Of a stretch of 64,000 bases of DNA, positions 1 to 64,000 are shown piece by piece. The stretch lies in NCBI GenBank assembly GCA_032355985.1, contig JAUKVZ010000006.1:205312-269311 (forward strand), written 5' to 3'. The stretch comes from Sarcodiotheca gaudichaudii (lineage: Eukaryota > Rhodophyta > Florideophyceae > Gigartinales > Solieriaceae). Numbering within the stretch: position 1 is the stretch's first letter; each line of letters begins with the position of its first letter. The position numbers and the translations under genes were made by a program. The notes below the pieces were generated by a model. It did no database searches. It was not told the DNA's origin and worked only from the letters and a program-made list of their open reading frames with translations.

Positions 1-152
1 TCGCCGTCCGTGATGCGGGCGTCGCCTCGACCGAGACCTTTGGTCTCGTCGATGATCCGGGTCAGCCTGACCTGAACGTGCCCGCTCCGGGCGCGATCAC
101 GCTGCTGGCCGCCGGTCTCGGTATCGCTGGAACGCGTCGTCGCAGGGGTTGA
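1..152 (+). CDS. C-terminal end of a secreted PAPG-tail protein (partial)
   Basis: Only the last 49 residues are in the window; the reading frame enters at base 3. The end consists of a V-P-A-P-G turn, a short hydrophobic stretch (ITLLAAGLGIAG) and the basic tail TRRRRG. This is the tripartite layout of PEP-CTERM-type sorting signals, but with PAPG instead of PEP. Such tails are expected to hold an exported protein in the membrane until it is processed or sorted. The following gene ends the same way, so the two probably belong to one group of exported proteins. The function of the missing N-terminal part cannot be judged. Confidence 0.75.
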   Translation, partial: AVRDAGVASTETFGLVDDPGQPDLNVPAPGAITLLAAGLGIAGTRRRRG

Positions 153-193
153 GCAAGTTCGCTCACCCTTGAACCTAACAATGTCCCTCTGCA

Positions 194-216
194 CCGCCGG
201 CCATCTGGGCCGGCGG
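194..216 (+). terminator. GC-rich hairpin after the first gene
   Basis: A perfect 9-bp stem (CCGCCGGCC / GGCCGGCGG) with a 5-base loop lies between the stop at 152 and the next start. There is no T-tract after it, so it is a weak terminator call; it could equally be a structured leader of the next gene. Confidence 0.4.
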
Positions 217-250
217 CGCAGACGGGTTCCGCTCCTGGAGGAGTCGAGTG

Positions 251-1069
251 ATGAGATATCACAGGGGAGCTTCCGTTCTGACGACCGCGTCAGTTGCGCT
301 CTTGTCGTGCAGCGTCGCAAGCGCTGCGTTTGACCCTTCACAGAACGTCTCGGTCGACCCTTCGACGTACGCCTCTGAGATCGTTTCGGCTATCGATATC
401 TCGATGGCTCCGAACGTCTTTGATTTCCCGGATGAGTTCGGCAGTCCGTATCCCAACGGATCGTACGACACCTCCGGTTACGTCAATGAGTTCATGGGCG
501 TCGAGGTTGACCGCACCGAGCTGGTGTCCCGCGTCTATCGCGTGCACACCATGACCAATGTTGGCGCCCTGACGCTGAATCCGGGCGACAACGTCTACAC
601 CTACAAGATCCGTCTCGTTGACTTCTCAACGAACACGGTCAACGGCCTTTCCGAATTCCAGGTCAGCGGCCTCGACTTTGGACTGACCGGGCCCGTCATG
701 GACGCCTCGCTCGTGCTCGGGCGCGGCTACGTCGGACCCGCCGGAGGCGCGAATGTGCCTGCAGTCACGAGTCCGCTCGATCTCGAAGATCTCGGCATCT
801 TCGGCGCAAGCCTGGACTGGGAGTGGGCGGACACGGGTGGCGATGATTTCCTGCAGAACAGTGCAGAGATCACGCTGACCATGTACACCTCATCTTCCAT
901 GCCGATCGTTGGCACGGCCGTCTTCTCTTCTTCGCCCGGCATTCCCAGCAACGTCGATCCCAACTCAACGGGAGCGAGAGTCTGGGTTCCGGCGATCCCC
1001 ACTCCCGGCCCATTGGTGGTCGCGGGAGCGGGTGTACTCTTCGCAGCCGCTCGGAGACGACGCTCGTAA
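251..1069 (+). CDS. Exported PAPG-tail protein of unknown function
   Basis: 272 residues starting at ATG 251, about 8 bases after GGAGGA; an in-frame GTG at 248 is possible. The N-terminus is a signal peptide (basic start, hydrophobic core, VASA before AFDPS). The middle is polar and rich in D, S, T and N with alternating hydrophobic residues, as in beta-rich exoproteins. The C-terminus is IPTPG, a hydrophobic segment (PLVVAGAGVLFAAA) and RRRRS, which is a PEP-CTERM-like sorting tail. No catalytic motif is visible. A strong terminator follows at 1093-1123, so it is probably transcribed alone or with the gene before it. Confidence 0.8.
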   Translation: MRYHRGASVLTTASVALLSCSVASAAFDPSQNVSVDPSTYASEIVSAIDISMAPNVFDFPDEFGSPYPNGSYDTSGYVNEFMGVEVDRTELVSRVYRVHTMTNVGALTLNPGDNVYTYKIRLVDFSTNTVNGLSEFQVSGLDFGLTGPVMDASLVLGRGYVGPAGGANVPAVTSPLDLEDLGIFGASLDWEWADTGGDDFLQNSAEITLTMYTSSSMPIVGTAVFSSSPGIPSNVDPNSTGARVWVPAIPTPGPLVVAGAGVLFAAARRRRS

Positions 1070-1092
1070 CAACAACCTCTGACCTTCAAGCG

Positions 1093-1123
1093 GGCCCGAG
1101 TCTGACTCGGGCCTGCTTTCTTT
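1093..1123 (+). terminator. Rho-independent terminator
   Basis: A perfect 9-bp stem (GGCCCGAGT / ACTCGGGCC) with loop CTG is followed by the T-rich tract TGCTTTCTTTC, 24 bases after the stop at 1069. Confidence 0.85.
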
Positions 1124-1198
1124 CACGATGGCCCAAGATCTTTGGCCGCCGGAAGGCAGAAGGGAGAGTCTGAAAAGCGCCCTGGGATCTGCACACGA

Positions 1199-2911
1199 AT
1201 GAAGCCCGCGCAGGCAATCGTGATTCCGTTGGTCGTCGCCGCAACTGCGTCGACGTTGTGCGCATTCACACTCTTCGACTTCCGATCCCAGCACGATGTC
1301 AACGTCGGGCAGTACGTCCGGTGGCTTCCCGGAGGCGTTCAGGCCGTCCAGCCCTTCGCCCTCTCCATCGACATCGACAATGACTTCATGACCAACCAGG
1401 ATGCGCAAACCGCCGCCGAGGCCGAGCAGGCCGCGCTGAGCGCGTTCCAGTCCTGGTCCGACGCCACCGGAGGCTTCCTCTCATTCGAGCAGGTCACCCT
1501 CTGGAACGACGCCGTGCCCAATCAGGATCCGCTCCCGCCCTCCTTCGAAGGCGTCGGCTTCGCCGAGTGGATCGCCAATCGCGACTTCTATGAGATGATG
1601 GGCATCAGCATCGGGCAGGTCGGCTGGGGCGCCAACATCGAAGTCTTCAGCAGGCCCACCGGATTCACCATCACCTCCGAAACACAGCTCTTTGAGATGG
1701 AGCCCGGCAACCTTGGATTCGCCGTCGTCAACAAGACCGGCTCGCGCATCCTGTCCGCCGATGTCTATCTCAACGAGTCCATGACCTGGACCACCGACGC
1801 CGCCGTCGCCGCCGCCAACCCGAGCACCATCTACGACATCGAAACCGTCGTCCTTCACGAGCTCGGCCACGCGCTGGGATTCGATCATCCCAACGAGACC
1901 AACTCCATGGGAGGCGACAACTTCAGCCCGCTGACGTTCGATCCGGGGCAACCCTGGTGCACGTGCGATGTCATGCATGGCGGCTACACCGGACTCAAAC
2001 GCGAACTCACCGATGATGAGAGCGGCGGCCTCGCATTCCTCTACCCGCCCGTGCCCGGCGATCTCAATGCGGATTCCTACGTCACAGTCGTTGATCTCAG
2101 CCAGGCGCTCGCCTTCGCCGACGGCTCCATCCAGCCCACGCCCTACGAGCTCTACACCTGCGATTTCGTGAATCACAACGGCGTCATCGAAGCCATCGAA
2201 CTCACGCAGATGCTTCAGTGGGCCACCGGAGGCTCGCCCTACACCATCGACATGTTCGGCCTGACGTTCGATGATGTTGATGACAACCCACGCGCCGCCG
2301 GCCCCGGTGAGGTCGTCGCCACCGCGACCGCCACGCCTCAGGACATCGGCAAGGGCGGCGTCGCCGAAGTCGTCCTGAACGTCGAGAATCCGGATGCCGC
2401 ACTCGTCCTCAGCTGGGATCTCGTCATCAGCTATGACGAATCCATCATGCTCAACCCGTACTGCATGATTGGCGACTTCCCGCCCAACGCCATCAAGCTC
2501 ACATCCATGGCGCCGGGCGAGATCAGCCTCTGCGTCATCAGCTCCGGCGGCACGAACATGACCGGCGGCGAAATGGTGCGCATCTCCTTTGATGTCGATC
2601 TGCCGGCCGCAGCCGCCGCAGGCAGCGCCGACTTCGTCATCGAGAGCATGAACGTCGTCATCAACGACGGCGGAACCGTGCGCCTCTTCGGCAGCCAGCC
2701 CGGCGAAACGCTCATCACCGTCGACGCCAGCGTCATCGCCTCCGATCTCGACGCGACCGGCGATGGCGCCTTCGATCTCGAAGATGTCTACGCCTGGCAT
2801 GCGGCGCCCATCGACGTCAATCAGGATGGCGCCATCGACGACGAAGATCGCCAGCAGATGGTCCGCTGCCTTCGCGAAGATGAGCAGGCGGACATGCTCA
2901 CCATCCCGTAA
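1199..2911 (+). CDS. Secreted matrixin-type zinc metalloprotease with dockerin and cohesin-like modules
   Basis: 570 residues from ATG 1199; an upstream TTG at 1142 would add 19 residues in front of a good signal peptide (MKPAQAIVIPLVVAATAST), so ATG is preferred. The zinc site HELGHALGFDH lies at about residues 220-230 and matches HExxHxxGxxH of M10-type peptidases; VMHGGYTG downstream could supply the Met-turn. After it come a dockerin-like pair (GDLNADSYVTVVDLS from about 287, then CDFVNHNGVIEAIEL), a region of about 150 residues resembling a cohesin fold (about 372-520), and a second Ca-binding pair (DLDATGDGAFDLEDV, DVNQDGAIDDEDR) at the end. It has no PAPG tail. It probably degrades proteins outside the cytoplasm and may dock to partners. 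The protease assignment is firm; the cohesin-like call is inferred from pattern only. Confidence 0.82.
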   Translation: MKPAQAIVIPLVVAATASTLCAFTLFDFRSQHDVNVGQYVRWLPGGVQAVQPFALSIDIDNDFMTNQDAQTAAEAEQAALSAFQSWSDATGGFLSFEQVTLWNDAVPNQDPLPPSFEGVGFAEWIANRDFYEMMGISIGQVGWGANIEVFSRPTGFTITSETQLFEMEPGNLGFAVVNKTGSRILSADVYLNESMTWTTDAAVAAANPSTIYDIETVVLHELGHALGFDHPNETNSMGGDNFSPLTFDPGQPWCTCDVMHGGYTGLKRELTDDESGGLAFLYPPVPGDLNADSYVTVVDLSQALAFADGSIQPTPYELYTCDFVNHNGVIEAIELTQMLQWATGGSPYTIDMFGLTFDDVDDNPRAAGPGEVVATATATPQDIGKGGVAEVVLNVENPDAALVLSWDLVISYDESIMLNPYCMIGDFPPNAIKLTSMAPGEISLCVISSGGTNMTGGEMVRISFDVDLPAAAAAGSADFVIESMNVVINDGGTVRLFGSQPGETLITVDASVIASDLDATGDGAFDLEDVYAWHAAPIDVNQDGAIDDEDRQQMVRCLREDEQADMLTIP

Positions 2912-2983
2912 TCAGGCCCTTTCAGCGACGAATCAGGCAGGCCGGACCGTCGCGCCCCCAGCCGCGCCGATATCATCGCCTCG

Positions 2984-4297
2984 ATGACACCCACGCCCGA
3001 CAAACTCAATGCGCTGCTCATCGGCGGCGGCGGCCGCGAGCACGCGCTCGCCTGGAAGCTCAAGCAGTCGCCCCGTCTGAACACGCTCTACGTCAGCCAT
3101 CCATCTAATCCCGGCCTGGCAGGCCTCGGCGAAGCGATGGATGTGCCCTTCGACCTGCGCGACACCTTTCGCATCAAACGATTCTGCGACAAGAAGGGCA
3201 TCAACCTCATCATCATCGGCCCGGAGGATCCCCTGGCCGCCGGACTGGCCGATGAACTCGCCTCCACCGGCCGCTCGATCGTCGGCCCGTCCAAAGACGG
3301 CGCTCGCCTCGAGGCGGACAAGGCATGGGCCAAGCAGCTCATGCGAGCGGCATCCATCCCGACGGGCGAGGCGCGCATCTTCACCAGCGCCGACGATGCC
3401 GCCGCCTATCTCGAATCGCGCGAAGATGCCCACGTCATCAAGGCCGCGGGTCTGGCCAAGGGCAAGGGCGTGATCGTCCCGTCGTCATTGGAAGAGGGCC
3501 TCGATGCGATCGATCGCATCATGCGCCAGCGCATCTTCAATGAGGCGGGCGACACCGTCATCATCGAAGAGCGCCTCGAAGGCCCCGAAGCATCGGTGCT
3601 GGCCCTCGTCGATGGCCGCACGATCTATGTGCTGGAGTGCTGTCAGGATCACAAGCGCCTGCTCGAAGGAGGCGCCGGCCCCAACACCGGCGGCATGGGC
3701 GCCTTCTGCCCGACGAGCGTCGTCGATGATCCCATGATGGCGCGCATCCAGTCCGACATCCTCGTGCCGACCGTCGATGCCCTTCGCCGCGAAGGCATCG
3801 AGTTCAAGGGCATTCTCTACGCCGGACTGATGCTCACCCACGCCGGACCCAAGGTGCTGGAGTTCAACGTGCGCTTCGGCGACCCTGAGTGCCAGCCGCT
3901 GATGATGCGCATCAAGGGCGATCTGGGCGACATCATGTATCGCACCGGCGCCGGCACACTCGCCGACGCCGAGATCGACTGGGATCCGCGCACCGCCTGC
4001 TGCATCGTCATGGCCAGCCGCGGCTATCCCGAGAAGCCCGAAGTCGGCTTCGAAATCACCGGCGTCGACGAAGCCGAAGCGATGGAGGATGTGCAGGTCT
4101 TCCACGCGGGCACAACCATCGACAAGCAGGGCAAACTGGTCACATCAGGCGGGCGCGTGCTCAGCGTCACAGCTCTCGGCGACACGCTAGAGCAGGCGCG
4201 CGACAAGGCGCTGGCGGCATGCGATGTGATCGAGTTCGAAGGCAAGCACCTTCGCCGCGACATCGGCGCGGGGGCGACGGCGGCGAGCAGCCGCTAG
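2984..4297 (+). CDS. purD: Phosphoribosylamine--glycine ligase
   Basis: 437 residues, the usual length. It catalyses the second step of de novo purine synthesis, joining phosphoribosylamine and glycine with ATP to give GAR, in the cytoplasm. Visible hallmarks are the N-terminal Rossmann start LLIGGGGREHALAWKL, GPEDPLAAGLADEL, the ATP-grasp region with VIKAAGLAKGKGVIV, GAGPNTGGMGAFCPT and the family signature FNVRFGDPECQPL. ATG 2984 gives the normal N-terminus. The gene stands alone between secreted-protein genes; the other purine gene in the window is purB, far away at 39.4 kb. Confidence 0.96.
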   Translation: MTPTPDKLNALLIGGGGREHALAWKLKQSPRLNTLYVSHPSNPGLAGLGEAMDVPFDLRDTFRIKRFCDKKGINLIIIGPEDPLAAGLADELASTGRSIVGPSKDGARLEADKAWAKQLMRAASIPTGEARIFTSADDAAAYLESREDAHVIKAAGLAKGKGVIVPSSLEEGLDAIDRIMRQRIFNEAGDTVIIEERLEGPEASVLALVDGRTIYVLECCQDHKRLLEGGAGPNTGGMGAFCPTSVVDDPMMARIQSDILVPTVDALRREGIEFKGILYAGLMLTHAGPKVLEFNVRFGDPECQPLMMRIKGDLGDIMYRTGAGTLADAEIDWDPRTACCIVMASRGYPEKPEVGFEITGVDEAEAMEDVQVFHAGTTIDKQGKLVTSGGRVLSVTALGDTLEQARDKALAACDVIEFEGKHLRRDIGAGATAASSR

Positions 4298-4336
4298 GCA
4301 TCAATCGAATCGTGAATAAAAGAGCGTGTTGGAGCG

Positions 4337-5026
4337 TCAGCTGCGCTGGCGGCGCCGCCGTGCGCCGAACGCGAGCGCACCGGCCATCATGGAGAGCGAA
4401 CCGGGCGCCGGAATCTCGTACGAAACGGCGCTGATCACGCCGCCCATGCTCATTGTCGTGTTCTCGATCGTTCCCTCTTCAGTGATGAAGCTGTCCTGGT
4501 AATCGATCGAGAACTCGCCGCTGGTGAACAAATCAAAGTTGAAGTCATACGGATCATCACCGGCGCCGATCGCCTGGCCGGTTGGGTCCAAGAGCGTGAA
4601 CGTCGCTCGATAGCCGCGGCTGCTGACGAAATCCGATTCCTGTGAGATCAGGATGATTCTGTAAATGTCACTCGCCACACCGGGGGCCGCGTTGAGGATC
4701 TGGACGTCGTAATCAAAAAAGAAGGAGGACTGTCGGACCAGCTGTCCGCCATCGCGGGCGCCAGTCTGAATGATGCGCTGCGGATCGATGTCGTCCGAGC
4801 CCTGCTCAGCGAGAATCTCCAATCGGAAGAGATCATTGACTTCCTGATCCTGAAAGTACGCGCCGCCGCGCTCAGGAAGTGGATGACTGTGCGTCATCTC
4901 CACTTCTTCGACACGGCCGCGAATGACCTGCAGCTTCGGCGGGGCGCCCGGGCCGCCGGCAAGAGCCGGCGCAGCCTCCATGGCGAACAGAGCAGTGGCG
5001 GCGATGAACAGCGTTGATGTCCGCAT
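4337..5026 (-). CDS. Exported PAPG-tail protein of unknown function
   Basis: 229 residues. ATG 5026 is preferred over an in-frame ATG at 5047 because GGAGGA lies about 8 bases upstream and the protein then begins with a clean signal peptide (MRTSTLFIAATALFAMEAAPALA). The middle has no recognised domain but includes beta-prone segments (TFTLLDPTGQ, DYDVQILNAAPG). It ends in IPAPG, a short hydrophobic stretch and GARRRRQRS, a PEP-CTERM-like tail. It converges on purD with a gap of 39 bases. Confidence 0.75.
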   Translation of the reverse strand: MRTSTLFIAATALFAMEAAPALAGGPGAPPKLQVIRGRVEEVEMTHSHPLPERGGAYFQDQEVNDLFRLEILAEQGSDDIDPQRIIQTGARDGGQLVRQSSFFFDYDVQILNAAPGVASDIYRIILISQESDFVSSRGYRATFTLLDPTGQAIGAGDDPYDFNFDLFTSGEFSIDYQDSFITEEGTIENTTMSMGGVISAVSYEIPAPGSLSMMAGALAFGARRRRQRS

Positions 5027-5260
5027 GAGACGTCCTCCGAATCGCATGCGATTTTAACACTGGGCGATTCAGACGCATTGAAAAACGCGGAAATTTGCCC
5101 TGCAGCCGCGTTTCAACGACGTCAGAAGGCCGGGTTGAATATCCCGAAGCGACTTTTCGCAAGGAACGACAGTCCGCGCGACATCCCTTCCGGGAGGGGT
5201 TGTTTCGACGTCTGCGCCGGCGCCCGGCGCAGACCACGCACAACGCACCGGAGGAGATCA

Positions 5261-5851
5261 ATGAAACGAGCCATCTGCATCGCGCCGCTTTTCGCGGCTT
5301 CCGTCGCTTTCGCCGGCGCCCCATGGGATGAAGGAACCGACGGCGATCTGTCGACCGACCCGGCCGCGCCCACGCCGATTTCATTCAGCCTGGGCAGCAA
5401 CGTCATCACCGGCGACATCGTCTCGCCGGCGGACACGCGCGATTACATCACCTTCGTGATTCCCGCAGGGCAGGCGCTTGCCGAACTCAACCTGCTCGTC
5501 TGGGAGGATCTGGATGTCGGCGGACCCGGCAACACCGGCTACAACGCCATCAACGCCGGCGCCACGAGCTTCGTGCCCAGCGGCGGCAACTCCGGCAGCT
5601 TTCTCGGCGGCAATCACGTCGACAGCGGCATGATCGGCGCCGACATGCTTCCCGATCTCGGCGGCGCAGCGCTTGCAGGCACGGGCTTTTCGATCCCGCT
5701 CGGCCCCGGCACATACAGCTATCTGGTGCAGCAGACGGGAACGAATCACACGGGCTACTCACTGGAGTTCGTGCTCGTGCCTTCGCCCGCTGGAAGCGCC
5801 GGCGTGATCTGCGCCATGGGTCTGTTGGCGGCCCGGCGCAGGCGCTTCTGA
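5261..5851 (+). CDS. Exported Arg-tail protein of unknown function
   Basis: 196 residues from ATG 5261, preceded by GGAGGAG; a longer frame opens at 5078 but lacks a signal peptide at its start. The N-terminus MKRAICIAPLFAASVAFAGA is a signal peptide. The body includes TRDYITFVIPAGQ and LGPGTYSYLVQQTG, which resembles a pre-peptidase C-terminal (PPC)-like beta-sandwich found in secreted proteins. The end is VPSPAG, hydrophobic residues, then AARRRRF. A strong terminator follows at 5885-5915. Confidence 0.75.
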   Translation: MKRAICIAPLFAASVAFAGAPWDEGTDGDLSTDPAAPTPISFSLGSNVITGDIVSPADTRDYITFVIPAGQALAELNLLVWEDLDVGGPGNTGYNAINAGATSFVPSGGNSGSFLGGNHVDSGMIGADMLPDLGGAALAGTGFSIPLGPGTYSYLVQQTGTNHTGYSLEFVLVPSPAGSAGVICAMGLLAARRRRF

Positions 5852-5884
5852 CACAACGGGAATCTGAAGTGGATGCGCACGAAG

Positions 5885-5915
5885 GACCGGCGGCGTTGGG
5901 GCCGCCGGTCTTTTC
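5885..5915 (+). terminator. Rho-independent terminator
   Basis: A perfect 10-bp stem (GACCGGCGGC / GCCGCCGGTC) with loop GTTGGG is followed directly by TTTTCTATTG. It ends the transcript of the exported protein at 5261-5851 and may also act against the converging helicase gene. Confidence 0.9.
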
Positions 5916-5995
5916 TATTGTTCATTTCGTTGAGCACGCCACATCGCGTACGTCGACCGATTCGGGAGTCAGTCCGTCCTTCACAGTGTGGGCGT

Positions 5996-8494
5996 TTACG
6001 AGATCCGCTCCAGCCGCGCGTAGCGCAGCACCAGCGTCTTCACGCCCACCTGCTCGAACTCGATCTTCGCTCGCGTGTTCTGGCCGGCGCGAATCAAACC
6101 CTTGACGGCGCCGACGCCGAACTGCGGATGCCGCACATGATCGCCCACCGCTATCTGACTAAGCTCCTCCGCATCATGCGGCGTATCCGCCTCATACGCG
6201 TCGAACCCTTCTGCTCCGCAAGCTCGCGCCTTGCCGGCGTACTTGCTCCAGGAAACTTCCGTCGGATGCGCATCCTGATCCCATTCGTCGTAGATCTGCT
6301 CCGACTGATCGCTGATCATCACCTGATCGGAAGGGAACTCCTCTATGAACTGGCTGGGAATCGTGCGCTCGCGCCTGCCTGCGATGGTGCGATACTTGGC
6401 GCTGGTCATCAGCAGCCTCTCCATCGCGCGCGTCACGCCGACGAAACACAGGCGTCGTTCCTCTTCAAGCTCCGCTTCACTTTCGCGCGAGCGTGAGTGA
6501 GGAAGCATGCCTTCTTCCAGGCCGATCATGGACACGCTGGGAAACTCCAGCCCCTTGGCCGCGTGCAATGTCATCAGTGTCACGGCGCCCTGCGATGGAT
6601 CAATCGCATCCGCATCCGCCACCAGCGACACGCTTTCGAGATACCCCCGCAGCATCGCGAGCAGGGGAGGCGTCTCCACCTGCGCTCCGGCGGCCGGCGC
6701 ATCGGACGCCGGATCGGAATCCACATCAAACTCCCGCTCAAACTCGCCGGCTGACGAAATCAACTCGGCAAGGTTGGCGGCCTTGTCATCATCAGCCGCA
6801 TCGCCCTTCTTTTTCGCCCGCGTTTCATAGTGCTTCAGCAGGCCGGATTCTTTGATCACGCGCTCGACAAGCTCCGGCAGCGACCCTTCCACAGGCTGAC
6901 CGAGAAAGTTCGTCTGCTCACTCCAGCTCCCGATCAGCTCGCAGAAGCGCGCCACGGCCGTCCGCGCCCGCGCGGTGATTCCCGCGCCCTCCGCCATCGA
7001 CGGATGCTCAAGCACGCGCTTCATCGCGAAGAACGTGCCCTCATCATTCGCCTGCGCGATGGATGCGATGCGCCCGAGCGTCGTCGCGCCCAGGCCGCGT
7101 GTGGGTTTGTTGGCGATGCGCGACAGCGACACATCATCAGCCGGATTGGCCAGCAGGCGCAGGTACGCGATCGCATCCTTGATCTCTTCGCGATCGTAAA
7201 AGGCCGTGCCGCGAGCAATGACATACGGCACGCCATGGCGCCGGAACTCATCCTCCATCACGCGCGACAGCGCATTCATGCGATAGAAGACGGCCATATT
7301 CTTCCACGATTCGCCCTCTTCCTCATGCAGGCGGCGCATCCATTCAACGACCAGCTCCGCCTCATGATGCTCGTGGCGCGTCAGCACGATGGTCGGCTTC
7401 TCGCCGCCTTCGCGCGTGGTGTAGAGATCCTTGTGCTTGCGCTGCTTGTTGTTGCGGATCAGCCCGTCGGCCGCGGCAAGAATGGGCGCTGTTGATCTGA
7501 AGTTCTGCCCCAGCGCGATGATGTGCGCGCCGGGATAGTGATCTTCGAACTCGAGGATGTTGCGAATGTCGGCGCCGCGCCAGCCGTAGATGGATTGATC
7601 CGGATCGCCGACGACGCAGATGTTCGTCCGCGCGCCCTCCGGATTCTGCGCGATGATCGAAGCAAGCGTGAACTGCGCCTGATTCGTGTCCTGATACTCA
7701 TCGATCATCAGATACTGCCAGCGCGCCTGCACTTCGTTGCGAGCTTCATCGCATGTGCGAAGGATGTGCGCCGTCAGCAGCAGCAGATCGTCAAAATCCA
7801 CTGCATTTGCCTTGCGAAGTCCGCGTTCATACGCATTGAAGATCTTCGCGATCGTGCGCGAATAGAAGTCGCTCGCTTCGGCTTCGAAGGTCGCCGCAGT
7901 CTGCATTTCATTCTTTGCGTTGCTGATCACACTGAGCACGGCGCGCGGGCGCCAGTTGCTTGTGTTGAGATCCAGCTCCTTGATGATGCGCTTCATCAGC
8001 GACATCTGATCGGCGCTGTCATAGATCGCGTAATCGCCTGTGATTCCAGGCAATTCCGCCACCGGCGCATATCGCCGCAGCAGGCGCGCACACAGCGAGT
8101 GAAACGTCGTGATCGTCAGCCCGCGCGGCGGACGTCCGCCTTCATCAGCGCCAAGCAGCTCGATCACGCGCTCGCGCATCTCACCGGCCGCCTTATTTGT
8201 GAATGTCAGCGCCAGAATCTGCCAGGGCGGCACGCCCATGCGCACCAGATGCGCGATGCGCCGTGTGATGACGCGCGTCTTGCCCGAGCCGGCCGCGGCC
8301 AGGATTAGCAGGGGGCCTTCCGTGTGCTCGACAGCCTCGCGCTGCGGCGCCGTCAGATCCCCTGTCAGGGGATCGCCGGCAGGGGGGGCGTCTTCCTGTT
8401 GATCGGCGGCCAGATCGGCCAGAAAGTCCGGCGCATCGAGGTTTTCGTCGATGTCGCCCGGATCATGCGCGCTGTCTTCCCTCAGGCTTTCCAT
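5996..8494 (-). CDS. UvrD/PcrA-type ATP-dependent 3'-5' DNA helicase
   Basis: 832 residues, a superfamily 1A helicase that unwinds DNA in repair and displaces replication or recombination blocks. Motifs in order: Walker A AAAGSGKT (about 67-74), motif Ia LTFTNKAAGEM, Walker B MIDEYQDTN, motif III VVGDPDQSIYGWRGAD, motif IV QNFRST, motif V VTLMTLHAAKGLEFP, and motif VI CFVGVTRAMERL. The C-terminus (VGDHVRHPQFGVGAVKGL) is the Tudor-like domain typical of PcrA/UvrD that contacts RNA polymerase. An acidic N-terminal extension of about 45 residues precedes the core. Whether it is PcrA or UvrD by name cannot be settled from sequence alone. Confidence 0.93.
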   Translation of the reverse strand: MESLREDSAHDPGDIDENLDAPDFLADLAADQQEDAPPAGDPLTGDLTAPQREAVEHTEGPLLILAAAGSGKTRVITRRIAHLVRMGVPPWQILALTFTNKAAGEMRERVIELLGADEGGRPPRGLTITTFHSLCARLLRRYAPVAELPGITGDYAIYDSADQMSLMKRIIKELDLNTSNWRPRAVLSVISNAKNEMQTAATFEAEASDFYSRTIAKIFNAYERGLRKANAVDFDDLLLLTAHILRTCDEARNEVQARWQYLMIDEYQDTNQAQFTLASIIAQNPEGARTNICVVGDPDQSIYGWRGADIRNILEFEDHYPGAHIIALGQNFRSTAPILAAADGLIRNNKQRKHKDLYTTREGGEKPTIVLTRHEHHEAELVVEWMRRLHEEEGESWKNMAVFYRMNALSRVMEDEFRRHGVPYVIARGTAFYDREEIKDAIAYLRLLANPADDVSLSRIANKPTRGLGATTLGRIASIAQANDEGTFFAMKRVLEHPSMAEGAGITARARTAVARFCELIGSWSEQTNFLGQPVEGSLPELVERVIKESGLLKHYETRAKKKGDAADDDKAANLAELISSAGEFEREFDVDSDPASDAPAAGAQVETPPLLAMLRGYLESVSLVADADAIDPSQGAVTLMTLHAAKGLEFPSVSMIGLEEGMLPHSRSRESEAELEEERRLCFVGVTRAMERLLMTSAKYRTIAGRRERTIPSQFIEEFPSDQVMISDQSEQIYDEWDQDAHPTEVSWSKYAGKARACGAEGFDAYEADTPHDAEELSQIAVGDHVRHPQFGVGAVKGLIRAGQNTRAKIEFEQVGVKTLVLRYARLERIS

Positions 8495-9005
8495 GCGTTG
8501 GAAGCCTAGCAGGCGTGTTTTCGAGCCGCAGAATCAGACTTGTGCGCTCAGCGCGCGTGTGCGCACAGTGAGAATCACGTGTCAAGTGCGCACGCCCCGA
8601 CTGGTTATCCACAGGCGAAAAGCCCGTATTTTCAGCAGTGTGAAGCCGCAAAACCCCATTCCGTCGGCATTTACGGGCATCGGCGCCATGCCGACAGGTT
8701 GTCCACATCATTTTGGGGAAGAGGATCTTGAGCACACGATATCTAGTGGGTATCGTTCCTCTGGTCTTGATGACACTTCTCCCGGCTTCAACGGGTGGTC
8801 TGAGTTCCGCTTGAAGCCCTGACAACGCCACATCTACGAGGTCACGCAACACCTCTCCAGCGTCTCCGTTCCCAGGCCGCACGGATCGCATGAAGGAAAC
8901 AGGTTGCGTCGCGGCGCACGGTGGGACGCGCGCCAGGCGCGATCAGTGCGCACATCTCGAATAAGACGCCGGCCGACCGGCGCGACAACAAGAAGAGGGA
9001 AACAC
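8495..9005. other. Intergenic region with DnaA-box-like 9-mers
   Basis: A gene-free stretch of about 510 bases between the divergent helicase gene and dcd. It holds one perfect DnaA-box-like 9-mer (TTATCCACA at 8604-8612), a near match (TTGTCCACA around 8699-8707) and several short GC palindromes around 8540-8590 (TGTGCGCACA-like). A weak hairpin (ACGATA / TATCGT) lies near 8748. No open frame here looks coding. The promoters of both flanking genes must lie here. Confidence 0.4.
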
Positions 9006-9578
9006 ATGGCAGTGCTGTGTGACACGCAGATTCGTGAACTGGTGGGGATCGAGCCATTTGAAGAGGGAGTCAAGAGAGAAGGATCAGTCTCCTTCGGACT
9101 CTCCAGCTACGGCTACGACGTGCGCGTCGGATCTCGATTCAAGATCTTTACGCCCACACCCGTCACCGGCGGCGTGACCGTCGTCGATCCAAAGGCCTTC
9201 TCCAGCGATCTCTTCATCGAGATCGACACGGATCTCAACGGCCAGGATCACGTCATCATCCCGCCCAACTCATTCGCCCTCGCCGAGACCGTCGAGCACT
9301 TCGACATCCCGCGTGAGGTCCTCGTGCTCTGCGTCGGCAAGAGCACCTACGCCCGCTGCGGCATCATCGTGAATGTCACCCCGCTTGAGCCGGAATGGCG
9401 CGGCAAGGTGACCATCGAAATCAGCAACACCACCCCGCTGCCCGCGAAGGTCTACGCCAATGAAGGCATCGCGCAGTTCGTCTTCCTCAAGGGAGATCGC
9501 GTCTGCGCCACCAGCTACGCGGACAAGGGGGGCAAGTACCAGGATCAGGACGGATTGACCCTGCCAAGGGTCGACTGA
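9006..9578 (+). CDS. dcd: dCTP deaminase
   Basis: 190 residues, normal for the family. It converts dCTP to dUTP (or, in bifunctional members, to dUMP), feeding dTTP synthesis. ATG 9006 is chosen over the longer frame opening at 8904 because [12 protein letters not shown] is the standard Dcd start and GAGGGA precedes it. Hallmarks: [11 protein letters not shown], the active-site region [10 protein letters not shown], the conserved [20 protein letters not shown]-type segment with the catalytic Glu, and [10 protein letters not shown]. It lies just upstream of nrdJ on the same strand, so two dNTP-supply genes are neighbours. Confidence 0.95.
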
Positions 9579-9583
9579 GCGGC

Positions 9584-9613
9584 CGCGTATGGCCGCACTC
9601 CGGAGTACGCGGC
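9584..9613 (+). terminator. Hairpin between dcd and nrdJ
   Basis: A 7-bp outer stem (CCGCGTA / TACGCGG) encloses a GC-rich loop, just after the dcd stop. There is no clear T-tract, so it may be a weak terminator or part of the nrdJ leader. Confidence 0.35.
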
Positions 9614-9713
9614 TGTGCGCGTGCCCGGGGTTGTGTGAATTGTCGCAGACACAAGTTGAGAGCAACGAACAATCGGATGAGTTAGACCGCCAAGGACGGC
9701 GAAGGAAGGTTCA

Positions 9714-12700
9714 ATGAAGATCACCAGGATGTTCACGGTCGCGGGTCAGGATCCCTTCGAGCATGTCGAATGGACAAAGCGATCGTCGCGCATAGCCAAC
9801 CCGGATGGATCAGTCGTCTTCGAGATGCCCGATGCGGAAGTCCCGAAGTCATGGTCCCAGCTCGCGACGGACATCATGGTCAGCAAGTACTTCCGCAAGG
9901 CCGGCGTTCCGCAGTTTGACGCCGACACCGGCGAGCAGCTCTTCGACGATGACGGCCAGCCCGTCACCGGTCCGGAGCGCTCCGCGCGCCAGGTCATCGG
10001 AAGACTCGCAGGCTGCTGGCGACACTGGGGCGAAGCGCACAACTACTTCGACTCACCCGAAGATGCGCAGGCCTTCCATGATGAGCTGGCCTACATGCTC
10101 CTCCACCAGATCGCCGCCCCCAACAGCCCGCAGTGGTTCAACACCGGCCTTCAGTGGGCCTACGGCATCTCCGGCCCGGCGCAGGGTCACTTCTACGCCG
10201 ATCCGAAGACGGGCGATGTCTATCGCTCGCAGGATGCGTACTCCCATCCCCAGCCGCACGCATGCTTTATTCAGTCCGTCAGTGACGATCTCGTCAATCC
10301 CGGCGGCATCATGGATCTGTGGACGCGCGAGGCGCGCCTCTTCAAGTATGGCTCCGGCACCGGCACCAACTTCTCCTCCCTTCGCGCCGAGAACGAGAAC
10401 CTCAGCGGTGGCGGGAAGTCCAGCGGCCTGATGAGCTGGCTGAAGATCGGCGATCGCGCCGCCGGCGCCATCAAGAGCGGCGGCACCACCCGACGCGCCG
10501 CCAAGATGGTCTGCCTCGATCTGGACCACCCCGACATCGAGGACTTCGTCAACTGGAAAGTGCGCGAGGAGATCAAGGTCGCCGCGCTCGTCGAAGGCAT
10601 GAAGCATCTGCCCGACGATCAGAAGCGCACGGCTGAGAAGCTCGGTCTCGTCCTTGATTACGACTTCAACGGCGAGGCGTACTACACCGTCAGCGGGCAG
10701 AACTCGAATAACTCCGTCCGCATCCCGGATGAGTTCTTCGACGCGCTGGATAGCGCCGCCCCGTGGCGACTGCTCAATCGCACCGATGGCGAGATCGCCA
10801 AAGAGATCGACTCGGAAGATCTGTGGGATGAGATCGCCTTCGCCGCCTGGCGTTGCGCCGATCCCGGCGTGCAGTACGACGGCACGATCAACGCATGGCA
10901 CACCTGCCCGGAGTCGGGGCGCATCAACGCCTCCAACCCGTGCAGCGAGTACATGTTCCTCGATAACACGGCGTGCAATCTCGCCTCGATCAACCTGCTG
11001 AAGTTCTACAACGCCGACTCCTGCGCCTTCGATGTCGAGCGCTTCGAGCATGCGATCGATCTGTGGACGGTCGTCCTCGAGATCAGCGTTCTCATGGCGG
11101 CGTTCCCGAGCAAGGAAATCGCACAGCTCAGCTACGAGTACCGCACGCTTGGTTTGGGCTTCGCCAATCTCGGCGCCCTGCTCATGCAGGCGGGCATTCC
11201 GTATGACTCCGATGAAGGCCGCGCCGTCTGCGGCATGATCTCCTCCGTCCTCACCGGCCGCTCCTATCGCCAGTCGGCGATCATGGCCGAGCAGCTCGGC
11301 ACGTTCCGCGGCTACAAAGACAACGCCGAGCACATGCTTCGCGTCATCCGCAATCATCGCCGCGCCGCCCACGGCGTCGAGCGGCAGGCCGCCGGCCCCG
11401 AGGGCTACGAAGATCTGCGCATCAGCCCCGTGCCCATCGAGCATGGACTCGTCCGCTCCGGACGCATCAATCTCGCCAACGCCCGCGATCTGCTCGAGCA
11501 CGCGACGCAGGCATGGGATGAAGCGCTCACGCTCGGCGAGCTGCACGGCTTCCGCAACGCGCAGGTCTCCGTCATCGCGCCCACCGGCACCATCGGCCTG
11601 CTGATGGATTGCGATACGACCGGCGTCGAGCCGGACTTCGCCCTCGTCAAGTTCAAGAAGCTCGCCGGCGGCGGCTACTTCAAGATCGCCAACGCCTCGC
11701 TGCGTCCGGCGCTCGTCGCCCTTGGCTACAACGACGAGCAGGTCCGCGACATGCTGACGTATGTCCTCGGCACGCTCAGTCTCGATACGGCCATGCCGGA
11801 TGAGACCGGCCGCATGCTTGAAGGCGAAGGCACGCTGACGCGCTTCCTGCGCGACAACGGGCTCAACGATCAGGACATGCAGCGCATTGAAGATGCGCTT
11901 CCGGGCGTCTTCGAACTCACCTTCGCCATGAACGCATGGACGCTGGGCGATGAAGCGCTCGAACGCCTGGGTATGGATCCCGAGCGGGCGAAGAGCGATA
12001 AGGACTTCAATCTGCTCAGAGCCCTCGGCCTGACGCCCAAGCAGATCAACGCGCTCAACGACGCGATCTGCGGCGTGCAGACCATCGAAGGGGCGCCGCA
12101 TCTCAAGGATGAGCATCTGCCCGTCTTCGATTGCGCCAACAAGTGCGGCAAGAAGGGCAAGCGATTCATCGCCGTCGAAGGGCACATCCGCATGATGGCC
12201 GCGGCTCAGCCCTTCATCTCCGGCGCGATCAGCAAGACGATCAACCTGCCGCACGAGGCGACGGTTGACGAGATCAAGTCAGCGTACCGGCTGAGCTGGG
12301 AGCTGGGGTTGAAGGCGAACGCCCTCTATCGAGACGGGTGTAAGCTGAGTCAGCCCTTGTCTACCAAAAGTGGGTCCGAATCCGAATCCTCAGAATCCGA
12401 CGAAGCCGGGCGAGGAATGGACGAGTCCGAGATGCGAGTGCTGAGCGCCGTCGAGGATGAGGACGCGATCGAAGCAGCGCAGGAAGAAGTCGCCGGCGGC
12501 GTCGCGAAGATGGCGGACGCCGTCGCGCGAGGCGAAGGCGAACAGGTGGAGCTGGAGCGCGTGCGCATCGTGCATCGCCCGCTTCGTCAGCGCCTGCCCG
12601 ACACCCGCCGCTCGCTCACGCACAAGTTCAGCGTCGCCGGACACGAGGGCTACCTCACCGTCGGTCTCTACGAGAATGGCAAGCCCGGCGAGCTCTTCAT

Positions 12701-13310
12701 CACGATGAGCAAGGAAGGCTCCACCATCGGCGGCCTGATGGATTCACTCGGCACCGCGGTCAGCGTCGCCTTCCAGTACGGCGTGCCCGTCGAGAGCCTG
12801 GTCAACAAGTTCACGCATCAGCGCTTCGAGCCCAACGGCATGACGCTGAACCCGGACATCCCCATCGCCAAGAGCATCGTCGATTACATCTTCCGCTGGA
12901 TGGGCATGGAGTTCGTCGAAGGCTATCGCGAGGCCAACGCGCCCAATCGCAAGCCTGCCGAACCGAAGGATGAGCCGAAGAAGGCGCCGGAGAAGAAGCC
13001 GGACGAATCCAAAGACAAGACGCCCGAAGTCGTCATCGAGACCAAAGCGCCTGTCGGCGTCGCGGCGGACACGATCCATTCGCCCAACACGCCCGTCGGC
13101 TCCAACGGCGCCGTCACGGTCGTCGCGCGATCGATGAGCGCGACAAGCGCCCTGGTCACACCTGATGGCGCCGCGATGAGCACGCTCTCAGTTGCGATGC
13201 GCGATTGTCAGGGCGATGCGCCGGCGTGCGATGAATGCGGCGAGATCACCGTGCGAAACGGCACCTGCTACAAGTGCCTCAACTGCGGCCACTCCATGGG
13301 ATGCAGCTGA
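9714..13310 (+). CDS. nrdJ: Class II (adenosylcobalamin-dependent) ribonucleoside-diphosphate reductase
   Basis: 1198 residues; it reduces ribonucleotides to deoxyribonucleotides using a radical made from vitamin B12, independent of oxygen. ATG 9714 follows AAGGAAGG. The catalytic barrel is seen in ACFIQSVSDDL, GSGTGTNFSSLR, the active-site loop NPCSEYMFLDNTACNLASIN and IAPTGTIGLLMDCDTTG. An acidic serine-rich linker (about residues 885-905) leads to a domain with the TSCPD-like LTHKFSVAGHEGYLTVGLYE region. The extreme C-terminus carries CDECG and CYKCLNCGHSMGCS, Cys pairs that fit a zinc site and the redox-active tail that re-reduces the active site. No B12 riboswitch was recognised in the 135-base leader. 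Confidence 0.96.
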   Translation: MKITRMFTVAGQDPFEHVEWTKRSSRIANPDGSVVFEMPDAEVPKSWSQLATDIMVSKYFRKAGVPQFDADTGEQLFDDDGQPVTGPERSARQVIGRLAGCWRHWGEAHNYFDSPEDAQAFHDELAYMLLHQIAAPNSPQWFNTGLQWAYGISGPAQGHFYADPKTGDVYRSQDAYSHPQPHACFIQSVSDDLVNPGGIMDLWTREARLFKYGSGTGTNFSSLRAENENLSGGGKSSGLMSWLKIGDRAAGAIKSGGTTRRAAKMVCLDLDHPDIEDFVNWKVREEIKVAALVEGMKHLPDDQKRTAEKLGLVLDYDFNGEAYYTVSGQNSNNSVRIPDEFFDALDSAAPWRLLNRTDGEIAKEIDSEDLWDEIAFAAWRCADPGVQYDGTINAWHTCPESGRINASNPCSEYMFLDNTACNLASINLLKFYNADSCAFDVERFEHAIDLWTVVLEISVLMAAFPSKEIAQLSYEYRTLGLGFANLGALLMQAGIPYDSDEGRAVCGMISSVLTGRSYRQSAIMAEQLGTFRGYKDNAEHMLRVIRNHRRAAHGVERQAAGPEGYEDLRISPVPIEHGLVRSGRINLANARDLLEHATQAWDEALTLGELHGFRNAQVSVIAPTGTIGLLMDCDTTGVEPDFALVKFKKLAGGGYFKIANASLRPALVALGYNDEQVRDMLTYVLGTLSLDTAMPDETGRMLEGEGTLTRFLRDNGLNDQDMQRIEDALPGVFELTFAMNAWTLGDEALERLGMDPERAKSDKDFNLLRALGLTPKQINALNDAICGVQTIEGAPHLKDEHLPVFDCANKCGKKGKRFIAVEGHIRMMAAAQPFISGAISKTINLPHEATVDEIKSAYRLSWELGLKANALYRDGCKLSQPLSTKSGSESESSESDEAGRGMDESEMRVLSAVEDEDAIEAAQEEVAGGVAKMADAVARGEGEQVELERVRIVHRPLRQRLPDTRRSLTHKFSVAGHEGYLTVGLYENGKPGELFITMSKEGSTIGGLMDSLGTAVSVAFQYGVPVESLVNKFTHQRFEPNGMTLNPDIPIAKSIVDYIFRWMGMEFVEGYREANAPNRKPAEPKDEPKKAPEKKPDESKDKTPEVVIETKAPVGVAADTIHSPNTPVGSNGAVTVVARSMSATSALVTPDGAAMSTLSVAMRDCQGDAPACDECGEITVRNGTCYKCLNCGHSMGCS

Positions 13311-13747
13311 GGCGCACACGATTCAATGAAGGATCTCACGAAGGAACGAGAGACGAAAGGACCCCCTTCAACGACAGATTGAACTGAGACGCGTCGGTGA
13401 AAGCCGGCGCGATGAGCGTGTTCGGTCGAGCTCCGAACGAACACGATCAACCGAGGAGGAGCGCCAGGAGGGCGAGCCTGAGGTTGGCGAAGGAAGGATC
13501 CTCCGCCCGTGCAGTGTTGGAAAGGACCCCGACCTGCGCGACTGTGACGACTCCGGAGGGGCGAGCAATCGTCCTGGTCACAGGGGCCAGCGCAAGAAAC
13601 GGAAGTGCAGACGCGCCTTCCCTCTTCCTCCTCGGCTCTTTTCTCGATACACGCCCGCCGAAACCGCGGGCAGACAAGCCACCCCCCACCCGAAGGGTGT
13701 CGCCGCCTTGCAATGAGGCGACACGCGGCGCCCTTCACCTCTTCGTT
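13311..13747. other. Long transcribed-looking region after nrdJ without a convincing gene
   Basis: About 440 bases lie between the nrdJ stop and the terminator at 13748-13783. The open frames here have no signal peptide, motif or ribosome site and look like chance frames in GC-rich DNA. Several hairpins are visible, such as GTTCGG / CCGAAC at about 13421-13439 and CTGG / CCAG around 13573-13590. It could be a long 3' untranslated region of nrdJ or a separate small RNA. Confidence 0.35.
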
Positions 13748-13783
13748 CCCCGAGCGGAGCCCACCGCCGCTCGGGGAATTTTT
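13748..13783 (+). terminator. Rho-independent terminator
   Basis: A perfect 10-bp stem (CCCCGAGCGG / CCGCTCGGGG) with a 9-base loop is followed by AATTTTTAT. It is 437 bases downstream of nrdJ. Confidence 0.85.
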
Positions 13784-13959
13784 ATGCGCGCACGCAGCGG
13801 GCCACATTTCGTGTCTGGCCGCGAAAACCCGTCTGAGACGTCAGGATGGGTGGTTTTCATTGCTGAAATGCGTGTGTGCGGCGTTAGAATGAGTTTGTCG
13901 GCATGGCGCCGCAGCGCCGCATCCTCTCCGCGACCGAGAGGACGATCCGGAGCATCACT

Positions 13960-16002
13960 ATGCGCACAACACTCGCCTCGCGCTTCCTGCGATTTGTCGC
14001 GCTCACGGCGATTCTTGCTTTCGTCAGTCCCGGCGCCTTTGCCGGTCAGCAGTGCGACCCGGAGTTGATCACGTCGTTCGGCGGGATCGCCAAGGATGTC
14101 TTCATCGACGGAGATACGGCTTACGTCGCCAACGGCGACGGCGGCCTGCTCATCCTCGACATCAGTGATCCCGCAAATCCCACGTTCGTTGGTTCCGTCG
14201 ACACGCCGGGTGACGCCGTCGGCGTCGCAGTCAGCGGCGATCTCGCATGTATTGCCGACACCCAGCCGGATGGCGGCCTTCGGATCATTGACATCACAGA
14301 TCGTTCAGAGCCTGTGATTGTTCAATCGCTCTTCGCCAATAGATCTCTCGTAGGCGTCGTGATGAAGGACGAGATCGCGTTCGTGGCGATCGATTTTGGA
14401 GGCGTCTCCATTGTTGACCTGAGCGATCCGGCCAATCCGGACATCCTCGGCACGATCGGCGGATCTCGGCCGAGAGAAGTCGTGGTGAATAACGGCCTCG
14501 CTCACATCGCGTCTCTCTTTGACGGGTACATCATTGCCGATGTGAGTGATCCTGAGAGCCCCTTTGTCATCGGCTCAATCGATCTTCCTGATCCTGCATG
14601 GGGCGTCGCGCTCGACGACAACATAGCGTGCGTCTGCATTGCTGAATCCGGTCTCGCCTTCGTCGATATCACCGACCCGACAGCCCCGACCATTGTGAGC
14701 ACGATTGACAACACGCCCGGTTTTGCGCAACGCGTGGCCCTCAAAGACGGAATCGCCTTTGTCACCGATGCATACAGTCTCCAGGCGTACAACTACTCGA
14801 GTCCGGCAAGACCCATTTTCATTGGCGCGCTGGACACACCAGGCTCACCCACGAACTTCAAACTTAGCGGAGACACCGTCTTCCTGGTGGACAGCGGATT
14901 CGGGATTCAGGTTGTGGATGTAAGCGTACCGACGATGCCATCAATGATTGGATCGCACCGCACGCCGAGCGGGATCAAGAGTCTTGCGCACCGGGACGAC
15001 TTGATCTATTACGTCTCTTCGCTCGGCAGACTCGACATTGTAAATGTGCAGGATCCGCAACGTCCGTTCATCTGCGCATCGGCGCAGGTCGAATCCAGCG
15101 TGTTCAATAAGTGCACCGTCAGTGGTGGATACGCCTATGTCACGACCACCGATTTCAAACTGCTCGTATTTGACGTGAGCCAACCATCGAGTTTGGGTAT
15201 CACGCTCGTGGGGCAAGTGGATCTTCCCGGCGAGCCGGAATGCGTCGAAGTGGTCGGTGATATCGCGTGCGTCACTCAGCGGGAATCAGCCCTTCATGTG
15301 ATCAATGTCAGCGATCCGACTGACCCCGCCCTGGTCGGTTCAGTGACCTTTGGCACAGAGAGCATCCCGATTGGCGCACAGGATGTGAAAGTCATCGACA
15401 ATCTCGCGTATGTAGCGGGTGATTATCACGGCGGCCTGCAGATTGTCGATATCAGTGATCCGACGGATCCCATCATCATCGGCGGTATGAATACCCCGGG
15501 CAGCGCCTACGGCGTCGACGTAGTTGGCGATCTGGCATTCATCGCGGATTTCAACGAAGGCCTGCAGATCCTGGATGTCTCGGATCCCACCAACCCTGTC
15601 ATCATTGGGGCCGAGGACTCAGTCGGCGGCTTAGTCGTGGAAGTGACTGGCGCCATCGCGTACGTCGCAGGTGGTGGGAGCAGGGTCGACATTCTGGATG
15701 TCGCGAATCCTTCGAATCCTGTGCTCATCGGCGACTTCATCCCGGGTGACAGAGCCTGGCATCTCGAAGCAGACGGCGGACTGGTTTACATAGGCGCGGG
15801 AACCTCCGGCCTACAGATCGTGAATGTTTCCACCTGCTTCGAATCAACTGACCTCAACGGCGATGGCTTCACAAACGCCTTCGATCTCGCGCTGCTCATC
15901 GGAAGCTGGGGCCCCAACCCCGGACATCCCGCAGACATCGATCGCGACGGCGTCGTCGGCGCTTCAGACCTCGCCAACCTCCTCGGCAACTGGCTGCAGT
16001 AA
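13960..16002 (+). CDS. Secreted LVIVD beta-propeller-like repeat protein with C-terminal dockerin
   Basis: 680 residues from ATG 13960, which begins a signal peptide (FLRFVALTAILAFVSPGAFA); an in-frame ATG at 13903 adds 19 residues of non-signal sequence. About thirteen repeats of roughly 45 residues follow, each with a core such as DISDPANPTFVG or DVSDPTNPVIIG, the LVIVD repeat, expected to form a beta-propeller. The last 50 residues are a dockerin pair: TDLNGDGFTNAFDLALL and DIDRDGVVGASDLANLL, with Ca ligands at the 1, 3, 5, 9 and 12 positions. It is probably exported and attached to a partner or the cell surface. Its ligand is unknown. Confidence 0.85.
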   Translation: MRTTLASRFLRFVALTAILAFVSPGAFAGQQCDPELITSFGGIAKDVFIDGDTAYVANGDGGLLILDISDPANPTFVGSVDTPGDAVGVAVSGDLACIADTQPDGGLRIIDITDRSEPVIVQSLFANRSLVGVVMKDEIAFVAIDFGGVSIVDLSDPANPDILGTIGGSRPREVVVNNGLAHIASLFDGYIIADVSDPESPFVIGSIDLPDPAWGVALDDNIACVCIAESGLAFVDITDPTAPTIVSTIDNTPGFAQRVALKDGIAFVTDAYSLQAYNYSSPARPIFIGALDTPGSPTNFKLSGDTVFLVDSGFGIQVVDVSVPTMPSMIGSHRTPSGIKSLAHRDDLIYYVSSLGRLDIVNVQDPQRPFICASAQVESSVFNKCTVSGGYAYVTTTDFKLLVFDVSQPSSLGITLVGQVDLPGEPECVEVVGDIACVTQRESALHVINVSDPTDPALVGSVTFGTESIPIGAQDVKVIDNLAYVAGDYHGGLQIVDISDPTDPIIIGGMNTPGSAYGVDVVGDLAFIADFNEGLQILDVSDPTNPVIIGAEDSVGGLVVEVTGAIAYVAGGGSRVDILDVANPSNPVLIGDFIPGDRAWHLEADGGLVYIGAGTSGLQIVNVSTCFESTDLNGDGFTNAFDLALLIGSWGPNPGHPADIDRDGVVGASDLANLLGNWLQ

Positions 16003-16041
16003 TTGCTGATGAACGGCGCTTCGCGCTCTGGATGATGACGC

Positions 16042-17466
16042 TCAAAACCGCGTCAATAACCGAAAGCCCAGCACCACGCCCTCATCCAGATCATCCGTCG
16101 GCGGCTGCACGAACTGCAGATCCACCGTCAGGCCCGTCGCCGGCGTCAGTGCGACGTTGTAGAACGCCTCAAACCCCTGCGCCGAGCTGTTCAGATCCGC
16201 CGCGCTCGAAAGACGGGTCGTCTGCACCTGGTTGTAGTAGTAGCCGAAGCCGAACGAATCCTGCTCGCGATGCGGAATCAAGCCGCGTCCGCCGATGCCG
16301 ACGCTGAAGGCCAGCTCAATCGGATTCGTATCGTCATCCGCCCAGCCGAAGCGAGTGAAGACGCCAATGCCTCGCATGTTCGGCGTCAATCCCGAAAGAT
16401 CCAGCGGCTTGGCCTTCTCACCCTCCGCCGGCGCTTCCGTCCACAGATACTGCCAGGCGCTGATCGACATCGACCATGAATCATCCGAATCCGGCCGCGG
16501 CACGAGTTCGTTGTTGTCATTACGAACAAAGCGCCGCCCGATCGTGCGAAACTCATTGTCCCACGCGTACGAGCCATTGATATTAAACCCGCCCGGCAGA
16601 TCGCCCAGCCGATACTGCGCCTGGAAGCTGCCCGATGCCGTCCATCCTTCGCCGAAGTCGCTGAAGCCCGAAGTCGTGGATGAATCGGATGTATTCATGA
16701 TCGCCGCGGACATCGTGATCCACGGAATCGGCTGCACGATGAAGCCGCCGCCCAGCGTGCTGTAAGGCACCGTCACCAGCACGACGGGGCTGAATACGAA
16801 GTTCAGATTCTGAAACTGCGCCATGCCTCGGCCGGCCGCAAACGCATTCGGATCGCCATCCAATGTGTCGAACTTGCCGAGGAAGATCGCAAACGTGTCG
16901 GAGAAATACTGCGTGTACGACAGCGTCGTGATCGCCAGCGGAATCTCCTCCTGCGGCTCATTCGTCGGCGGCAGGAAGAAGTTCGTATCAACCGGCAGGA
17001 TCGAGCCCGCCTCGCTATTAACCGAGTTGCCGAAGCGCGACTGCCCACGCACCTCAACCAGCGCGCCATCCAGCACACCCATGCGCATCAGGTCAAATGA
17101 CAGGTTGTAGTCCATCGTGTTGCCCCACACGGTGGTCTCATCGTGCCCGCCATCAAGCACCGACTCGACAGTCGACACCCAGTCGATGTTGAACTGAACG
17201 CCGTCGTTCGCAAGCTTCGTCCGCGCGCCGCCCAGATCGCCCAGCAGCCACTGGCGCTCGGTGAAACCGCCCGCGTAATCGGGAATGGGCAGAATGCCCT
17301 TGCTGGCCGGCTTGTCGGCCGGCGCATCCGCCTTCGCAGCGTCGGTCGCGGACGCCTTGTCCGGCGCTGTCGTATCCGAAGAGTGCTGTGCAGTCGCACG
17401 CTGGCCCGCGATCGCGCACAATCCGGCGCAGGCGACGACTGTGAAATTGCAGAATCTCAAACGCAT
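16042..17466 (-). CDS. OprB-family carbohydrate-selective porin
   Basis: 474 residues from ATG 17466, preceded by GGAGG. The longer frame up to 17631 lacks a signal peptide at its start, whereas MRLRFCNFTVVACAGLCAIA provides one. After an Ala/Asp/Lys-rich linker comes the OprB start LLGDLGGARTKLANDGVQFN and alternating beta strands through to the C-terminus, which ends in LLTRF, a typical outer-membrane beta-barrel ending in an aromatic residue. OprB porins pass sugars across the outer membrane. Its presence supports an outer membrane in this organism. It is convergent with the LVIVD-repeat gene, 39 bases away. Confidence 0.85.
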   Translation of the reverse strand: MRLRFCNFTVVACAGLCAIAGQRATAQHSSDTTAPDKASATDAAKADAPADKPASKGILPIPDYAGGFTERQWLLGDLGGARTKLANDGVQFNIDWVSTVESVLDGGHDETTVWGNTMDYNLSFDLMRMGVLDGALVEVRGQSRFGNSVNSEAGSILPVDTNFFLPPTNEPQEEIPLAITTLSYTQYFSDTFAIFLGKFDTLDGDPNAFAAGRGMAQFQNLNFVFSPVVLVTVPYSTLGGGFIVQPIPWITMSAAIMNTSDSSTTSGFSDFGEGWTASGSFQAQYRLGDLPGGFNINGSYAWDNEFRTIGRRFVRNDNNELVPRPDSDDSWSMSISAWQYLWTEAPAEGEKAKPLDLSGLTPNMRGIGVFTRFGWADDDTNPIELAFSVGIGGRGLIPHREQDSFGFGYYYNQVQTTRLSSAADLNSSAQGFEAFYNVALTPATGLTVDLQFVQPPTDDLDEGVVLGFRLLTRF

Positions 17467-17726
17467 GGCGGGTAGAGCCTCCGACTGGCGGGTCCTTCTC
17501 AGGCGCACAATACGAGCGCGGCCGCAATCGCCATTGGCAGCATCCTGGCTCGATGAGCTGCAAATATGGTGAAACCGTGCGCTGTCGATGACATCGTGTG
17601 CCCTCCTGTCCGTGTGGATCGGCGCCATCATAAACGGCAGGCCGCTCGCCCTGCAGGTGATCGACAGATCCTGACATGGCGAGCGCCTGGGCGACGCTTC
17701 TGCGTCCAGGCCACTATTCTTGACCC

Positions 17727-19151
17727 ATGATGAACCCGATCCAACTTGTCGTGGTGATGGCTCTGGCCGCGAGCGTCACCTGCGGCTGCGCTTCACATCA
17801 TCCAGCTCAACCGTCACAGGCAGTGTCACAGCCGGACGCCATCCGCAGCATCGGTCAGGGCGCTGTCGATGACGATGGCGTCGTCGGCCTCTCCATCGCA
17901 GTCGCTGTCGATGGTGAGATCATCTTCGCCGACGGGTTCGGATTCACCGATGCGGCCGGCAGCCAGCGAGCATCCGCGTGGACGATCTACGACATCGCGT
18001 CCGTCGGCAAGCAGTTCACGGCCGCCGCCATCATGCGACTGATCGACGAGGGCAGGCTTTCGCTCGATGATCGGATTCGTGACATCGTCCCGGAAACGCC
18101 GGCGCATTTCCCGAACGCGACGATTCGCGAGCTGCTCAATCACACCTCCGGTTTCGTCGGAGGAAGACTTGACGAGCTGAATCCGCCGCCCGGCCTCGAT
18201 CAGGCGCGATCCGGGATGGAAGTGCTGCAGGATGTCGAACTCATGGAAGGACGAACGCTGTATGCCCCGTCAGAGACATGGGTGTACTGCAATCCGGGCT
18301 ATCTCATGCTTGGTGTCGTCGTCGAAGTTGTCTCGGGACGGCCCTATGCGGACTTCATCCAGAATGAACTCCTTCGGCCCGCCGGCATCACAACGATGAC
18401 AGTCGGCCGGCGCGCCCCCGGCCCGATCATGTCCCAATCTCTGCAACGAACCGAAGAAGGCGTGCGGCCCGTGCCTTTCATTCATATGTCCGTCTACGGA
18501 GGACAGGGATCCGTGTGCAGCAGCGTCGTCGATCTGCTCGCCTGGGAAGCGGCGCTGGATGGTGGCCGCATCATCAGCGCTGCATCACTCAGGAAGTTCA
18601 GATCACCGGCGCAGGTGACGGGGAAGACTTCGACTGTGAGCGTTCCCTACGGCATGGCCCAGCGCATGGGCGCCCTCGGCGGCTACAGCAAAGTGGGTCA
18701 CACCGGCACCTTCGATGGCGGCTCCGCAGCGCTTGCGCATTACCCGGACGCAGGGCTCACGATCGCGGTCGTGACAAACACGCGCGGCAAGGGCATTCCC
18801 CATGCGCTGTCCATCGAAGGCGATGTCGCCCGGGTCATGCTCGGAGTGAACCATGTCGATCCGATGGTCCAGCGACAGCCGATTACAAGTGTAGACCAGC
18901 GGCGCATCGAAGGCGCCTACGGCGATGAGCTCGACTATCGCGCGACGGTCGGCGACAATGACATCCTGATCATCTCCAGAAAGGGCAAGGAGATCGGGCG
19001 CCTGGCGCACACGGGCGACTTGTCTTTCCGGTATATCGCACAGCCGCAGAACCGGGAATGGTTCGTTCTCGATGGCGACAGCGCGGGCTGGTGGATGTAC
19101 GAATCCAACGGCTTCCTGATGGAAGTCATTCGAAGGTCGGACGAGCAGTAA
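17727..19151 (+). CDS. Class C beta-lactamase-fold serine hydrolase, probable lipoprotein
   Basis: 474 residues. The N-terminus (hydrophobic stretch ending VTCGC near residue 21) looks like a lipoprotein signal. The beta-lactamase/penicillin-binding fold shows the three expected motifs: SVGK (Ser92, Lys95), YCN (Tyr187, Asn189) and HTG (325-327). Family members include esterases, D-aminopeptidases and true AmpC enzymes; this one has a C-terminal extension of about 110 residues with beta character (DYRATVGDNDILII) as in the DUF3471-type tail. A resistance role should not be assumed. It stands alone on its strand between the porin and DUF1579 genes. Confidence 0.88.
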   Translation: MMNPIQLVVVMALAASVTCGCASHHPAQPSQAVSQPDAIRSIGQGAVDDDGVVGLSIAVAVDGEIIFADGFGFTDAAGSQRASAWTIYDIASVGKQFTAAAIMRLIDEGRLSLDDRIRDIVPETPAHFPNATIRELLNHTSGFVGGRLDELNPPPGLDQARSGMEVLQDVELMEGRTLYAPSETWVYCNPGYLMLGVVVEVVSGRPYADFIQNELLRPAGITTMTVGRRAPGPIMSQSLQRTEEGVRPVPFIHMSVYGGQGSVCSSVVDLLAWEAALDGGRIISAASLRKFRSPAQVTGKTSTVSVPYGMAQRMGALGGYSKVGHTGTFDGGSAALAHYPDAGLTIAVVTNTRGKGIPHALSIEGDVARVMLGVNHVDPMVQRQPITSVDQRRIEGAYGDELDYRATVGDNDILIISRKGKEIGRLAHTGDLSFRYIAQPQNREWFVLDGDSAGWWMYESNGFLMEVIRRSDEQ

Positions 19152-19155
19152 TCAG

Positions 19156-19638
19156 TCAGCTCGTGCGTGTGTAAATCGCGCGCATGAACTCATTCCACGA
19201 TCCATCGTCCTGCTTGAACTGCGATCGCATCTCGCGAACGCCGTCTTCTCTGAGCACGACGATGTCCTGATACGTCGCCATCTGCTTCGGATCCGAACAG
19301 CTCGGCCCCGTTGTATTCAGTGTCAGCGTCGTTCGCGCCGCATCCAGTTCGCCCTCATAGACGAACATCGAGGCCATGATGGTGCAGATCCACGAGCCGA
19401 TGAACTTGCTTTTGTCCGGGTCGTAGCCGATCGTCAGCAGCGCATTCATCATCCCGCCGCCGGGAACCTCGCCTTCCATGTCGCCCTGCACCCACAGGTC
19501 GCCGAACTTGCGCACGGTTTCCTTCCCGGTCGAGCGCATCGGCTCCTTGCCCGGCTCGGGCGTACACACACTCTCAAAAGTCCACTCGCCGACGAGTCGC
19601 TGCAGCCACTCATGTTCAGGTGCGGGGTCGCTGTTCAT
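19156..19638 (-). CDS. DUF1579-family protein
   Basis: 160 residues from ATG 19638. The frame extends to 19857, but the added residues are basic and unlike a domain, and they overlap the next gene. The sequence EWLQRLVGEWTFE followed by LWVQGDMEGE, TIGYDPDKSKFIGSWI and TLTLNTTGP is typical of DUF1579, small beta-barrel proteins of unknown role that resemble lipocalin-like folds. There is no signal peptide, so it is probably cytoplasmic. It ends 4 bases from the convergent serine hydrolase gene. Confidence 0.85.
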   Translation of the reverse strand: MNSDPAPEHEWLQRLVGEWTFESVCTPEPGKEPMRSTGKETVRKFGDLWVQGDMEGEVPGGGMMNALLTIGYDPDKSKFIGSWICTIMASMFVYEGELDAARTTLTLNTTGPSCSDPKQMATYQDIVVLREDGVREMRSQFKQDDGSWNEFMRAIYTRTS

Positions 19639-19736
19639 GTGATCTCCCCTCCGCAGATGGCGAAACCGGGCGCGAATACGGCTGAATACGTTATCAGATC
19701 CGATGGATTGAGACCGCGCCTCACGCCCGCTCGTCG

Positions 19737-20258
19737 CTAGACGAACACCGCCACGATGAGAATCACACCCACAAGCCCCGCGATCGTCGACTTGATCACG
19801 ATCGCAATCGCCCGCCCTTGCGCAGCGCTTCCGCCCACGCGCATCGCATCCCGCCACGGTCGATCCGCCTTCGTGCGCTCCGCAATCATCGCGAAGAAGC
19901 CTGCGCCCGCGATCGCGCCGATGATCGCGCCCACGATCGGAATGGGAATCAGAATCTGACCGGCAATCACGCCGATCAGCCCGCCCACGATCGCCATCAA
20001 CATCGCGCGCTTCGAGCCCCCGGCCCGCTTGGCCGCGGCGCCGCTCGCCACCACTTCAATCACCTCGCCCGCCGTCGCCAGCACGACTGCGATGATGAAT
20101 GGCGTCCATGAGAACAGCTCCGGCTGCCACCACCATGCGCCGAACGCCGCCGCAATCAGCATCCACACACCGGGGAGCCCGACCACGGCCATCGCCATGG
20201 CCAGCAGCGTCATCACGCCCAGACCGACGCCGATCGAAATGGTGATAAACATTTCCAT
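19737..20258 (-). CDS. DUF456-family membrane protein
   Basis: 173 residues with four or five hydrophobic segments (about 4-22, 24-42, 50-68, 86-125, 150-172). The Gly-rich core GGLIGVIAGQILIPIPIVGAIIGAIAG is characteristic of DUF456 inner-membrane proteins, whose role is not known. It lies 74 bases after the smc stop on the same strand and 98 bases before DUF1579, so the three may be co-transcribed. Confidence 0.85.
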   Translation of the reverse strand: MEMFITISIGVGLGVMTLLAMAMAVVGLPGVWMLIAAAFGAWWWQPELFSWTPFIIAVVLATAGEVIEVVASGAAAKRAGGSKRAMLMAIVGGLIGVIAGQILIPIPIVGAIIGAIAGAGFFAMIAERTKADRPWRDAMRVGGSAAQGRAIAIVIKSTIAGLVGVILIVAVFV

Positions 20259-20332
20259 GCCGCAGACCGCTCAGCGCAGGATCTCCCGTGCCGCATCTTC
20301 TTGGGATTTCACGAGCGCCGCGTTCGGACGAC

Positions 20333-23300
20333 TCAGCCAGTCGAGCTTTCCACCGGCTCAGGCGCATCCTCGCGCATCTGCGCCAGCTTTGATCGGACGG
20401 AGCCATTCGTCGGCGCCGCCTCAGGCTCGGGAGATGTTTCCTGCTTCGTCTTCTTCGGCTTCGCATCCGCCTTGATGGCGCCATTGGATGACACCTGATC
20501 CAGGCGCACGCTGACACGCGTCGACACGCCGCGCTCCTGCATGGTCACGCCATACAGCTGATCCGCGGCCTGCATCGTGCGCTTGTGATGCGTGATGATG
20601 ATCAAGTGGCTCGTGTCGGTGAACTTCTTCACCGTCTCGCAGAAGCGACCGACATTCGCCTCATCCAGCGCCGCATCAACTTCGTCCAGCACGCAGAAGG
20701 GCGAAGGCTTCGATTCGAAGATCGCCAGCAGCAGCGCGACGGCCGTCAGCGCCTTTTCACCACCGGAAAGCTGACTGATCGAACGCGGCTCCTTGCCCGG
20801 AGGCTTGGCGCGAACTTCCACGCCGCTTTCGAGCCAGTCGATCTCGCCCGTCTCCGGATCCGGCATGAGGCGCACCTCGGCGCGCCCGCCGCCGAAGAGC
20901 TTGCGGAACATGCCATCCGATCCGGCGAAGTTCGCCTGGATCGCCTCGAAGGACTCCTTGAATCGCTGCTCGCTCGCGATCGAAAGCTTCTCGATCAGAT
21001 CCTCAAGGTTGATGCGCGCCTCGTCGATATCCGCGACCTGCTGAATCAGATCCTCGTTCCGCTCCTCAAGCTGCGTCTCTTCCTCGATCGCATCGAGATT
21101 CACATTGCCCAGCTTCTTGATCTGCGCCCGAAGCTCTTCAATCTCCGCCTGCGTCGTTGATGGATCAATCGGCGCCACATCGCCATCGGCCATCAGCTCG
21201 ACATACGCGCTGCGCTCGGCGTTGAGGTCAAGATTCACATCTTCAAACGCGCGCTGCTCGACGGCCTCACGCTTCACTTCGATCTCGCGCCGATTGATCT
21301 CAAAGTCATGCCACTCGCGCTCGATCGATCGCATCCCCTCTCGCGCTTCATTCAGTGACTCTGCGAGCGACTGCGCCTGACGATCAGATTCCGCCAACCG
21401 TTCGGCCATGCCGCCGATCTGCGTTGCGGCCTCCTTCGCAAGCGCGATCGCCTGCTGCGCCTCGACTTCCGCCTGATCAATCGCCTCGCGCCGCTCGGCC
21501 ACGCGCGCCTCATGGCGCCGAAGCTCGTCGCGCGTCTGATCCGCCGTCGCCGAAAGCTCCTCATGCTCGGCGCTGGTGCGACGAAGCTCGCCTTCCATAT
21601 GGCGAAGCTGATCGGCGCACTGGCTCGACGACACCTTCGCGGCCGTCAGATCCTCCGTCGCCTGATGCAGCTCGCGTTCGCGTTCGGCCAGCGATTCCTC
21701 AGCCTGCTCGGCCATCTTCGTCTGCTCGGCATGCAGCCGATGCAGCGAGTTCGCCTTCTCTTCCAGATCCGCCTGATCCGTCCGCAGCGCCGCGGAGCGC
21801 TCGACCAGCGACTGAATCTCATCCTGCTGCCGCGCCAGATCGCGATCGGCCCGCGTAATCTCGCCGCCGATGCGCTCCAGCGCCGACTCAGCCATCACAA
21901 GCGATCGCTGCTCATTGGCCAGACGCTTTCGCTGCTCGGTGCGAGCCAGATCGATCTGCTCCCACTGCTCGCCCAATGCCGCCAGATCCTTGCGATCCCG
22001 CTCGATCGCCGCATCCAGCTTCGCAAGCTCCGCCTGCAGCTCGCTCAGTTCGCTCGTGCGCTGCAGGATGCCGGCGCCATCCTCTTCACCAGCCGCGTGC
22101 GGCCCGGCGATGATGCGGCCATCCGCCTCCAGCACTTCACCCGCCGGCGTCACGAATCGTGCGCCGGGCGCCCGCCCGGTGGCTCGAAGCATCAGCGCCG
22201 CATCCAGATCCGGCGCGATATACGTCGAACCCAGCAGCCGCTCCAGCGCGCCCGCGGCGCGTTCATCAACGTCCGCTGCATCCAGCACGCGCATCACGCG
22301 GCCCAGCGACTCCGTTTCAATCGGCGACTGCGATCGCGCCAGCGCTCCGTCAGCATTCGTGCGCTCGATGAACGTCACGCGCCCGGGAAGCTCCGCAAGC
22401 GCGCCCGCATCAATCATCCGATGCGTCGAATCAATCAGCAGCGCCTGCAGATTGCCGCCCAGCGCCGCTTCCACGGCGGCCGCATGCGACGCATCCGTCT
22501 TGATCAGATCCGCAAGCGGCGCAATGACCGGGCTGAAGACGCTCTCCTCACCCTCGACGTCGCGGCGTTCAAGCACCTCACGCACCGCATCGCCCAGGCC
22601 GGCGCGCGATTCGATCAGCTCCGTCAGCGCATCGCCGCGCGTTGAACTGGCGATCCGCTGCCGCTCCAGCGTCGTCAATCGCTCAGAAGCTTCTTCCTGT
22701 GTCGATGAAAGCGCGGCCGCCGATCGATCGGAGGATTCAATCTCCTCTTCCAGACTTCGCACGGACGCCTTCAGTGTGTCGATGCGTTGCGCGTGCTCAT
22801 CGCGCTGGCCGTCCAGACGCTCGCGCTCCTCGCGCGTCTCATTCATCGTCGCGCGAATGCGCTCGGCATCCTCGCCCATCAACGTGATGCGCTGATGCTC
22901 CGACTCGATGCGGCTGATCAGCCCCGTCCGGTCGCGATCGATATTCGCGCACGCGGCCTTCAGCTCCATCAGCCGCGCCCGATCGTCCGCCATCTCCGTC
23001 TGAATCCGCGCCTTGCGCTCCGTCACAGCCGCAAGACGCTCCTCCGCCTCCTTGACGCCGGATTCCAGTCGTGCGCACTCGGCGCGATGCGATTCGGCAA
23101 GCTCCGAAAGCTCATCCGCGCGGGAGATCAGCTCCTCAAGACGCTTCCGCTCGACCTCGCTCTGCTGCAGTGTTTCCTCAGCCGATCGCTCCAGCAGACC
23201 CTTGCGCTCACGAGCCGTGTGGGCGCGATGCTCGGCGCTGGTCTTTTGCGACTCCAGATCCCGATGCTCGGCGACCAGATCATGCCGCGCCAGATCCGCT

Positions 23301-24262
23301 TCCTGCTTCTGCGATTCGATCTGCTCCACTTCGCCCGCGGCGTCATTGCGCTGCGTCGAAAGCTCCTGCAGGCGCGATGTCAGCTCATCCAGCTTCGTCA
23401 GCAGCGTGTGATGCTGATGAAAGGCATGCGCCATCTTCAGGCCGCGCAGCTGCACATCCAGCGTCTTGAACTTCCGCGCTCGCGCCGCCTGACCCTTGAC
23501 GATGCGCAGACGCCGTTCCGTGGATTGAAGCTGCTCGCGCACGCGCACAAGATTCACTTCCGTCCGCTCAAGCTTTCGCTGCGCCTCAATGCGCCGCACC
23601 TTGAACTTGGCGATGCCCGCGGCTTCTTCGAAAATCGTGCGCCGCTCAGAGGGCGACGCCAGCAGCATGGAGTCAACCTTGCCCTGCTCGATGATCGAAT
23701 ACGCATCGGCGCCGACGCCCGTATCCAGGAAGAGATCGCGAATGTCGCGCAGACGCGCCTTCTTGCCGTTGATCAGATACAGACTCGTGCCGTCGCGATA
23801 CAGCCGCCGCTCGACATCCACCTGCTCGGTGTTGATCGGCAGCGCCCGGATGCGCCCATGCCCGTCGCTGTGCGCCGTCGCTGTGTCAGTCTTCGTCTCC
23901 TGGGCGTCGTCATCCAGTCCAAGCTCGCGCATCGCAAGGCGCTCGGAAGCGGCGCTGGCGTGCGGCTCGGACTGATCGATGTAGGGATTGTCGAAGGTCA
24001 GCGTGACACTCGCCATGCCCGTCGGCTTGCGGCCGGCGCTGCCCGCGAAGATGACATCCGCCATCTCCTTGGAGCGCAAGGACTTGGCGGAGCGCTCGCC
24101 CAGCACCCACTTGATCGCATCGACGACATTGGACTTGCCGCAGCCATTGGGCCCGACAATCCCCGTGATCGGAGCGTCGAACGTGAACTCGGTTCGGTCC
24201 GCGAAGGACTTGAAACCGACAAGCGTCATCTTGGCCAAACGCATCAAGGGAGAGACCTCCAT
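20333..24262 (-). CDS. smc: Chromosome segregation protein SMC
   Basis: 1309 residues, somewhat longer than the usual 1150-1200. SMC dimers condense and organise the chromosome with ScpA/ScpB. The N-terminal ATPase half shows Walker [10 protein letters not shown] (about 37-45); two long coiled coils rich in E, R, Q and A flank a hinge at about 530-690 ([29 protein letters not shown]). The C-terminal half shows signature [16 protein letters not shown] and Walker [18 protein letters not shown] Lys/Pro/Glu-rich tail of about 50 residues follows the ATPase. There are two possible starts, 24262 and 24244 (MRLAKM); the first is kept because GGAAGG precedes it. A 50-residue insert after the first strands ([14 protein letters not shown]) is unusual. 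Confidence 0.95.
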
Positions 24263-24437
24263 GTCGTCCTTCCACGCGCCCGCCCGATCAACAGATCAGG
24301 CGCCGGGCGGAAGGCCCCGTTCGGCTCCTCCATGAGCCGGCTCAGCGAAGGCGCAGACGTCCTGCATGCCGCGCGATCGAGGCAGTATGACCCCGGCTCA
24401 CGCTGGGCACAACAGATCGTCTCGCCGCTCCTCATTC

Positions 24438-26336
24438 TTACTTCGGCTCAGCGACGCCTCCGAGCGGCACAACGTATTGCTTCCTCGTCGCGTTCTCGGC
24501 GTCATCCTCGAGGTTGTCCGTCTCCTCAAGCAGATTCTCAGCCTGGCGCTGCTCGAACTCCTCAGCGTCCAGCTCCTCATCGCTGAACTCCGGACGATCG
24601 CCCTCGAACATCCGTTTCATCGAGTTCATCAGTTCGGCGGCCACCTTGTCCTGCTCCGCCACGAAGGTCGCGTTCATCCCGTCGCCCTTCCAGACCTCAT
24701 ACAGAGCGCCCACGACCTCCGAATAGGACAGCCCCAGACCCGGCGAAGGATCCTCCGGCGTCTGATCGTGCCCCAGGAAGCGGATGAAATCCCGAAGTTC
24801 AGGATCCACCACCGTCGTCGTCGTCTGACCCGTCTTGTAGTCGCGGTAATACACCCGAACCGGATCCAGAGCCGATTCCGAAGCCAGCATCAGCCGATCC
24901 GACCAGCCGAAGACCAGCGCCGGACGCGAAAGCTCCGCCGATGAGCCGAACACCACGATCCGCGGCTCGCCCACCTGCGTCACATACACCAGCGGATTCG
25001 TCGACTCGACCTGATCCACGAAGAACTTCTCGCCCACCGGACGCCGCTGCACCGCAGGATCGCCCCGACGCGCCAGCGCCTCATACGCCGCCACACGCAC
25101 ATCCAGCTGCTCCACATTCGCCAGCCTTCGCAGCGCACGGCTCACTTCAATGCTCGTGTTCGCATTCGCCAGCAGATCGATCGCATCCGTGCGGATGACG
25201 GCAGGGCCGGTCTCGGCCACATTGATCAGCGAAGGGATCGCCAATGCGTCGCCAAGACGCGCCCCGGCGCGCAAGGCCGCAAGCCGCGGCCGCGCTTCCG
25301 GATAGTCGTACATATCGCGAAGCTGCGGAATCGCGCTCTCGCCCAATGCCTCCAGACGCCAGCTCAAGGGAGACGCCAGCTCCGGATTCTCCTTCAGCGC
25401 CCGAACGTACCGACGAGCATGCTCCTGCGGGTATCGCTGATCGATCCGCGTCGCCATCAGAAGCGGAATGAAGTCCTCAGTCTTGTTGATGAAGGCGCGA
25501 GGGGTGTTGATCTCCACCGTCTCTTCGCTGCGGCCGATCGCCACATCCATCTGGTCATACGGGCTGCGCGGAAAACGTGTGTTGATCGCCGCCACCAGCG
25601 ATTCGGCTCGCGCATGCGAAGGCGTGTCGAGCATCAGATACAGCTCGCGCTTCTTCACCACCTCGGCGCCATCAAGCACGCGCCCCGTCGTTCGATTGAT
25701 CGCATCCTCGCCGTCATTGGCCGGATCGGCGAAGGGATTGATGAAAATGTCGCCACTGGCCACGGCGATCCGCGGCGTGTCAGGCGCCACCGGCGACGCA
25801 AGGCCGGCATGCAGATCCGTCGACCACAGCCTCCCGCCCTCCAGGCTCGTCGTCGAAGTGCCCGGAAGCGCCGTCACGATCACATCAACACGCGTTCCCG
25901 CCTGGGCGCCCGGCGGAACGATCGCCTGCACCATCACGACGGCCGTGTTCTTGTCGTTGAGCATCTGGTTCGGCGATGTCACGCCGAAACCCATGATCTC
26001 GCTGCCGACGCCCATGCGCGTCATCTCGCGCTCCATCAGAGCGCGCACGCCCGAAGGCACATCGGCTGAGCCCGTGCCGTTGAGATTCACGACGATCCCG
26101 TAGCCCGAAACCAGCAGCGCATCATTGCCGACAAGCGACGCCGTCGTCTCGACAACGCCGCGAAGCACTGCCGGCTCGTCACGAATGATCGTCCGCGGCG
26201 CCACGGCGCGCGGGCGCTTGCGAGCGCCCGCTGAGCACGCCTCAAGCGGCACAGTGATCGCCATCAGCACAAAGCCGATCAGCGAACAGCGCACGAGCCG
26301 CTTCCAGAATGTCGCGTTCAGGTCAATCTGTCTCAT
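24438..26336 (-). CDS. FlgI (flagellar P-ring)-domain lipoprotein with HEAT-like region
   Basis: 632 residues, nearly twice the length of FlgI. The N-terminus (LIGFVLMAITVPLEACSAG) ends in a lipobox-like LEAC rather than the Sec signal of FlgI. Residues about 55-230 match the P-ring core: GYGIVVNLNGTGS, KNTAVVMVQAIVPPGAQAGT, and SLEGGRLWSTDL. Residues about 320-440 look like HEAT repeats (ALGESAIPQLRDMYDYPEA, LAALRAGARLGD, DVRVAAYEALARRGD). The C-terminus is acidic and Glu-rich. No other P-ring, rod or hook genes are nearby; smc follows 175 bases downstream. A role in the flagellum, or another envelope ring, is possible but unproven. Confidence 0.75.
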   Translation of the reverse strand: MRQIDLNATFWKRLVRCSLIGFVLMAITVPLEACSAGARKRPRAVAPRTIIRDEPAVLRGVVETTASLVGNDALLVSGYGIVVNLNGTGSADVPSGVRALMEREMTRMGVGSEIMGFGVTSPNQMLNDKNTAVVMVQAIVPPGAQAGTRVDVIVTALPGTSTTSLEGGRLWSTDLHAGLASPVAPDTPRIAVASGDIFINPFADPANDGEDAINRTTGRVLDGAEVVKKRELYLMLDTPSHARAESLVAAINTRFPRSPYDQMDVAIGRSEETVEINTPRAFINKTEDFIPLLMATRIDQRYPQEHARRYVRALKENPELASPLSWRLEALGESAIPQLRDMYDYPEARPRLAALRAGARLGDALAIPSLINVAETGPAVIRTDAIDLLANANTSIEVSRALRRLANVEQLDVRVAAYEALARRGDPAVQRRPVGEKFFVDQVESTNPLVYVTQVGEPRIVVFGSSAELSRPALVFGWSDRLMLASESALDPVRVYYRDYKTGQTTTTVVDPELRDFIRFLGHDQTPEDPSPGLGLSYSEVVGALYEVWKGDGMNATFVAEQDKVAAELMNSMKRMFEGDRPEFSDEELDAEEFEQRQAENLLEETDNLEDDAENATRKQYVVPLGGVAEPK

Positions 26337-26481
26337 GGACTATGGCACCCAATGCTGATGCGTGCGCGTGTCATGAACGCGCACTCTCCGCCGCCTTCTC
26401 TTCGAGGCCTCCTGGCCCTGCGCGGCGACCGCTCGCGTCCTGCGTCACGATTCAATTGTGCCGGCGAAGAACGCCGGTCGA

Positions 26482-27435
26482 TTACGACTTCTTCCCGAGC
26501 ACGAAGCCGATCAGCGCACAGATGACGGCAAGGCCGCCCAGCGCTCCAATGACGATCATGAACTTATCGCTCAGCAGATGCGTGATCGGATTGTGCCCGA
26601 CATCCATCAGGCCGCCGATCACCGCCACCATGCCCACGCTCAGCGCCACCAACGACGCCAGCGCAAGCCCGCCGACAAGACCGCTGCCCGGTCCGTCATA
26701 AGGCTCGGCGATCATCAAAGCGCCGGCGCCGCCCATCGCTGAGCCCGCAGCCGGTGCGCTGATCTCTTCATCGTCGCCTTCAAACAACCCGCTCGCGCCC
26801 GGCGCGCCGGCAGCGGAATTTGAGGACTCCTCGTCGGCGTACAGATCATCAAGGAACTCGACGGCGCCGAGCGATGTGTCATCACTCTCGCGCGTCAGAT
26901 CAAGCAGACCCGAGCCGGAGCCAACCGATTCCAGCGAAAGCTCGCCGATGCCGTCTTCCGTCACAAGCGTGTCCGCCGAAGCGTCCACCTCGTCAAGATC
27001 CTCTTCGTCGGCGTCAAAGATGCTCACGCCGGTCTTCTGCTTGGGATTGTCTTCTGCAGTCAGCTCGCCCGAATCGCCAAGCGAAATCGCCGCCGCCGAA
27101 CCGCTGCCCATGCCCGGCTCTATGCCGGTGCCCATGCCCGAGCCTTCGCCCGAATCGAGATTCGTCTGCTCAACGCCGATCGAGTCAGCAAGATCAATCG
27201 CATCGCCCGCCAGTGAATCCGCAAGCGGAATCATGCTGCTCATGTCAGCAGGATCAACATCGTGATCTTCGCCTTCATCCGAAGACAACAGATCGATCTG
27301 ATCGACCTTGAACATCAGCTTGTCGCGATCGCGAAACTCCTGGATACGACCGCTCGAGGCCATCTCGCGCACCTCGTCCTCGCTCGTTCCGAGCTTCTCC
27401 GCGGCCTCTTCCAGTGTGTAGAACATCTTGGCCAT
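26482..27435 (-). CDS. Helix-turn-helix protein with acidic linker and two membrane segments
   Basis: 317 residues. The first 50 (FYTLEEAAEKLGTSEDEVREMA, GRIQEFRDRDKLMF) form an excisionase/MerR-like helix-turn-helix that normally binds DNA. Residues about 55-240 are very acidic and rich in Asp, Ser and Gly, with low complexity. Two hydrophobic segments follow at about 255-280 and 292-314, with the tail GKKS in the cytoplasm. The design fits a membrane-tethered DNA-binding protein. It is divergent from a metallophosphoesterase gene and lies 145 bases upstream of the FlgI-domain gene. The target is unknown. Confidence 0.75.
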   Translation of the reverse strand: MAKMFYTLEEAAEKLGTSEDEVREMASSGRIQEFRDRDKLMFKVDQIDLLSSDEGEDHDVDPADMSSMIPLADSLAGDAIDLADSIGVEQTNLDSGEGSGMGTGIEPGMGSGSAAAISLGDSGELTAEDNPKQKTGVSIFDADEEDLDEVDASADTLVTEDGIGELSLESVGSGSGLLDLTRESDDTSLGAVEFLDDLYADEESSNSAAGAPGASGLFEGDDEEISAPAAGSAMGGAGALMIAEPYDGPGSGLVGGLALASLVALSVGMVAVIGGLMDVGHNPITHLLSDKFMIVIGALGGLAVICALIGFVLGKKS

Positions 27436-27539
27436 CGAATTTGGCCTCCGTAGACATGCGGCTGATGGGCGAAAACCCCCGACGGGCCGCTCAGTATCGC
27501 AAGTGGGGCGGATCTTGCAACGCTATCCTCAGGTCACGC

Positions 27540-28349
27540 GTGCCCCAATTCACCCCCGAGACAGCCTTTCGCACGCCGGACCCGTTTCATCGTATCCGGC
27601 TCAGATGCCCGGACCTCCCTGAGGCCCTCGAAGGCTTCACCATCCTCCAGCTCACCGATCCTCACGTTCGCCGCAATCGGCCTCGATTCCAGCGCCTCAG
27701 CAGGGCTCTCGCCCGCATCAGGCCCGATCTGGCCGTCATCACCGGCGACTGGATGAGCTACCCGGGCGATGAACCCATCGCTCGCGCCGTCCTCCGGGAA
27801 GTCGCGGACGCCCTCGTGCCCAAACACGGGATCGTCGGCGTCTTCGGGAATCACGACACCCATCTCTTTCGCACCGAATACGCCCCGGATCCCCGCGTTT
27901 CGTGGCTTCCAGACGGGTTCCACGATGTCTCCGGCCTTCCTCTGCGGCTCCTCGCCCTCAACTGGCCGGAGGACTGGCCCGCCGTCGCCGCACAAAGCGA
28001 GCCCGACCGGGCCGACAATCGCCTCACACTGGGCCTCATTCACCATCCCGGCGCCGCGCCGGGCGTCGTCCGCCTCGGAGCGGACATCGTCCTCGCCGGC
28101 CACACCCATGGCGGCCAGCTCCGCCTCCCATGGCGATGGGCGCCCTACACATCCAGTGAAATGCCCCGCAGGCAGGCCGCAGGCATCTTCCGACTGTCAG
28201 ACGCCCAGCTCTGCATCAGCCGCGGCATGGGCGACGCCGGACTCGATTTCCGCCTCTTCTGCCCGCCGCAGATCCCCCTCTACACGCTCACAAGAGGCCC
28301 CTTACCCGAAGCGCGCGACACCATCACCGGCCTCGTCGAGGCCTGGTGA
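27540..28349 (+). CDS. Calcineurin-like metallophosphoesterase
   Basis: About 269 residues. Motifs of the family are in order: LQLTDPHV (D-x-H), VITGDWM (GD), GVFGNHD (GNHD), LIHHPG and LAGHTHGGQLRL (GHTH), giving a two-metal site. It resembles YkuE/YaeI-type enzymes, but no signal or membrane segment is seen, so the substrate is unknown. The start is uncertain: GTG 27540 begins just before conserved sequence; ATG 27456 adds 28 residues that look non-coding and nearly meet the divergent gene. No strong ribosome site precedes either. Confidence 0.83.
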   Translation: MPQFTPETAFRTPDPFHRIRLRCPDLPEALEGFTILQLTDPHVRRNRPRFQRLSRALARIRPDLAVITGDWMSYPGDEPIARAVLREVADALVPKHGIVGVFGNHDTHLFRTEYAPDPRVSWLPDGFHDVSGLPLRLLALNWPEDWPAVAAQSEPDRADNRLTLGLIHHPGAAPGVVRLGADIVLAGHTHGGQLRLPWRWAPYTSSEMPRRQAAGIFRLSDAQLCISRGMGDAGLDFRLFCPPQIPLYTLTRGPLPEARDTITGLVEAW

Positions 28350-29402
28350 ACCGGTTTCACAGAAGCATGCAATATGCAAATCGACTTCGCCCCACAGGGC
28401 ACTGGATTGGAGTTGGCTGAGTCGTCAAAAATCGTCCCAATCAGGGCAACAACTCAACCATCCTCCGTTGGGGTGCGTTTGTTGCAGCGAATTCAGAACG
28501 CCGCTGATGCCAGTCGCCGTAGAGTTGAATCGCTTTGAAACTGGGCCGGCGCGTTCGGGCTCGTCGCGACGTCGATTCGTGGCAGGAACATGTGGCACAA
28601 CGACATATGCCCGTCTGATTCTTCTGTCCACAATATCTTCGCGGCCTCGCACATCCCTCGCGATCTTGTTACACTCCGCGATTAATGAAAACCGGCCGCG
28701 ACGTTACCAGCGCCGCGGCCGCGATGGACCGTTTGAATCGTTTCAGGTTGAGGTACGGCCCATGAAGGGCAGACAATACCAAATTCTGTTGTCTACGTCA
28801 ACGCGAAACGCCCGTGAACAGCGGGTTTACGCGCGAAACGCCTTTCACTCGGGGGCCTCCGGGATTTGTCCACATCCCTGCTGCCTGCGGTGCTTGGCGC
28901 TGCCGCGCGCGCATAATCAGGTCGGGAGGCAATAGTTGCGCTGACTCGAACTCAATGAATACAAGGCCGCGGCGGCAACCGCGACCCTGTGAAGCAAAAC
29001 CCGGCTTTCCACCTCTCACGGAGAAAAACGATGGGTCTTTACCCTGATTTGTACGCTCGTCCGCCACCGCAGGATTCACCCAAGGTCCCCTTTTGGGACC
29101 GAGATCGGTGTCCCCCGCTCTCCCTTGATCGGAGAGCCTGCGGACGAGAAATCCACAAATCCCATTGGAGATCACGCAATGGTGACCGTGAGGTCATATC
29201 GGCGTCGGCTCCCCAACTCGCCCGCCTGGGCTCCTCGCGTCGTCATCGTGACGGCCCATGTCAGGAGCCTGCCGGGCAGCAAGCGGGATCGGCGGAAACG
29301 TGGCCAAGCCCGGTAGGGCGTGACCACAACGCATTGGATTGGCCCTCTTGGGCCTCAACATCCCTCCACGGTTGCACCCGTGGAGGGACATTCAACAAAG
29401 CA
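28350..29402. other. Gene-poor kilobase with hairpins
   Basis: No frame in this region shows a recognisable domain or a convincing start. Notable structure includes GC-rich inverted repeats near 28692-28724 (GCCGCG / CGCGGC), a repeated GCGAAACGCC at about 28803 and 28834, a hairpin GGTCCC / GGGACC at about 29083-29100, and a 10-bp hairpin at 29361-29388 with stem TCCCTCCACG / CGTGGAGGGA. The last sits 14 bases before the tRNA gene and could be a processing or attenuation structure. A small RNA could be hidden here. There is no match I can make to RNase P, tmRNA or SRP RNA. Confidence 0.3.
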
Positions 29403-29487
29403 GCCCCCGTGGCGGAATTGGAAGACGCGGCCGATTTGCAATCGGTGACTCAGGGTGAGTTTGCGGGTTCGAACCCCGCCGGGGGCA
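29403..29487 (+). tRNA. tRNA with leucine-type body and UGC anticodon
   Basis: 85 bases, CCA not encoded. The acceptor stem GCCCCCG pairs perfectly with CGGGGGC (29480-29486), discriminator A. The D arm (GCG, GAATTGGAAGA, CGC) has the typical tRNA-Leu loop. The anticodon stem GCCGA/TCGGT encloses TTTGCAA, so the anticodon at 29437-29439 is TGC, which reads alanine GCN codons. A long variable arm with stem ACTCA/TGAGT and loop GGG follows, then the T arm GCGGG-TTCGAAC-CCCGC. Long variable arms belong to Leu, Ser and bacterial Tyr tRNAs, and pair 3:70 is C:G, not the G:U that marks alanine. Reading the anticodon as GCA (Cys) would break the stem. Which amino acid it carries cannot be decided from sequence. 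Confidence 0.8.
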
Positions 29488-29584
29488 ATTCCAGCTTCCC
29501 GTCCAGTGGGGGCGGGAGCATAGGTAGTGTTGCCCAATTGGTCAAAAGCGGACCGTGGGCAGTTTGAAAGGAAGCATCGTGAGT

Positions 29585-29896
29585 ATGGAATACTCAATTG
29601 TTCGAAAAGCGATCCTGAACAAGCAGCAGATCGTTGCGACTTACCACCAGCGCGAGCGTTTCTTGTGTCCGCATGTGATCGGAACGAAGAATGGCCGCGA
29701 GCAGGCACTGTTCTACCAGTTTGGGGGCCATAGCAGCAGTGGCATTGACCCCGATGGATCGAGTCGCAACTGGCGATGCATGCGCATCGATGAACTCGAC
29801 GACGTGACCGCGGTCGATGGCGAGTGGCACACGGCCCCGAACCACTCACGCCCTCAGACGTGTGTGGATGTGATTGATGTGGAGGTGTCACGCTAG
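29585..29896 (+). CDS. Small WYL-like protein of unknown function
   Basis: 103 residues from ATG 29585 with AAGGAAG upstream; a GTG at 29579 is also possible. The sequence AILNKQQIVATYHQRERFLCPHVIG, then QALFYQFGG and SRNWRCMRIDEL, has the strand order of a stand-alone WYL-like or Sm-like beta barrel: a basic/tyrosine strand, a PH turn and a terminal helix with DEL. WYL domains bind nucleic acids or ligands in regulators. No helix-turn-helix is attached. It converges on the next small gene. Confidence 0.6.
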   Translation: MEYSIVRKAILNKQQIVATYHQRERFLCPHVIGTKNGREQALFYQFGGHSSSGIDPDGSSRNWRCMRIDELDDVTAVDGEWHTAPNHSRPQTCVDVIDVEVSR

Positions 29897-29899
29897 GAC

Positions 29900-30094
29900 T
29901 CAGGCGGCGCGGCCATTCATCCAGTGGGCGTACTCAAGCGCCCGGGACTCGGCCTCTGGACCGGTGAAGCGAGCCATGTAGACCTCGCCATCATTGTCAT
30001 GCGCGATCGCCTCGACGATCCAGTTGTCGCTCGACACAGAATCTTGGGCCTCTTTGACCTCATATTTCAGGGCCACTTGCTGAACGGTGGACAT
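29900..30094 (-). CDS. Small conserved-looking protein of unknown function
   Basis: 64 residues preceded by a good ribosome site (AAGGAG, 7 bases before ATG 30094). The sequence (VALKYEVKEAQ, NWIVEAIAHDNDGEVYMARFTGPEAESRALEYAHWMNG) suggests a small alpha/beta protein ending in an amphipathic helix. There is no signal or membrane segment. It ends 4 bases from the convergent WYL-like gene. Function unknown. Confidence 0.6.
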   Translation of the reverse strand: MSTVQQVALKYEVKEAQDSVSSDNWIVEAIAHDNDGEVYMARFTGPEAESRALEYAHWMNGRAA

Positions 30095-30291
30095 GGGTGT
30101 CTCCTTTTCACGCCCCTAGATCATGGCATACGTTCGGTCGCACTTCAATCGCGGCGTCAATTTCTAGCAGACGAAATCGGCCTTTCCAAGTTGATACGCC
30201 GGTTTTTGGCGTCTCGACAGCAATCCGATTTTCCTGAAAGCACCTGTCGTCAGGGCGCTCATGTGTTCGGTTTCGACGATGAATGGCGTTT

Positions 30292-31131
30292 TCAGCGCTG
30301 GCGAGGGGCGTCGGCGCTGCGAATCGCTTCCCGCCCGCGGCCATGGACGCCCAGATGAATCCGCTCCAGCGAATCGCACAGCTTCAGCACAGCCCGGCTC
30401 TGGCCCGGAATTGACCGAAGTTTCTCGACACCCATCTGCATTGGTTCATCCGGATTGCGGAAGAGCTGCTTGAAGGCGATGCGAAGCGCCTCGATCTCGC
30501 CCACCGACCAGCCGCGCCGAACCAGCGCCGTCGTGTTGACCTTGCGAGGCTCCGCCGGCGATCCCTCGACGACGAGGAAGGGGGCCACATCCTTCGTGAT
30601 GCGCGCCATGCCGCCGACGAATGAAAGCTGCCCGACCGTCGCGAAGTGATGCACACCCGCGCCGCCGGCGATCGTCGCGCCGTATTCGACAAGACAATGC
30701 CCGCCGAGCATCGCGCCGTTGGCGATCACGACTTCATCTTCAATCACGCAGTCATGCGCAATGTGAATGCCGACCATCAACAGACAGTCGCTGCCGATCA
30801 CCGTGCGTCCACCGCCAAGTTCGGTGCCGCGATGAATCGTCGCGTGCTCGCGAATGCGATTGCGATCGCCGATGACGAGCTCGGTGTGCCCGCCCTTGTA
30901 TTTCAGATCCTGCGGCTCAGCGCCGATCACCGCGAATGGATAGAGAACATTGTCCTCACCCATGCGCGTCGGGCCGTGCACAGTCACATGATTGTGAATC
31001 ACGGTGCGAGCGCCGATGGTGACATCCGCTCCGACAACCGCATACGGTCCGATCTTCACTCCCTCGCCGACAGTGGCGCGCGGGTCGACGATTGCCGTCG
31101 GGTGAATCTCGGCGTGTGTGGAGATGCTCAT
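30292..31131 (-). CDS. lpxA: Acyl-ACP--UDP-N-acetylglucosamine O-acyltransferase
   Basis: 279 residues. It performs the first step of lipid A synthesis, moving a 3-hydroxyacyl chain from ACP to UDP-GlcNAc. The N-terminal two-thirds is the left-handed hexapeptide-repeat helix (IHPTAIVDPRATVGEGVKIG). The catalytic His lies in GIHIAHDCVIED (His126, equivalent to His125 of the E. coli enzyme). The C-terminus is the helical domain (VRRGWSVGEIEALRIAFKQLF). ATG 31131 directly follows the stop of lpxC-fabZ, which indicates coupled translation. Confidence 0.95.
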   Translation of the reverse strand: MSISTHAEIHPTAIVDPRATVGEGVKIGPYAVVGADVTIGARTVIHNHVTVHGPTRMGEDNVLYPFAVIGAEPQDLKYKGGHTELVIGDRNRIREHATIHRGTELGGGRTVIGSDCLLMVGIHIAHDCVIEDEVVIANGAMLGGHCLVEYGATIAGGAGVHHFATVGQLSFVGGMARITKDVAPFLVVEGSPAEPRKVNTTALVRRGWSVGEIEALRIAFKQLFRNPDEPMQMGVEKLRSIPGQSRAVLKLCDSLERIHLGVHGRGREAIRSADAPRQR

Positions 31132-32460
31132 TCAGTCCTGCTCCGCGTCGACCATCATGAACTTCACCTGCGCCTCGGCGACGAGCTTCCCGCCGACGAA
31201 CGCCCTGCAATCAACCTCGCCGAAGCGATTGGTCGCGCGAATGGCCTGCGTCTCCATCACGAGTTGATCTCCGGGCGTCACGGGCTTGCGAAGTTTCACG
31301 TTCTCGAGTCCGAGCAGCACCGCAATCCTGCCGGTGCGCTCCAGCTTCTGGCTCAGCATCAGTCCTGCGAGTTGCGACATCGCCTCGACGATGAGCACTC
31401 CAGGCATGATCGGCGATTCGGGATAGTGCCCCTGGAAAAACGGTTCGTTCATCGTAACGTTCTTGATGCCGATCGCCTTAAGATCGCCTTCAAGACGCAC
31501 AACGCGGTCTACAAGCACCATCGGGTACCGATGGGGGAGCAGGCGCAAAATCCGCCGGATGTCCATCGCCGGCGCCAGAGCCCCGCCTTCAGGCGAGTCC
31601 TGCGCGTTTCCCAGCTTCACAAGCTCGCGCGCCATCCGATGATTCAGGCTGTGCCCCGAACGCGTCGCCACCACGCGCCCGCGCAGCGGACGACCCGCAA
31701 GCGCGATGTCGCCCACAAGATCAAGCAGCTTGTGACGCGCCGGCTCATCCGCAAAACGAAAACTGTTGTCAATCGGCCCATCCTGACCGATCACCAGGAT
31801 GTCCTTCGGCGTCAGGTGGCGGCACATCCCGCGATCCTGCAGCGCCTGCGCTTCTTCAGCCGTCGCGTACGTGCGCGCCGAGGCGATCCGATCTCGATAC
31901 GCCGATGCCTCCAGCGTAAACGCGCACGCCTGACGCGCAAGCGCCGATGACTTGCCGTAGTCAAGGTCGTAGACGTAATCAGTCGCCGGCGCATCATTGG
32001 GCAGCACCGAGACAGTCGCGCCCTCATCGCCCACTGTGATCGGCTCCGTCACAACGATCGGCCGACGAAACGCCTCCTGCTCGACGACGCCGACGGATTC
32101 AATCGCATCAACGAACAATCGCGCCGAGCCATCGCCGCCCGGAAGCTCCTCTGCATCCAGATCGATCACCGCATTGTCGATGCCCAGCCCGGCAAGCGCT
32201 GACATGCAGTGCTCCACCGTCTCAACGATGGCGTCGCCCGCCTGCAGCGCCGTGCGCCGAGGACGATCAACAACATGATCGACATGCGCCCGAATCTCCG
32301 GCGCGCCATCCATATCAACACGACGAAAGCGAATGCCCTCGTTGTCATCGGCAGGCTTGATCGTCGCCGTCACAGGCGCACTGCTGAACAGGCCGGCGCC
32401 GCTGATCGACGCCTCGCCCGCAACCGTCCGCTGATGTTGTCTGTCGTTGTCTGCGCTCAT
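31132..32460 (-). CDS. lpxC-fabZ: Fused LpxC deacetylase / FabZ 3-hydroxyacyl-ACP dehydratase
   Basis: 442 residues carrying two enzymes. Residues about 1-285 are LpxC, which deacetylates UDP-3-O-acyl-GlcNAc in the committed step of lipid A synthesis; zinc ligands fit His84 (EHCMSAL), His243 and Asp247 (RHKLLD), with general acid His270 (SGHSLNH). Residues about 300-442 are FabZ, which dehydrates 3-hydroxyacyl-ACP: [13 protein letters not shown] and the catalytic [14 protein letters not shown] with His345 and Glu359. The fusion puts enzymes that compete for the 3-hydroxyacyl-ACP pool on one chain; similar fusions are known in Bacteroidetes and others. It overlaps lpxD by 4 bases and abuts lpxA. 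Confidence 0.95.
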
Positions 32461-33539
32461 CCCTGCTCGCCTTCCAGACGCGCGATCCTTCGCAGCGCCT
32501 CTTTCAACTCTCGCTCCGTCTCAGGCAGACGCCGCGCCGCCACATCCATCTTGAACGCCAGACGAGCATCCTTCGCCGGATAGCCGAACCACGTCTCGCC
32601 GGCCGGTACATCTCGCATCACGCCCGCCTTGGCGCCGATGATCGCCCCCGGACCGACCACCTGCCCATCCGAGATGCCCACGGCGCCGGCGACCACAACG
32701 CCGTCGCCGAGCGTCACCGAACCGCCCACGCCCGTCTGGCCGCAGATCAGACACGCCAGCCCAACCACGCAGTTGTGGCCGATCTGCACCTGGTTGTCGA
32801 TCTTCGAACCGGCGCCGATCAACGTGTCGCCGAAACGACCGCGATCAATCGAACTGCATGCGCCAACCTCAACGTCATCTTCGATGCGCACGCTGCCGGC
32901 ATGCGGCACCTTGCGATGCGTCACGCCTCCTTCATGCGGCCTCGGGTGATATCCGAAGCCATCCGCGCCGATCGCCGTGCACGCATGAATGCGCACGCGA
33001 TTGCCAAGTGAGCATCGATCCTCGATGACCACACCCGCGCGCAGATCACAGTCGCTTCCGATGTGCACATTCGCCCCGAGCGTCACATTCGCGTGAATGA
33101 TCGTTCGATCGCCGATGACGCATCCGGGGCCGATCACCGCGTTCGGACCGATGCGCACTTCCTCGCCCAGACTCGCCGTCGGATGAATCACCGCTCGCTC
33201 ATGCACACCTTCCGGCGCCACGATCGGAGGCGTCACGACCTGCAGCAGATCAATCAGGGCATGATCGGCGTCGGCGACGAAGATCAACGCGCGCTCGTCA
33301 GGATTGTGTCCCGGAGGCTTGATGTCCTTGGTCACGATCGCCGCGCCGGCCTCGCTTGTGGCCCACTTGGCCGCATGCTTCTTGTCGCGGATGAACGTCA
33401 GCGTCCGCGCGTCGGCGCGATCCAGCGTGTCCAGCCGGGACAGCGCAAGATCAGCGCGCCCGACCAGCTCCGCGCCGAGGCGCTCGGCGATCGCGCCGGT
33501 CGTCATCACAAGATCCGTCATCGTTGGGCTATGGGTCAT
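32457..33539 (-). CDS. lpxD: UDP-3-O-(3-hydroxyacyl)glucosamine N-acyltransferase
   Basis: 360 residues. It adds the second 3-hydroxyacyl chain in lipid A synthesis. The N-terminal uridine-binding domain ([29 protein letters not shown]) is followed by hexapeptide repeats ([22 protein letters not shown]) and the catalytic His region QIGHNCVVG, with [11 protein letters not shown] at the end. ATG 33539 is chosen; GTG 33545 and ATG 33521 are alternatives. The stop overlaps the next start by 4 bases. Confidence 0.95.
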
Positions 33540-33584
33540 GCACACGCTCGCTGCGCAGACTCATGAAGAGCCCGCGATCCATCA

Positions 33585-34199
33585 TCAGTTCGCGCCGGAT
33601 TTCCACTCGTTGTTCATCAGCTGAAGCACCTGATCGCTGATGTCAACCGTGTCGCTCACATACAGCATGCGGCGAACAGCCAGCTGACGAAGCACGCCGT
33701 TCTGAGCGCCCTCCTGGATCTTCGTGCCGTAGTCATTGCTCATGATGATGTCGTAGCCTTCACTCAAGGCGATGCGATCGACGGCGTCCTGCACCTTGTT
33801 GAACAGCGCCATCAGGATCTCGCCCTGGCGAACGCCGATCCGCTGCTGAGCGAAGTTCTGCTCCGCTTCAATAGTCACACGAAGAAGCGCCGCCTCTTCG
33901 ATCTTTTCCTTCTGCGGCTCGCCCGGGGCCATGATCTGAATCTCTTCAGCCGTCGCACGAAGCTGCTCCGACAACTGATCGATCCGCGCCTGACGCTTAT
34001 TCAGGAACTCCTGCAGCTCCGCCTCCAGCGACGCCCGCTCGTCGAGCTCGTTGATCACCTTCTCCAGGTTCACGGTCGCGATCGTCGCCGGCTGCGGCAC
34101 GTTGTTCGCCGCATTGTTCGCGCCCGCCTGCCATGACACTGAACCAACCACGACGATCGCCGCGGCCAGAATCCAAATTCCAGCGCTCTTGCTGCGCAT
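33585..34199 (-). CDS. OmpH/Skp-family periplasmic chaperone
   Basis: 204 residues. The N-terminus is a signal or anchor (GIWILAAAIVVVGSVSW). The mature part starts with the short strand TIATVNLEKVINEL, then long charged helices (LEAELQEFLNKRQARIDQLSEQL) that form the tentacles of Skp, and ends with IALSEGYDIIMSNDYGTK. Skp holds unfolded outer-membrane proteins in the periplasm. Its place between bamA and lpxD is the classical one. GGAG lies about 7 bases before ATG 34199. Confidence 0.88.
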   Translation of the reverse strand: MRSKSAGIWILAAAIVVVGSVSWQAGANNAANNVPQPATIATVNLEKVINELDERASLEAELQEFLNKRQARIDQLSEQLRATAEEIQIMAPGEPQKEKIEEAALLRVTIEAEQNFAQQRIGVRQGEILMALFNKVQDAVDRIALSEGYDIIMSNDYGTKIQEGAQNGVLRQLAVRRMLYVSDTVDISDQVLQLMNNEWKSGAN

Positions 34200-34328
34200 A
34201 CCCTGTCTCCATCCCGCCTGAGGCGGATTCTGACTACTTCGCGAGGGTCGAAACCATCATAATAGCGGCGTCCGACGCATCCGACCGCGCCGCCCCGCCC
34301 GGCCTCGCCGGGACCAGCCGCGACGCTC

Positions 34329-36836
34329 TCAGAACGGAAGATCAAGACTGAAGCTGAAAAGCTGCGTCTCGTCAAAGTCCTCATCCCGAATCGGCACGGC
34401 AAAGTCAAACGCCAGCGGCGCCGGACTGATCGGAAGCAGCAGACGGATGCCCAGACCCGCGCTCACGCGGTACTGGCTGAAGCCGAACGTCTCACGCACC
34501 GTGCCCGAGTCGATGAACGCCACGCCGGAAATCACCGCCCGACCGCCGGCGTTCCCCCACAAGGGCTGCAGGTACTCAACACCGAAGAAGAACGACCAGT
34601 TGCCGCCGATCGGATCATCGCTCGGCTCGCCATTGTCCGCACGCACGCCGCGCGGCGACACACCCTGGAAATCAAAGCCGCGAAAGCTGCGGCCGCCCAG
34701 GTAGTACTTCTCATACATCGGCGCTTCGCCATTCTGCGGGATGTAACGCATCTGCGTTCGCATCGAAAGCACGCTCTTGCGCGACAGAAAATCCTCGGCG
34801 ATCGGCAGCCACAACTCGTGCTCCAGCGAGAGCTTCGTAAAGCTGAAGTCCCCGAAGATCTGCTCAACGCTGAACTCCGTGCGAGCGCCGCGCGTCGGGC
34901 CGATGCGCTCAGCCGGCGGCACCGTCGTTCGCGTGCCGGCGAATCCAAGACCGATGATCGTGTGCGCATCCTCGACCTCGAAGTACGCCTCCGGCGCATT
35001 GGCGTCGATATCCGAAAGCGACACCACTTCCAGCCGCGTCGTCAGAGCGCCCGTCCAGCGATCGCCGAAGCGCCGTGCCACACGACCTCGCCCGCCGTAG
35101 CGCTCCTCGTCGTAATCGTCGTAGTAACGCTCACGAAAGAAGGCCGAGCCCGTCAGTGAGATGTCCGATTCAAAGAGCGAAGGCTCCGTCAGACTCACCG
35201 AATACGTCTGCACTTCAAAACCAGGCGCCAGCGTCAGATCAAACTGCTGCCCGGCGCCGCGAAACGCGCGACCCGTCAAGAGTTCCGAAAACGTGTCCGG
35301 TGTGTCGTACAGATCGAAGTTGTCCTGCACAATCGAAATCGTGCCGATCACGCCCGAGTCCGAGCTCACCGCGGCGCCGAAGTTGATCGAGCCCGTATTC
35401 GTCTCATCAATCTGCACCAGCACATCGCGCATGCCCGGATGCTCCGGCTGCTCGTTCTGCACCGTCGTCTCCACGCCCGCGCTGGGCTCTGCCGGTGAAG
35501 GCGTTCGGAAAACGCCAAGCTGCGAGAGACGACGCTGCGATTCATCCAGCGCCGTCATGTCCAATGGCCGCTCCGGACGCACCTGGATCTCACGCCGGAT
35601 CACACCCTGCTTCGTGATGTCATTGCCCTGAATGATCACTTCGCCGGTCATGTAACGCCGGCCTTCGATGATGTCGATCACCAGCTCGATCTGCGGCTCC
35701 GTCAGATCTCGAAGCTCCTGCGTGCCCACGCTCACATCCACATAGCCCATCTGCAGATACGCATCACGCACCGCAATCGCCGAGCGACGCACCAGACGCT
35801 GCGAATACACATCGCCCGGCTTGATCTCCATCAGACCGATGATCTGCGCCTGCGTGAAAAGCAGCGGATCCTCCGGCGTCCCGCCCTCCAGCGTCACCGT
35901 CCGAAGCGTGTAGCGAGGGCCTTCATCAATCAGAAACGTCACGATCGCCTCGCGACCATCCGGGCTTGGCTGCACCACGCGATCGGCGCGGCAATCGATG
36001 TAACCCTGATCCCGGTAAAACCGCATCAGCGTGTCGATATCCGAATCAAGCGTCTCGTTGTCCAGCGGACCCTTCTTGAAGATGCCCTGCACCTTCGTGC
36101 GCACCTTCGAGCGAAGCAGCTTGCTCGTGAAGGAGATGTTTCCATCAAAGTCGATGCGCGTCACCTTCACGCGCTCGCCCTCGCGAATACGGAACAGGAT
36201 GATCCCGTCGGCAAGCTCCGCCTCGTCGATCGACACCTCGACCTGGTAATACCCCTTCGAGCGATACAGCGTCTCGATGTTGCGCTCGGCGCGATTCAGC
36301 GGGAAGGGATCAATCGGCGTGTTCAGCACGATGCCCGCCGCACGCACCGCCTGATCAAGCTCGCTGTCGCTCAGATGGTTGTTGCCCGTCACCTGCACGG
36401 CTTCGACGATCGGCGCCTCTTCGAGGATGTAGATCACCGTCAGCGTGCCATCCGGCTCCTCCCGCACGCGCGGGAACACCCGCTGAAACTGCCCGAGCCG
36501 ATTGATGCGCTGCAGATCGCCGCTGACGATCTCATTGTCGAAGGGATACCCTTCCTTCGTTCGCAGATTGTTCGTGACAAGCTGCGCCCGGACGCGATTC
36601 AGACCCCGCAGCTCGATCTGCGAGACCATCCGTCCGTTGAAGCGCTCCATGGCCCCGGCGTCCGCCTGCTGGGCGCTGGCCGTCTGCACACTGAAGAGGC
36701 AGAGGCACACCAGCGCCATCGCTGCGCAGAAAAGAGCCCCGCCCGCGCACGCGCCCCGGCGCAACTTACAGTCGCCTGTCAGCGCGCCCGCGCCGCGCTT
36801 GACCTTCGGGTCCTTGACAATCCGGCGAATGCGCAT
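34329..36836 (-). CDS. bamA: Outer-membrane protein assembly factor BamA
   Basis: 835 residues. It folds and inserts beta-barrel proteins into the outer membrane. A signal peptide (ALFCAAMALVCLCLFSVQTASA) follows an unusually long basic N-terminus of about 32 residues. POTRA repeats span about 60-430 (VSQIELRGLNRV, VEAVQVTGNNHLSD, VKVTRIDFDGNISF, RYMTGEVIIQGND). The barrel occupies the rest and includes the VRGY-like loop RSFRGFDFQGVSPRG; the C-terminal residue is Phe (SFSLDLPF), the beta signal. First gene of the bamA-ompH-lpx group. Confidence 0.93.
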   Translation of the reverse strand: MRIRRIVKDPKVKRGAGALTGDCKLRRGACAGGALFCAAMALVCLCLFSVQTASAQQADAGAMERFNGRMVSQIELRGLNRVRAQLVTNNLRTKEGYPFDNEIVSGDLQRINRLGQFQRVFPRVREEPDGTLTVIYILEEAPIVEAVQVTGNNHLSDSELDQAVRAAGIVLNTPIDPFPLNRAERNIETLYRSKGYYQVEVSIDEAELADGIILFRIREGERVKVTRIDFDGNISFTSKLLRSKVRTKVQGIFKKGPLDNETLDSDIDTLMRFYRDQGYIDCRADRVVQPSPDGREAIVTFLIDEGPRYTLRTVTLEGGTPEDPLLFTQAQIIGLMEIKPGDVYSQRLVRRSAIAVRDAYLQMGYVDVSVGTQELRDLTEPQIELVIDIIEGRRYMTGEVIIQGNDITKQGVIRREIQVRPERPLDMTALDESQRRLSQLGVFRTPSPAEPSAGVETTVQNEQPEHPGMRDVLVQIDETNTGSINFGAAVSSDSGVIGTISIVQDNFDLYDTPDTFSELLTGRAFRGAGQQFDLTLAPGFEVQTYSVSLTEPSLFESDISLTGSAFFRERYYDDYDEERYGGRGRVARRFGDRWTGALTTRLEVVSLSDIDANAPEAYFEVEDAHTIIGLGFAGTRTTVPPAERIGPTRGARTEFSVEQIFGDFSFTKLSLEHELWLPIAEDFLSRKSVLSMRTQMRYIPQNGEAPMYEKYYLGGRSFRGFDFQGVSPRGVRADNGEPSDDPIGGNWSFFFGVEYLQPLWGNAGGRAVISGVAFIDSGTVRETFGFSQYRVSAGLGIRLLLPISPAPLAFDFAVPIRDEDFDETQLFSFSLDLPF

Positions 36837-37120
36837 GGGTGTGCAGTGTGACCATGGGAGGAAGGCCGACGATACCCCTCCGCGCCCTCCCTCACAACCT
36901 CACGCAGGGTCGATTCGCACCCCTTGTCCACAGGAAGCCGTTTCTTGATCGCCACGCGCCGTACACGCTAGCGTGCCGCCTGACCTTGACTGTGCGTTTC
37001 CGGTCGGTCGGCGGACCCACGATTGACGCCGAGCCGTGGAGTTCCGTTGGGGTGGTGGAGTCCGATGGGCTCCGGTCGTCGTCACTGAGCGTGCGCTCAA
37101 CTTTGCTGGGAGGTCGCTGC

Positions 37121-37594
37121 ATGCGCCGTGTGGTCGTTGTCGCTCGTCGGATGATGCTGCTGATCATCGGATGCGCGAGTCTCTGCGTCGGCGCCATCCT
37201 TCTCTACAGCGCCGGCCCCGACACCATCGCACAAGCGCCCATGCCATTCCTCCTGGCCATTCTCGCGCTCATCCTGCTGCCGGCATGCACCGTCGCGCTC
37301 ATCGAGCTCGAACGCCGCCGACGCACCCGATCAGCCGGACTCGTCTGGACATCCAGAGATGGCAGAGGACTGGCGCTCGCCCGCAAGCGGCTGGCGACAT
37401 CGATCGTCAGCCATCGCCCGACGCCCAGACGAACGCTTCATCAGCCCCATGCGCCCAAAGCGCGAAGGCTGGCCAACTGGAGATTGAATGGTCTTAGTGC
37501 GTTAGAACAACGCGCCCAGCGCCAAGACGCGACCAGTGACGAGCGTCAGCGCCCCACCACAGCACATCATCCGGATCAGAAGGCGAAGGCGTAG
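37121..37594 (+). CDS. Small two-helix membrane protein of unknown function
   Basis: 157 residues from ATG 37121, preceded at about 8 bases by a strong ribosome site GGGAGG. Two hydrophobic helices (MMLLIIGCASLCVGAILLYS and FLLAILALILLPACTVALI) are followed by an Arg-rich, low-complexity cytoplasmic tail. The last 100 bases overlap the convergent anti-sigma gene, so the tail codons may be constrained by the other strand. No family recognised. The ribosome site and membrane helices make it likely real. Confidence 0.55.
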   Translation: MRRVVVVARRMMLLIIGCASLCVGAILLYSAGPDTIAQAPMPFLLAILALILLPACTVALIELERRRRTRSAGLVWTSRDGRGLALARKRLATSIVSHRPTPRRTLHQPHAPKARRLANWRLNGLSALEQRAQRQDATSDERQRPTTAHHPDQKAKA

Positions 37595-38636
37595 GCAGAG
37601 CCTCGACCAGCGGCCGCACCTCGATCGAAACGCAAGCCGCAGAAAGCGCCGACAGCAGATCCCTCATCGATTCCGGCGACTGCGTCATCGTGAACTCAAG
37701 CTCGTCGGGAATCGCAAGCAGCTGCTCGCCCGCTGCGGCGTCCACAGTCGCGCCGCCCGGTTCGATCGATGCAAGAACGCCTCCGGCGGACGCGAACAGA
37801 CGTCTCCCCTCGACGTCTGTCCACGCGACACTGTCGTCCGTCGCAGAAACGACGTGGCTCATCAGGAAGATCGGCAACCGATCCTCCCGCAGCGTGGCTG
37901 CGATCTGCAGCCGGCGTTCGCCGAGCAATCGCAGGGCCTCATCGAAATCCGCCTTTGTCAGTGCCGGCCCGGCCGCGTCTGATGGCGCGCCCGCGCTGCC
38001 GCCTTCGGCTGATCGCTGTTCCGCCTGCAACGCGCCCATGCTGTGCGAGCCGTCAGAGACCACCGGCCTGGCGTCCAGTGTCTCGTCAGCCTCGCGAAGA
38101 GCGAACTGCGCGCCCGTGCCGGGCGCCTCCTCCATGGCGGTGTCCGCACCCGCAACCTGCGAGCCGGACGTGGCATCTTCCATTGTCTCAGTGGGTCCCT
38201 CAGCGAGGGGGGCCGGCTGCGAGGCAGGCGTGGTTGAGCGCAGTGCGAGGACTGTCACGCCTGCGCTCGCGGCCAGCAGAATGATCGCGGCGATCGCAAA
38301 GCGCGAAACCCTCGTTGAAGGCGCGCCGATCGACCCGATCACATCAATCTCATTCATAGAGGCCGAATCCGAAGAATCAGCCATCGCGCCAGTCAGCATC
38401 CGTCGCTCAGCGCGTCCAAGCGCCTCATCGACAAGATCCGATGGCGTCGCCGAAGCCGCCGCGCGGCCCCACAACTGCAGGCCGGCGCGATCCGTCCGCG
38501 CCTGGCGCAGCTTTGCATATGCAGAAGCATCGCGAGCCATCTCGGCCTCAAACGCCGCCGATTCTTCAGGCGACATCTCGCCCTCAATCCAGGCGAGCAT
38601 GCGATCTTCTTCAGGTGTGTTCATCCGTTCAGTCAT
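37494..38636 (-). CDS. Membrane-bound anti-sigma factor-like protein
   Basis: 380 residues. The N-terminal 70 residues (EEDRMLAWIEGEMSPEESAAFEAEMARD) resemble the zinc-less anti-sigma domain; a helix at about 135-153 (FAIAAIILLAASAGVTVLAL) crosses the membrane, leaving about 230 exported residues that include EALRLLGERRLQIAATLRE. The gene starts at ATG 38636 inside the sigma gene's last codons (ATGACTGA overlap), a hallmark of sigma/anti-sigma pairs. It should hold the preceding ECF sigma factor inactive until an envelope signal. Confidence 0.8.
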   Translation of the reverse strand: MTERMNTPEEDRMLAWIEGEMSPEESAAFEAEMARDASAYAKLRQARTDRAGLQLWGRAAASATPSDLVDEALGRAERRMLTGAMADSSDSASMNEIDVIGSIGAPSTRVSRFAIAAIILLAASAGVTVLALRSTTPASQPAPLAEGPTETMEDATSGSQVAGADTAMEEAPGTGAQFALREADETLDARPVVSDGSHSMGALQAEQRSAEGGSAGAPSDAAGPALTKADFDEALRLLGERRLQIAATLREDRLPIFLMSHVVSATDDSVAWTDVEGRRLFASAGGVLASIEPGGATVDAAAGEQLLAIPDELEFTMTQSPESMRDLLSALSAACVSIEVRPLVEALPTPSPSDPDDVLWWGADARHWSRLGAGRVVLTH

Positions 38637-39315
38637 CGAAGCCGGAACGCTCCATCTCATCTCGAAGCGCCAGACGAGCACGGAAGAGACGACTCTTCAC
38701 GGTGCCCACCGCCACTTCCAACACTTCCGCGATCTGCTTGTAATCAAGACCCCGGACATCCCGGAGAATCAGAATCGCGCGCTGATCGGGGTCCAGGCGG
38801 CTCATCGCCACATCCAGACCGCCGAACTGCTCTTCCTGTTCGACGCCCCCCGCAGGCCCGAGTTCCCGATTCTGCTCCCGCAGATCAGAAAGACTGGGGC
38901 CATCCGCCCCCGCGACCATGTTGTCGAGGCTGGCGTGCCGCCGAAGCCGCTCTTTCCGGAGGTGGCTCAGACACAGATTCATCGCCACACGCGTCAGCCA
39001 CGTGCTGAAACGGGCCCGCCCGTCAAACTGGTGAAGATTCTCGATCACCCGCAGCAGCACCGCCTGCGACAGATCCCGGGCCGTCTCCCGATTCCCCACC
39101 ATCCGGTACGCCACCGCGAAAATCAGCCGATCATGCCGCTCCAGCAGCTCGCCCAGCGCAGCCCGATCGCCCTGCTTGGCGGCCGCCACAAGCAGATCGT
39201 CCAACCGATCCGGATCCCGGGCGTCGCTCGAGCTGAGGCTCGCGGACTCATCCGATTGTGGCGGCTCAGACGTCACGGCAAGAAGAGTATCGTCCTCACT
39301 CGTCGCTCGTCTCAT
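38629..39315 (-). CDS. ECF-family RNA polymerase sigma factor
   Basis: 228 residues from ATG 39315 (MRRATSEDD); the frame extends to 39498 but the extra part overlaps purB and has no domain. Region 2 is ALGELLERHDRLIFAVAYRM through GRARFSTWLTRVAMN; region 4 is LDPDQRAILILRDVRGLDYKQIAEVLEVAVGTVKSRLFRAR. An acidic Ser/Asp-rich N-terminal stretch of about 30 residues precedes region 2. The next gene is its likely anti-sigma factor. Confidence 0.92.
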   Translation of the reverse strand: MRRATSEDDTLLAVTSEPPQSDESASLSSSDARDPDRLDDLLVAAAKQGDRAALGELLERHDRLIFAVAYRMVGNRETARDLSQAVLLRVIENLHQFDGRARFSTWLTRVAMNLCLSHLRKERLRRHASLDNMVAGADGPSLSDLREQNRELGPAGGVEQEEQFGGLDVAMSRLDPDQRAILILRDVRGLDYKQIAEVLEVAVGTVKSRLFRARLALRDEMERSGFDD

Positions 39316-39446
39316 GCGAGCGGCCCCGAAGAGCCCCCATCCGTCGCGGCCGGATTGCCCATGCGATACGATCGGCCGAAGACGGAGCGACAACGCCGCA
39401 CGCACGTCCGAAACAACACAACACACCCTTCCCCCCGGAGACACAC

Positions 39447-40910
39447 GTGACGAGCCACGTGACGAGTGAGGATCGCTGGTCCGCGTACGAATCCCCACTG
39501 GCCACGCGCAACGCGTCGCCCGAGATGCAGGCCATCTGGTCGCCGCGCAGAAAGTTCGGCGCCTGGCGCAGACTCTGGCTCGCCCTCGCCGAAGCCGAAA
39601 AAGAACTCGGCCTCGATATCACCGACGCCCAGCTCGACGAACTTCGCGCCCATCTCGATCTCAATGACGAAGACTTCCAGCGAGCGGCCGTCCACGAAAA
39701 GGCCCTGCGCCACGATGTCATGGCCCACGTCCATGCCTACGGCGAGCGCGCGCCTGCCGCCCGAGGCATCATCCATCTCGGCGCCACCAGCCAGTTCGTC
39801 AACTGCAACGCCGAACTCATGCTCCTGCGCGACGCCCTCGCCCTCACCAGCGCCAAAGTCGCCCGCACCATCGACGCCCTCGCCGATCTCGCCCGAACCC
39901 ATCGCGATCTGCCCTGCCTCGCCTTCACTCACTATCAGCCCGCCCAGCCCACCACCTTCGGCAAACGAGCCGCAGGCTGGGCCTATGACCTCAGCCTCTG
40001 CCTCGAAAGACTCGAACGCACCCGCGATGAGATCCGCATCCGCGGCGTCAAAGGCGCCACCGGCACGCAGGCTTCCTTCCTCAATCTCTTCGAAGGCGAT
40101 TGCGAAAAAGTCCTCGCGCTCGATCGACTCGTCTGCGAAAAGCTCGGCTTCAGCGCCGATCAGCGCTACCTGCTGACCGGCCAGACATACCCCCGCGTCG
40201 TCGACGCCTTCGTCCTCTCCGAACTGGCCGCGACCGCAAGCGTCATCCACAAGATCGCTGGCGACATCCGCCTCCTCGCCAATCGCAAGGAAGTGGACGA
40301 GCCCTTCGGCGACAAGCAGATCGGCTCCTCCGCCATGCCCTACAAGCGCAACCCCATGCGCTGCGAACGCGCCACCGGCCTCTGCCGCTTCGTCATGTCC
40401 CTGGCGCAGAACCCCCTCAACACGGCCGCCACCCAGTGGCTCGAGCGCACGCTCGATGACTCCGCCAACCGCCGCCTCAGCCTGCCCGAGTCATTCCTCG
40501 CCCTCGATGGCGCGCTGGATCTGCTGCACAACGTCGCCGCCGGACTCGATGTTCACGTCGCCACGATGCGAGCCAACCTGATGGCGGAGCTTCCCTTCAT
40601 GGCGTCGGAAAACCTGATGATGGAAGCGGTGAAGCTGGGCCGCGATCGTCAGGAAGCGCACGAAGCCATCCGCCGCCACGCCCAGGCGGCAGGTCTTGCC
40701 GTCAAAGATCAGGGCCTGCCCAACGATCTCATCGACCGCCTCCGCGCCGAACCGCTCCTCGAAGGCGTCGACCTCGAATCCATGCTCGACCCCGCGGCCT
40801 ACATCGGCCTCGCCCCCGCCCAGGTCGACCTCTTCATGATCGAAGTCGCCACCCCCATCCGCAAACGCTACGCCGACGCCCTTGCGCCGGCGCGTGAGCC
40901 GGACGTCTAA
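39447..40910 (+). CDS. purB: Adenylosuccinate lyase
   Basis: 487 residues from GTG 39447, with GGAG 7 bases before; GTG 39459 is a second choice. It acts twice in purine metabolism, splitting SAICAR and adenylosuccinate to release fumarate. Hallmarks are HLGATSQFVNCN, the active-site FTHYQPAQPTTFGKR and the fumarase/lyase signature GSSAMPYKRNPMRCE. The length and motifs fit the longer (eukaryote-like) PurB subgroup. It is divergent from the ECF sigma gene. Confidence 0.94.
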   Translation: MTSHVTSEDRWSAYESPLATRNASPEMQAIWSPRRKFGAWRRLWLALAEAEKELGLDITDAQLDELRAHLDLNDEDFQRAAVHEKALRHDVMAHVHAYGERAPAARGIIHLGATSQFVNCNAELMLLRDALALTSAKVARTIDALADLARTHRDLPCLAFTHYQPAQPTTFGKRAAGWAYDLSLCLERLERTRDEIRIRGVKGATGTQASFLNLFEGDCEKVLALDRLVCEKLGFSADQRYLLTGQTYPRVVDAFVLSELAATASVIHKIAGDIRLLANRKEVDEPFGDKQIGSSAMPYKRNPMRCERATGLCRFVMSLAQNPLNTAATQWLERTLDDSANRRLSLPESFLALDGALDLLHNVAAGLDVHVATMRANLMAELPFMASENLMMEAVKLGRDRQEAHEAIRRHAQAAGLAVKDQGLPNDLIDRLRAEPLLEGVDLESMLDPAAYIGLAPAQVDLFMIEVATPIRKRYADALAPAREPDV

Positions 40911-40915
40911 GGCGC

Positions 40916-40957
40916 ACAAAAACGCCGCCCGTCACTGTTTCCAGCGGACGGGCGGCT
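40916..40957 (-). terminator. Rho-independent terminator, best read on the minus strand
   Basis: A perfect 10-bp stem (GCCGCCCGTC / GACGGGCGGC at 40924-40933 and 40947-40956) with a 13-base loop. On the minus strand it is followed by GTTTTTGTG, a good T-tract; on the plus strand by TTGGCGG only. It therefore ends minus-strand transcripts coming from 41.4 kb and may also stop purB. Confidence 0.75.
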
Positions 40958-41478
40958 TGGCGGTCAATTCATCGCACCGAGTGCAAACCTGTCGGAGTGG
41001 GGTGTAGTTCCCTCTTACAAGAAGTTCGCAAGGTGACCCGCGAACAGCAACGCCCCAGACGCAGACACGATGTTGACCCAAAACGGACCGACTCGCTTTC
41101 GCAAGTCGGCCGCTCGCTTACGCGAAGGAGTGCGTTGTGCGCAGTGCGAGATAGTCGGCGTCTCTACCTGCTGCGCAACGGCTCCCGCCTGCGAGCGCCC
41201 AAACACAAGCGCGACACAGGAACCGCAAAAACCTGATTGCTCGGCAGACTTCGCCAACGGATCCCGTGCGCTGGTGGTAGGAGTGGCGCGCAACAAAACC
41301 GCGAAGCTCGCAAAGCAATCTTCAGATGTCCTGTTCATCCGGCAGGGGCCCTGTGCAAGAATCCCATTCGGACTGCCGCCATGTTAATCCGGCCCGTTGG
41401 GTCCGCAAGTGATATTTGCCGGTTTCGCCCGGTTTTTGCAGGTTTCCCGGAACCGCATTCCTGCGGGACAACCGCAAG
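40958..41478. other. Gene-free stretch between purB and a SPOR-like lipoprotein gene
   Basis: About 520 bases with no credible gene. It contains hairpins, for example CCGACT / AGTCGG around 41087-41108, and a C/G-rich run near 41400-41460 with repeated CCGGTTT / CCCGGTTT words. It lies just upstream of the minus-strand terminator, so a minus-strand untranslated region or small RNA is possible. Confidence 0.3.
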
Positions 41479-42279
41479 TCAGGGTATCTGCACGAGTTGG
41501 CTCGGCTGCATGCGCGTCACACCACCCGGCAAAGTTTCTCGCAATCCCATCCCATTCAGCAGGTTGTTCGGATGCCTTTGCTGCGCCGCCATCAGCTCCG
41601 CGCTCATCTCACCCGTCTCAAGATCGAAGTCGCTGTCGTTGAAGAGCCCGATCGTCACCATGCTGCGCGTCGGCCCGTGGTAGTAAAACGCAAGCTCACC
41701 ATCACGCCGCAGCGCCACCGCCGCCTCCTCGGCCAGGCGCGTCGCCTCGTTCTGATCCGGACTCTCATACACCGCCACCTGCAGCGTGTATCGCGCCGAA
41801 CTTCCAAACCGCTGACGCACCGTCGCCAGGTTCAGCTCCGGAATCCGACCCTTCCCCACGGCCGTCGAGTTCGGCGAAAGAAACGCCCGCTCAAAAACCG
41901 GCCGCCCCTGAAACATCGTCGCCCGCACGCGCTCCAGATCCCGCTTCGCCTGAGGCTCGTCATACGAGTCATACCCGCCATACGCCACGATCACGCCTCG
42001 CGGCCTTTCCGCGACGTACGCATTCTTCAGCCCCGTCTCCTGACGCACCCGCGCCTGAAACGCCTGCGCCCGCTGCAGCGCGCCCTCGCGCGCAAAGCTC
42101 GCCAGCACAATCGTCCAGCGCCCGCCATCACGAGCCCCGCCGCCGGCGCCGCCCTCACCAAAGAGCTGCTCGCCCTCGGCCCGCAGCTCCGCCTGACTGC
42201 GCCCCCGCGAGCCGCCATCCGAAGCGCACGAAGAGAGCACGATCAACGCAGTCATCGCCATCGATGAAAGCGTCCGCAT
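41479..42279 (-). CDS. Lipoprotein with SPOR-like C-terminal region
   Basis: 266 residues from ATG 42279. The N-terminus (MRTLSSMAMTALIVLSSCAS) has a lipobox ending in Cys21 or nearby. A Gly/Arg-rich linker follows, then two beta-alpha units: RWTIVLASFAREGALQRAQAF and YTLQVAVYESPDQNEATRLAEEAAVALR, reminiscent of SPOR domains that bind denuded glycan strands in the cell wall. Upstream in-frame ATGs at 42327 and 42369 would hide the signal peptide. No operon partner. Confidence 0.65.
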   Translation of the reverse strand: MRTLSSMAMTALIVLSSCASDGGSRGRSQAELRAEGEQLFGEGGAGGGARDGGRWTIVLASFAREGALQRAQAFQARVRQETGLKNAYVAERPRGVIVAYGGYDSYDEPQAKRDLERVRATMFQGRPVFERAFLSPNSTAVGKGRIPELNLATVRQRFGSSARYTLQVAVYESPDQNEATRLAEEAAVALRRDGELAFYYHGPTRSMVTIGLFNDSDFDLETGEMSAELMAAQQRHPNNLLNGMGLRETLPGGVTRMQPSQLVQIP

Positions 42280-42449
42280 CCCGTTCCGCGGCCAGCGCGC
42301 CCGGAGAATCCCCCATGAAGGGGACATGTCAGTGAAGGTCAGTGGACGGCTAATTGGCCTGTAAGTCATTGTCCTGCCTGTGCTTGATGGCGGAGGGGCG
42401 CGGAATTGAAAGGTTCAAGCGTTTGCGCGCAAGCCGTCGATATTCTTGG

Positions 42450-42515
42450 TGTGCCCGCCAGTCTCTGCAAGCGGCAGGGGCTTCGAGGGGTTTCGAAGAC
42501 CGGGTGGCGGGCACA
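42450..42515 (+). promoter_or_regulatory. Structured leader or small RNA upstream of the FlgM-like gene
   Basis: An 11-bp perfect inverted repeat (TGTGCCCGCCA at 42450-42460 and TGGCGGGCACA at 42505-42515) encloses a second hairpin (CTTCGA / TCGAAG at 42481-42498). It begins a stretch that ends about 97 bases before the FlgM-like start. There is no T-tract, so it is unlikely to be a simple terminator. Confidence 0.45.
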
Positions 42516-42612
42516 TTGGGTTTGCATAGATTGACCGTGCGATACATGCGTCCAGGGTCGACGCGTTCGCTGTCACCGCCTCATCCTGACGCTGAGTTTG
42601 GAGTTCGGCTGC

Positions 42613-42906
42613 ATGTCAGATATCTCACCGATCCCGCCCACCAATCGGATCGCTCCCGCCGGCAGGGAACCTGTCCGTCTCGATGCATCCGAGACGGGCC
42701 ACCAGAACGGAACACTCAAGACGGAGACCGACCAGTTGGATCTTTCTGAACTCGCCCTGCTTCGCAGCCGCCTGAACGAGCTGCCGGATGTCCGCGCCGA
42801 CCTCGTCGAGCGTGCTCGCCAGGGCCTTACCGAAGGCGCCTACGAGAAGCCTGAGATTCTCGACAAGGCCATCGAAGCCCTGCTGGGCGACGTCGACACC
42901 GCCTGA
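42613..42906 (+). CDS. FlgM-like anti-sigma-28 factor
   Basis: 97 residues from ATG 42613, with GGAG about 9 bases before. The N-terminus is disordered and polar (SPIPPTNRIAPAG); the C-terminal half LDLSELALLRSRLNELPDVRADLVERARQGLTEGAYEKPEILDKAIEAL is helical and resembles the sigma-28-binding part of FlgM, including the spacing of LVERxRxxIxxGxY. FlgM holds the flagellar sigma factor until the hook is complete. No flagellar operon lies next to it. A good terminator follows. Confidence 0.7.
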   Translation: MSDISPIPPTNRIAPAGREPVRLDASETGHQNGTLKTETDQLDLSELALLRSRLNELPDVRADLVERARQGLTEGAYEKPEILDKAIEALLGDVDTA

Positions 42907-42960
42907 TCCCGCCGCGCCCGCACAGGCGCCGGCGAGTCATCTCCATCTTCCAAAAAAGAT

Positions 42961-42997
42961 CGCGGCCCCCTCCGCAACAAAGGGGGCCGCGTTTATT
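42961..42997 (+). terminator. Rho-independent terminator
   Basis: A perfect 11-bp stem (CGCGGCCCCCT / AGGGGGCCGCG) with a 9-base loop is followed by TTTATTT, 54 bases after the FlgM-like stop. Confidence 0.9.
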
Positions 42998-43076
42998 TCA
43001 TATGTGCGTTGGATTGTGTGTGTGAGGCCGGGGCCACATCACACGCGCCTCTTTCGAGGCGATCAGAGTCACATAT

Positions 43077-43424
43077 TCAGGCTCGACGCTTCCGGCCGCC
43101 CATGGCCGCCAGAATCGCCAGACCCGCAAGCGCCGCCGAGCCGGGGCCGGGAAGCATGCTCGCATGCTGGCCCTGCACGGCCGCGACCGTCGAAACGCCC
43201 TCACCATCGGCTCGAAGCGTCATCGCTCGACGATGGATCCAGTTCATATCCGGGCTCATCGAATCGGGCTGCCCGAAATGCAGCGTCCCGAGCTGACGAG
43301 CGACGGGTCCAAGCGTCTCGCTCACGGGCTTGGAAAGATCAATGTTGTTCGTGGGTCCGGCGCGAGCCGTCGGCGCCGCCAATGCGACACCCACGCATGC
43401 GCAGAACAATGCCCTGCGGTGCAT
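43077..43424 (-). CDS. Small exported PAPG-type tail protein
   Basis: 115 residues from ATG 43424, with GGGAGGAG about 7 bases upstream. The signal peptide RRALFCACVGVALAAPTARA is followed by about 70 residues without a recognised domain (TNNIDLSKPVSETLGPVARQL) and the tail LPGPG, a hydrophobic stretch (AALAGLAILAAMG) and GRKRRA. It is another short member of the exported Arg-tail group. Function unknown. Confidence 0.7.
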   Translation of the reverse strand: MHRRALFCACVGVALAAPTARAGPTNNIDLSKPVSETLGPVARQLGTLHFGQPDSMSPDMNWIHRRAMTLRADGEGVSTVAAVQGQHASMLPGPGSAALAGLAILAAMGGRKRRA

Positions 43425-44031
43425 AGTCAACTCCTCCCGATCAGATCACGCGCACGAAGCACAATGGCACGGCTTCGAAGCCTGACCTGATCTCCGTCGA
43501 ATTTCCATGCATCAAGTAGGAGCTTGATGCGGCACAGGCCTCTTCCCGCGACACGTCAATGAAGTCGGGAAGACGCATACAAACACGTCAACTGGCTCTC
43601 GCGATGGAACGCTCCCATCCTGCGCGCACGTCAATACACGCAAAACAGACACGCCCGAAGCTCCTTCACTCCGTCCATACGGACATCGCAAAGCCAGACG
43701 AAAAACCGATTGTCAAAAGGCTGAAGTGTGCTGGACGCCGGTCTTACTCAAGGACCAAGCCGCCCTACTCCAAACCCCTGCTTCCCCTGTAGCTGCTTCT
43801 CAACATCGTCCGGCTGTGCGTGCTGACAACCCTTCTGTCGCCGAACGAGCCACGTTGTACCCCGTATTCGGACGTTGAGCAATCCCAATTCCGGTGTTTT
43901 TCAGGACACGTCGAATCCCCCGGGCGCCCCCCCTGGGAATACGGAAACGCCTCGAAAACACGTGTTTTCGAGGCGTTGGGACCGAAACGTTGACCCTGGC
44001 GAGGACGCCAGTAAAGAGAGCCTCGGTTGTC
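43425..44031. other. Gene-free region with several hairpins
   Basis: About 600 bases. A hairpin GCATCAAG / CTTGATGC lies at 43509-43530 in the probable leader of the small PAPG-tail gene. A pair CTTCCCG / CGGGAAG lies near 43542-43572. The word ACGTCAA occurs at 43553, 43586 and 43626. The strongest element is the 32-bp palindrome at 43946-43977. No coding frame is credible. Confidence 0.4.
43946..43977. repeat. 32-bp perfect palindrome
   Basis: Each half is AACGCCTCGAAAACAC, read from 43946 and from the other strand at 43977; the centre is CACGTG. It lies 54 bases past the stop of the VIT/VWA lipoprotein gene. As RNA it would form a very long stem without a loop in either direction, so it could be a terminator or RNA end protector; as DNA it could bind a dimeric protein. 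Confidence 0.7.
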
Positions 44032-46626
44032 CTATTTCCCGACGGTCGTGCTGTATTGCACGCCCTCAGGCACATGCACCGGCTGCTGCACGCTCACGCC
44101 GTACTCCCCGGCCGTCTGCGAGAGCGAATCCACCGCCACGAAGGCCGTGTAATCACTCACCAGCCCGAACTGCAGCGCCGTCTGCTCGATCATCTGCGGG
44201 ATCTGCGCCGCCTCATCCGGATTGAACATGTGCGCGTACGTCGCCTCATCGGAAAGATCCGCGATCTTCGTCCGCGCCCACACATTGGCAATGCCCTTGT
44301 GCTTGCCGGCGCTGTTCCTCGGATCCACTTCGATCAGCACATCATGAAACTCACCGCCGGCCCTGCCGCGCAAGCGCACCGTCGTCGGCTCATCGCCTTC
44401 GAAGCGCCCGGTCAGCATGATCGGCCGATCGACAAAGAGATCCGGCGTGCGGCGTGGATACACATCCGTCACATCCAGCGATCCCCAGTCCATATACACG
44501 TTGCACAGCGCCGGATGACTGATGCGATCAAAGAACAGATCCATCACCTCGCCCGCATCATCCTGCAGCCCCACATACGCACACGCGCCGGAGCCCAGCT
44601 TCGCCATCCGATTCATCAGATACCGATTCGGCGATGATCCCACGCCGAAACTGAAGATCCGCGAATCGCCCAGCTTTCCGTGCACGGCGCCCAGGATCTG
44701 CGCCTCATTGCCGATGAAGCCATCGGTCATGAAACAGACGAATCGCAGACGCCGCTCATCATGCGGGAAGTCCAGCGCCGCCTTGATGCCTTCGATCATC
44801 TGCGTCCCGCCATGGCCGGAAAGACCCTCGAGATACTCCAGGCCGCGTTTGATGTTGTCAGGCGTCGCCGCGACGGGCGCCGGTCCGAGCTGACTGGCGT
44901 TGTTTGAAAACCGAATGATCTGGAAGGTGTCATCGGCGCGCAGCTTCTTCATCGCACGCCCGATGGCCGTCTTCGCCTTTTCAATCGGATCGCCATTCAT
45001 ACTGCCCGAACAATCCAGCACGAAGATCATCTCCATCGGCGCCCGCTCCAGCGATTCAAGCTGAGCAGGGGGGTACGCCATCAGCGTGAAGAACCCGCCG
45101 CGTTCATCGCGATGCGTCATCAGCGCCGTTTTCACGCGCTCGCCCGCCACGCGATAGCGAAGCACGAAGTCCTTGTTCGGAATTGAATCAAGCTTCGACA
45201 GGCGCACGATCTTGCGCGTCGAATCAACCGTCTCAATATCCACGGCATGCGACGGGCTGTGAATGTGCTCGATCTCCACGCCCGCATTGATGTGCAGCGT
45301 CAAGCCGATGTCATGGCCCGTGCGCTCTTCAGGCCGCAGATACTGCACCTGTGTCGAGCCATCGGGCGCCTGCTGTGGCCCGCGCGGCGAAGCCAGCACC
45401 GGGTTGGGCGTGCCCGCCGGATTGAAGCGCGGCCCGACAACCATCGGGAAGACGAACTCATACCCGCCACGCGCATACGCCAGCGTGTTGAAGTACGTGA
45501 TGTCAATATCAATCGACTTGTGCGGCTCGATGTTCGCCACCTTCTGCGTGAAGATGTTCGCCCGCTCCTGCGTCAGCAGACTCGCATGATGCCCCTGCGC
45601 CCTGGCGGCCTCGTAGATGCGCTCCGCTTCCTGACGCTCGCGGACGACGCCGCGGATCTTGCGATCGCCGACCGTCATCACGAACTCGCTGATGGCCGCA
45701 TTCTGCGGCAGCGGAAACACATACACCGCCTCGATCTTCACATCGAAGGGATTCTCATACTGCTGCTGCACATGGACGGATGAGATGTACCCGCTGATCG
45801 AAGCGGCCACTTCCGTGTGCTTCAAAGGCGCGGCGACCGGCTGATCAACATCCGGCATCACACACATCAATGCGCCCGCGCCCGGCGCCACATCCTGCGC
45901 CACACGCCGCCCGCGCATCTGATTCTCCGACACGCGGCTGATCACCCAGAGCTCTTCATCCGGATCGAGGCGTGCGACGAGTTCGCCGGCGCCTTCCTCT
46001 TTCTCCGCCATCTTGTTCCCAAACAGACTCCCGCCTTCACGTCGATCGCCGAATCGCCGCCCCGCTACGGGGATATCTCCGGGAAGCGCCTTGGTGATGC
46101 GGCCGTCAGGGCCGATCGTCATCGTGCCGATGACGCCATCTTCATCAGTGACTGCATTGCCGAAATGAATCGTGCCATTGTCTTGGGCTGCGGCTGCGGG
46201 CGGAACACCCTCACTTCCTCTACTCGCGACGCTTGCCGGGAATCGGCTCGTTTGCCGCTCGCGGGACAACGGCTGCTCGCGTGATTCGTTGGTGTCGAAA
46301 AGCTCACCCTCTTGAGTGATCCGTCGCGTCTGAAATCCGTTGCGATAGTCATCCTGCTCACCGCCGACGGCCGCCTGCGTTGCTTTCGCTTCTTCCTGCA
46401 GCCCCTTCGAAGCGTCGTACTTCACTCGACCCGACAGCCCGCCGCTGCGCTCGCTGCCTGCGACAACAGCGCCTTCCCCCATCGGCTGCGCGCTGTCCGG
46501 CGCGTTTGACGGCTCCTGCGACTTCGCCTGCGGATTCGAGCCTGACTCACAACCAACACTCACAAACGCAAGCACCGTTCCCAGCGCCAGCGCAACAACA
46601 CATGTCCAGACAATCGATGCTCTCAT
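44032..46626 (-). CDS. VIT and von Willebrand factor A domain lipoprotein
   Basis: 864 residues from ATG 46626, with GAGGGG about 8 bases before. A lipoprotein signal (LALGTVLAFVSVGCESG) is followed by about 230 polar residues. The VIT domain is at about 280-400 (HTEVAASISGYISSVHVQQQY, VYVFPLPQNAAISEF). The von Willebrand A domain begins near 530 with the MIDAS motif DCSGSMNG (DxSxS) and later TQMIEGIKAA and VCFMTDGFIGN. Such proteins act in metal-dependent protein binding at the cell surface. It is the last gene of a sigma/anti-sigma operon, overlapping the preceding gene by 4 bases. Confidence 0.88.
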   Translation of the reverse strand: MRASIVWTCVVALALGTVLAFVSVGCESGSNPQAKSQEPSNAPDSAQPMGEGAVVAGSERSGGLSGRVKYDASKGLQEEAKATQAAVGGEQDDYRNGFQTRRITQEGELFDTNESREQPLSRERQTSRFPASVASRGSEGVPPAAAAQDNGTIHFGNAVTDEDGVIGTMTIGPDGRITKALPGDIPVAGRRFGDRREGGSLFGNKMAEKEEGAGELVARLDPDEELWVISRVSENQMRGRRVAQDVAPGAGALMCVMPDVDQPVAAPLKHTEVAASISGYISSVHVQQQYENPFDVKIEAVYVFPLPQNAAISEFVMTVGDRKIRGVVRERQEAERIYEAARAQGHHASLLTQERANIFTQKVANIEPHKSIDIDITYFNTLAYARGGYEFVFPMVVGPRFNPAGTPNPVLASPRGPQQAPDGSTQVQYLRPEERTGHDIGLTLHINAGVEIEHIHSPSHAVDIETVDSTRKIVRLSKLDSIPNKDFVLRYRVAGERVKTALMTHRDERGGFFTLMAYPPAQLESLERAPMEMIFVLDCSGSMNGDPIEKAKTAIGRAMKKLRADDTFQIIRFSNNASQLGPAPVAATPDNIKRGLEYLEGLSGHGGTQMIEGIKAALDFPHDERRLRFVCFMTDGFIGNEAQILGAVHGKLGDSRIFSFGVGSSPNRYLMNRMAKLGSGACAYVGLQDDAGEVMDLFFDRISHPALCNVYMDWGSLDVTDVYPRRTPDLFVDRPIMLTGRFEGDEPTTVRLRGRAGGEFHDVLIEVDPRNSAGKHKGIANVWARTKIADLSDEATYAHMFNPDEAAQIPQMIEQTALQFGLVSDYTAFVAVDSLSQTAGEYGVSVQQPVHVPEGVQYSTTVGK

Positions 46627-47138
46627 GAATCAGTCCCCTCAATCGGTTCCCGTGTGACTCGTTCAATCGTCGCTCGTGCGTTCTTGATGTTCGCCCCGCC
46701 CGCGCCGGCCGCGGCTTCAAGCTTCAGCTCGTACTGTGGCTCGCCTTCGCCTTCGAGCATCACATGCACGCGCGCCACGCGCGTCCTGCCCACCGGCAGA
46801 TCCTTGCCCGTGTTGAAGGCCGCGATGATCACTTCGTTGTTCATCAAGGCGGCCGGGTCGTAGAAGGGAGGCGCGCTGAACGCCGGATGCGCTCCGCCCT
46901 CCAGGCCCACGATGCGAACTGTCGCGCCCGCGTCCTCGTCATCCGTCTCCACACCCGTCAGCAGCACCTGATACGCGCCCAGCGCCTGCTCGCCCGCATT
47001 GATGAACACATCAACGACTTCAAAGCGAGCATCCGCATCCACGCGCACCGGATCGATGCGATCGCCCAGCGGCGCTTTCGGCCCGGCGCCCAGCGCCACC
47101 AGGGCGCACGTAATCACAAGCAGGAGCGAACGCTTCAC
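46623..47138 (-). CDS. Secreted protein resembling a cohesin domain
   Basis: 171 residues from GTG 47138, which overlaps the preceding stop as GTGA and has GGAGGG before it. The signal peptide is KRSLLLVITCALVALGAG. The mature part (VDADARFEVVDVFINAGEQ, ALGAYQVLLTG, TARVHVMLEGEG-like strands, YELKLEAAAGAGG) has the strand order of a cohesin: repeated V-x-V-x-V strands followed by LGAYQ and a late strand with ATIE. The similarity is by eye and not certain. The next gene upstream encodes a dockerin, its natural partner class. Confidence 0.6.
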   Translation of the reverse strand: MKRSLLLVITCALVALGAGPKAPLGDRIDPVRVDADARFEVVDVFINAGEQALGAYQVLLTGVETDDEDAGATVRIVGLEGGAHPAFSAPPFYDPAALMNNEVIIAAFNTGKDLPVGRTRVARVHVMLEGEGEPQYELKLEAAAGAGGANIKNARATIERVTREPIEGTDS

Positions 47139-47728
47139 TGGATCGCCCTCCGGCTCAGACTCACGGCAGCCGCGGCAAGCGCCTGCACATCCGCCTGACC
47201 CACGCTGCCATCGTGCGTCATATCCCACGCAGGATTCAGCTCGTCGCTCGATTCAATCGCCCGCGCGACAAGAAACGCATCCAGGATGTTCACGCGACCA
47301 TTGCGATCCACATCCGCGCGCTCCGTCTTCGCCATGGAGAGCATGGCCTCAGGCCGCGCTTTCAGTTCAGAAGCCGCACGCCGATCATCCATCATGTCCC
47401 CGGAAGCCAGCTGTCTTTGCGGCGAACTTGCCGGCGGCGGTGAAGGCGTCGACTGAGGCCCGCTGATCCACACGATCAGCGCCATGCCGGCCGCGACCGC
47501 GCCCACGCCGGTCGTCCACCACACACGGCGCGAACGCACGAACGCCAGCGGCGCCGGCGCCTCACCCATCGCGATCCGCTCCCGCACCGCCCGATCGACA
47601 TCCTCGGGAATCGGAATCTCATCCTGATACAGCCGCTTCAGATCTCGAATCAGCGCCTCGGGCGCCTCCTCGGAGTTGAAGTCAGTCGGGTTGGAGCTGT
47701 CGTCTCGCATGGATTGATCTCTGGCCAT
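47135..47728 (-). CDS. Anti-sigma factor-like membrane protein with exported dockerin
   Basis: 197 residues; a start at 47710 is also possible. The cytoplasmic part (LIRDLKRLYQDEIPIPEDVDRAVRERI) is a short helical domain; a membrane helix (VWWTTGVGAVAAGMALIVWI) lies at about 69-92. The exported end is a complete dockerin-like pair: DVDRNGRVNILD with D-x-D-x-N-G-x-V-N-x-x-D, and DMTHDGSVGQAD with D-x-T-x-D-G-x-V-x-x-x-D. The gene follows an ECF sigma gene and precedes a cohesin-like gene, overlapping it by 4 bases. It probably holds the sigma factor and senses an outside ligand through the dockerin. Confidence 0.75.
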   Translation of the reverse strand: MARDQSMRDDSSNPTDFNSEEAPEALIRDLKRLYQDEIPIPEDVDRAVRERIAMGEAPAPLAFVRSRRVWWTTGVGAVAAGMALIVWISGPQSTPSPPPASSPQRQLASGDMMDDRRAASELKARPEAMLSMAKTERADVDRNGRVNILDAFLVARAIESSDELNPAWDMTHDGSVGQADVQALAAAAVSLSRRAIQ

Positions 47729-47815
47729 CCGGCCCTGTGTTGGATGAAGTGCGCCGGAGTGCGGCGGGGTTCACGCAAGTTCAAAAAAGTCGCCGCGGCC
47801 ATCGGGGACGGGCGA

Positions 47816-48403
47816 TTACCGGTCGAAATACCGCTTCGTGTGCTCATCCGCCCTCAAAGCGTGCATCGCGTGATGCAGGCGGCTCTTGACCGTGCCGACG
47901 GGGATCTCGAGACATTCTGCGATCTCCGCCATCGACAGATCGTCGACGAAGCGCATCAGCACGACCTCCCGCTGCGCCTCAGGCAGCCGTCGCACCACGG
48001 CATGCAGCGTCTCCAGCCCCCAGCCCGTTTCCGTGGGCGTGTGAGCGGCGATATCCAGCGTCTGCGGATCGACATTCGTGGTGCGAGCTTTCTTTCGCCG
48101 CAACGTCAGCGCGCAGTTCCGCACGACCGGATAGAGGAAGGTGGTCATCTTCGCCCGCAGCTCGAAGCCGGGGAATCGCCCGAAGAGATAGATGAACGCC
48201 TCCTGCACGACGTCCATGGCGTCTTCGTGATCGCCGGTGAATCGCAGCGCCAGGCGGGCGACATACGTGCGATGCCGCTCGTAGAGCTCTGTCAGAGCCG
48301 TGCTGTCACCATCATTGGCACGATCGACGAGAGAGAGGTCAATGGCCGCCGGCCCGGTGGGGGAAGGGGAGGCGCCTGACTCGGCTTGCGAAGGTTCACT
48401 CAT
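47816..48403 (-). CDS. ECF-family RNA polymerase sigma factor
   Basis: 195 residues. Region 2: LTELYERHRTYVARLALRF, DHEDAMDVVQEAFIYLFGRFPGFE, MTTFLYPVVRNCAL. Region 4: LPEAQREVVLMRFVDDLSMAEIAECLEIPVGTVKSRLHHAM. It is the first gene of the four-gene operon with anti-sigma/dockerin, cohesin-like and VIT/VWA genes. The gap to the anti-sigma gene is 87 bases. Confidence 0.93.
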   Translation of the reverse strand: MSEPSQAESGASPSPTGPAAIDLSLVDRANDGDSTALTELYERHRTYVARLALRFTGDHEDAMDVVQEAFIYLFGRFPGFELRAKMTTFLYPVVRNCALTLRRKKARTTNVDPQTLDIAAHTPTETGWGLETLHAVVRRLPEAQREVVLMRFVDDLSMAEIAECLEIPVGTVKSRLHHAMHALRADEHTKRYFDR

Positions 48404-48596
48404 GGGATTGTTCGACGTCGCGGCTGGGGCCGGGCATTCGTCCCCGGCCCGGCCTGTATGAGACTATCGACGCTCGCGCGAGTTTCACCTTTCGAACTTC
48501 AAATCGGAGTGATGGGTCGCCTATAATGGGGCGCAGAAATTGGTGGGCGCACTCGCCGGGGGGCGGGAGCGCATCTGCTCGGACAAGGAGCAGGTC

Positions 48597-48893
48597 ATGA
48601 AAACAACGATGACCAGTCAGGACGCGCGGACGCTTGCGGACCTTCGTTCAGTCGGTCCAGCCACTGTCGACGATCTCCGATCGCTCGGCATTCACACCGT
48701 TGAAGATCTTTCAAAGTGCGACGCGGAGTATCTCTACGCGCGGATCTGCGAAACGCAGGGCGGCTACATCGATCGCTGCGTTGAGGATGTCTTCTCCTGC
48801 GCCATTGCGCAGGCGCGCAATCCTGAGTTGCCCGCGGAGCGATGCGACTGGTGGTGGTGGTCCAGAGCGCGCAAGGAACGCGAGCACATCTGA
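48597..48893 (+). CDS. Cdd1-like helix-hairpin-helix protein
   Basis: 98 residues from ATG 48597, with AAGGAG 6 bases upstream. TLADLRSVGPATVDDLRSLGI is a helix-hairpin-helix element, followed by TVEDLSKCDAEYLYARICETQGGYIDRCVEDVFSCAIAQAR. This is the layout of the pathogenicity-locus (Cdd1) family, small proteins that probably bind DNA but whose role is unknown. The C-terminus is Trp-rich (CDWWWWSRARKE). A terminator follows. Confidence 0.75.
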   Translation: MKTTMTSQDARTLADLRSVGPATVDDLRSLGIHTVEDLSKCDAEYLYARICETQGGYIDRCVEDVFSCAIAQARNPELPAERCDWWWWSRARKEREHI

Positions 48894-48937
48894 ATCGCCT
48901 GCGCCGCAGGGCGATGCGCACATTCAAAAAGAAAAAC

Positions 48938-48977
48938 ACCCCCGGCTGTGTAGCCGAGGGGGTTGTGCGTTGTTTTG
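48938..48977 (+). terminator. Rho-independent terminator
   Basis: Stem CCCCCGGCT / AGCCGAGGGGG with loop GTGT (one bulge) is followed by TTGTGCGTTGTTTTG, 45 bases after the Cdd1-like gene. Confidence 0.7.
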
Positions 48978-49426
48978 AAATGGTGCGAGCGTTGACCGCA
49001 TCCCTTTGATTGGGAAGGTTCGCGGCGCCCTGTCGGGGCTGCGTCATGCGTGTCGCAGCGTCTGTCGAGGGTCAGGCCGTCAGCCGCAATCGCAACTCGC
49101 GTGATCGTGACGTCTCATGCGCCTTGTGTCGGAGGGGCGCGCCTCGATCAAACTCTTCGGCGGATCATCACTCATGTCCTTGGGCTCCTGTATGGAGGAA
49201 AAACAAGTCGGATGAACTACGACAGTGAAGGCATTCTATGACGCGCGCCGTGCGCTTCCAGCGCAAAACGTCGACTTTGCGCCGGCTTCTTCAAGGCCCT
49301 TCAAACACGCCCTTTGCGCGCGTCCTGAGCCGCCGGAATAATGCGGAGCCGGACGGCAGGAATTGCCGAAAACAACCTCGGACGTCGTGCGCGCTTTTTT
49401 TCGCCGCGCACGCCGCCCGATCGCCA
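48978..49426. other. Gene-free stretch before the OPT operon end
   Basis: About 450 bases without a credible gene. A hairpin GCGCAAA / TTTGCGC lies at 49261-49282. A tiny 9-codon frame after GGAGG near 49195-49240 is too short to call. Nothing else is seen. Confidence 0.3.
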
Positions 49427-50263
49427 TCACATCTTCGTCAGCGTCTGCGCGTGCAGATCAATCGCCTTGTGGATGCAGTCAATCGACTCTTCATACACAC
49501 CATCAGCCGCGGCTGACCATGCGCGATTGACCTGTCGCTCCATGGCGGCGAACTGATCCATCAGCTCGGCATAGCCGCCGAGCGTCAGACGATTGACCAG
49601 CGTCGGGCGCGCATCGATGAAGGGCATGATGTGCTCCTTCTGCGCCTGATCGAGTCGTTCGATGATCATGTGCAGACGCGCGCTCTCGTCGGGCGTGTTG
49701 GGCAGATCGCGAGCCAGGCTCTGCAGGATCGAACCGATGCCAGCAAGCGCCGCCTCGGGTGACTCTTCGTGCGCCCCGCCTTCCTTGGGCGCGGCCGCCT
49801 CGATCTCCGCCTTGGTCGCGATGCGAACCATCAGCGAGCCGACCAGCAGGCCGACGGCTGAGATCGCAAAGACCCACCAGTACTTCCAGCGGGAGAAGGA
49901 GAACTTCTTCAGCGACAGCGCGTTGGGCTGCACTTCTTCGGCGCGAAGCTGCTCGAGGCGCTCCGGCGTCATCTGCGTGCCGTCATCGTCAAGATCGGTG
50001 GCCAGCAGCGGGGCCGGATTGCGTCGCGCGTTGGTGAACTCCTCGGCGGTCATCTGACCGGCGTCATACTCGCGCCGAAGCTCGGACTTCATGGACTCGG
50101 TGATGGGCGTGATGCCTGCGCCGGCGGAGAGCCGTACGTATTCATCTTCGCCTGCCTTGAAGGCCTCCGCATCCGTCGACACCGGCGCGAGATACGCGGT
50201 GGCCGCCGAAAGCATGGCCGTGATCAGGCAGATCGTCAGGAGCAGGTTTCCAATCAGTTTCAT
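49427..50263 (-). CDS. Membrane protein co-transcribed with an OPT transporter
   Basis: 278 residues, preceded by GGGAGAG; its start lies 14 bases after the stop of the OPT gene. Two hydrophobic helices at about 4-24 (LIGNLLLTICLITAMLSAATA) and 128-146 (YWWVFAISAVGLLVGSLMV) enclose a 100-residue exported part with EFTNARRNPAPLLATDLDDDG. The cytoplasmic C-terminal part is helical (LARDLPNTPDESARLHMIIERLDQAQKEHI). No known family. The tight spacing suggests it helps the transporter or controls it. Confidence 0.75.
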   Translation of the reverse strand: MKLIGNLLLTICLITAMLSAATAYLAPVSTDAEAFKAGEDEYVRLSAGAGITPITESMKSELRREYDAGQMTAEEFTNARRNPAPLLATDLDDDGTQMTPERLEQLRAEEVQPNALSLKKFSFSRWKYWWVFAISAVGLLVGSLMVRIATKAEIEAAAPKEGGAHEESPEAALAGIGSILQSLARDLPNTPDESARLHMIIERLDQAQKEHIMPFIDARPTLVNRLTLGGYAELMDQFAAMERQVNRAWSAAADGVYEESIDCIHKAIDLHAQTLTKM

Positions 50264-50276
50264 GGCTCTCTCTCCC

Positions 50277-53030
50277 TTAGCTCTGCAACAGCACGATGAA
50301 GTTCACGCTCAGTCCGAGCAGCGCATCGCCGACGATGAAGCCCGCCGCCAGCGGCACGCCCCATTCCTCGGCCCACGAGCGGCCCTTCCACTTCGCCACG
50401 ATCATGTTGATGATGCAGCCGACGCCATACGTCGCGATGTAGTTCATCGGCAGATACATCGAAAGACCGATCAGCACGCCCAGCCCGGCGAACGAGCCAA
50501 GACCGAGCAGGCCGCCGGCGATGGCGCCGAGGCCGTACAGCATGTACGGCATGCTTTCGCCGCGTACACCTGTGATGATCGCCTGCAGCGCCTGCGCCTG
50601 CGGGGCGGTGGTGTCCGTTCCCTGGCCCATCGGCACGCCGAACTTCTCGACGTTCGCCGCCGCGATCAGCAGCAGCACGGCCATCGAGATGATTGGTCCG
50701 ATGCCGGTCGATATCAGTTCGACCACCTGTTGGCGTTTGGGTTGTGCGCCGACGATGTAGCCGGTTTTCAGATCCGCCATCATGTCGGCCGCACAGGTGA
50801 TGGCGACGCAAAGCGCCGCTCCAATCATCACGGCGCCGAGTTGATCTCCGACACCCGCTAACACCATGATCAAGACGACTGTGATCAACGCCATGCCGGA
50901 GATTGGCGACCAGTCCGTCATGCCCGTGCATTGCGCGATGATGATGCCGGCGAACCAGATCCATCCTGCGCCGATGAGCGCGATGATCAATGCTCGGATC
51001 GGGCGGCCGAGGCCGATCTTCTTCAGGATGCCCGGGCGGCTGGCCTTGATCGTCTCCAGATAGGACTCGCGTTCGCCATCCGTCCATTCATTGACGTATG
51101 TCTCTTTGGATTCCTCGGTTTCGAATCCGAGGGTGTAGCCGGTGTCCGTTTCGTAGGTCGCGGCGACATCGATCAGCGTGCGGCCTGAGACGGGATCCGT
51201 CGTGTTGATCGCTCGCCCGCCGACGTAGTACGCGGCGCCGTAGAGGAAGACGCCGGAGATAATGACGGCCGTGATGAGCACGCCGATGCCGAGTTCATCG
51301 CGTGCGCCCTTGCCGCCGCCTGCGGAGGCGATGCTCTTGAGCGCTTCCTTGATCGCCGGGGCGGAGGCTATGACGCCCATCAAGGCGCCGCCGAGCAGCA
51401 ATCCGATGCCCAGTGGCCTGTTGATGCCGCCATAGCCGAAGGCGGGCGCCTGATCGGCGCTGACGGTGTTTGGCATCCATCCCATCGAATAGAGGAATGG
51501 ATTGATGACGAGGTACGCGAGGATGCCGCCGGCGAGGACGAAGAGACCTGCGCGGCCGGTCAGATAGCCTGCGCCCAGCGCAAATGGCGCCAGGGCGAAG
51601 AGCAACTGCGCCTGCGGCGGGAAGCCGAGGATGCGTCCTGCATCGAGATTCGTGTCGTCAATCAGAAGATCCGCACGCCCATTGCCATCGCGATCGGAAT
51701 CACGCGTCAGCACGGGATCGGTGGCGTTGGTCGGATCGAGCGAGCCGTCGGATCGTTCATATGGATCGTCGGGTCCGCTTGGTCCGGCGCCGAGGCCGTT
51801 GTAGGCGTAATCGACTGTTCCGGCGGATTCGTCGATGACGCGCTTCGTGCGAATATCGAAGTCGGAGTAGCCGAACATGGGCTTGCCGGCCCAGTCGGCC
51901 TTCTTCGATTTCAATGCCGCCCATTCGCCTGTGCCTTCGTGCGCGGCAAGTGCTCGGCGGGCGAGCTCGTCCTTGTAGCCGCTGATCTGGTACGGCCCGA
52001 TGGCGTATTGCGTGTTGATTGAGGAGAGTGCGGCCGTCTTGGCGTCGGCGACTTGTTCCTCAAGGGCGACGATGGCGTCGATCTGTGCTGTGTCGATGCC
52101 GCCTGCGCGCGTTTCCTGGAGCTTGTTGCGCGCTTCCTTCAGTTCATTCTGGAGTCGTCCATGCTCGTAGACGGCTTCGGGCGCCGATTCGGCGTCGATC
52201 CACCCGGCGATCATCTCGGTGCGAAGCTTGTCTTCGAAGCTGATCTTTTCGTTGTAGACAAGCTCATCGAGTTCATCGAGAGGCGCCAGTGTTTCGATTG
52301 CGGGCAACTGGTGGGGCGCCACGAGGATCATGCTGACGATGATGCCGATCAGCAGGATGATTGATTTCTTGGCGCCGGCGCCGGGTGATTTAAGGATGGC
52401 GCCGACTGCGGTCGCTGAGGGAAAGCGCAGGCGTTCGATATCAAGAAGCTGCTTGCGCAACGGCACGATGAAGGCGCCGCCGAGGATGGCGCCGGTGACG
52501 CATGCGAGCGTGAGCAGCCAGAAGTTTGTGTTTGGCGTTTTGCCCTCGACCAGCGGGATGCCGATCAGGAAGAGCACCGGCACCGTGAAGATGACGCCGG
52601 AGTTGGGCGTGTTGACGGCTGAGCCGATCGTCTGCCCGATGTTGACTTCGAGAATCGTGCCTCGTCGCAGCAGACCTCGCAGAACGCCGAAGCCGAGCAC
52701 AGCGGCGATGGAGCTGCCGACGATGGTGAAACCGATCTTCAGGCCTGCGTAGGTGATGGCGGCGTTCATGACGGCGCCGACGACGACGCCGAAGATGATC
52801 GCGCTGATGGTCACCTCGCGATAGCGGCTCTGAAAGAGCCCGGAGTGGTCGCCCGAGCCAGAGCCGGCGCCTGAACCGGAGCCGGATCCTGCATGTGAAC
52901 CCGAGCCGGCGCCGGAGGGCGCATCGAGCCTCCGCTCCTCCTCCCGCATCTCTGCTCGACTCCCGAGGCCCGGTGTTGTGGGCTCCTCGTGGGGGGGATT
53001 CGGGGGGGTGGGGCCTTGGTCGTCACTCAT
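50277..53030 (-). CDS. OPT-family oligopeptide/metal-chelate transporter with a large inserted loop
   Basis: 917 residues. The core is an OPT transporter: many helices from about 70 (REVTISAIIFGVVVGAVMNAAITYAGLKIGF) with FTIVGSSIAAVLGFGVLRG, NIGQTIGSAVNTPNSGVIFT and FPSATAVGAILKS. The N-terminus is a Gly/Ser repeat (about 40-62). A loop of about 220 residues (about 240-460) is inserted between membrane helices, with a coiled coil (RLQNELKEARNKLQETR) and a Ca-binding element (DSDRDGNGRADLL). OPT proteins import peptides or metal chelates with protons. GGGAG precedes ATG 53030. Confidence 0.9.
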   Translation of the reverse strand: MSDDQGPTPPNPPHEEPTTPGLGSRAEMREEERRLDAPSGAGSGSHAGSGSGSGAGSGSGDHSGLFQSRYREVTISAIIFGVVVGAVMNAAITYAGLKIGFTIVGSSIAAVLGFGVLRGLLRRGTILEVNIGQTIGSAVNTPNSGVIFTVPVLFLIGIPLVEGKTPNTNFWLLTLACVTGAILGGAFIVPLRKQLLDIERLRFPSATAVGAILKSPGAGAKKSIILLIGIIVSMILVAPHQLPAIETLAPLDELDELVYNEKISFEDKLRTEMIAGWIDAESAPEAVYEHGRLQNELKEARNKLQETRAGGIDTAQIDAIVALEEQVADAKTAALSSINTQYAIGPYQISGYKDELARRALAAHEGTGEWAALKSKKADWAGKPMFGYSDFDIRTKRVIDESAGTVDYAYNGLGAGPSGPDDPYERSDGSLDPTNATDPVLTRDSDRDGNGRADLLIDDTNLDAGRILGFPPQAQLLFALAPFALGAGYLTGRAGLFVLAGGILAYLVINPFLYSMGWMPNTVSADQAPAFGYGGINRPLGIGLLLGGALMGVIASAPAIKEALKSIASAGGGKGARDELGIGVLITAVIISGVFLYGAAYYVGGRAINTTDPVSGRTLIDVAATYETDTGYTLGFETEESKETYVNEWTDGERESYLETIKASRPGILKKIGLGRPIRALIIALIGAGWIWFAGIIIAQCTGMTDWSPISGMALITVVLIMVLAGVGDQLGAVMIGAALCVAITCAADMMADLKTGYIVGAQPKRQQVVELISTGIGPIISMAVLLLIAAANVEKFGVPMGQGTDTTAPQAQALQAIITGVRGESMPYMLYGLGAIAGGLLGLGSFAGLGVLIGLSMYLPMNYIATYGVGCIINMIVAKWKGRSWAEEWGVPLAAGFIVGDALLGLSVNFIVLLQS

Positions 53031-53232
53031 CGCGATGGTCTCCCATGAACTTCCGGCGCACCCGCGCCCGATGTAGTCGGGGCATGGTGCAGTCTTCGCC
53101 TTCTTTTCACAAGCGCAGAAAACTCGCGCCGGAAGGCGCCGTCATGCCGGTCAGTGTCACTTAAATCAGGAGTCGGGGGGCGAATGGCCCATATCTGGCG
53201 CCGGGGCGACTGGCGTGGCGCCGATGGGCGGC

Positions 53233-53592
53233 TCAGGTCTGGCTCGCCACGAACTGATCCGCCAGCGCTTCGGCGTCGGCGTCGGTCAGCTCGTCATCTG
53301 TCGCGGGGGCTGGCGGGGCCTCGGTGATGGGCGCCAGGGCGGCGATGCGCGTCTTCACATCCCCCACGAAGGAGAGCTTGATGCCGAAGTTTTCGCCGAT
53401 CTTGTAGGCCACGCCGGAGCCAATGGGCTTGTTGTTGACCCGCAGCTCCAGCTCGTCTTCTGCGCTCTTTGGCATCTCGATGATCGATCCGGGCGTGAGG
53501 GACAGCACCGCATCGGTCGGCATATGCGTCTCGCCGATGACGACGACGATGGGCACCTCGAGCTTCAGAATCCCCTCGACCTTCGAGTTCAT
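53233..53592 (-). CDS. FliN/SpoA-domain flagellar motor switch-type protein
   Basis: 119 residues. The SpoA (surface presentation of antigens) domain is clear: ILKLEVPIVVVIGETHMPTDAVLSLTPGSIIEMPKSAEDELELRVNNKPIG, then VAYKIGENFGIKL. FliN forms part of the C-ring that switches flagellar rotation; the same fold is in type III secretion. The C-terminal 25 residues are acidic. No other motor genes are adjacent; the nearest upstream 846 bases hold only repeats. Confidence 0.82.
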   Translation of the reverse strand: MNSKVEGILKLEVPIVVVIGETHMPTDAVLSLTPGSIIEMPKSAEDELELRVNNKPIGSGVAYKIGENFGIKLSFVGDVKTRIAALAPITEAPPAPATDDELTDADAEALADQFVASQT

Positions 53593-54126
53593 ACCCGAGG
53601 TATCGGCGACATCGGGCGGGGGGCTTCATAGGACGTCGACCGGGTTGTCTTTTGCCCTTTGAGGGCTGCTGTTCGCGTTGGCTGCCGGCGGATGCTTGAG
53701 GTGGAACTGCGCCTCGAGGGCGCAGCTGATCGGCAGGCGGCCGGGCGCTTGTGCGCTGGAACAGTTGAAGGTCGTTGTGCTCTGTTCGGGTCGTCTCGCT
53801 GCAAGCTCCACCTCGGCGATCTTGTCGTCCGGCGTCTTCGGCCACCGGTTGACTTGCCGCCGATCAGCTTGAGGTTGACGGCCTTCGCAAAACATGCGGG
53901 CCTCCACCCTTGGATGGATGTGCGCTTTGATGGGCGCTGCGCGCGATGTATGTGCGCACTGACTTTTGTAAGTCGTTGTGGCGCAAGGGCGCAAATTTTT
54001 TCGCGGAGTTGGGATTTTTGGAAATGTGGGTGCGCTTTGCGCGTATCGGAAGTGCATGTGCGCGCTTCGGCTGCGCCTCGCGAGAGCAGGGGATCAGTTG
54101 ATCAGGTGAGCAGGAGGGGGGCGCAG
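53593..54126. other. Gene-free stretch upstream of the FliN-type gene
   Basis: Open frames here are long but lack domains and contain many Cys/Arg and repeat-encoded residues, as expected for spurious frames. A hairpin with GCGC followed by AATTTTTTC lies near 53980-54002. The FliN promoter is expected at the start of this stretch. Confidence 0.35.
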
Positions 54127-54436
54127 GCGTTGAATAAGTGTGTGCTGTGCTTGTTGTGTGCGGTTGGTTGGCGAGGGTTGGAGAAGAGGGAGGTTGGGGA
54201 GCCCTCACCTGGCCTCTCCCACTCGGCTTCGCCTGCGCGGGAGAGGGAGGGGACGCAGGCGTGGGATGGGGAGTGTTGTGCTTGTTGTGCGCGGTTGGTT
54301 GGCGAGGGTTGGAGAAGAGGGAGGTTGGGGAGCCCTCACCTGGCCTCTCCCGCAAGCGGGAGAGGGTGCGGACGCCGCGCGTTGAACAAGTGTGCGCTGT
54401 GTTTGTTGTGTGCGGATGGGTGGGTGTTGGTGTGCG
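54127..54436. repeat. Two and a half tandem copies of a REP-like element
   Basis: Copy 1 spans about 54127-54262, copy 2 about 54270-54382 and a partial copy 54382-54436. Each begins with a variant of AAGTGTGTGCTGTGCTTGT and holds a segment with GGTTGGCGAGGGTTGGAGAA that is identical in copies 1 and 2. The part ending CTCTCCCGCAAGCGGGAGAGG has the hairpin of REP (repetitive extragenic palindromic) sequences; copy 1 has a variant loop. Confidence 0.75.
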
Positions 54437-54438
54437 GA

Positions 54439-54852
54439 TTATGTCTGCACGGATGGCGGGGGGTTTAGTTCGGCTTCTTTGAGTCGCGCCATTTCCTTTG
54501 GGGGGACGCCCATGAAGCCGACGTGGAGGCCGGCTTCTCGGAGGTGTTTCGTGGTGCGCGCATTGGCGGCGAGCATTACGAAGAGGTTCACCACCGGCAC
54601 GATGAGCAGGATCGCGAATCCGGCGGTCAGCCAGGCGTTGGCGCCCATGTTGACGAACATCGTCGCCATCAGGCCGATCAGCGCGACATTCATCGCCAGC
54701 ATCAGCACGATCAGCAGAAGCACATTGGAGCTGCTGAGTTCGGAGCGAACCGTGAAGAACGCCAGTTGCAGCAGCAGGGCGGCCAGAAGCGTCCAGAGCG
54801 CCCATTTCTGCGTGCGCGCGGTGCGCAGGAGTTTTGCATCAAGTTGCGACAT
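54439..54852 (-). CDS. Three-helix membrane protein of unknown function
   Basis: 137 residues, with AAGGAG upstream. Helices at about 20-36 (LWTLLAALLLQLAFFTV), 43-70 (NVLLLIVLMLAMNVALIGLMATMFV) and 76-96 (LTAGFAILLIVPVVNLFVMLA). The C-terminus (RTTKHLREAGLHVGFMGVPPKEMARL) is amphipathic; it is similar to many short planctomycete membrane proteins. It follows fabF by 122 bases on the same strand and may be the last gene of that transcript. Confidence 0.7.
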   Translation of the reverse strand: MSQLDAKLLRTARTQKWALWTLLAALLLQLAFFTVRSELSSSNVLLLIVLMLAMNVALIGLMATMFVNMGANAWLTAGFAILLIVPVVNLFVMLAANARTTKHLREAGLHVGFMGVPPKEMARLKEAELNPPPSVQT

Positions 54853-54974
54853 TGGTACGTCTCCTTCGAGCGAGCAAGTCGCGCGCGTATCATTCCAATG
54901 GACGCTATGCGCGCACGGCGCGTGAAATCAAGTGTCGCGTGCGACATGCCGCAGGCCGCTTGTTGTCGAGGTTT

Positions 54975-56261
54975 TCAGCCTTCGTACTGCTTCAGGATGA
55001 AGGACACATTGTGTCCACCGAAGCCGAAGGTGTTGTTCATGGCCGTGCGAATCTTTGCATCGCGCGACTGATGGGCGACGAAGTCGATGTCGAAGCCTTC
55101 GTCGGGATTGTCGCAGTTGATGGTCGGGGGCGCTGCGCCATGGCGCAGGGCGTTGATGCATGCGATGGTTTCGACGCCGCCTGAGGCGCCGAGGCAGTGG
55201 CCGTGCATGGACTTGGTTGAGGACATCAGCAGTTTGCCGCCGTCGCTCTTGCGGGCGTGATTGCCGAAGATCTGAAGCACGGCCTGGACTTCGGCCTTGT
55301 CGCCCAATGGCGTCGATGTGCCGTGGGCGTTGATGTAGTCGATGTCCGTCGGGTTGAGTCCTGCGCTGGCGAGGGCCATCTTCATGGCTCGTGCGGCGCC
55401 TCTTCCTTCGGCATCGGGCGCGGTGATGTGTCCGGCATCGGTTGATGCTCCGGCGCCGACCATTTCGCAGAGGATCGTTGCGCCGCGCGCCTTGGCGTGC
55501 TCTTCGGATTCGAGCACGAACATGGCGGCGCCTTCGGCGAGCACGAAGCCATCGCGTTCGCGATCGAAGGGTCGGGAGGCCTTCTGGGGCTCATCGTTGC
55601 GGGTGCTGAGCGCCTTCATGGTCATGAATGCGGCCAGGCAGATGGGCGTGATGGCGCCTTCCGTGCCGCCGGAGATCATCACATCGGCTTCGCCCCTGCG
55701 GATGATGTGGAAGGCGTCGGCCATGGAGTGGCCGCTGGAGGCGCAGGCGGTGGCGTGCGCTGAGGTCGGCCCCTGCAGGTTGTATTTGATTGAGACATGC
55801 CCGGCGCAGGCGTTGACCATGAGCCTTGGCACGGTGAATGGGCTGATGCGCTTGGGGCCTTTGGATTCGAGGATCTGCACGCCATCTTCGATGGTGGAGA
55901 TGCCGCCGACGCCGGAGCCGATGACGGCGCCGCAGCGTGTGGCATCCACACTGTCGAAATCGATGCCGGAGTTTTCGACGGCTTCGATGGCTGCGCACAG
56001 TCCGAACTGTGTTGAGCGATCGAGTCGTCGCGCTTCGCGTCCATCGATGCGGGTCTTTGGATCGAAGCCTTTGGCTTGTCCGCCGATGGTGACATCCCAT
56101 GCATCGCCGAAGCGATCGAATCCTTCGCCCTCGATTGGCGTGATGCCGCTGCGCCCGGAGACCATCCCGTCCCAGACGCTTGCCGCATCGAGACCGATAT
56201 TGGTGATGGCGCCTGCGCCAGTGAGTACGACTCTCGGATTATGTGCGTTTGTGGATGTCAT
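54975..56261 (-). CDS. fabF: 3-oxoacyl-ACP synthase II
   Basis: 428 residues from ATG 56261 (an ATG at 56279 adds six residues). It elongates acyl-ACP by condensing with malonyl-ACP. Catalytic Cys173 is in TACASSGHSM; the two His are in NAHGTSTPLGD and SMHGHCLGASGG. The start PRVVLTGAGAITNIG is typical. Follows acpP in the cluster. Confidence 0.94.
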   Translation of the reverse strand: MTSTNAHNPRVVLTGAGAITNIGLDAASVWDGMVSGRSGITPIEGEGFDRFGDAWDVTIGGQAKGFDPKTRIDGREARRLDRSTQFGLCAAIEAVENSGIDFDSVDATRCGAVIGSGVGGISTIEDGVQILESKGPKRISPFTVPRLMVNACAGHVSIKYNLQGPTSAHATACASSGHSMADAFHIIRRGEADVMISGGTEGAITPICLAAFMTMKALSTRNDEPQKASRPFDRERDGFVLAEGAAMFVLESEEHAKARGATILCEMVGAGASTDAGHITAPDAEGRGAARAMKMALASAGLNPTDIDYINAHGTSTPLGDKAEVQAVLQIFGNHARKSDGGKLLMSSTKSMHGHCLGASGGVETIACINALRHGAAPPTINCDNPDEGFDIDFVAHQSRDAKIRTAMNNTFGFGGHNVSFILKQYEG

Positions 56262-56351
56262 GGTGCAGGCGCGCGGCATGGTTCAGGGCAGGAGGCCCGC
56301 GCCCGCCGGCAAAGCGCAGCGTTTCCGAAAGGAATGATGTTCAAGCGCTGC

Positions 56352-56603
56352 TCAGCTTGCCGCGGACTGGGCCGACACGATGAAGTCCACCGCCTGTCCG
56401 ACGGTCTGGATCTTCTCGGCCTCTTCATCCGGGATGGTCGTTTCGAACTCGTCTTCGAGCTCCATGACCAACTCGACTGTGTCGAGGCTGTCGGCGTTGA
56501 GATCGTTGACGAAGCTTGTGTCTCGTGAGATCTCGTTCTTGTCCACGCTCATTTGCTCAGCGACGATGTCGATCACCTTCGCCTCGACTTCTTGCTCGGT
56601 CAC
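56352..56603 (-). CDS. acpP: Acyl carrier protein
   Basis: 83 residues from GTG 56603, with GGAGAAG upstream. The phosphopantetheine-attachment Ser is Ser39 in [10 protein letters not shown]. It carries growing acyl chains for the Fab enzymes and for LpxA/LpxD. Acidic helices throughout, as usual. Confidence 0.96.
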
Positions 56604-56733
56604 GACTGCTTCTCCGGTCTTGTGTCGTCAGGCCTGGGACCATCCCAGCAGCCGTCGACGGCGGTTCGCAATATATCCAATGGGCCCCCGAACGCCAATG
56701 AAACTGGCATTCCTGAGGCCACGAAATAGGGGT

Positions 56734-57486
56734 TTAGCTCATCGTGAGGCCGCCATCAACACAGATGGTCTGGCCTGTGAGATATCCGGCGCCATCGGAG
56801 GACACGTAGGCGACGGCCTCGGCGATATCCTCCACGACGCCCAGGCGGCTGCATGCCGTGGACTTGCGGACGGTCTCGACGACCGACTCTGGAAGATTTG
56901 AGGTCATATCGGTCTGGATGAATCCGGGCGCGATGACATTGGCGGTGACGCCCTTGCCTCCGAGCTCGCGGGCGATGGACTTTGTCATGCCGATGAGTCC
57001 GGCCTTGGCGGCGGCGTAGTTGGCCTGTCCGGCGTTGCCGATGACGCCTGAGGTGGAGCCGATATTGACAATGCGTCCGAACTTGTTTCGCATCATCGCG
57101 CGGGCGGCGCTGCGGCAGGCGATGAAAGCCGCACGCAGGTTGACGTTGACGACGGCGTCCCATTCTTCATCGCTCATGCGAAGGACGAGGTTGTCGCGTG
57201 TGATGCCGGCGTTGTTGACGACGATGTCGAGGCGACCTTCATCGGTGATGGTCTGTTCGACGGCCTGCTGCCATGCCTGGGCGTCTGCGATATCCACCGC
57301 GCGGCAGGAGGCGGTTCCTCCGGCCTCTTCGATCTGCGCTTTGACTTCGGTGAGCGGTCCTTCACTTCGGCTGACGAGGACGACATGTCGTCCGTCGTCT
57401 GCGAGGCGCATGGCGATGGCCTTGCCGATGCCTCGGCTTGCGCCTGTGACAAGCGCGACTCGTTTCTCCTGATCGTTGGTGGACAT
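56734..57486 (-). CDS. fabG: 3-oxoacyl-ACP reductase
   Basis: 250 residues of the short-chain dehydrogenase family. NADP site TGASRGIGKAI (about 14-24), NNAG at 91-94, and catalytic Ser144, Tyr157 and Lys161 (NYAAAKAG). It reduces 3-ketoacyl-ACP in each elongation cycle. AAGGA precedes ATG 57486. Confidence 0.95.
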   Translation of the reverse strand: MSTNDQEKRVALVTGASRGIGKAIAMRLADDGRHVVLVSRSEGPLTEVKAQIEEAGGTASCRAVDIADAQAWQQAVEQTITDEGRLDIVVNNAGITRDNLVLRMSDEEWDAVVNVNLRAAFIACRSAARAMMRNKFGRIVNIGSTSGVIGNAGQANYAAAKAGLIGMTKSIARELGGKGVTANVIAPGFIQTDMTSNLPESVVETVRKSTACSRLGVVEDIAEAVAYVSSDGAGYLTGQTICVDGGLTMS

Positions 57487-57516
57487 GTGTCGAGCGTTCC
57501 TTGTGTGCTTTGCGTC

Positions 57517-58236
57517 TTAGCGTCCGCGCGGCGCGCGTCGCGTGCCGCCGCCGGAGCGACGTCGACCGCGCTTGCCTTTGCGCGCGGTCTTGTCGTCCTC
57601 GTTTTTCAGGAGCAGGAGTTCTTCGATGGATGCTTCGGTGAAACCGGTTCCGGGAATCGGGATGCCGACTGCTTCGAGCGATGCGCCGTCAAGATCGGAG
57701 GCGCGAGGGGCTGTCTGATCGGCGGTTGCAAGGCCGGAGAAGATCCACTGGTCGCCTTCGGGATGGCCTTCCCAGGCGATGAGGTAGGCGCCATCGGGCT
57801 CCTGCACGCCGAGGCCGACGGCGACTTCGTTCTCATCGCCCTGCAGGGCGACGACGCGCACGACTTCGATGCGCGATGTGGATGAATCCCATGCGCCGGT
57901 CTCTTTGAGTGTTTCGAGCACGGCGCGCATCGGGCGATCGAGCATGGCGGCGAGCTTTTCATCGTCGCCTGTCGCGACGGCGCTTGCGAGATCGGCGACG
58001 GCCTGCGCCTGCTCGGGTGTGGCGGGCGTGCGCTCGCGCGGGAACTGCACGCGCGGATCGAGCTGCAGGTTCTTCATCGGATCGACTTTTTCGACGACGG
58101 CCTGGCGCTTCATTGGCTGCGGCGCCGGCGCTTCTTCTTCCTTGCTGCAAGCGGAGAGCGCGAAGAGCGCGCAACCTGCGGCGAGGATGAGCATGCGTGT
58201 CGGAGTCGGGTTGGATCGTTCGTGTGTCATTTTCAT
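57517..58236 (-). CDS. Lipoprotein of unknown function inside the fab cluster
   Basis: 239 residues; ATG 58236 begins right after the fabD stop. A lipobox (LFALSACSK) is at about 20-28. An Ala/Pro-rich linker precedes a globular part of about 110 residues (AVADLASAVATGDDEKLAAMLDRPMRAVLETL, RIEVVRVVALQGDENEVAVGLGVQEPDGAYLIAWEG) that looks like an NTF2-like cone fold. The end is very basic (KGKRGRRRSGGGTRRAPRGR). Not part of fatty-acid enzymology; its place between fabD and fabG is unusual. Confidence 0.7.
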   Translation of the reverse strand: MKMTHERSNPTPTRMLILAAGCALFALSACSKEEEAPAPQPMKRQAVVEKVDPMKNLQLDPRVQFPRERTPATPEQAQAVADLASAVATGDDEKLAAMLDRPMRAVLETLKETGAWDSSTSRIEVVRVVALQGDENEVAVGLGVQEPDGAYLIAWEGHPEGDQWIFSGLATADQTAPRASDLDGASLEAVGIPIPGTGFTEASIEELLLLKNEDDKTARKGKRGRRRSGGGTRRAPRGR

Positions 58237-58237
58237 A

Positions 58238-59194
58238 TCAGTCACCGGCGGGCTCATTGTGGTTGGCGACCTTGATGGAGCGCTCGATGCGCCGCATCAG
58301 GCCCGAAAGCACCTTGCCTGGAGCGAGTTCGTGGTAGTCGCCCTTGACATTATCCGCAAGCCAGCGGCAACTTTCCGCCCATCGGACGGGGGCTGTGAGC
58401 TGTTCGACGAGTCTCTTTCGAATCGCTGCGCAGACATCTTCGCCTTCATCGGGGCCTGTGCCGTGCGGGACGCCTGTGACATTGGAGACGACGGGGCATG
58501 TGGGCGGGCGGATATCGATGCGTTCGAGCGCCTGCGCGAGGCGATCGGCGGCGGGCTGCATGAGCGGTGAGTGGAACGCCCCGGCGACGGACAGCTTGGT
58601 TGCGCGCAGGCTCATGTCGCCTGCGGTTTCGACGGCGCGATCGCATGCGGCGCTGTCGCCGGAGAGGACGATCTGTCCCGGCGCGTTGAAGTTTGCCATC
58701 ACCAACACATCGCCTTTGGCGCTGCGCTCGCAGACTTCGTGGGCCTGCGCTTCGTCGGCGCCGATCAGGGCGACCATGGAGCTATCGCACGCTTCGGCGG
58801 CGTCCTGCATGGCGCGGCCGCGGATGGCGACGATTTCGATGCCTTCGGCGAATGTGATCGATCCGGCGACGCAGAGCGCTGAGTATTCACCGAGGCTGAG
58901 TCCGGCGGTGGCGATGGGCGTGGCGCGGATTTCTTCGCGGCCGATCATGGCCTGGAGGCATGCGATGGATGTGGTGAAGATCGCGGGCTGTGCGATATCG
59001 GTGCGATTGAGTGTGGCTTCGGGTCCGTCGAAGCAGATCTCGGAGAGGCGGCGGCCATCGAAGCGATCGCCGAGGACTTCGTCTGCGGCGCCGAATGTGC
59101 GCGCGGCTTCGGAGGAGGCGTTGAACCAGGCGCGGCCCATGCCGACGGCCTGCGCGCCCTGTCCGGGACAAAGAATGATCTGATCTGCACTCAT
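58238..59194 (-). CDS. fabD: Malonyl-CoA--ACP transacylase
   Basis: 318 residues. It loads malonyl groups onto ACP. Start LCPGQGAQAVGMGRAW; nucleophile Ser100 in AGLSLGEYSAL; catalytic His in AGAFHSPLM. Next to fabH and the interposed lipoprotein. Confidence 0.94.
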   Translation of the reverse strand: MSADQIILCPGQGAQAVGMGRAWFNASSEAARTFGAADEVLGDRFDGRRLSEICFDGPEATLNRTDIAQPAIFTTSIACLQAMIGREEIRATPIATAGLSLGEYSALCVAGSITFAEGIEIVAIRGRAMQDAAEACDSSMVALIGADEAQAHEVCERSAKGDVLVMANFNAPGQIVLSGDSAACDRAVETAGDMSLRATKLSVAGAFHSPLMQPAADRLAQALERIDIRPPTCPVVSNVTGVPHGTGPDEGEDVCAAIRKRLVEQLTAPVRWAESCRWLADNVKGDYHELAPGKVLSGLMRRIERSIKVANHNEPAGD

Positions 59195-59239
59195 GCGTGT
59201 GTGTTCCGAATCATCGTGCGCGTGTGATGCGCGTGAGGA

Positions 59240-60265
59240 TCAGAGTTGCCAGAGACTGCTTGCCCACGTCAGACCTGCGCCGAATGCGAGCAGCATGACG
59301 CGCTGTCCTTCCTTGACTCGACCGTCCTGCCAGAGTTCGGAGAAGCAGAGCGGGACGGATCCGGCGGAGCTGTTGCCGTATTTATCGATGTTGACGTAGA
59401 GCTTTTCTTCGGGGATGCCGAAGCGTTCGCGCGCTGATTCGAGGATGCGCGCATTGGACTGATGGCAGACGAAGTGATCGACATCCTCGGGTTTCATGTT
59501 CGCTTTTTCGAGCGTCTCTTCGATGATCTCGCTGAACTTGGAGATGGCGAACTTGTAGATCTGGCGGCCGTTCATCTGCAGTTTGCCGACGATCATGTTC
59601 TTGTCGCCGGATTCGGGATCGACATCCCACGCGTGGTTGGGTCGGTAGAGATCGCGCCAGGCGGCGCCGTCTGCGTGCATGACCTGTGCGATGAGGCCCT
59701 TGTCGGTGTCGTCGGTCGCGCGGATGATGGCTGCGCCGGCGGCGTCACCGAAGAGGACGCAGATGGAGCGATCTTCGTAGTCGATGATGGAGCTCATTTC
59801 GTCTGCGCCGATGACGCCGACGGAGCGATACGAGCCGCTTTTGACCATGTCGTGCGCGACATTGAGCGAGTAGACGAACCCACAGCAGGCGGCCGTCACA
59901 TCAAAGGCGGCGGCGCCCTTGCAGCCGACGATGTCTGAGACGCGGCAGGCGACGCTTGGGACGGTCGACTCGCCGGTGCACGTGCCGATGATGAGCATGT
60001 CCAGCTCAGAGGGATCCATGCGCGCCGACTTGAGCGCCATCTTCAGCGCTTCGGCGCACATGACGCGGTTGGTCTCGCCTTTTTCAGGATCGCAGCGGCG
60101 ACGGTTGCGGATGCCTGTGCGCTGGGTGATCCATTCATCGGAGGTGTCGAGCTTTTTCTCGAACCAGGAGTTTGGAAGCTCCATGCTCGGCAGATAGTGG
60201 CCGACGCCGGCGAAGCGCACGCCGAGTTGTTCGTGCCCGTATTGACCGGCGGTGCGGAGATTCAT
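59240..60265 (-). CDS. fabH: 3-oxoacyl-ACP synthase III
   Basis: 341 residues. It starts fatty-acid synthesis from acetyl-CoA and malonyl-ACP. The nucleophile is Cys127 in DVTAACCGFVYSL; His and Asn sites are CHQSNARI and GNSSAGSVP. Overlaps plsX by 4 bases. Confidence 0.95.
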   Translation of the reverse strand: MNLRTAGQYGHEQLGVRFAGVGHYLPSMELPNSWFEKKLDTSDEWITQRTGIRNRRRCDPEKGETNRVMCAEALKMALKSARMDPSELDMLIIGTCTGESTVPSVACRVSDIVGCKGAAAFDVTAACCGFVYSLNVAHDMVKSGSYRSVGVIGADEMSSIIDYEDRSICVLFGDAAGAAIIRATDDTDKGLIAQVMHADGAAWRDLYRPNHAWDVDPESGDKNMIVGKLQMNGRQIYKFAISKFSEIIEETLEKANMKPEDVDHFVCHQSNARILESARERFGIPEEKLYVNIDKYGNSSAGSVPLCFSELWQDGRVKEGQRVMLLAFGAGLTWASSLWQL

Positions 60266-61314
60266 GCGACTTCTTTCGTGGAGACCTTTGCGGCGCCGGG
60301 ATCAACGACGGGCGCGATCTCTTCAAGTCTGCGCATGATCGCGTCGTTGACCTGTGCGTTGACGTGATCGCGCGTGGCGAGGATGGCGTTGGCGATGGTC
60401 TTTGGTTTGCTCGAGCCGTGGCAGACGACGCAGACGCCATTGACGCCGAGCAGGGGTGCGCCGCCGTATTCGTGGTAGTCCTTCTTTTTGAAGAACTCGG
60501 CCATGACGCCCTGGAACTGCATGGCGAGGTTGGGGTCGGCCTCCATCACTTCGCGCGCGATGGCGGTGAAGAGGCTCTTGGCCATGCCTTCGGCGAGCTT
60601 GAGGACGATGTTGCCGACGAAGCCATCGGTGACCACGACATCGGCGACGCCTTCCATGATGTCGCGGCCTTCGATGAATCCGACGTAGTTGAGGCCGGGA
60701 GTCTTCTCGAGCAGGGCGCGCACCTGCTGGATCATGCCGGTGCCTTTGCTCTCTTCAGAGCCGATGTTCATCTGCGCGACGCGCGGTTTTTCGATGCCTA
60801 AGACGTGCGATGCGTAGGCCTCGGCCATGACGCCGTATTGGGCCAGGTGCAGCGGGCGCGGCTCGGGGTTGGCGCCGGCGTCGCAGAGGACGCATGGGCC
60901 GCCGAAGGTGGGCAGTGTGACGGCGATGCCGGGGCGATGAACGCCTCGCAGGCGGCGCATGTGCATGGTCGCTGCGCTGACGCATGCGCCGGTGTTGCCG
61001 GCGCTCAAGACTGCATCGACGGGATCATCGACTTTGTGGCAGCCGAGGAGGGCCATTTTGACCATCGACGAGTCCAGCTTTTTGCGGACTGCATCGACGG
61101 GTTTTTCGTGCATTTCGATGACGGAGGGCGCGTGCTCGATGCGCAGACGATCGTCTTTGACGCCGTATTCATGGAGGGCGTCTTCGATGAGGTCTTTGGG
61201 ACCGACGAGGATGAGTTGATCGTCAGGGCTGAGCCGCTGAAGCGCCTCGATGCAACCTTTCAGGATCGCGTCGGGGGCGTCATCGCCTCCCATGACGTCG
61301 ACGGCAAGGCGCAT
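60262..61314 (-). CDS. plsX: Phosphate acyltransferase
   Basis: 350 residues. It makes acyl-phosphate from acyl-ACP, the first step toward membrane phospholipid with PlsY. RLAVDVMGGDDAP starts the protein; VLCDAGANPEPRPLHLAQ and VVTDGFVGNIVLKLAEG are family hallmarks. The start lies 6 bases after the rpmF stop. Confidence 0.95.
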   Translation of the reverse strand: MRLAVDVMGGDDAPDAILKGCIEALQRLSPDDQLILVGPKDLIEDALHEYGVKDDRLRIEHAPSVIEMHEKPVDAVRKKLDSSMVKMALLGCHKVDDPVDAVLSAGNTGACVSAATMHMRRLRGVHRPGIAVTLPTFGGPCVLCDAGANPEPRPLHLAQYGVMAEAYASHVLGIEKPRVAQMNIGSEESKGTGMIQQVRALLEKTPGLNYVGFIEGRDIMEGVADVVVTDGFVGNIVLKLAEGMAKSLFTAIAREVMEADPNLAMQFQGVMAEFFKKKDYHEYGGAPLLGVNGVCVVCHGSSKPKTIANAILATRDHVNAQVNDAIMRRLEEIAPVVDPGAAKVSTKEVA

Positions 61315-61320
61315 GCGGGA

Positions 61321-61503
61321 TCAGGCCTCATCGCGCGGCTTGAGCAGAAGACCCGGGCGAACGTAGCCGCAGGTATTACAGGCGCGATGGGGCAGTTTCG
61401 TGGCGCCGCAGTTCGGGCAGACGGCGGTGTTGACGCCGCGGAGCGCGAGATGGTTGCGGCGTCTCCTTGTGCGCCCGTGGCTTGTGCGATGGGTGGGATG
61501 CAT
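61321..61503 (-). CDS. rpmF: Ribosomal protein L32
   Basis: 60 residues, basic N-terminus (MHPTHRTSHGRTRRRRNHL) and the zinc-binding pair CPNCG and CNTCGYVRPG. GAGGT precedes ATG 61503. First gene of the rpmF-plsX-fab cluster; the yceD (DUF177) gene that often sits before it is not seen. Confidence 0.92.
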   Translation of the reverse strand: MHPTHRTSHGRTRRRRNHLALRGVNTAVCPNCGATKLPHRACNTCGYVRPGLLLKPRDEA

Positions 61504-62039
61504 GAGCGGGACCTCTGACTGCGGAACGGACTTTGTTGACGCCGCGAGCTGATTGTGAGCTTGATGCGGCGGGGCGCTGATCAGCGCGGGGGATGACTGT
61601 AGGCGAACGTTGCGGATTCTGCCCTGCGCCGTCTCACCGGGTGGGGGAGAAGGGGCGTGGGTGGCTGGAATCCATCCTTATATAGAGGCTGGTTGGGATG
61701 TCCCTCGCCGCGGCCTGGGGGCATCGGCGGGCGGGGGAAATTATCCGTGGGGGGTGATTCTGTCAATGTGCGTGGAGGGGTGGGGGCCCTGATTCGGGGG
61801 CTGGGGGCTGTGAGGGGGGGTTGTTCAGATTCCGGTTGGTGGGGGCGGGGTGTGGGTAGGGGGGAGCTCGTGATCAGGGGAACAGGTGATTCCGCCTGCG
61901 GCGGATCTTCGACCCTCCTTCGGCGGAACTGCGACAGGTGATCGGCTCGCCTTTTGATGGGCGAGCCGTGGTGCTACACTCTGCCGTCTGCACTGGCCCG
62001 GGCGTGGTTTGTTTGCCGCCTGTCGCGCCGGATGCGATT
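61504..62039. other. Gene-free region with G-runs and the tRNA-Lys promoter
   Basis: About 535 bases. The plus strand at 61777-61820 has at least five G-runs of four to seven (spaced 1, 9, 2 and 6 bases), enough for a G-quadruplex. A hairpin GGCTCGCC / GGCGAGCC lies at about 61944-61967. TACACT at 61975-61980 with TTTTGA 17 bases earlier could be the tRNA-Lys promoter. No protein gene is credible. Confidence 0.4.
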
Positions 62040-62046
62040 GCCCCTC

Positions 62047-62088
<42 letters not shown>

Positions 62089-62112
62089 AAGGTTCGAGTC
62101 CTTCGGGGGGCA
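62040..62112 (+). tRNA. tRNA-Lys (CTT anticodon)
   Basis: 73 bases, CCA not encoded. Acceptor GCCCCTC pairs with GGGGGGC (one T:G pair); D arm GCTC-AATTGGCA-GAGC; anticodon stem GCTGA/TCAGC with loop CTCTTAA, anticodon CTT at 62073-62075; T arm GAAGG-TTCGAGT-CCTTC; discriminator A. Confidence 0.95.
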
Positions 62113-62222
62113 TTGTCCATTCCGGGTTTACTCCGGATGCGCTACCGATCGAGCGACCTTAGGTCCAACTGACCGAACTCGCTTTCGTGGTGTTGTGTGG
62201 GCTGGGAGATATTCTCGCGCTG

Positions 62223-63149
62223 ATGGCGAAACGCCCTAACAAGATCCGGGATGAGCGCCAGCGGATTGAACTGGTCAAACGTTTGACGATCACAGCGCTT
62301 GTGTCTCGCGATGAGCTTCTTGATCGACTTGTGCTCAAGGGCGGGAATGCGATTGCACATACCGGTGCTGTTGCAGTTCGCAGTTCTCTTGATGTCGATT
62401 TCTCCATCGACGGATCTCTGGAAGAATTAGGGTCGATCGACGAGCTCCGAATTCTATTTGAGGGTTTGCTCGTGGACTCGTTCCAGGCAGAGCAACTTCG
62501 TGTCTTTGATGTGGCGCTTGAGCGGAGGCCTCCCAATCTTCGAGAAGATGTTCTGGGGGATTTCTGGGGTGGGTATCAACTCGTGTTCAAGGTTCTCGAC
62601 CAAGACACATACGACCGGTTGGGCAACGACGACAATCGGAGAAGGCAGGCGATCGAAGTTGGCCCTTCCGGGCGTCGCAAGTTCACCGTAGATCTGAGCA
62701 AGCACGAATTCTGCGATGACAAGCAACTTACGGAGATAGATGGCTACGATGTCTATGTTTACTCAGACCGAATGTTCGTCTGTGAGAAGATACGAGCGAT
62801 CTGCCAGCAGATGCCTGAGTATCGCAAGCTCGTAAAGAGCTCATCAGCCAGCTCTCGCGCAAGGGACTTCTTCGACATTCACCACGTGGTAACCACACTC
62901 GAAGTTGAGATGAACAACGACGAATTCTGGATTGTCCTGCAGCAAGTGTTTGCAGCGAAGAAGGTTCCGCTCCAATTGCTTGGGAGAATCAATGAGAATC
63001 GAGAGTTTCACCGAGATGATTTCGCATCCGTTGAAAGCACGGTCTCTTCAGAAGTGGATCTCTTGTCGTTCGATGAGTATGTCGATTTCCTCATCGATCA
63101 GTTGGCGCCTTTAGAGACCAGGTGGGTAGAAGACCCTCCATCTACCTGA
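62223..63149 (+). CDS. AbiEii-type nucleotidyltransferase (toxin-family) protein
   Basis: 308 residues from ATG 62223; an in-frame GTG at 62187 is possible. The nucleotidyltransferase core is LVLKGGNAIAHTG followed by SSLDVDFSI, with the metal-binding pair Asp57 and Asp59. Later segments (YVYSDRMFVCEKIRAICQQMPEY, SSRARDFFDIHHVV) match the AbiEii/AbiGii family, where Lys and the RxxDxxDI region are conserved. In type IV toxin-antitoxin pairs this partner blocks growth by modifying RNA; here the partner gene runs in the opposite direction. It has not been shown to be toxic. Confidence 0.8.
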   Translation: MAKRPNKIRDERQRIELVKRLTITALVSRDELLDRLVLKGGNAIAHTGAVAVRSSLDVDFSIDGSLEELGSIDELRILFEGLLVDSFQAEQLRVFDVALERRPPNLREDVLGDFWGGYQLVFKVLDQDTYDRLGNDDNRRRQAIEVGPSGRRKFTVDLSKHEFCDDKQLTEIDGYDVYVYSDRMFVCEKIRAICQQMPEYRKLVKSSSASSRARDFFDIHHVVTTLEVEMNNDEFWIVLQQVFAAKKVPLQLLGRINENREFHRDDFASVESTVSSEVDLLSFDEYVDFLIDQLAPLETRWVEDPPST

Positions 63150-63986
63150 ATACTCCTTTTCCTTCAATCCATATGTCAGGTAGAAGTCGAGCTTGAGCTC
63201 CTTCTTTTGCAGTAGTTCGAGGCGACGGTCTTCATAAGCGCCGGAGTGATCCATATAGAAGCCAATCGCCTGTTCGTAGGGATACACAAAATCCATTTTT
63301 CGCAGTGTCGCAATGAGTCGGTTTACTTGCACTCTTTCTGCGGCTCGGCGAAATGCCTCTAGGACTTCTCGTACACCGCCGGAGTATGCGGGCCTCACAG
63401 TGATGTCGATCAGTGTTCGCTCCAGTCCGGTGACGCGAATTGGATTGCCATCGAAGTCTTCGGCATCGTTGACGTCGAGATCACCAGTGTGCTTTCCATT
63501 CAGCAAGCAGAGCTTCTTTCGACCGAGAGGAGCGATGTTTTTGCTCATGCGCTGTTTGCCCCGAAAGGCCCTATCAACCGTTTCTTGGGTTGGTGCAACC
63601 TGTGGCTTCGGTTGTGGTCTCTGTTCGTGATTGACGTAGATCATCTCAGGAACTTGGTCGGTGAGTTCATGGAACTGCATCGCGCTGTAGTGGGAGAGGT
63701 ATGCTCGTGGCTTCACTGCGCATGCAATGCAGATATCTGACACTTCTCCCCAGATGAATAGAGTCTCTGGCCGGTGAGGGAGTTGTAGTCGAAGTCGGCG
63801 CAGTTTCGAGTTCTTTCGCAGGTACTCGATGAACTCGTCTAGTTTCATCGACATGGGCAGTCTCCAGGCATCGCGATTGGCGTCGAATATGCGCCCAAGC
63901 TCCGTGTGCTTGAAGACTGGCCTGCGTTGAGCGTCGAGAGTTCCAACGATGTCTTGCTTCGCGATGGAGATCCTAGATCTAGCCAT
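63111..63986 (-). CDS. AbiEi-like antitoxin/regulator protein
   Basis: 291 residues, AAAGG before ATG 63986. The N-terminal 75 residues (IVGTLDAQRRPVFKHTELGRIFDANRDAWRLP, FIEYLRKNSKLRRLRLQLP) look like a winged helix; the following PRAYLSHYSAMQFHELTDQ and IRVTGLERTLIDITVRPAYSGGVREVLEAF are typical of AbiEi antitoxin-family proteins. Its 3' end overlaps the AbiEii-like gene by 39 bases, tail to tail. It probably neutralises the AbiEii-like partner or represses its own gene. Confidence 0.75.
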   Translation of the reverse strand: MARSRISIAKQDIVGTLDAQRRPVFKHTELGRIFDANRDAWRLPMSMKLDEFIEYLRKNSKLRRLRLQLPHRPETLFIWGEVSDICIACAVKPRAYLSHYSAMQFHELTDQVPEMIYVNHEQRPQPKPQVAPTQETVDRAFRGKQRMSKNIAPLGRKKLCLLNGKHTGDLDVNDAEDFDGNPIRVTGLERTLIDITVRPAYSGGVREVLEAFRRAAERVQVNRLIATLRKMDFVYPYEQAIGFYMDHSGAYEDRRLELLQKKELKLDFYLTYGLKEKEYSGRWRVFYPPGL

Positions 63987-64000
63987 TGGAGTGACCTTTC

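Follow-up and report, generated by a model that had tools for sequence, protein, structure and literature searches.

A class II tRNA gene with the anticodon UGC

The window (the whole 64,000-nucleotide stretch of DNA that we analyzed) includes a class II tRNA gene with a leucine-type body and the anticodon UGC (29,403–29,487, + strand; ARAGORN, Rfam, pairing, and isotype models). ARAGORN calls it "tRNA-Ala (tgc)", and its score against Rfam model RF00005 is 53.8 bits (gathering threshold of 29). The anticodon (TGC, tRNA positions 34–36) is at 29,437–29,439 (+ strand; ARAGORN and position-wise pairing) and sits in the loop UUUGCAA. By position-wise pairing, the acceptor stem has Watson-Crick pairs at 7/7 positions in a 7/5 acceptor-T form, and the long variable region (29,447–29,462, + strand) has a 5-bp stem, ACUCA/UGAGU. 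The D stem (3/3), the variable arm (5/5), and the T stem (5/5) are fully paired, and the anticodon stem has four standard pairs out of five and one G27-U43 pair. Pair 3:70 is C:G, N73 is A, and CCA is absent from the DNA after A73. So the intact class II fold with a UGC anticodon that the first-pass annotation described is confirmed by ARAGORN, by Rfam, and by the pairing of all stems. Its statement that long variable arms are confined to tRNAs for Leu, Ser, and Tyr was too narrow, as tRNA-Sec is described with one as well (PMC7609411). The single-strand fold has a free energy of −44.5 kcal/mol (z = −3.25), and the structure of lowest energy is a long rod instead of a cloverleaf. When we searched the assembly with the DNA of the tRNA, the sole match was the gene itself, and the translated tRNA stretch gave no candidate as a protein-database probe.

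The surrounding segment

The tRNA gene lies in the middle, away from the edges, of a segment (28,350–30,291; blastn, junction, and composition) that is absent from the nearest named relative that we found, Phycisphaerales bacterium IP29b_bin.111, whose counterpart of the protein encoded at 31,135–32,460 is 90% identical. The left flank is a calcineurin-like phosphoesterase gene (27,414–28,349, + strand; Pfam PF00149) that is syntenic in the relative, and the right flank is a putative LpxA-like acyltransferase gene (30,292–31,131, − strand; named by reading) that is 93% identical there. In the relative these two genes abut, about 20 bases apart; here, 1,942 bases lie between them (blastn). The segment's GC content is 57.9%, as compared to 62.6 ± 1.8% for windows of the same size, and by tetranucleotide usage 3.2% of windows are as odd, including those that overlap the segment. 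These features suggest that the 1.9-kb segment, with its tRNA, was gained horizontally. Alternatively, it may have been lost in the relative.

Among five ORFs of the segment that we scanned, none contains a Pfam domain. One of 113 amino acids (29,555–29,896, + strand; homology and plasmid searches) has 551 scattered homologs, including a few from Shewanella, Providencia, and Desulfuromonas, and is found on seven plasmid records of Escherichia and Shigella (small plasmids). It is probably a widely mobile gene that has reached distant bacteria. The search found no phage or viral home for it, and it was not found in 61 genomes of the class, a set that has no positive control. Another ORF, of 64 amino acids, is at 29,900–30,094 (− strand; ORF list and Pfam scan). 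A search of the assembly at E ≤ 0.01 found neither the segment nor the tRNA a second time, although very short repeats may escape this cutoff.

Directly upstream of the tRNA is a strong hairpin (29,361–29,388, + strand; repeat search and fold) with 14-nt arms that are 93% complementary, and directly downstream is a short hairpin-forming stretch (29,494–29,519, + strand; by eye) with no T run behind it. A scan of 29,150–29,650 for sigma-70-like promoters and T-run terminators found sites on the − strand only.

tRNAs and leucyl-tRNA synthetase of the genome

The assembly comprises 4.54 Mb in 61 contigs, of which we took C1–C9, C11, and C12 as the main contigs. We assembled the tRNA inventory from the best Rfam matches (scoring covered the best 63 of 245 candidates), a T-loop pattern (those sites among the matches listed), and a leucine pattern; the inventory omits two T-loop sites of that list, on C11 and C12. 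The main contigs carry at least 45 distinct tRNAs, including the window's; tRNA-Trp is not among them. Ordinary tRNAs include at least five for leucine (GAG, CAA, CAG, UAA, and UAG) and at least three for alanine (GGC, CGC, and UGC), so the window tRNA is an addition and not a replacement. This is the comparison that the first-pass annotation had suggested. Among the tRNA-Leu genes found, the nearest is 72% identical to the window tRNA. One LeuRS lies above the cutoff, on contig C3, with weaker matches below it; the window is on C6.

Several other contigs (C10, C13, C14, C16, C17, C18, C20, C21, and C43) have dense arrays of tRNAs, unlike the main contigs. Ile(gat) and Ala(tgc) occur as a pair in the arrays, which also contain class I tRNAs called as "tRNA-SeC (tca)", and these contigs look like organelle or otherwise foreign DNA in the bin.

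Amino-acid identity

We built covariance models for Leu, Ala, and Ser, each from 29 tRNAs and none including the window tRNA. The Leu pool was 40 tRNAs (the five own ones plus 35 chosen at random from 251 distinct), from which 11 of 79 nt or less were dropped; the Ser pool (40 at random from 136) and the Ala pool (66 shorter than 79 nt) were each reduced to 29 without a fixed rule. With these models, the window tRNA scores 75.7 bits for Leu, 36.0 for Ser, and 30.0 for Ala. The genome's five own tRNA-Leu score 85.6–95.0 bits on the Leu model and its three own tRNA-Ala score 75.2–76.7 bits on the Ala model, all of these being in the training sets. Thus the best isotype is not alanine; a best score for alanine would have told against the first-pass reading.

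The individual determinants agree. For E. coli, PMC9976931 gives the leucine determinants as A73, A15-U48, G18G19, A20a, and contacts between the D and T loops, and C2-G71 as an element that acts against SerRS. The window tRNA has A73, A15-U48, G18G19, and A20a, has U54, U55, C56, and A58 in the T loop, and has C2-G71. The alanine determinants listed in the same source are G2-C71, G3:U70, G4-C69, and G20, with A73 common to Ala and Leu; the window tRNA instead has C2-G71, C3:G70, C4-G69, and A20, and only A73 fits. The absence of G3:U70 had been pointed out in the first-pass annotation, as had the indifference of LeuRS to the anticodon, which holds for E. coli, where this source describes the anticodon as no leucine determinant. 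Overall, the class II fold, the determinants, and the best isotype score are those of a tRNA-Leu, but the anticodon is not NAG, CAA, or UAA, and because it is UGC we keep this tRNA apart from ordinary tRNA-Leu. As a tRNA-Ala it has the anticodon but lacks G3:U70.

Related bacterial genomes

We found 0 sites that combine a leucine D arm and an NNC anticodon in 301 genomes of the order. As a control, the leucine D arm with A at position 35, the base that leucine anticodons have there, matched 3–5 times per genome in all 14 genomes tested, which shows that the D-arm pattern is effective. Across 397 genomes of the class there were seven pattern sites, none of them a tRNA (0/7), and 20 genomes reached through loci gave 16 loose-pattern sites in nine genomes, again none a tRNA. 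(The samples for order, class, and phylum overlap, and exact patterns would overlook divergent D arms.) So the absence from relatives that the first-pass annotation named as counting against its proposal is what we see within the order and the class, and the lack of any such tRNA in the order argues against a long-conserved function.

In the phylum (392 genomes) there were three sites, of which two (L673 and L674) are class II tRNAs and one (L675) is not a tRNA. L673 (contig C30 of genome G627) is of the leucine type with anticodon UGC; it falls below the Rfam threshold and has, by eye, a C-A mismatch at 31:39. A strong hairpin lies directly upstream of it, and a putative transposase-like gene lies about 1 kb away (ORFs read by eye). 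L674 (1494–1581) has the anticodon CUC, and one pair of its anticodon stem is non-standard. The reverse complement of its anticodon loop, CTTCTCAAG, occurs twice just downstream (a 9-nt match; 0/200 shuffles).

These two loci gave rise to the idea that the anticodon loop serves as a guide or forms a kissing interaction with a nearby hairpin, which we rejected. For the window tRNA, 0.64 and 0.69 of shuffles were equally good, and non-Leu loops were echoed nearby at P ≤ 0.05 in 1/20 cases per sense, as compared to 2.8% and 3.7% of 107 Leu controls.

Counterparts in viral contigs

In viral contigs, the combination of leucine D arm and NNC anticodon occurs in 60 stretches, which include 12 ARAGORN tRNAs that carry the pattern. 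The 11 distinct ones have anticodons for Ala (3), Gly (7), and Asp (1). Another viral UGC case (L240) has a shortened T arm and was missed by ARAGORN. Two more viral scans, of 120 loci each, gave at least 25 and at least 35 pattern-bearing tRNAs, two of them Leu.

The viral tRNAs form two groups. In the first, among the matches listed, the Asn tRNAs (at least 20 distinct) have G73 in 19/20; the His tRNAs (at least 12 distinct) have C73 in 12/12 and G-1 in 10; and the Gln tRNAs (at least 18 distinct) have U1-A72 in 17/18 and G73 in 14/18. As these ends mostly fit the anticodon, the members of this group resemble genuine tRNAs for Asn, His, and Gln that have a leucine-like body. (These tRNAs, in L441–L546 and L558–L669, seem to represent a natural change of identity.) A leucine-like D arm, and hence the body alone, is therefore no proof of leucine identity; for the window tRNA, the leucine-type body reported by the first-pass annotation gains support from the isotype score and the determinants. 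The second group (at least 16 distinct) has anticodons for Ala (3), Gly (7), Pro (3), Asp (1), Arg (1), and Thr (1). A73 is kept in 15/16 of these, among the matches listed, and G3:U70 is found in 0/3 of the viral Ala cases. (A73 is uninformative for the three Pro cases because bacterial tRNA-Pro has A73 too, according to PMC9976931.) The window tRNA, with A73 and a non-Leu anticodon, belongs with the second group.

The viral tRNA with the highest overall identity to the window tRNA (78%), in contig L214, is also class II and has the same UGC anticodon. Its contig is a putative Mu-like phage (ORFs read by eye), and the gene ends in CCA, with a TATACT box before it and, after it, a hairpin and T run that resemble a terminator (by eye). 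We rejected kinship between the two: with the anticodon masked, L214 ranks third of 258, level with ordinary tRNA-Leu, so common descent is unsupported. The acceptor GCCCCNG was likewise dropped as a special feature, since the anticodon is a normal Leu anticodon in 112/112 ARAGORN tRNAs with this pattern (119 loci, among the matches listed).

Some other viral loci merit description. In L381 (2939–3027), a class II tRNA whose anticodon (GCC) is for glycine and whose N73 is A has the alanine pair G3:U70, so it may take alanine, and it would then possibly put alanine at glycine codons. In L371, L372, L376, L378, L383, L388, L399, L419, and others, a leucine-like D arm is followed by a long non-tRNA middle; many of these loci end in a T-arm-like sequence such as GGTGCAAATCC, and ARAGORN calls none of them. 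Rfam identified two of ten (L391 and L427) as tRNAs with large inserts. These loci are possibly mimics of tRNA-Leu or tRNAs with very long inserts. Also, L419 contains a ROOL RNA (3251–3863; RF03087, 232 bits) on a tRNA-rich viral contig.

Possible roles of the tRNA

The first-pass interpretation thus holds in part: the gene has a leucine body and an alanine anticodon, and it is additional. Judging from sequence features, the window tRNA most likely can be leucylated and would read GCA as leucine. We tentatively propose that it is an extra tRNA of leucine identity that arrived on a foreign segment of about 1.9 kb and is mischarged. Its transcript, perhaps made at a low level or only under some conditions, would be given CCA and then charged with leucine by the host's LeuRS, which by analogy with E. 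coli is expected to ignore the anticodon. Leu-tRNA(UGC) would be carried by EF-Tu and would compete for GCA with the ordinary tRNA-Ala(UGC) and, via wobble at U34, partly for GCG and GCU. The outcome would be some leucine where alanine is encoded. Of 514 alanine codons in nine genes of the window, 22 are GCA, and a U34 that reads mainly this rare codon would carry a limited cost; but GCG is the commonest (302/514), so misreading could be costly, depending on how well U34 reads G.

Mischarging would account for the intact stems in a tRNA so distant from the nearest tRNA-Leu found in its own genome, and it fits the recurrence of class II tRNAs with wrong anticodons in viral contigs. On the other hand, the + strand at 29,150–29,650 lacks a match to a sigma-70-like promoter or a T-run terminator, none of the 301 genomes of the order has such a tRNA, there is no second LeuRS above the cutoff (unlike tRNA-ProA with its ProRSx), and the indifference of LeuRS to the anticodon is knowledge from E. 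coli (PMC9976931). Several of these observations would also be expected if the gene is a silent or near-silent passenger on foreign DNA that is bound to decay, even if it could still be leucylated in vitro. That is a serious competitor, and we place an expressible, mischarging tRNA slightly ahead of it. The compositional oddity of the segment and its absence from the nearest relative favor a passenger, as does the worn appearance of L673 and L674. However, the window tRNA has no broken pair, which is unexpected after a long silence, although a recent arrival would explain it. Less probably, the tRNA has a role other than decoding, as a leucyl donor, a synthetase decoy, bait for an anticodon nuclease, or an integration target. 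The viral recurrence is compatible with this as well, and phage tRNAs have been proposed as an answer to host anticodon nucleases (PMC10264068). But the tRNA's position in mid-segment, the lack of a second copy of segment or tRNA, the lack of Pfam domains in the neighboring ORFs, and the lack of a nearby echo of the anticodon loop all speak against it.

That the gene is a true tRNA-Ala on an unusual body, charged by AlaRS, is very improbable: the UGC anticodon and the shared A73 would suit it, but pairs 2-71, 3:70, and 4-69 and position 20 all differ from the alanine list, the Ala model score is far below those of the own tRNA-Ala, and the genome already has an ordinary tRNA-Ala(UGC). An error of assembly or sequencing in this metagenome-assembled genome is more improbable still. 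Contigs of foreign look do occur in the assembly, but the window tRNA is at most 72% identical to any own tRNA-Leu found, one base change cannot give any of the five own Leu loops, and synteny with the relative extends over both flanks. Finally, to extend our preferred proposal of mischarging, there could be a mobile pool of "tRNA-LeuX" (with anticodons for Ala, Gly, Pro, Asp, Thr, Arg, and Glu) in phages and chromosomal islands that deliberately misreads codons as leucine, with the window gene as a chromosomal member. We consider this doubtful.

Comparison with known systems

Among the best-ranked open-license PMC matches, we found no report of a bacterial leucine-type tRNA with an alanine anticodon. 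The tRNAscan-SE 2.0 paper discusses isotype conflicts, with a human example (PMC8450103). As ARAGORN named the window gene tRNA-Ala by its anticodon, similar genes can hide as ordinary tRNAs.

Two known groups of class II tRNAs share features with the window tRNA. The allo-tRNAs (Mukai 2017) are also bacterial and have anticodons unrelated to their amino acid, and some are linked to mobile elements (PMC7609411). However, that source describes them as having serine identity and a 12-bp acceptor-T domain in the 8/4 or 9/3 form, while the window tRNA has the 7/5 form and, by A73, C2-G71, and its low Ser score, leucine and not serine identity. The nev-tRNAs of nematodes are leucylated in vitro despite anticodons for Gly (CCC) or Ile (UAU) (PMC4300185), and the effect to be expected from them is the same as for the window tRNA. 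They are nuclear genes and highly conserved, whereas the window tRNA is bacterial and no relatives of it were found in the order. They also offer a caution: despite leucylation in vitro and conservation, mistranslation in vivo was not detected, according to this source.

In principle, the closest parallel is tRNA-ProA of Streptomyces, a tRNA for proline whose anticodon is that for alanine (PMC10365949). It is one of the tRNA-ProX (tRNA-ProA/N/T) of Streptomyces and Kitasatospora (Vargas-Rodriguez 2021; Schuntermann 2023, as cited there). In both cases the body and the anticodon belong to different amino acids, the synthetase tolerates or is expected to tolerate the anticodon, and substitution at alanine codons is shown or predicted. 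As described in PMC10365949, tRNA-ProX has a proline body, often has ProRSx adjacent, and causes misincorporation in E. coli. The window tRNA, which we know from its sequence, has a leucine body, and the search for LeuRS found no extra one above the cutoff, nearby or elsewhere. If it is charged with leucine and used, then genetically encoded mistranslation in bacteria would include leucine bodies in addition to those for proline and serine, and would reach outside Streptomyces, possibly via mobile DNA.
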